From a virus: a stretch of DNA of 20,917 nt. Made by a program: the position numbers and the translations under genes. The stretch lies in the IMG/VR virus record IMGVR_UViG_3300042090_001828, positions 1 to 20,917 of that record; one strand, 5' to 3'. Below are positions 1 through 20,917 of this stretch, in pieces; within the stretch, counting starts at the first letter, position 1, and each line of letters begins with the position of its first letter. The notes under the pieces are model-generated. The model was not told the DNA's origin. It was given only the letters and a program-made list of their open reading frames with translations, and did no database searches.

Positions 1-152
1 AACACGTTGCCACGATAGGCCTGTTCATAGAATCTGCCGTGCAACTCCGACATAATGACGTCGCCAAGGTTGCCTGAACGCATGGCCGCGACTGTGCCAG
101 GAGCAATTGAAGCTGTGGTTGCAATTGGACCAACCTGAGTTTGAACCTGCAT
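1..152 (-). CDS. Virion structural protein, N-terminal fragment (cut by window edge)
   Basis: The first 50 codons of a minus-strand gene are visible, starting MQVQTQVGPIATTA and running through an SELHGRFYEQAYRGN-like segment into the window edge. The start is well supported: a TAAGGAGA ribosome-binding site sits about 7 nt upstream and overlaps the stop codon of the 946-aa fibre gene, so the two are probably co-transcribed. The 'ELHGRxYEQxYRxN' opening resembles N-termini I associate with virion structural proteins of large phages, but I cannot name the subunit from 50 residues. A capsid protein is possible. The structural role is inferred mainly from position at the end of a run of virion genes. 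Confidence 0.6.
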   Translation of the reverse strand, partial: MQVQTQVGPIATTASIAPGTVAAMRSGNLGDVIMSELHGRFYEQAYRGNV

Positions 153-164
153 ATGACTTTCTCC

Positions 165-3005
165 TTAACCGAATACAGTCGCGATCGGATCGTTGCGGAG
201 TGATGATGGTTCATCACCAACACTATTAGTGGTTCCAGTAGTCAACAAAGCAGGAAGACTGTACTGGTAAAAGTTTGAAATCTTGAGTTCGATGAGGATC
301 TGGAATAAAAGTTCTGGAATAGTTTGACCTTCAAATTGAGACAGATCTTCGATGGCCAGGGCCGCCGTATTTTGCATATTGTGGTTTGGAGACACTGATC
401 CCAGGCTACGAGCGACGTTTGCCTGATCTATTGAAGCAGTGATAAGACGACCTGAAGTATCTGTTTGAAGACGACGAGTCAAACCAGCTGGAGTGCCAGT
501 TGCTGATAGGGTTGTATCGATGCCGGCCATCAACACAGGGTTAGCTGTGGGAAGCACACCAGCAGCAATGTTGCCACCTACAGCTACAACACCGGCCACA
601 CCAGCAGAAGGTCCAGCAGTACCAGCCCATGTTGCTACATTGGTGGTAAGAGAAGACGTTGGCCCTGTGGTGGTATAGTTACCCGCCCAAGGAGTACTGC
701 GCAGAAACACGGTTGCTGTTCCCGCTGTAGTTACAACAAAACGAATGTAACGAGCAATACAAGGGAAGCTGAATCCAGCACCAGCAGATGTAGAGGAAGT
801 AAGAGCACCTAAGATCAGTGGAGTTCCAGACAAAGCACTCCAAGTCACCTTGTCATTAGAACAGGTGACAGTAGCCACCATGGTTTGAGTCGTGACGTTC
901 AGAGACTGATACCCTTGTGTGTCTAAGATAGAAGTTTGACCAGCACTACCACCGATATAGATGGGATTCGGGGCATCACTGATAATCAGAGAATTGTTTG
1001 TGTCTTTGTTCAGATTTATGACATTGGTGTTCATTTGAACACCAGTCGTAGCATCAAATGACTGAGCCAGCAGTGGCGTATCATTCGGAGCAGCAAACTT
1101 ACCTACAACTACAACAGAAAGACTTCCTAAAAGTTCCAGCACGTTATAGCGCATGTATCTAGAACATACAGGAACAGCATAGATACCTTGCCCATAGAAA
1201 ACATCTAGATTGATGCCATCAGAAGCATTCTGTCCAAATAGTGGAAACCAGCTTATGTTATCGTTGCTTCCTTCAACCCTGACATTTCCTGCCCATAGAC
1301 CTGAAAACTGAAAACTGAAGGTCTGGTATCCAAAGGTAGAATACGATATTCCCGGTCCCACCAAAGTGACAGTTTCCGTGTCCAGAATAGAATTGTCATA
1401 GGGCAAGAAATATAGATTTCCGTTGGGATCAGTTTGTACTGCCAAAACCGTGGAACCATTTTGACCCATCATAACCGTGCCAGTGGGGGACGGTCCTGGT
1501 GTAGTTCCATCGGTGTACTGAACACCACCAAACGAACCAGTCACGGGAATGGAAGCATTTGTGACATTGACTTGCAACTGAGCACCAGTCACCGCACCAG
1601 CTAGTGTACTCAAGGATGTTTCAGCAGCAGAATCAACCACAGCAATGGCTGTCGAATTGTCAACCTGCACTGACCACAAAGCTCCAGAGGAGGATGTTCC
1701 CTGATTGGCGGTCACTGTTCCTGAAATAGTAGGTGTTCCAGTAATCGACACTGATCCGGAAATGGGCTGAATCACGCCTGATCCATCAACCTGCAATGCC
1801 GTCATTCCAGTGATGCCCTGGATTGAAATCACATCGGCAGAAGCAGACCCAGCAGTTCCAAGGGCTGGCTGGTTGGCGGCGGTCGCCGCACCTGTTGGAA
1901 GAGGAAGTGAAGCTGCGCTCACTGGCTGGGTTACAGGGAAATTGTCGACGCTAACACTGGGAGTTCCTGTAATCGAAACTGATCCGGAAATGGGCTGTGT
2001 GGTTTGATAGAAGGAACCGCTCACTGCAACTGTGCCCAGTGTTGCTGAATCCACTATCACATGCTGAGGAGAAGCAAATGTGATAGCATCAGCAGTGACA
2101 GCAATCTTTGTCTTGCCACCCGTAGCAGAGTTGACAATAGCAACATCACCTGTCACACCGAATGCAGTATTAGAGACAGAGCCGGAAATGTTGGCTGTTA
2201 CAGTACCACTGACAGGTTGAGTGGCCTGCCAAAATACACCTGTGACCGCTTGCGATGATGGGAAGTTAGAAACGGAAATAGATCCGGAAATAGGAACAGT
2301 ACCTGAAATAGAGACAGGTTGCGTCGCTTGCCAGAAAGTACCAGTTACAGTCTGACTTGAAGGGAAGTTACTGACGCTGACAGAGGGAGTTCCAGAAATA
2401 AAAACTGATCCAGATACTGGCTGAGTAGTTGGCCAGAAGGTTCCTGTTACTGCAAGGCTGGAGTTCTCAATAGCAACCTTCAAGTTGCCTGAACTATCAA
2501 GGGCTGCTGGGAGTTGAGTACTTGATACTGGCTGGGTGGTCTGCCAAAAGACTCCTGTCACTATCTGAGAAGATGGAAAGTTGCTGACACTCACTGATCC
2601 TGCTACAGTCTGAGTTAAAGGAAGATTGCTGACACTCACTGATCCTGAAATAGATTGTATCGATGGCAAGTTTGAGATACTGACTGATCCACTAACTGCT
2701 TGCGTGGAAGGAAAATTATCCACACTGACAGTTTCGTATATTGGAACCTCCATGATGATCTGAAGAGGATCCAGGTTACTCATGGACGTTGTATTATATG
2801 CCAACGTGATAGTACTGTGGATTTCAGACACCACAGCAGTCAGAGTAGGATCTGCAAGGTTGAAGATGATGATGTTGGTCGCCGCATTGATGATCAATTT
2901 CACCTGTCCGGCAGCAAGAGGAGCTGGAAGACCAGATAGAGTGATCACACCTGTGGAGGCATCAAAGGTGTATGATCCGTAGTTTTGACCAACCATTACT
3001 TGCAT
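165..3005 (-). CDS. Repeat-rich tail fibre / virion protein (946 aa)
   Basis: A long, Thr/Ser/Val-rich, Cys-poor beta protein. Residues ~1-90 form an N-terminal domain. Residues ~93-440 are a degenerate repeat array with units of the type SVSNFPSSQ-x-VTG-x-FWQTTQPVSG and the related SVSITGTPSVSV. This pattern is common in phage fibres and baseplate-associated proteins and suggests a beta-solenoid or trimeric shaft. Two later segments (~545-640 with EGSNDNISWFPLF and SRYMRYNV; ~690-775 with CSNDKVTWSAL and ARYIRFVV) look like jelly-roll, discoidin-type carbohydrate-binding modules, the usual receptor-binding parts of fibres. An AGGAG site 7-11 nt upstream supports the ATG. The gene lies directly after the 232-aa fibre gene and before another virion gene, with TAAGGAG overlap. 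Function is inferred from composition and context; the exact fibre role is unknown. Confidence 0.75.
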   Translation of the reverse strand: MQVMVGQNYGSYTFDASTGVITLSGLPAPLAAGQVKLIINAATNIIIFNLADPTLTAVVSEIHSTITLAYNTTSMSNLDPLQIIMEVPIYETVSVDNFPSTQAVSGSVSISNLPSIQSISGSVSVSNLPLTQTVAGSVSVSNFPSSQIVTGVFWQTTQPVSSTQLPAALDSSGNLKVAIENSSLAVTGTFWPTTQPVSGSVFISGTPSVSVSNFPSSQTVTGTFWQATQPVSISGTVPISGSISVSNFPSSQAVTGVFWQATQPVSGTVTANISGSVSNTAFGVTGDVAIVNSATGGKTKIAVTADAITFASPQHVIVDSATLGTVAVSGSFYQTTQPISGSVSITGTPSVSVDNFPVTQPVSAASLPLPTGAATAANQPALGTAGSASADVISIQGITGMTALQVDGSGVIQPISGSVSITGTPTISGTVTANQGTSSSGALWSVQVDNSTAIAVVDSAAETSLSTLAGAVTGAQLQVNVTNASIPVTGSFGGVQYTDGTTPGPSPTGTVMMGQNGSTVLAVQTDPNGNLYFLPYDNSILDTETVTLVGPGISYSTFGYQTFSFQFSGLWAGNVRVEGSNDNISWFPLFGQNASDGINLDVFYGQGIYAVPVCSRYMRYNVLELLGSLSVVVVGKFAAPNDTPLLAQSFDATTGVQMNTNVINLNKDTNNSLIISDAPNPIYIGGSAGQTSILDTQGYQSLNVTTQTMVATVTCSNDKVTWSALSGTPLILGALTSSTSAGAGFSFPCIARYIRFVVTTAGTATVFLRSTPWAGNYTTTGPTSSLTTNVATWAGTAGPSAGVAGVVAVGGNIAAGVLPTANPVLMAGIDTTLSATGTPAGLTRRLQTDTSGRLITASIDQANVARSLGSVSPNHNMQNTAALAIEDLSQFEGQTIPELLFQILIELKISNFYQYSLPALLTTGTTNSVGDEPSSLRNDPIATVFG
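1686..2730 (-). repeat. Tandem degenerate protein-coding repeats in the fibre gene
   Basis: On the plus strand this stretch repeats words such as 'ggaaagttgctgacactca', 'gatccggaaatgg' and 'actggctgggtggtctgcca' at irregular spacing. Translated on the minus strand these give the NFPSSQ/FWQTTQPVSG and SVSITGTPSVSV units. The copies have diverged, consistent with internal duplication within the fibre shaft. Confidence 0.75.
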
Positions 3006-3036
3006 GAAGTACTCCTATTATTCACATCAGAAAGTC

Positions 3037-3735
3037 TTACAAAGCGATTGCATAAGCGATGGCAAGAGACCTGCTTGCTGCATTGACAATGCGAGAATCA
3101 TCACCAGCAGCCACCGTACCCGCTGTGGTTCCAACATTCAGAGCAGCCGCGCCTCCCAACGTGGGTTTATTCAGAATCTCGGTCACTCCACTGACAGCAT
3201 TCCAATCAGAATTCACCTGAGCAGTCGGAATCACGGGAGTGTGATTGAGATCCAGGTATGAACCTGAGGTTGCTACGGCTGCCAACCCATAGATGTCAGA
3301 AGCCGCCAAAGTCACAGCACCAGTTCTACCTGCCACCGATTGAACCGGAGCACCTGCTGCTGTGATATATCCAGCATCATTGGTAAAAGTGCTGATAAGT
3401 GTTGGCTTATTAGAGAGATCCGTATAGCTCCCGGAGGTTGCCACCGTGGCTAGAGTTGGCTTATGGAGAATCGATGCAAGACCGGAGGTTGCATTCCAAT
3501 CAACCTGAACCTGCGGAGTTGGTAGAGCCCAGGTTCTATCACCTCTGAGGAAATGAATTGCATCGCCAATAGCTGGAGCAGGAACATTGCCCGCCAGACC
3601 TCCAGTTCCTGTATCTCCCACAAAAATTGGATCCGAAGCAGAAACCAGGTTGCTAAAGGCATTGAACGTGATGTTCTGCTGACCCGTTGGAGGAGCCGGG
3701 GTTATCGAGTTGTACCTGATAAAGACGGTGGTCAT
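3037..3735 (-). CDS. Tail fibre protein (232 aa)
   Basis: Contains the hallmark modules of phage tail fibres: two ATSGSYxDLxxxP units (one reads ATSGSYTDLSNKPT), two 'Q-V-(NS)-DWNAxSGxxxILxKPTL' units, and a VQSVAGRTGAVTL segment. The G-R-T-G-A-V-T-L motif is widespread in fibres of unrelated phages. The protein is beta-rich, has no Cys, and ends in an Ala-rich helix-like tail (AGDDSRIVNAASRSLA), a common trimerisation-type ending. The ATG has a GAGGA site 6 nt upstream that overlaps the TGA of the upstream 568-aa gene, and the downstream 946-aa fibre gene starts 32 nt after its stop. It is probably a short fibre, or the adhesin-proximal partner of the 946-aa protein; which one cannot be told from sequence. 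Confidence 0.8.
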   Translation of the reverse strand: MTTVFIRYNSITPAPPTGQQNITFNAFSNLVSASDPIFVGDTGTGGLAGNVPAPAIGDAIHFLRGDRTWALPTPQVQVDWNATSGLASILHKPTLATVATSGSYTDLSNKPTLISTFTNDAGYITAAGAPVQSVAGRTGAVTLAASDIYGLAAVATSGSYLDLNHTPVIPTAQVNSDWNAVSGVTEILNKPTLGGAAALNVGTTAGTVAAGDDSRIVNAASRSLAIAYAIAL

Positions 3736-3743
3736 CAGAATCC

Positions 3744-5450
3744 TCAGAGATACTGGTTGACGAATACACCGTTGACTTCGATGATTGTCTGCGGTGTTAC
3801 AAATTGAGGAGTGTTGTTCTGCGTTTGCGTGATCGGAATTCCGTTGATCTCAATTACGATCTCCGGAGGAATGATTGAAGGCGAAATGAACTGGGTCATA
3901 CCCAGTTCGTTGTATCTCGGAACGATCGAAATCTGACTTGAATATCCGGCATAGTAGGGAGTTTCTGTGACATCGATCGCAACTACACGAGTCACTAGAG
4001 GAAGATAGACTTTCCAGTCACACATGGCAGATACATTCAAAGTTGAGATGTACCGGGTGGCCGTGCCACTCTCATCACGAGCCTCACCCTGTATATCTCT
4101 GGCAGCCTCGAAGATCGTGATTCCATCGCGCTCCATGGATACTCTTTGAGTTATCAGCAAGGCTTGCTTAATGAGCTCAGCAATCTCTGAGGCGGTCGAG
4201 TAGTCGTTGGCCTTACAGTCCAGCGTGAAGTTCACGTTGTCCTTGGAGCCGTAGACGTCATACGTCTCACACATCTGTGGGGCAATGATGATAGCAACCT
4301 GATCTCCAGCAGTAACCGAATCCCCGATGGCAACTCGATATCCAGGAATCAGATTTATGTTGATGCCTCTCTTTTTGGCAATTACTGTGGTCTCTGCCCC
4401 TGTATCAATGCGAATTTCGAACCTCATCCATTCCCCAGGATTGAGAGGATACGGAAGATTGACTGTACCATCACTGTTTGCGATGAGAATCAGATTGCTT
4501 CGAGTTGAAGTGTTTACGAACACCTGACCAGCCGCCAAAGTTTCCCCTGGGTCAAGAGTGACATTGAGAATGTTCTCAGGATTCAACGCGCTTGCAGTTG
4601 TGGGATTGATTTTCTGAATTCCCACGACATACAATTGCGTGCCAGGAGTGTTCCAAGCTGCCACACGAATGAGAGTCGGAGAGACAAAGACGTAGTCAAT
4701 TCCTTGGCGAAGAATGTATCCGTTGTTGTCTGTGATCTGAAGAGAGATCCAATCTCCAGGAATCAGAAATGTTTGGATTCCACCCAAGCTCGTACCGATG
4801 TCCACAGTACTCGTTCTTTGATACCAGAAATCTCTGTAGGGTACAAGAGCCAGTCCTCCCAGTCCGATCGAGCAATTGATGTTATTTACGATGGATTGTA
4901 GCAAGACTCGACCAGGGACCGCCGCGAAATTCACTGGACTCAAGGGTGTATCAGCATTTTCAATGTACACCGTCGAAGTGTCAATGCCAGAAGCAAAGTA
5001 CACCCAGCTTCCTTCTGCGTTTATCAAGCCACCTTCACGCCACTTGAACTTCTTGACATTCAGTGAAACAGTGGCATTCTGCTCATTGGGATTGGGTACA
5101 ACGACACCACTAACAGCGGTGGGAGGATTCACTGCGATATAGTACACACCGGAGTCAATGAGAGATTCATCGAAGGGAATGGCCCACTCCACGAACGTTC
5201 CAGGATAATCACGAACCTTGGCCACGAGGCCGCGCCCACGCTGTGTGAACATGAAGTAGTCTGGTGACAGGCGAGTTCCCTGGGCTGTCACATTCTTGAC
5301 AATGATCTGGGCATCACCAAAACTTACTCGATTGCTAGTGAATGCTGAGACATCCCCCAGCGTCTGTCTAAACCGGGGGTTGCTGCTCACCACATTCCTG
5401 CAGATCCGCAGTATGTATGCCGCCAAGTTTGCGCCTGTTAGATCCAGCAT
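3744..5450 (-). CDS. Virion structural protein, probably tail/baseplate or neck (568 aa)
   Basis: A 568-aa beta-rich protein with short repeated barrel-like stretches (IQTFLIPGDWISLQI, GYRVAIGDSVTAGDQVAII). A better-defined domain at ~393-495 contains DVYGSKDNVNFTLDC, a helical EIAELIKQAL segment, ERDGITIFEAARDIQGEARD and ATRYISTLNVSAMCDWKVYLPL. I associate this block with conserved virion proteins of large phages, but no precise subunit name can be given. The C-terminus carries two near-duplicate phrases, VIEINGIPI and IIEVNGVFV. The start ATG has an AGGGATG site after the TAG of the upstream 162-aa gene (9-nt gap), and its own TGA overlaps the next gene's ribosome-binding site, so it is part of the same late operon. 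Confidence 0.65.
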   Translation of the reverse strand: MLDLTGANLAAYILRICRNVVSSNPRFRQTLGDVSAFTSNRVSFGDAQIIVKNVTAQGTRLSPDYFMFTQRGRGLVAKVRDYPGTFVEWAIPFDESLIDSGVYYIAVNPPTAVSGVVVPNPNEQNATVSLNVKKFKWREGGLINAEGSWVYFASGIDTSTVYIENADTPLSPVNFAAVPGRVLLQSIVNNINCSIGLGGLALVPYRDFWYQRTSTVDIGTSLGGIQTFLIPGDWISLQITDNNGYILRQGIDYVFVSPTLIRVAAWNTPGTQLYVVGIQKINPTTASALNPENILNVTLDPGETLAAGQVFVNTSTRSNLILIANSDGTVNLPYPLNPGEWMRFEIRIDTGAETTVIAKKRGININLIPGYRVAIGDSVTAGDQVAIIIAPQMCETYDVYGSKDNVNFTLDCKANDYSTASEIAELIKQALLITQRVSMERDGITIFEAARDIQGEARDESGTATRYISTLNVSAMCDWKVYLPLVTRVVAIDVTETPYYAGYSSQISIVPRYNELGMTQFISPSIIPPEIVIEINGIPITQTQNNTPQFVTPQTIIEVNGVFVNQYL

Positions 5451-5459
5451 TGTTCATCC

Positions 5460-5948
5460 CTACTTCACAACTTTGACAAGTTGTGCTCCATAGTCCACTC
5501 CAGGAGGAGGCGGCGGAACTGTTTGCTGAATGGGTTCAATCCACGCGGCGATTGACCGGCGAACGTCGTTGACAGACACCTGCGCATTCATCCGAGGATA
5601 CCAGCGATTGGTCAGTTCCACACGGCCATCCCAGTCGTATTCCTCGATGATCCACTGCTGTCCATCATGAGACTGGAACACGGCTCCAGGATCCATGTAC
5701 ATGAAGAAGATTTCGTCTCCTTGGATCGGAGATAGAGGATTTGGAATCTGTTCATCATGTGGATTCGGCCTGAACTGAGCGAAGGTCGAGATCGCCACAT
5801 CATCCGGATCTCCCACGATCACTTGTAGTTCCATATTCGTGGAAGGATGGTCATCAGTCGTGAGAATAGCAGCTGTCTTGGTGGTGCCTTCCTCTGCTAC
5901 TCCAGCGAACGATGCAAGCATGTTTGCGAGTTTTGATTCTTTGGCCAT
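5460..5948 (-). CDS. Small virion-region protein (162 aa), possible tail/neck component
   Basis: Starts MAKESKLANMLASF with a GGAG site 7-10 nt upstream. A longer version beginning at a TTG 42 nt upstream lacks a ribosome-binding site and runs back into the end of the endonuclease remnant, so the ATG is preferred. The N-terminal ~45 residues look flexible or helical. The core (DEIFFMYMDPGAVFQSHDGQQWIIEEYDWDGR, in two parts) is beta-rich, and a PPPPPG run precedes the C-terminus. Small Trp/Tyr-rich beta proteins between virion genes are often head-tail closure or tail-terminator proteins, but that is inference from position only. The protein ends 9 nt before the 568-aa virion gene. Confidence 0.55.
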   Translation of the reverse strand: MAKESKLANMLASFAGVAEEGTTKTAAILTTDDHPSTNMELQVIVGDPDDVAISTFAQFRPNPHDEQIPNPLSPIQGDEIFFMYMDPGAVFQSHDGQQWIIEEYDWDGRVELTNRWYPRMNAQVSVNDVRRSIAAWIEPIQQTVPPPPPGVDYGAQLVKVVK

Positions 5949-5965
5949 GGAAACTCCGTGTGTTC

Positions 5966-6349
5966 TTAGATGGATTGTGAAGTCAAACAAGGAGGAATGA
6001 ACACTTCTTTTCCTTCTCGCATCTGCTCTTCAGTTGTCAGGCGAGATTGATTCAGAGATTTATCTCTGCTCCAGTTATTCTGCTGCCGGCGCAATCGCAC
6101 AGTCTCTGCTATTCGTTGCTTTGTAGCCTCTGAATGCTTAGTAACTCCTCCGTGTTGAGTGGAACCCTTTGGTCTAGACAATCTCATTTTCTGTCGTGTT
6201 TCTTCCGGTAGACACTTGTTCCAAAAAGGATGATTTTCACCTCTCACTACCTTGCTGATTCGTTTCCTAACATCTTTGTTAGGTTCTCCACCATCAGCTC
6301 CCTTTGTCATATTGTACCCATCGACAAAAGTTCCAAGTTTCTCATGACA
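5966..6349 (-). pseudogene. 5'-deleted GIY-YIG homing endonuclease remnant (NUMOD3-type C-terminal part)
   Basis: The open frame reads HEKLGTFVDGYNMTKGADGG, then GENHPFWNKCLPEETRQKM and HSEATKQRIAETVRLRR. This is the layout of a GIY-YIG homing endonuclease after its catalytic domain: the 'KLGTFVDGYNMTKGADGG' linker, then NUMOD3-like DNA-binding motifs. The same junction (WIDKLDAFHNGYN) is visible in the intact endonuclease at 19288-20001. A TAA lies immediately upstream, no GIY or YIG motif exists in any frame before it, and the internal ATG (MTKGADGG) has no ribosome-binding site. The catalytic half has therefore been deleted. The remnant overlaps the end of the upstream 506-aa virion gene by 8 nt. 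A short product made from the internal ATG cannot be excluded. Confidence 0.8.
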
Positions 6350-7862
6350 TTATTGCCCCCCAAACCGTTGTCCTTCCAACTTCTGGATTGGGATTTTCCC
6401 ACTGAGCATCTGGCTGATTGGTCTTTTCAAAGACAGGTTCCGGATCGACGCCAGGTACTCCATCGTTGACATTCTTGTTCAACGGATTGTACAAAGTGGG
6501 AGGATATGGATTCCCAGCGATGACCGGAATGAGGTAACGAGTGTCTTTGGGATTCAGCAACTTGACATTGAACTCTTGCTGAGCGATAGCACCCTGAGGC
6601 TGCGTATAGTTCATGTCGAACACGATCAGCCGTTCACCGTTCCGTCGAATGATGAGGTCACCATTTTGAATGATGGGAGTCGGTCCGAGGTAGGATTTCG
6701 AGACACGCTCTACTTTCCGGCCTCCCTCCTCAATGGTGGTATTGGTTGCCGTGTCTGGCGGAATGTAGACAATGTCGAATGGTCCGTAGTATCCGCCAAC
6801 CCATCCTGTTTCGTAACACACTGGGCAGCCGTGACGAGGCTCTCCAACTCCGTCTCCCACGCAGCCACACGCTGTACCTCGAGACATCCGGAACATGATA
6901 AATGCTGGCTCTCCTACTCTCTCAAAGAGCCAGGCATTTCTCCGTATCTGCTCCTTGAGCATGTAATTCAGACGTTCAATCGTCTGAGTGTTGACGATTT
7001 CCGATCCTGCAGCACCGGGTGCGTGGAGATCTCCACTTGCTCCTACTGGGACCACGGTGTAGTATGTCCGCACCATGTTGGTGTAGATGTCGACGAAGTT
7101 CGTCAACTGGTTGTAAGTCACCTTGAAGGTAGTGACACTGGCTAGAGCCGAAATTGGGAAGTTGGAAACTGCACCACCGATTGGTAGAGTCTTGTCAACA
7201 TTGATCCAGATGGCCTTGTCAATTCCACTCACCATCGCAGGGCGAACAGTCGAGGTTGCAACGAGACTCGAGATCACCGTGAGAGTATCTGTAGGAACGG
7301 TTGGCGCCAGCGAAAGGGTGTATGGTCCACCATAAGCGACAAGGGTGGCAGTCACTCCGATGGACGCAGCTGTGATGGCCGCCGCAAGCAGTACGATGCT
7401 ATTGTTGGAGGTGGTTGTGAAAACCACAGGAGTTGATACTCCCACTTGCAGAGAAATGGTTCCGGAGAGAACATCGGTACCAGAAACTGTGGTGAGGGAA
7501 CCATTCAGGAAATTCAGATCCGTTGCAAGTATGACACTGACATCCTCAGGAGAAGTGGCCACCTGAGGTCTGGTCTCCACAATCCCTGAATACGGAACGT
7601 CTGGAATCTGAAATGACCAGCGACCAAAAGTTCCCTTTTCAATCCAGTCGGAATCCTGCACTGTGTAAGTAGTTGAGGCTAGAGTTGAAATGTCACGATA
7701 GAACTGACCAGGAATTGGAGCAAGATTGAGCAGCTGCCAGTTGGCTGGATAGTCGATAGCTCGGTAGACATTGTATCCCACTGTGGCCTTGGGATCATTT
7801 GGCCACCACAGGTCACGGCTCCCGACATAGCTCGAATTGAGGACTACCAACCCACAAATCAT
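6342..7862 (-). CDS. Virion structural protein with C-x-C...C-x2-C cluster (506 aa)
   Basis: The N-terminal ~95 residues look like a fibronectin-III-type beta domain (ATVGYNVYRAIDYPANWQLL). Residues ~105-205 look like an inserted Ig-like domain rich in Thr/Val/Ser. The C-terminal half has a helical NYMLKEQIRRNAWLFERVGEPA stretch followed by a possible metal site, C332-x-C334-x11-C346-x2-C349 (CGCVGDG... HGCPVCYETGWVGG), then FDIVYIPPDT. 'CPxCYxTGxxGGY' motifs of this kind occur in virion proteins of large phages. The ATG has a GAGGA site 7-11 nt upstream. The C-terminus is odd: the final Ser and TGA are formed by sequence that in another frame encodes the endonuclease remnant, so the original C-terminus may have been altered. 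The exact virion position is unknown. Confidence 0.65.
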   Translation of the reverse strand: MICGLVVLNSSYVGSRDLWWPNDPKATVGYNVYRAIDYPANWQLLNLAPIPGQFYRDISTLASTTYTVQDSDWIEKGTFGRWSFQIPDVPYSGIVETRPQVATSPEDVSVILATDLNFLNGSLTTVSGTDVLSGTISLQVGVSTPVVFTTTSNNSIVLLAAAITAASIGVTATLVAYGGPYTLSLAPTVPTDTLTVISSLVATSTVRPAMVSGIDKAIWINVDKTLPIGGAVSNFPISALASVTTFKVTYNQLTNFVDIYTNMVRTYYTVVPVGASGDLHAPGAAGSEIVNTQTIERLNYMLKEQIRRNAWLFERVGEPAFIMFRMSRGTACGCVGDGVGEPRHGCPVCYETGWVGGYYGPFDIVYIPPDTATNTTIEEGGRKVERVSKSYLGPTPIIQNGDLIIRRNGERLIVFDMNYTQPQGAIAQQEFNVKLLNPKDTRYLIPVIAGNPYPPTLYNPLNKNVNDGVPGVDPEPVFEKTNQPDAQWENPNPEVGRTTVWGAIMS

Positions 7863-7890
7863 ATCTCTTCCTCAATCGAGAAAGAGAAAG

Positions 7891-8385
7891 TTAGGATTTT
7901 GCCTTGAACCATTCGGGGTGTTTCTTCTTGGCTGGATTAAGGAACTCTGTTTCGTGCTCTTCAGGATGGTAGAATTCCTTCTTCTTGTCCTCAAATTGAG
8001 AGGGCATCCACTTCGTCACCTGTTCCTTGCACTCCAACTCAGCACGCTTCTCGTTAGGGAGCGCGTCATAGTCTTCTTGTGAAATTCCCCAGTGCTCTTC
8101 AGGGAAATCCATCCACTTCCCAGATGGGACCGGGTAAGGATCTCCTGCTTTCATCCAGATCTGGGAGTGCTCCCAGTCACTGAGTACATAGCAAGTGTAC
8201 GTGCCATCGCTGTAGGAAGCCAGAGGCTGAATTGTCTTCTTCAGGAATCCAATCACAGTCCGAACACAGCGGTTGCGAAACTCTTGGACCATCGGGGAGA
8301 AGAATGGATCCACCTTGTGATCCAGCTTGATCTCCTGAATGATCTCTTCCGCCGATTTTGCTTTCTTGAGCAGCCAGGAATTCAT
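7891..8385 (-). CDS. Conserved-looking hypothetical protein (164 aa) in the structural operon
   Basis: I do not recognise this family. From the ATG at 8385 it is a soluble, charged protein: a helical N-terminus (KKAKSAEEIIQEIKLDHKVD), a central beta segment (SDGTYTCYVLSDWEHSQIWM), then an acidic/Lys-rich tail ending KKKHPEWFKAKS. The frame stays open to a TTG at 8448 inside the Hef-like endonuclease gene. The ATG is preferred because an AGAGGG site lies just upstream and after the endonuclease stop. Upstream it is separated from the 353-aa virion gene only by the Hef-like insertion, so before that insertion the two genes were probably adjacent in one operon. A virion or assembly role is possible but unsupported by motifs. 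Confidence 0.55.
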   Translation of the reverse strand: MNSWLLKKAKSAEEIIQEIKLDHKVDPFFSPMVQEFRNRCVRTVIGFLKKTIQPLASYSDGTYTCYVLSDWEHSQIWMKAGDPYPVPSGKWMDFPEEHWGISQEDYDALPNEKRAELECKEQVTKWMPSQFEDKKKEFYHPEEHETEFLNPAKKKHPEWFKAKS

Positions 8386-8410
8386 GCACCCTCTATCTGT
8401 GAGGAGGAAG

Positions 8411-10480
8411 TCATATTGATAGAACGAATCTTTTCTTTCCAATGTCAAATACGCGGTGCCAGCCCTTCTTTGCGGCCTCTTCGATTTCGCTTATTCCAGC
8501 GGGAACTCTGAAAGAGTATTTGGTCTTCCTTTGTTGTCCATCAGAGTAGTAGTACTCAGAGTCGATGATTTTCTCAAACTGAAATCCCAGTTTCTCATAG
8601 AGTTCTCCTGTGTGCCAGCGCAAATCAGCAAAGGTTGTAATCTTGGAATAGTGATGATCTTTCAACCAAGGAATAGCCAATTTCAGAGCCTTCTCATGAG
8701 GATTCCAAGCTCTGTAATTATGATCCCAACAGGCTCGGTGCCACAGAACTTCTCCACTATATCGTTTTTGAAACACCCAAACTCCGATAGTTTGTCCCTG
8801 GTACATCGCTCTGACTGTAGGACATCCTGAAGCTGCTCCTAAGTAGTGATGAGAATCCAAAAACTTTCTAGCATCAGCAGAAGTAAATTCTTCGACAATG
8901 TAATCAGGATCTACTCTCTTACCCTTTGATTCAGTGAGATATGAGAACATATAATCTAGGATTACGCTGGAGTTTTCCCTAATCTCGTCTTCGAATATCT
9001 TCAGTACACGAAATTCTCTTTGGTAGTTTCTGTCTATGTTACAATTAACTGACTGTTTTTGAAGAGGTAAAAAATCAATGATCAAAGAACGCTTGAAATC
9101 ATCCCAGATCCATACTTCTGCCTGCCAGCCACCATCAGTAACTGCCCTCAACTTCTCTACCAGAGTTCCATCTTTAACCCCTGCCATAAACGTGTAAGTG
9201 CTCTTAACCTCGATAATGCGATGCTCTTTGAGAATTGTGATATCAGGATGGTAGACTTTTTGAAGACCATCCTTCGTGTAGGGAAAACTCATAGGAGAAC
9301 GGAAACCAAGATCATCCTCAGTATAAAATAGCAGCAGCTGAAGGATAACTCTGTCCTCGTATCCTTGGTAGTTTACCACTTCTCCTGAAGGAAGAGTAAG
9401 CTGCTTGGTGCGAAATAAAGCTGGAAGAATATTGTTAGTCCACAACTGAGATGACTGAGTGGGGTTTACTACTCCATACCTATCCAGCATAGTGGCTTCA
9501 TACTTTGCTCTTACCACGGAAGAAGATAGTGGAGCACTAGCCAACTCACCGAAGTGATCCTTGATAGTTTGTAACCATTTCCTCCGAACTTCGGGCAACT
9601 TAGAAGGATGGTCGACCCCATTAGTTTTCAAGAAATTTTCTTGCCAGCTGGCAAAGTACTCTGGAGATCCATAGGTTGTACCCTGACTGGCTATCCAGGA
9701 ATTGTATCGCTTTTCGCTGATGCTGGCAACCATTTGAGGATGAGGTACTCCGTACTGAACCAGGCTATTACTTCGACGTTTACTTATCACTTCTGGAGAT
9801 TGAATGGGGTTTTCGAAACCAAACTTCTCCTTGCAAGTGTTGTTCTTGGACTGCTTAACATCTGGTCGTTGTGTCCAATGATTCACTCCATACTCTTCTT
9901 GACACTTCTTCCTCGCAGCATCAAACACTCCGGGAATCTTGGGTCCACATTCTACGCCGTATCGTTCAAGCGTAGTTTGTCTAATCTTGGCTGACAATTC
10001 CGGAGATTGAAGAGCTGACTTGAATCCATGATGTTTGATCATGGTCTCTTCAAATCTGTCTTGGCGCTGTTTTGCTCGGATTGGATCTTGTAGAGTTAGC
10101 TTGCGCGTTGCCATGGATGCTGCCTTTAGTTTCGCAGCAGCTTCAGGACACTTTACTACTCCTTTGGTTATTCTTCCGCATACGGGTCCTGTGGTTTGCA
10201 TGAGAGTAGCCGGTTGGCTACAGCCGTAGCAGAGGAGTTCAGAAAGGTGAGTTGTTGTGGGACAACGCTGAGCAGACTGACTGCAAGATAACAGCCAAGA
10301 GTTCTTTAGAAGAAACTTTGCTGGTCTATTACATCCGAGTTCACATACGGAGACTATCTCGGAGGGTAGCCGGATGAACCAGTCCGATTTGTCTACTAGC
10401 AGTTCGTTAAATAACGAGACACGTATTTCCTTTGGTATCATAAAATGATGATACTGTATGGGAAGTAGAAGAGTTATCAT
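8411..10480 (-). CDS. Hef-like homing endonuclease with PD-(D/E)XK nuclease core (689 aa)
   Basis: Four parts are visible. (1) Residues ~46-111 have two C4 clusters, C46/C50/C66/C73 and C84/C87/C101/C111, probably zinc-binding. (2) Residues ~145-350 have repeated ~25-aa units of the form YGVxxPxQSPEVxxK (for example FGFENPIQSPEV, YGVNHWTQRPDV), likely DNA-binding. (3) Residues ~375-426 have a nuclease core, E375 in YQGYED, then H411-P412-D413 and E424-V-K426, the PD-(D/E)XK signature. (4) Residues ~535-665 have FTSADARKFLDSHHYLG, FADLRWHTGELYEKLGF and a Tyr-rich strand. I associate part 4 with a GNAT-like domain at the C-terminus of Hef-type phage homing endonucleases. It would cut a target site and drive its own spread by recombination. 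The reading frame is complete, but no good ribosome-binding site precedes either Met1 or Met14, so the start is uncertain. The DNA is AT-richer than the flanking virion genes. Confidence 0.8.
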   Translation of the reverse strand: MITLLLPIQYHHFMIPKEIRVSLFNELLVDKSDWFIRLPSEIVSVCELGCNRPAKFLLKNSWLLSCSQSAQRCPTTTHLSELLCYGCSQPATLMQTTGPVCGRITKGVVKCPEAAAKLKAASMATRKLTLQDPIRAKQRQDRFEETMIKHHGFKSALQSPELSAKIRQTTLERYGVECGPKIPGVFDAARKKCQEEYGVNHWTQRPDVKQSKNNTCKEKFGFENPIQSPEVISKRRSNSLVQYGVPHPQMVASISEKRYNSWIASQGTTYGSPEYFASWQENFLKTNGVDHPSKLPEVRRKWLQTIKDHFGELASAPLSSSVVRAKYEATMLDRYGVVNPTQSSQLWTNNILPALFRTKQLTLPSGEVVNYQGYEDRVILQLLLFYTEDDLGFRSPMSFPYTKDGLQKVYHPDITILKEHRIIEVKSTYTFMAGVKDGTLVEKLRAVTDGGWQAEVWIWDDFKRSLIIDFLPLQKQSVNCNIDRNYQREFRVLKIFEDEIRENSSVILDYMFSYLTESKGKRVDPDYIVEEFTSADARKFLDSHHYLGAASGCPTVRAMYQGQTIGVWVFQKRYSGEVLWHRACWDHNYRAWNPHEKALKLAIPWLKDHHYSKITTFADLRWHTGELYEKLGFQFEKIIDSEYYYSDGQQRKTKYSFRVPAGISEIEEAAKKGWHRVFDIGKKRFVLSI

Positions 10481-10499
10481 CTTAAGTAACTAGATGTAG

Positions 10500-11561
10500 T
10501 TACCCAAGTAACCACCTTTGCTGTCTGAGACCAACAGAGGCTGGTCTGTTCGCTGTGATTAGAGGTGCCCAGGTTTCGAACATTTGAGTGTAGGTTTGTC
10601 CTAAACCTTGGTAGAGATAGGACTTATTGATATCCAGGCTAACACCGTTCAACGAATATCCAAACTCCTCCTCCGCCCACCTAGCACTTTCACCCAACAG
10701 ACATTTGGCCGCCGCGCCGACCGCCGCCGCTTCAGCCCAGTCTTCAGGAATCGAGCGAATGTTGTAGTTGGTGAGAGCCATGGGGTTCCAGGTATTGAGT
10801 TGGGCAATCGTGATCTTCAGCATGAGGGTGATTGTCATGTCGACCCAGATATACCCCACTCTCGAAGTGTATCCTGCTACGATCTTGCTCGGAGTTGGAG
10901 GACGGAAATGGTAGTTTCTATCCGGATTGGTGTCTGAAAGAAGCTCTCTGACACTCATGATCATCTGTGCCGTCTTTTGGTCCATCCCAGGCTTCCGAGC
11001 TACGATCATCGACGGTGCTTCAAAACTGTTGGAAGCGTAGTCTACCACCTGCACGAAGAAGTCTTCAGTCACCACATCAGAAACTAGGACAGGAGTTGAA
11101 GTTGGAGTGAACTGAGCATTGCTCGATTGACCGACCCAGATATCAGTTGAATTTGTGGTCAAGATTTGAGCAGGGGTCAATCCGTTGATCTGCATGCTAC
11201 CAGTGGAAGCCAGCACCATTGTCGCAGAAGCGAGTGTGACATTCTGGATGACAATCTCCCCGGGAATGAACACACCAGAGGTGATTGCTCCTGCTACGTT
11301 GCTGACAGGATACTGAACCAGATTCCATCGCAGTTGATACTCACCTTCCCAGCTGGTCGGGATAGTGATTGGAACATAGTAAGCTCCGATGTTCGTGTTT
11401 CCAGGAGTCTGACTTAACACGACCGGAGAGAACACTCCACTGACATTACTGTAGATGTCATAATTGATGGCGGTCGGATTCATCAGCATTCCATTGGCAT
11501 CATGGATGAGAATGCCCAGATCGCCTGGTCCTAGAGTTTTTCCTTGGGTCAAAGTCTGCAC
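10500..11561 (-). CDS. Virion structural protein, possible head-tail connector/neck component (353 aa)
   Basis: Starts at GTG (MQTLTQGKTLGPGDLG) with a GAGGTG site ~9 nt upstream; this start overlaps the end of the upstream broken endonuclease by 13 nt. Residues ~1-110 look like a beta-sandwich (IGAYYVPITIPTSWEGEYQLRW split over two strands), a fold common at the N-terminus of phage tail and fibre-associated proteins. The C-terminal ~130 residues are mixed alpha/beta with a helical EDWAEAAAVGAAAKCLLGES block and a YLYQGLGQTYTQMFETWAPL stretch that suggests packing within an oligomeric ring. Location at the promoter-proximal end of the late operon fits a connector or neck protein, but that is inference. 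There are no catalytic motifs. Confidence 0.55.
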   Translation of the reverse strand: MQTLTQGKTLGPGDLGILIHDANGMLMNPTAINYDIYSNVSGVFSPVVLSQTPGNTNIGAYYVPITIPTSWEGEYQLRWNLVQYPVSNVAGAITSGVFIPGEIVIQNVTLASATMVLASTGSMQINGLTPAQILTTNSTDIWVGQSSNAQFTPTSTPVLVSDVVTEDFFVQVVDYASNSFEAPSMIVARKPGMDQKTAQMIMSVRELLSDTNPDRNYHFRPPTPSKIVAGYTSRVGYIWVDMTITLMLKITIAQLNTWNPMALTNYNIRSIPEDWAEAAAVGAAAKCLLGESARWAEEEFGYSLNGVSLDINKSYLYQGLGQTYTQMFETWAPLITANRPASVGLRQQRWLLG

Positions 11562-12440
11562 GAACTCACCACCTCACTTAGAACTTGAAAGCCATTCCTT
11601 GGCTTCATTCCTCGTTTCCATCCGTTGGCTTTATATTTCTGCCATTCTTCTTGTTTTATGGCTTTGCTTCCAAGGATTTCATGATGGATTCTTATCCTCC
11701 CCTTGTTTCCTTTTCCCATTGACTGCACCTGATTCAAGTGATCATCTGTTCCAAAGTACGTTTTCCGAAGAATCTCAAGAGTTTTCCTCCGATGTTTCGC
11801 AGCCTCTTCCGTAGCATTCCATATACGAACACTCTGTTTAGATTTCTCAATTCTAAAAGGATGTGAAGCCAGTCTTTCACGATGAGATTTTCCTTCTTCA
11901 CTGTCATTCCAATTCTTCAAATGAGCGATGGCCTCTGCGGATCCCAACCAGTTATCTCGCACATAATCCCATCCTTTAGACATAGCTTTTCTTGTAAACT
12001 GCTTTCCTCTTTCAGTATTGTGCCAAGCAGCAAGCCTTGCCAATTTCTTGGGACTGCGCCTCGAGGCTTGAGCCTTAAGACTATTTCTAACAGAGCCACC
12101 AATCAAAATTCTAGTTTCTTCAGAGTGCTTCCATCCGCTAACTCCTTCTCCTCCATCTGTATGATTAATCAGTATTCCAGTTCCATTATCTTTCCTACCA
12201 TACAAATAAATCAGGTTCATCTCCAGTTGAAGAGCATCCTTCTCATAAAGATTTCCAGCCAAGATCACTATGTTCAAAGGATCAGCTGGAATAGGAGTCT
12301 TCCTGTGATCTTCATACGGACGAAGAATTCCTCCCCTTACCTATGTAGTAAGGAGCTCCCTTTGGTGCCGTTTGAGAATCCTTAGAACGAAGGTATGCGT
12401 ACACGAAAAACTCTTGTTCACCTTGTGTTAGAGCAACCAT
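11549..12440 (-). pseudogene. GIY-YIG homing endonuclease broken by a +1 frameshift
   Basis: From the ATG at 12440 the frame reads ALTQGEQEFFVYAYLRSKD then GAPYYIGKG. The VYAYLR...PYYIGKG pair is a GIY-YIG nuclease start. After GKG the frame runs into TGA. In the next frame the protein continues RPYEDHRKTPIPADPLNIV, LQLEMNLIYLYGRKDNGTG, LINHTDGGEG and a NUMOD-like tail (ILGSKAIKQEEWQKYKANGW, KRGMKP). The locus is 892 nt, exactly one base more than 297 codons. The shift lies in a GGGG run (CCCC on plus, 12333-12336), and removing one G gives GKGGILRPYEDH, which aligns well with intact family members. The 3' end overlaps the GTG start of the 353-aa virion gene by 13 nt. It may be genuine inactivation, or a homopolymer error in an intact ~296-aa gene. 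Confidence 0.8.
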
Positions 12441-12477
12441 ACTAAGGATCAGGAAGTCAAGTAAGTTTCCACATTAC

Positions 12478-12502
12478 CCGAAACTCGTGTCCCTTCGGTA
12501 GA
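12478..12502 (+). promoter_or_regulatory. CCGAAA-N14-GTAGA motif, copy A
   Basis: CCGAAA at 12478-12483, a 14-nt spacer, GTAGA at 12498-12502. It lies 17 nt before the ATG of the 72-aa gene. A CCGAA/TTCGG inverted repeat overlaps it. This copy is followed by a normal GGAGGG ribosome-binding site, unlike copies B-D. It is in the divergent gap between the minus-strand late block and the plus-strand early-type genes, so a promoter role is the simplest reading. Confidence 0.6.
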
Positions 12503-12519
12503 AAGAACTGGAGGGAATC

Positions 12520-12738
12520 ATGAACAAAGCACTATTAAAATCGCTCAAACAGGCAGTTCGATACATTGAAGTCACGAATGCATACCGTGGAGCAATGACT
12601 GCTGCTGAAGTAGAAGCAGCGATCAAGCGTAACATCAATGACTCTCGCGTGGAAATCGGAGCCAACAGTTGCACCACGCTGGCCTCATTTGATATTCATG
12701 CTGCCAAGGCGGCTATTAAACTGGCCGAAGAGGTATAA
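12520..12738 (+). CDS. Small hypothetical protein (72 aa)
   Basis: A 72-aa, mostly helical, basic N-terminal protein (MNKALLKSLKQAVRYIEV) with a second helix (TAAEVEAAIKRNI) and an Ala/Lys-rich C-terminal helix. A strong GGAGGG site 6-7 nt before the ATG and the CCGAAA-N14-GTAGA motif upstream make it a convincing gene. It is the first plus-strand gene after the late block and is followed at once by a terminator hairpin shared with the convergent 85-aa gene. I do not recognise the family; small helical proteins in phage early regions are often host-takeover factors, but nothing specific supports that here. Confidence 0.65.
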   Translation: MNKALLKSLKQAVRYIEVTNAYRGAMTAAEVEAAIKRNINDSRVEIGANSCTTLASFDIHAAKAAIKLAEEV

Positions 12739-12739
12739 T

Positions 12740-12769
12740 CAAGAAAAACGGTCGCCCGAAGACGACCGC
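12740..12769 (-). terminator. Rho-independent terminator with UUCG tetraloop
   Basis: On the minus strand: GCGGTCGTC-TTCG-GGCGACCG followed by TTTTTCTT. The stem is 8 bp including one U·G wobble, closed by a C(UUCG)G loop with a U-run directly after. It lies 20 nt past the stop of the minus-strand 85-aa gene. On the plus strand the same stem has a C·A mismatch and no U-run, so termination of the 72-aa gene would be weaker. Confidence 0.85.
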
Positions 12770-12789
12770 TTGACTTGTAAAGGATCTCG

Positions 12790-13047
12790 TTACACGGCGG
12801 ACAGGGTCATTCTATTTCTAGACTCGATCTTTGTGGGCTTGGGATCTGGGTTCAGCATGGTCATTCTAGAAGGACTTCTGGAACCTTGATTTTCAGGGGT
12901 GAATCTCAAGTATCCCTTCGAAATGCTCTGTTTCAGAAAATCTTCAAGCTCTTTTGCCAATTTGGGGTTTGATGTTTGAACTACCAGATCTCCACTTCCA
13001 GTGAGAAAATCAGTAATCATGATTTCAGTAGTAACTTCCGCTTCCAT
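12790..13047 (-). CDS. Small hypothetical protein (85 aa), minus strand
   Basis: An 85-aa protein with an acidic beta-like N-terminus (MEAEVTTEIMITDF), a helical segment (NPKLAKELEDFLKQSI) and a basic, Pro-rich C-terminus. The start ATG has an AGGA site 8-11 nt upstream (AGGAAAACGAA-ATG). The gene lies alone on the minus strand between two plus-strand units and has its own UUCG-loop terminator, which supports it as an independent transcription unit. The family is not recognised. A TATATC sequence upstream could be a -10 box, but the matching -35 is poor, so I do not annotate a promoter. Confidence 0.6.
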   Translation of the reverse strand: MEAEVTTEIMITDFLTGSGDLVVQTSNPKLAKELEDFLKQSISKGYLRFTPENQGSRSPSRMTMLNPDPKPTKIESRNRMTLSAV

Positions 13048-13126
13048 TTCGTTTTCCTATCTCCTGAATTCAATGATATACCTAGATTTCCCACGAGGGT
13101 AACTGTTTTACACCTGATTTCACTAC

Positions 13127-13151
13127 CCGAAACTCACATGAACTCCGTAGA
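13127..13151 (+). promoter_or_regulatory. CCGAAA-N14-GTAGA motif, copy B
   Basis: CCGAAA at 13127-13132 and GTAGA at 13147-13151, spacer exactly 14 nt. GTAGA ends 7 nt before the ATG at 13159 (context GTATGGAAAAT). The dyad symmetry seen in copies A and C is largely lost here while the two boxes are kept, which argues for sequence recognition rather than a hairpin. Confidence 0.6.
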
Positions 13152-13158
13152 GAGAAGT

Positions 13159-13398
13159 ATGGAAAATAGAGCAAAGGTCATCAAGCAGAAGTACACCACA
13201 GCCAAAGCCAAGCTCCCTTCTTGGGCGCGCAACCTTCAGGTCGATGATGATCCTCGCCTCCCGGTGAAGACTCTCGAGAACTTGAAGCAAGCTGTTCGTG
13301 ACGAGATCACGATGTACCTTCGCGGCCTGAACCCTCTCACCGACAAGCAGTATGCTCAACTCCGCGAATGGCAGGATTGGGCCGGGAGATCACTGTGA
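13159..13398 (+). CDS. Small hypothetical protein (79 aa)
   Basis: Starts MENRAKVIKQKYTTAKAKLP; basic, helical, with a conserved-looking LPSWARNLQVDDDPRLPVKT segment and a C-terminal LTDKQYAQLREWQDW helix. An in-frame ATG at 13139 lies inside the regulatory motif; the ATG at 13159 is preferred because its position relative to GTAGA and its MEN start match the 448-aa gene downstream. There is no classical ribosome-binding site, only a purine-rich GAGAGAAG. The stop codon overlaps the next gene's GTG (GTGA), so the two are probably translationally coupled. Family unknown. Confidence 0.65.
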   Translation: MENRAKVIKQKYTTAKAKLPSWARNLQVDDDPRLPVKTLENLKQAVRDEITMYLRGLNPLTDKQYAQLREWQDWAGRSL

Positions 13399-13625
13399 AG
13401 AGATACGATCACGGAATCGCTATACAGGTTCACTCCAGCGACGACGAAACTCGTCTGTTCGAACGTCCGACCGGCGAAGTTGTCAAGTGGGAAGATGCGC
13501 GGATCGCGCTCATCGCTCTTGATCTGATCGCCAACACTGGAATGGATGCTCGTCAGTGTATGGAAACCGCACGTGGCTGCCTCAAAAAGTTGGATGTCAA
13601 TCCGACTACTGACCTCTCTCGTTAG
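13395..13625 (+). CDS. Small hypothetical protein (76 aa), translationally coupled
   Basis: Chosen start is the GTG at 13395, which overlaps the preceding stop in a GTGA arrangement and has a GGGAG site ~8 nt upstream. An ATG at 13368 in the same frame has no better site and would overlap the previous gene more. The protein has a beta N-terminus (MKRYDHGIAIQVHSSDDETR), a WEDARIALIALDLIANTGMD helix and a short Cys-containing helix (ARQCMETARGCLKKL). The stop TAG is followed immediately by copy C of the CCGAAA motif. I do not recognise the family. Coupling with the 79-aa gene suggests related roles or matched expression. Confidence 0.6.
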   Translation: MKRYDHGIAIQVHSSDDETRLFERPTGEVVKWEDARIALIALDLIANTGMDARQCMETARGCLKKLDVNPTTDLSR

Positions 13626-13650
13626 CCGAAACTCGCACGAGTTCGGTAGA
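13626..13650 (+). promoter_or_regulatory. CCGAAA-N14-GTAGA motif, copy C
   Basis: CCGAAA at 13626-13631 starts directly after the TAG of the 76-aa gene; GTAGA is at 13646-13650, spacer 14 nt, 7 nt before the ATG at 13658 (ATATGGAAAAC). This copy also forms a near-perfect hairpin, CCGAAACTCG with CGAGTTCGG. The same TTAG-CCGAAA junction recurs at copy D. Confidence 0.6.
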
Positions 13651-13657
13651 GAATCAT

Positions 13658-15004
13658 ATGGAAAACGAGACCAAAGAAGTTCGGATCTACAAGGTTTTCG
13701 ACCGCAACATGGAAACCTTGACCCAGCGGATCGCCAAGCTCAACAAGCGCGCAACGAAGCTCGGATGTGAGCCAGTTGTCGTAACTGAGGTTGGCACCGA
13801 ACTTTTCAAGCAGATCGAAGTCGATCGGTTCTCCGATCCAGAATACGATATTGCTCGCAGCCTCTATTTCGTTCCCGCTGATCACAAGCTGGTCAACAAC
13901 GAAGTCTTCACAGGCGTCGCCACCATTCGCCATAACCTGACCGTCGACGGCGCAACACCCAAGCTGGCTGGTTGGGAGTTCATTGGCAAGATCGAAGTCG
14001 TCAAGGACGAAGACAACAAAGTGATCGGCAACCTCCTCCGCCTGATCCCGGATGCAGTTGCTCCGGCCTCTTATCGCGATGTCGCTCCCTGGTGCGATCA
14101 TTGCAATGTTCAGCGTCACTGGGCAGAGACCTTCCTGATCAAGCACGATGACGGCACCTTCAAGCAGGTTGGCCGCAATTGCATCGCTGATTTCTTAGGC
14201 GGAGTGGATCCGGAAGCTATCATGGGTCGCGCCGAATGGCTCCTCAGCCTCGACAGCATGCTGAGCGGTGCGGAAGACGAAGATTGGTTGAATGGTGGAG
14301 GTCGCGGCAAGACCTTCTACGACATCGAGACCCTCCTGACCATGACCGCTTGCCACATCCGGTTAGACGGTTGGATGAGCGGAACCAAAGCACGTCAGTT
14401 TGAAGTTGCCTCCACCCGCGACAATATCATGTCTCAGTTGAACGCTCGCACCGCTCGGGAGCGGGATGCTTGGGCCAAGCACGTTCCTTCCGATGAAGAT
14501 AAGAAAACTGCCGAAGACACAGTTGAGTGGCTCAACAACCTGCCCATCAGCACCGACAACGAATATCGCTACTCGCTCGCTCTATTAGGTCGCGCTGGCT
14601 CGGTCAACTTCGGCCAGACCGGCTTGCTCTGCTCCGCGATTTCCACCTGCCTACGGGACCGGGAAATGGAAGTTGCTCGCGCCGCCTCGAGGGAGTCTCA
14701 CAAAAACAGCTCTTTCATTGGCACCATCAAGCAGCGCCTGGTCTTCAACACTCTGGCGATCGAATCAGTCCGTTACATCCAGACTGACTTCGGTGGCTCT
14801 TATCTCTACACCTTCGCTGACCCGACTGGCAATGTCATCAAGTGGTTCGCTTCCAACGAACTGCAGCTGGGCGACGGAAGCTACAATGTGAATTCCATGA
14901 TTGACGCCATCGGAAAGATTGTTAGTTTGAAAGGAACCATCACCAAACACGAAGAGTACAACGGTGTCAAGGCAACCTACATCAACCGGGCTGTGATAGT
15001 GTAA
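13658..15004 (+). CDS. Early-region protein with Cys motif and C-terminal OB-like segment (448 aa)
   Basis: A large soluble protein starting MENETKEVRIYKVFDRN. A likely metal-binding block at ~146-180 reads WCDHCNVQRHWAETFLI then QVGRNCIADFLGG (C146-x2-C149 ... C175, with H148/H154 nearby). This 'CxHC-xxRxxTFxxx...QVGxxCxxDFLG' pattern occurs in uncharacterised phage and plasmid proteins. The C-terminal ~70 residues (SYLYTFADPTGNVIKWFAS, IVSLKGTITKHEEYNGVKAT) look like a small OB-fold, a domain type often used to bind single-stranded nucleic acid. A DNA- or RNA-binding role is therefore plausible but inferred. It is more GC-rich than the endonuclease genes. It follows copy C of the CCGAAA motif at 7 nt and has no classical ribosome-binding site. 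It is not a recognised enzyme. Confidence 0.7.
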   Translation: MENETKEVRIYKVFDRNMETLTQRIAKLNKRATKLGCEPVVVTEVGTELFKQIEVDRFSDPEYDIARSLYFVPADHKLVNNEVFTGVATIRHNLTVDGATPKLAGWEFIGKIEVVKDEDNKVIGNLLRLIPDAVAPASYRDVAPWCDHCNVQRHWAETFLIKHDDGTFKQVGRNCIADFLGGVDPEAIMGRAEWLLSLDSMLSGAEDEDWLNGGGRGKTFYDIETLLTMTACHIRLDGWMSGTKARQFEVASTRDNIMSQLNARTARERDAWAKHVPSDEDKKTAEDTVEWLNNLPISTDNEYRYSLALLGRAGSVNFGQTGLLCSAISTCLRDREMEVARAASRESHKNSSFIGTIKQRLVFNTLAIESVRYIQTDFGGSYLYTFADPTGNVIKWFASNELQLGDGSYNVNSMIDAIGKIVSLKGTITKHEEYNGVKATYINRAVIV

Positions 15005-15072
15005 CCATAATTCAACTACATTTTCACCTACAGGATTCTCTATAGCGGCATCACAGTAAAAGGAGAATCTAC

Positions 15073-15888
15073 ATGCTCAAACTGGATATGTATGGCCAGA
15101 ACGATGGAACCACGGTTCCTAACGTGGTTTTGACTGGCACCCCAGGGGTTGACCAGACCACCCTCACCAACGCTGGTTACCTTGGCGGAAAAGTTATGGC
15201 CATGGTGGGAACGTACTCAGCAGATGGATTCCCACTCATCGCGCCTTGCGATGCGTACACCATGAACCCCTATGGACTGCTCGCAAACGGTCCTGGAGAG
15301 TTCGCTGGGGCAATCGGACCTTCCGGCTCCAAGAAAGCTCCAATCTTCCGCGCAATGCTCAAGGGCGGAGTGGACAGTCAAGCATATAGCACTACTCCTG
15401 GCGCTTTCGTAGCTGGACAGCCGATCTTCTGTGGTGCAGGGGCCTATGCTGGCCTGATGGTCGCAGTCGCTCCGATCATTCCAGTGGCGGTGACTCCCAC
15501 CGGCCCTTCGGCTTCTACTAATATCGCTGGATCAGTCGCAACTTACACGTTCAATGGTGCCGGAGATACCATTTTTGGTAACTTCACGGTTGGCATTGGA
15601 GTGTCGGGAACTCCAACAACGACTGTCATTCCCGAAGGTTCCACTCTGGCTGCTGCCCTCGTTTTGCTGACTGCCGGCCTTCCGGCTACAGTGGTTCCTA
15701 CAGTTGTTTCCAACACGATCGTTCTCACTGGCCCAGATGGTGCTGCAGGGTCTGCAACCTTGGTGCTCACTGGGTCTTCAGTCTTTGACGTCAAGGCAAC
15801 GGGAGTTGCTGTTCCTCCCATCGGCCTTTGCATTGTGCCGCCTTCGGCAACCAACAGTTTCTTCTTGCAGTTCGGATCGCTGTTGTAA
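15073..15888 (+). CDS. Beta-rich virion-like protein (271 aa)
   Basis: Starts MLKLDMYGQNDGTTVPNVVL after a strong AAAGGAG site. The N-terminal ~130 residues contain GYLGGKVMAMVGTYSADGFP, NPYGLLANGPGEFAGAIGPS and a Gly/Ala-rich QPIFCGAGAYAGLMV stretch. The remainder is a Thr/Val-rich Ig-like domain (TYTFNGAGDTIFGNFTV, NTIVLTGPDGAAGSATLVL) similar in style to the inserted domain of the 506-aa virion protein. The composition suggests a capsid-decorating or tail-associated protein. It lies on the opposite strand from the main late block, isolated between the 448-aa gene and a convergent operon. The 68-nt leader contains no CCGAAA motif, so it is probably expressed differently from the early-type genes. 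Confidence 0.55.
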   Translation: MLKLDMYGQNDGTTVPNVVLTGTPGVDQTTLTNAGYLGGKVMAMVGTYSADGFPLIAPCDAYTMNPYGLLANGPGEFAGAIGPSGSKKAPIFRAMLKGGVDSQAYSTTPGAFVAGQPIFCGAGAYAGLMVAVAPIIPVAVTPTGPSASTNIAGSVATYTFNGAGDTIFGNFTVGIGVSGTPTTTVIPEGSTLAAALVLLTAGLPATVVPTVVSNTIVLTGPDGAAGSATLVLTGSSVFDVKATGVAVPPIGLCIVPPSATNSFFLQFGSLL

Positions 15889-15904
15889 TCAGCACTTGTC
15901 ACCG

Positions 15905-16309
15905 TCAGACATCTTGAACATAGCGTCGATTCACCATCTTCCTTTTAGGAATGACCGTATTCTTCTTGGTGGAATTTTCAGTTATTGGATCGAGCAGGGC
16001 AAGATATTCCTTGGGAATTCCTTTACGGGGGATCACTACGATCCGCGATGGGAACATTAGAGTGCCTTTGCTCTTACAGAGGCTGACACTGTCGTATAGA
16101 CCTTCCCATTCGTCGTCCACGCCCCAAACTGTGATGCTGACGCCGTTATCGTTCCCATAGGTTTTCTCGCGCTCCTTAACAGCGAGTACTTTGCCAATCC
16201 TGAGTCCCGCACATCTTCCCAGGGCATGTCCATATGCAATGAATACACCTGGTGTGATGGGAACTCCCAACTTGTCCCTAACTTCTTTGTTTCTGATAAC
16301 GTCCGTCAT
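15905..16309 (-). CDS. Hypothetical protein (134 aa), last gene of a three-gene operon
   Basis: Starts MTDVIRNKEVRDKLGVPITP. The middle (GVFIAYGHALGRCAGLRIGK, VLAVKER) looks like a small beta-barrel typical of short phage proteins of unknown function, and the tail is very basic (STKKNTVIPKRKMVNRRYVQDV in part). The ATG overlaps the TGA of the upstream 94-aa gene (ATGA) and is preceded by GGAGGGG, so it is translationally coupled. It converges with the 271-aa gene with only 16 nt between stop codons and no obvious terminator. Family not recognised; the basic tail would suit nucleic-acid contact, but that is speculation. Confidence 0.6.
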   Translation of the reverse strand: MTDVIRNKEVRDKLGVPITPGVFIAYGHALGRCAGLRIGKVLAVKEREKTYGNDNGVSITVWGVDDEWEGLYDSVSLCKSKGTLMFPSRIVVIPRKGIPKEYLALLDPITENSTKKNTVIPKRKMVNRRYVQDV

Positions 16310-16590
16310 TCCATCCCCTCCAAAGGATACTCGCCAGGAAAAGCCACTTGCAGGGCAAGAGGCATGAGTGGTCCATGATGAGGCTGAGAGACGATTACAT
16401 CTGCACCCTCAGCTATGGCTCTGCGCTCTTTGTCGGTTAGCCGGTAACGCACAATTGAAGACTTGGACTTGGCTTCGTCTTTCCATTGAATCCTGGCCAC
16501 TATGATCGGATAGTATTCCTCCTGATCGAGAGCAATCACCTGCTCAGAAGCTATCTCTATCACAGTGAAGACTGGTGACACAGAATTCAT
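16306..16590 (-). CDS. Hypothetical protein (94 aa), middle gene of the operon
   Basis: The ATG at 16590 (MNSVSPVFTVIEIA) is chosen over an upstream alternative because it has an AGAGGA site 7 nt away and overlaps the TGA of the P-loop gene (ATGA). The protein has a beta N-terminus, a YYPIIVARIQWKDEAKSKSS stretch, and a helix RLTDKERRAIAEGADVIV followed by PLMPLALQVAFPGEYP. The 'RLTxxERxAIAEGAD...PLALQV' pattern resembles small phage proteins I have seen without assigned function. It is coupled on both sides, so it is probably made together with its neighbours. Confidence 0.6.
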   Translation of the reverse strand: MNSVSPVFTVIEIASEQVIALDQEEYYPIIVARIQWKDEAKSKSSIVRYRLTDKERRAIAEGADVIVSQPHHGPLMPLALQVAFPGEYPLEGME

Positions 16591-17687
16591 GGATTCTTCC
16601 TCTTGAAGTGATAGAGATCGTCTGCACGACCGCACACTCCACAAGTGGGTTCCTTGGGATCAGGCTCACCCTCCGAGAAATCCGGTTCCCACTGATGAAA
16701 TTCACTCTTCATCATCGAGAGACTATCTGCGTTCCCATGAATCAACCCATATCGCGGAAGGTTTTCCATTTCGCACTTCGGACACTTGGGAGTTTCTTCG
16801 GAGTGCTCCATCACGTATTTCCCGTGGGTGAAGCACTCTCCTCCAGCCCGATGCTCCTCACCGTCGTGCCCCTTCTCAAGAACGCAGCTAAAATACGTTC
16901 CCAACCTGGGGATGAAAGACGCCGCATACTCGTTGCACGTAGCCCCTTGTGCTATGAGAGCACGTCCTCCTATCTGAGGAAGGCTGCGGCTATCCATTAC
17001 CTGGGCTTCTGTGGTTTCTTCTGCTTGGTAGGTTTCTGCTTCATCCCTGATCCAACCCAGCACAGTTGAGACCGCTTGCTTGTGAGGAATGGTCCGCACG
17101 TCCTTGGTCTTGGACTGGCAGGGCTTGATCTTGCAACACTCACACTTGTCAGTTCCCGCCAGTTCGAACTTCTTCCTGGATGAGATGATAGCCTCGAACT
17201 TCGGCGCCAGAGTCTTGTAAGGATCGAAGGGCTTGATATTTCCCTTGGCCGCCCTGCGGGACAGCGTCTGATCGATGCAACGCTGGAGAGGTGTGTCGAG
17301 AAAGCCAAAGATGAAGTGATGCTCATTGAGTTCATCAGCCAAACTGTTGTAGCGACTGAACAGACCGGAGATCAACAGACCTTCATACAGGACGTTGCCC
17401 AGAGGAGCCCACTCACGAATGAGATCACAGATCTTATCCTGAGTGTTGATCCCGTCACATCCACCGGTGGGAGTTTCATAGGCACCGAGAATATAGAGGT
17501 CCTTGGGCTGCATGATCTTGTCTTCAGGGTTCATCACCGGGACTACAACACTCTTGCACACGTATCCCCGGACCTTCCCCTTCTCGTCCAGGATAGCCTG
17601 AGCTCCGTATGTGTCGAGTATTCTCTTGACTGCGGTTGTTTTGCCAGAACCATTGGTTCCACGAACGTTGATTACCAGATTACCCAT
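16587..17687 (-). CDS. P-loop NTPase/kinase-like protein with C-terminal Cys clusters (366 aa)
   Basis: Starts MGNLVINVRGTNGSGKTTAV with Walker A G10-T-N-G-S-G-K-T17. A GTG four codons upstream is possible, but AAGGTG lies at the right distance for the ATG. The first ~210 residues resemble phage P-loop kinases: YEGLLISGLFSRY in the position of a lid/substrate region and FGFLDTPLQRCIDQTLSRR as a conserved strand-helix. A C-x-C-C-x4-C cluster (KCECCKIKPC) follows at ~205. The C-terminal part has CVLEKGHDGEEHRAGGECFT, PKCPKCEMENLPRY and CGVCGRADDLYHF, probably two or three zinc ribbons. An N-terminal phosphotransferase or ATPase joined to zinc modules suggests a nucleotide- or nucleic-acid-directed enzyme; the substrate is unknown. 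It leads an operon with two ATGA-coupled genes. Confidence 0.7.
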   Translation of the reverse strand: MGNLVINVRGTNGSGKTTAVKRILDTYGAQAILDEKGKVRGYVCKSVVVPVMNPEDKIMQPKDLYILGAYETPTGGCDGINTQDKICDLIREWAPLGNVLYEGLLISGLFSRYNSLADELNEHHFIFGFLDTPLQRCIDQTLSRRAAKGNIKPFDPYKTLAPKFEAIISSRKKFELAGTDKCECCKIKPCQSKTKDVRTIPHKQAVSTVLGWIRDEAETYQAEETTEAQVMDSRSLPQIGGRALIAQGATCNEYAASFIPRLGTYFSCVLEKGHDGEEHRAGGECFTHGKYVMEHSEETPKCPKCEMENLPRYGLIHGNADSLSMMKSEFHQWEPDFSEGEPDPKEPTCGVCGRADDLYHFKRKNP

Positions 17688-17758
17688 TTTTGGAAGCACC
17701 TTTCTGACTACACAACCATCTTACACAGGGACGGATCAAAACACAAGGAGAAAATTTC

Positions 17759-18313
17759 ATGGCGTCGTTTAGCATCGCATTCGCCTGGACAATGGTCTTT
17801 GAAGACCCCAAACTCCAATACGCACAAGTTGATGACGTGCCTAATCAGTATGACGGCAAGGGAAAACGGATTGGTGCATTTGCCATTTCCGGAATCAACA
17901 GTGCTGCTTTCCCCACTCAGTTTGCCAAGATCGCCCTGGTTCCTCAGTCGCAGAGAGGTCCGGATGTTCAGGCTTTCTATCAAGGTAACTTCTGGGGCAT
18001 CCACTATGGTCAGCTGGCTGATGACATTGCCAAGAGAGTGTTCGATGCAGGAGTCAATGCTGGAGAAGTGACCGCTGTCGAAATCTTCCAGAAGGCCATC
18101 AACTCTCTCGGTGGAACACTCAAGGTGGACGGAGGCATGGGTCCCGTGACCGTGGCCGCCGCCAACGCTCTTGACATCAGTCATCTGGTTTCAGCCTTTC
18201 AGAACTTCCGTCTGGCTCACTACCAAGACATCGTGGCCAAGAATCCCAACGATGCTAAATTCCTCGGCACTGCTGCCAAACCTGGTCCTTGGTGGAAGAG
18301 AGCGATGGCCTAA
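17759..18313 (+). CDS. Endolysin: GH108-type N-acetylmuramidase with C-terminal peptidoglycan-binding domain (184 aa)
   Basis: Matches the GH108 / PG_binding_3 layout. The N-terminal FAWTMVFEDPKLQ carries the candidate catalytic Glu (E15). SGIN at 44-47 is in the place of the family's 'GIT' motif, followed by YQGNFW at 74-79. The C-terminal domain has RVFDAGVNAG (93-102) and VDGGMGPVT (123-131), close to the usual FDxxVNxG and DGxxGPxT. Length is typical (~170-190 aa). It would cleave the glycan backbone of peptidoglycan during lysis. There is no signal peptide, so export would need a holin, and no holin is adjacent. The start ATG has AAGGAG at good spacing. It is alone on the plus strand between two minus-strand units. 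The usual 'EGG' after the catalytic Glu reads 'EDP' here. Confidence 0.8.
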   Translation: MASFSIAFAWTMVFEDPKLQYAQVDDVPNQYDGKGKRIGAFAISGINSAAFPTQFAKIALVPQSQRGPDVQAFYQGNFWGIHYGQLADDIAKRVFDAGVNAGEVTAVEIFQKAINSLGGTLKVDGGMGPVTVAAANALDISHLVSAFQNFRLAHYQDIVAKNPNDAKFLGTAAKPGPWWKRAMA

Positions 18314-18324
18314 TCATCCAGGGT

Positions 18325-18343
18325 GAACAGGTTCGTCCTGTTC
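18325..18343. terminator. Hairpin between convergent genes
   Basis: A perfect 7-bp stem, GAACAGG-TTCGT-CCTGTTC, fills the short gap between the stop codons of the endolysin (+) and the DUF3310 gene (-). No U-run follows on either strand, so it may act as a bidirectional 3'-end or mRNA-stabilising hairpin rather than a classic terminator. Confidence 0.5.
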
Positions 18344-18346
18344 CAG

Positions 18347-18874
18347 TCAGGTATCAAGCAAGTCTCCCATGTCCTTCACTTTGGCCATTTCTATGTCGCG
18401 CCGCCGCTCGTTGGGAGACTTGCGGGTCTTGTTCAGAGGAAGTGATTGCAGGCGGGAGACGGCCTCATTGAAATTCAAGCCATCTTCCAACTGCTCATCA
18501 GAGATGTCTCCCTTGCGATGAAGGAACTCGGCAACTGTGCCCAGCAGGATCCTAAGTTGATCCACAGCAATCACTGCTGTAGGATTAGGACGAGCAGCCG
18601 CTTCGGCAATCTGGTGCTGGGCATACTCCTCGGGATAGTAGAAGAGCATCGCTTTGGTCAGGTAGGACTGAGACTTGAGCAGATCCTGGAAGCCGTTCTT
18701 GTCCTGATGACGATCAATGTACTTGCTGATCTGAGCATCCAGGTACGGAAGTCCGGCTGCGTAGTCCCAGTGTTGAATTATTCCTGAGCAATGAGGGCAT
18801 TTGGACTTCTTGTTGTAGTGACTTCCACCAACCTGCTTCACTGGAAAGTCTTCGATGTAGCGCCGCTCTGGCAT
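18347..18874 (-). CDS. DUF3310 family protein (T7 gp1.7-like nucleotide kinase family) with CxxC insert (175 aa)
   Basis: The N-terminal ~75 residues fit DUF3310: VGGSHY at 15-20, a helix-forming core, KYIDRHQDKNG at 51-61 and DLLKSQSYL at 64-72. In phage T7 the DUF3310 protein gp1.7 is reported as a nucleotide kinase; many other phages carry the domain without a tested role. Here the usual short link between GGSHY and the 'IQ..DY' strand contains CPHC (C26, C29), a possible half zinc site. The C-terminal 100 residues are helical and charged and not part of the core domain. The start has GGAGGAAA 7-9 nt upstream. It would be expected to act in phage nucleotide supply or DNA replication, but the enzymatic role here is inferred. 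Confidence 0.75.
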   Translation of the reverse strand: MPERRYIEDFPVKQVGGSHYNKKSKCPHCSGIIQHWDYAAGLPYLDAQISKYIDRHQDKNGFQDLLKSQSYLTKAMLFYYPEEYAQHQIAEAAARPNPTAVIAVDQLRILLGTVAEFLHRKGDISDEQLEDGLNFNEAVSRLQSLPLNKTRKSPNERRRDIEMAKVKDMGDLLDT

Positions 18875-18927
18875 GAGATTTCCTCCACTTTACCTATTAC
18901 TGTGGAATATCTCACAATACTGCTTAT

Positions 18928-19199
18928 TTACAACGGAATCCTTGGAGCCAGAGGAGGTTGCTTGACAGGTCGATTCTGTTGATGCTCCAAAGTCCTTTCG
19001 GCGAGGAACTTGGCAATGTCAAGCATGCATTTAGCATCCAGAATGATCGGAGCCGCAACCCAGAAGGTGTATCGGCGCCAAGGTGCATACCAGGCCACAT
19101 AACCAAGTTCGCTATCTCGACATTTCACAGACCATGACTGTGTGATGCGTCCCTTGACAGGATTTTCCAGGGTGTAGTACGACGAGTTAGGATTTCCAT
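18928..19199 (-). pseudogene. Small conserved 'WRRY' phage protein with 1-nt deletion after the start
   Basis: The body reads SWSVKCRDSELGYVAWYAPW then RRYTFW and LDIAKFLAERTLEHQQNRP. This 'GxVxWYxPWRxYxFx...xLxDIAxFL' pattern is common in small phage proteins of unknown function. The frame has no in-frame ATG; only an internal GTG at 19128 without a ribosome-binding site is available. An ATG at 19199 lies 8 nt after copy D of the CCGAAA motif but is one base out of frame and stops after 24 codons. Adding one A to the AAA run at 19193-19195 gives MENPNSSYYTLENPVKGR joined to the body (90 aa), matching the MEN starts at 13159 and 13658. The locus is 272 nt, one short of 91 codons. Real mutation or sequencing error are both possible. 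Confidence 0.65.
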
Positions 19200-19207
19200 A
19201 CTCAAGT

Positions 19208-19232
19208 TCTACTCACACAATTCCAATTTCGG
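19208..19232 (-). promoter_or_regulatory. CCGAAA-N14-GTAGA motif, copy D
   Basis: On the minus strand CCGAAA is at 19232-19227 and GTAGA at 19212-19208, spacer exactly 14 nt with unrelated spacer sequence and no dyad. It begins directly after a TAG (TTAG-CCGAAA), as copy C does, and ends 8 nt before ATGGAAA. Its presence on the other strand 5.6 kb away makes tandem duplication of the early region an unlikely explanation. Confidence 0.55.
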
Positions 19233-19286
19233 CTAACTAGAAGCAGGTGGTGCAGGTCCATCTGGTATATCGACGTGCCGGAATCC
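19233..19286 (-). pseudogene. Displaced C-terminal tail of the UvrD-type helicase gene
   Basis: Immediately after the endonuclease stop, a frame reads GFRHVDIPDGPAPPASS followed by TAG. It has no start codon or ribosome-binding site. The helicase upstream ends ...PSRFLTMLGIS, and joining at the shared GGA gives ...FLTMLGFRHVDIPDG..., a plausible helicase C-terminus. The TAG abuts copy D of the regulatory motif, as expected for the true end of the ancestral gene. This is inference from sequence layout. Confidence 0.55.
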
Positions 19287-19287
19287 A

Positions 19288-20001
19288 TCACTCCGTTCTC
19301 TCAATGAACTCAATACCCCACCTATCACACGATTCCTGTGAAAGAAACTGACCCTTAGCTCTTCTAGTCATCATCTGGTTGCGAATACTTTTGCGTTTCT
19401 GTTCAGCTGACATAACATATCCTTTGTGTGATTCACTAATTCTATCAACTGTTTCCTGTGAGGCTTTCTGGCCTATCCTCCGATTTCGAATATCAGCAAT
19501 CTGCTGTTCTGACCAAGGATTTTCTCTTCGTATCCTAGACAACAGTTGCTTTTGCTCAACACTCATAGGTCCTCTTGTCTTGCCTCTCTGTACATCACTA
19601 ATTTTCTTTCTGGAGGCTGCTGTATGACAGTAGTTCCCCCTTCTTCTTCGAGTTTCAACTCTTTTTCGTATTTCTTCTTGAGACTGAACTCTTCCAGCAC
19701 CACTGTACGCCTTAGCTAGACTGTTGTATCCATTGTGGAAAGCATCTAGCTTATCAATCCAGAATTGTTCTCGTTCTTCCAAGTTTGCTCTGTTTGGGTT
19801 AGTGATTTCTTCAAGCACATTCCAATCCCAAACCTCTGGACCATACTTCTTCCAGGAACGAAGCAGCTTTGGGCCGGTGTGACTCCCGTCTTTGAATCCT
19901 TGAATATGAATTTGCCATCTTCCATAAATATCCACAGAACTTCCAACATAGGACTTCTTGGAAATCCGATTGTATATTTGATACACACCAGCAGTCTTCA
20001 C
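19288..20001 (-). CDS. GIY-YIG homing endonuclease, intact (237 aa)
   Basis: The N-terminal nuclease domain shows G5-V-Y7 and Y18-V-G20 (the GIY and YIG positions), then R28 and the EEREQFWID segment (~75-82) carrying the expected metal-binding Glu. After a KLDAFHNGYNSL linker come several NUMOD3-like helical repeats (SQEEIRKRVETRRRR, SRKKISDVQRG, SAEQKRKSIRNQ) that contact DNA. The start is GTG with GGAGGT 9 nt upstream. It sits between the truncated helicase end and that gene's displaced tail, so it is an inserted mobile gene expected to cut a cognate helicase gene lacking the insertion. It is AT-richer than the helicase. The flanks (about 40 nt and about 5 nt) are too short to hold a group I intron core. 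Confidence 0.88.
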   Translation of the reverse strand: MKTAGVYQIYNRISKKSYVGSSVDIYGRWQIHIQGFKDGSHTGPKLLRSWKKYGPEVWDWNVLEEITNPNRANLEEREQFWIDKLDAFHNGYNSLAKAYSGAGRVQSQEEIRKRVETRRRRGNYCHTAASRKKISDVQRGKTRGPMSVEQKQLLSRIRRENPWSEQQIADIRNRRIGQKASQETVDRISESHKGYVMSAEQKRKSIRNQMMTRRAKGQFLSQESCDRWGIEFIERTE

Positions 20002-20033
20002 TCTTCGTCTACCTCCAGAATCGGAAGCAGAAG

Positions 20034-20917
20034 TCAGGAAATTCCTAACATCGTCAAAAATCGACTTGGCTCAACCGGAGTCTTAGTCCATCCTGTGCTA
20101 CTCTTCTTCAGAAGGAAAGTTGGCACACAAATAGTCACTTTGTTTCTGGCCCTAGTGAGTGCCACGTAAAATAGGCGCATTTCTTCTTCGATTTCTGTTT
20201 CATTTCCCATAGAATACATATGGGGCAACGAGCCTTCGTAAACGTTCGTTAGCCATACTACATCCCACTCTAATCCCTTTGCTTTGTGTATTGTACTTAT
20301 GACCACGCGACCATCCTTGTCTTCATCCTTGGCCTGTTCGTCCATTGACAACTGAAAGACCACGTCTGCCAAGTTCATGATGTTCGTTTCAAGGAGACCG
20401 ACTACGAGGAGCGCGAGCCGCTCGAGGTTATCGAGCTTGATGGTCAGCTTCTCGACATCCTTCCTGTACTTGTCCCTGAGATAATTGCTGTATCCAGATA
20501 GCTTGATTGCGAAATCGAATGCGTTGACCGGGTCATCATGCTTCTGCTGGATGTGCTTGACAATATCGACGAAGGCACCGGCCTTGTCTTTGTTCACTGC
20601 CCAGCATCCTGACAGGAGATCCCCGGCGAACTGCTTGTTGGCAACGTCACGAATTTTCTCTAGGGCGACCATACCAAGACCTCTCTTGGGAGCCGCTATC
20701 GCTCGATTGAGAGCCATGAAATCCTTGGGATTGACCGCCAGTCGGAGATAAGCGAGGACATCACGAACCTCCTCAGTCTGAAGGAGTCCTTGACCGCCGC
20801 GCACTACATAGGGGATGCGGAGCTTCACCAATTCAGCCTCTAGGTCGCGAACCTGGCTCTTGCCTGATCTGACAAGGATCGCGTTCTCCTTGTACGGAGT
20901 CGTCTGCCGATCACGAT
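20034..20917 (-). CDS. UvrD/PcrA/Rep-type superfamily 1 DNA helicase, C-terminal part (cut by window edge)
   Basis: The frame is open to the window edge, giving ~293 residues. The conserved C-terminal helicase motifs are present: AILVRSGKSQVRDLEAELVK followed by IPYVVRGG (motif IV region), GRVVISTIHKAKGLEWDVVW (motif V) and EEEMRLFYVALTRARNKVTI (motif VI, with the Arg finger in ALTRAR). A helical 2B-like region lies between. Such enzymes unwind DNA 3'->5' using ATP and would serve phage replication or repair. The N-terminal Walker motifs are outside the window. The C-terminus, ...FLTMLGIS, ends prematurely where a GIY-YIG endonuclease gene has inserted; about 17 original residues appear to be stranded at 19233-19286. 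All catalytic motifs precede the truncation, so activity could survive. Confidence 0.88.
   Translation of the reverse strand, partial: RDRQTTPYKENAILVRSGKSQVRDLEAELVKLRIPYVVRGGQGLLQTEEVRDVLAYLRLAVNPKDFMALNRAIAAPKRGLGMVALEKIRDVANKQFAGDLLSGCWAVNKDKAGAFVDIVKHIQQKHDDPVNAFDFAIKLSGYSNYLRDKYRKDVEKLTIKLDNLERLALLVVGLLETNIMNLADVVFQLSMDEQAKDEDKDGRVVISTIHKAKGLEWDVVWLTNVYEGSLPHMYSMGNETEIEEEMRLFYVALTRARNKVTICVPTFLLKKSSTGWTKTPVEPSRFLTMLGIS

Follow-up and report, generated by a model that had tools for sequence, protein, structure and literature searches.

The gene at positions 8411–10480 on the minus strand of the window, the whole 20,917-nucleotide stretch of DNA analysed here, is probably a free-standing homing endonuclease gene that is mobile and belongs to a large tailed phage. 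Its product appears to be a fusion of a DUF7487-type endonuclease with the C-terminal end of a Hef protein, including a Mom-related tail. The protein is composed of modules with different kin, the junction occupied by the gene is filled differently in related phages, and five Mom positions are conserved in the tail. The N-terminal 461 residues would represent a PD-(D/E)XK endonuclease of the DUF7487 type with zinc-cluster and helical-repeat modules. The C-terminal approximately 200 residues would correspond to the last part of an EDxHD Hef protein, including the Mom-related GNAT domain. In the proposed course of homing, the uninterrupted gene junction is recognised by the N-terminal modules and cut by the nuclease core, and the gene is then copied together with flanking DNA during repair from the donor. 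Most likely, the chimeric product is a working mobile endonuclease, the tail of which would be a Mom-superfamily domain that is conserved and directed at DNA.

The gene is a single open reading frame that starts with ATG, encodes 689 amino acids and contains no internal stop codon. It is not a chance open reading frame, since its product matches DUF7487 (PF24308) at residues 235–451 with an E-value of 1.5e-50 and a score of 172.6 bits against a curated cutoff of 27. The initial annotation described zinc clusters, YGV repeats, a nuclease core and a tail in one protein, and all of them were recovered. Two four-cysteine clusters, located at residues 46–111 (10148–10345, minus strand), probably bind zinc. 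The first is formed by C46, C50, C66 and C73 and the second by C84, C87, C101 and C111; most of these cysteines are aligned in the tail-less relative P0008. The clusters are followed by about eight helical repeats of the YGV..P type, as in DUF7487, at residues ~133–350 (9431–10084, minus strand), which are likely to bind DNA. The YGV-like repeats start at residues 151, 174, 197, 220, 243, 287, 310 and 335, and some of them are degenerate. The Rfam search over the window gave nothing at the gathering threshold, and hence no group I intron from any described family.

The nuclease core is located at residues 355–461 (9098–9418, minus strand). The residues E375, P412-D413 and E424-x-K426, which had been reported as intact, are all present in the window protein and are conserved in P0008. 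DUF7487-type proteins were collected by their core (GYE...PD...EVKS) from 75 viral loci, which gave 56 distinct ORFs. The loose GYE-type pattern and the ExK pattern are found in all 56 ORFs, and the PD pattern in 52 of the 56. The full-length fold model of the 689-aa protein shows a pLDDT below 50 at residues 366–488, leaving the nuclease core without a confident fold. Since this region did not fold, the PD-(D/E)XK assignment rests on sequence. The comparison of the core profile with solved structures gave no convincing match, and PDB sequence searches with the window protein (P0001) or with A2 returned weak matches only, mostly to acetyltransferases. A TnsA-like endonuclease match was obtained for 9 of the 46 members of alignment A7. 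We regard the core as DUF7487-type and PD-(D/E)XK-like, and not as the EDxHD nuclease of Hef proteins. The EDxHD core is absent from the window protein, in which its C-terminal remnant at residues 488–520 alone is present.

The tail covers residues 524–689 (8414–8911, minus strand). It had been called GNAT-like, and structure prediction agrees with this: the AlphaFold2 model of residues 480–689, obtained with 53 tails, has a GNAT fold with a pLDDT of 92.1 and a pTM of 0.86. The Foldseek search with the tail model returned GNAT enzymes; Mu Mom (8bv8_A) was found at rank 6 and had the top query TM-score, 0.55, among the 50 matches listed. NatA-type GNATs ranked highest in VIA-align (Z 14.3, rmsd 2.4, 132 aligned). 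The nearest viral models belong to large endonuclease-like proteins, including the homing endonuclease of PA5oct, with a query TM-score of ~0.8. The PHROGs search with the 689-aa protein gave a homing endonuclease match at residues 492–686 (E 5.8e-34) and a match to Mom-like DNA modification proteins (E 0.0004). The Pfam match of the same protein to Mom (PF25680) at residues 529–656 has an E-value of 0.0021 and, with a score of 18.2, falls below the gathering score of 27.1. Distant relatedness is nevertheless strong by profile. The comparison of 53 Hef tails with 11 Mom proteins gave 98.5% (E 4e-15, 171 columns), and the tails of the window clade alone gave 95.2% against the Mom family (E 2.9e-8). 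In alignment A7, which comprises 46 sequences, 18 of them with a tail (17 tails and the window protein), Pfam Mom was matched at an E-value of 0.01 or better in 11 sequences, the best value being 8.9e-11. "Mom-related" is a better description of the tail than plain "GNAT-like".

Stronger conservation of the tail than of the core was considered and rejected. Initially, the tail was above the core in 868 of 903 pairs; a tighter core led to near equality, and under core selection the relation was reversed, with the tail above the core in 594 of 2850 pairs. Conservation amounts to 50.3% for the core and 44.4% for the tail in the core-selected set, and to 47–52% and 52%, respectively, in the tail-selected set.

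The relatives of the two parts of the protein belong to different endonuclease families. None of the 56 distinct DUF7487-type ORFs has a Mom-like tail, as judged by the length after the core and from six ORFs that were read. Most of these ORFs stop 30 to 50 residues past EVKS, and the longer ones that were read are without a Mom-like tail. The EDxHD proteins were gathered by the core alone, leaving the tail unused, from 80 loci that gave 76 distinct ORFs. The Mom-related tail is present in all 76, a count that covers the less distant EDxHD proteins, since the three query cores were taken from tail-bearing Hef proteins. The closest relatives of the window tail come from 14 loci with five distinct tails. 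All of them have zinc-type repeats and the core LAIEYHGLIWH...IYxDEW, which we take to be the Hef core type named EDxHD. The window tail shares 54% identity with the tail of L003, the core of which is of the EDxHD type by sequence. In the tree of 64 tails and the Mom proteins, the window tail is sister to its five tail relatives with support of 100/99; the deeper order in this tree is unsafe because the branches are long.

Ahead of the window tail the stretch FRVLKIFEDEIRENSSVILDYMFSYL is retained, which matches RLIQIYSDEWETKQSIIKAQIQEIL in L003; the joint is therefore placed within about residues 461–490. Comparison with L003, L011, L013, L019, L020 and L023 matches the remnant as a whole, residues 488–520 (FRVLKIFEDEIRENS...; 8921–9019, minus strand), to the C-terminal end of the Hef core of the EDxHD type. 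Because the stretch preceding the tail matches this end, the protein has the appearance of a fusion between two families. The designation "Hef-like" in the initial annotation thus holds for the tail and the short remnant before it and does not hold for the core, which is of the DUF7487 type, whereas all 76 Hef ORFs collected by core have the EDxHD core.

Each half of the protein is known, and it is the pairing of a DUF7487 core with a Hef tail that is unusual. This combination is absent from all other contigs examined (56 and 76 relatives), and the literature search found no paper on it. The plasmid search with the tail gave no match, and the genome-contig scan with A2 revealed no relative among 77 pattern stretches. 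The fusion could also be an assembly artefact that joined two endonuclease genes of different phages. It occurs in one contig only, a 26-mer near the joint has no exact match in the viral contigs searched, and the 20,917 bases of the window come from a metagenomic virus record. However, the reading frame is open across the joint, the joint lies between domains, and the EDxHD remnant keeps the tail's own preceding helix. Furthermore, the tail forms a separate branch in its clade rather than duplicating a known contig. We consider an artefact improbable and prefer a natural fusion.

In the 11 Mom proteins, H58, Y59, E108, D149, Y159 and H183 are invariant, and R111 is nearly so. The residues H545, Y546, R582, D619 and Y628 of the window protein correspond to Mom H58, Y59, R111, D149 and Y159, respectively. 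Mom E108, S124 and H183 are not kept in the window, where L579, E596 and T653 or its neighbour are found instead, and their equivalents are also missing across the window clade. The tail-selected recount, comprising 64 distinct Hef tails from 80 loci, gave H in 64, E in 64, R in 63, D in 59 (N in 5) and Y in 64. The 76 core-selected tails have H in 76, E in 67, R in 76, D in 72 (N in 3, L in 1) and Y in 75. Strict invariance of H, D and Y in Hef tails was rejected, as the search pattern itself had selected these residues and dropped 22 of the 80 loci. The counts imply that the common Hef tail retains more of the Mom site than the window clade does. The earlier suggestion that the tail looks to be under selection is supported. 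The near-invariant Mom active-site positions lend weight to the accompanying idea of a function beyond DNA binding, but they do not prove it.

The retained positions are consistent with an active Mom-type modification domain, in which case the gene would be a mobile element similar to a restriction-modification system, marking the genome it belongs to and cutting DNA that lacks the mark. H58, R111, D149 and Y159 are kept in tails that were collected independently of the tail itself, and all four are present in the window. The high-confidence GNAT model, with Mu Mom as the match of top query TM-score among those listed, points in the same direction, as does an earlier proposal for Mom-nuclease fusions of jumbo phages in the available part of PMC7824862. 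We hold this explanation only tentatively. The window clade is without the equivalents of E108, S124 and H183, and the aspartate is replaced in a few tails of both sets. The DUF7487-type relatives manage without the tail, and homing by itself requires no modification because the insertion destroys the site. According to its PDB title, the 8bv8 structure of Mu Mom is that of S124A, an inactive mutant. The missing S124 is the strongest point against a reaction identical to that of Mom in the window clade.

Three Mom positions are lost in the window clade, among them the serine at which a mutation inactivates Mom. This loss agrees with a catalytically dead Mom fold that only holds DNA and whose conserved residues serve structure or base contacts. 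The fusion of the tail to a nuclease in every Hef collected is likewise what a DNA-binding module would show. Yet near-invariant H, R, D and Y residues shared with the enzyme are hard to square with generic DNA binding. The tail and the core are also about equally conserved. A module that sets target specificity should have diverged further. A dead fold is a plausible explanation, though one given less than an even chance. With respect to the role of the tail itself, non-catalytic binding of DNA or bases is credible without being probable, acyl- or carbamoylmethyl-type base modification may be entertained with reservation, and other roles account for the rest. A broader proposal would be that Hef-type homing endonucleases, including the window fusion, carry a working Mom-like base-modification domain. 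Such a selfish gene would cut unmarked DNA and mark DNA at or near its site, and its tail would be a portable module movable to another nuclease family. We regard this proposal as rather unlikely.

The reading of the gene as a mobile homing endonuclease gene draws on the locus as well. The upstream neighbour (10500–11561, minus strand) encodes a 353-aa protein, the homolog of which in Tunturiibacter phage Tunturi_5 is 46% identical and annotated as a head-tail connector. The downstream neighbour (7891–8385, minus strand) encodes 164 amino acids from an ATG at 8385; a TTG start at 8448 over-extends the gene. Four IMG/VR contigs close to the window, L188–L191, align with it in pieces of 82–99% identity. 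The gene that they have at the same junction encodes 234 amino acids; its product matches a homing endonuclease entry of PHROGs (E 1.8e-25) and, weakly, GIY-YIG, with a score slightly under the Pfam cutoff. In the distant contig L004, the homolog of the 353-aa gene is followed by a gene for a tail-less 389-aa DUF7487-type protein. The 164-aa gene is absent there, and the next gene is a homolog of the window's 506-aa gene. In Tunturi_5 the connector gene is followed by a 57-aa ORF, and no endonuclease is annotated at this place. No empty junction was found among the close relatives.

Compared with L188, the 353-aa gene has 7 differences in its first 840 bp and 42, mostly silent, in its last 222 bp (10500–10721, minus strand), which resemble a co-conversion tract. 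In the 164-aa gene, 6 differences fall within the first 45 bp and 8 within the following 450. The presence of two other endonucleases at the junction in relatives, together with the unusually diverged flanks, supports homing and with it the earlier designation as a homing endonuclease. The flank divergence matches co-conversion beside a cut site and could have arisen by transfer in either direction, the pattern being compatible with either genome as the recipient.

Several endonuclease genes are present in some of the five contigs, L188–L191 and the window, and missing in others, which indicates a phage group with several endonuclease hotspots. At 5966–6310 (minus strand) the window contains a NUMOD3-only remnant of a GIY-YIG homing endonuclease gene that is intact in L188 (8860–9471); about 228 bp with most of the catalytic domain are missing. 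A second endonuclease-like gene at 11549–12400 (minus strand) is frame-shifted near its start and intact, with 296 aa, in L188 (4123–5013); the segment is absent in L189 and L190. The intact copy matches no Pfam family, and its GIY-YIG kinship was judged by eye. An intact gene for a 237-aa GIY-YIG/NUMOD3 homing endonuclease is located at 19288–20001 (minus strand) beside a UvrD-like helicase gene. A split of the UvrD gene at the window end was rejected, as the frame runs off the end. The cultured relative Tunturi_5 suggests an Acidobacteriota host. In L176 (2580–4529), a DUF7487-type core continues in frame through KTYDIQVKDSHHYILKSGIISHNS into unrelated protein sequence; KTYDIQVKDSHHYILKSGIISHNS looks like an intein end, and this locus may encode an intein with a DUF7487-type endonuclease. 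The gene following the L003 Hef gene (L003:6649–7113) contains a GSPQ-type tandem repeat, the copy number of which varies among L001–L003, L002 being longer.

Hef genes are very common in phages, and no settled account of the role of their tail was found in the literature. The window protein represents a natural domain swap, with the same tail on a different nuclease and relatives without the tail at comparable sites, which opens the contribution of the tail to experimental test. If the tail is catalytic, homing and DNA modification are combined in one selfish protein.

In the available part of their paper, Iyer et al. (2021; PMC7824862) predict adenine modification by the Mom domains that are joined to REase-fold nucleases in jumbo phages, and they propose a modification-plus-restriction (RM-like) role for these fusions. 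The statement in the initial annotation that the role of the tail is not established is partly overtaken by this prediction. As in the window, the Mom domain is joined to a nuclease. The fusions are not treated there as homing endonucleases, a term that occurs 0 times in the available text. The RM-like proposal seems to fit the Hef tails generally and is less clear for the window clade. Mu Mom (PF25680, PDB 8bv8) shares with the window tail the GNAT fold and H58, Y59, R111, D149 and Y159. In contrast to Mu Mom, the window tail is fused to a nuclease, has an additional GxxRIxDxG end, is without the E108, S124 and H183 equivalents and scores below the Pfam cutoff. The DUF7487 endonucleases (PF24308; for example, the 389-aa protein of L004, Vibrio phage Va1, SRILMA) have repeats and a GYE...PD...EVKS core like the window protein. 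That of L004 is found at the equivalent junction, behind the same upstream gene. The Mom-like tail distinguishes the window protein from its 56 distinct relatives of this type. The Hef/EDxHD homing endonucleases of large phages (PHROG 3339 and 559; for example, PA5oct, AR9, Campylobacter phage Hef58) share the Mom-related tail with the window protein, including H, R, D, Y and the GxxRIxDxG motif at its end. Their core is EDxHD, whereas the window protein keeps only its last strand and helix and has a cutting core of the DUF7487 type. The Hef gene of PA5oct, like the window gene, sits between structural genes.
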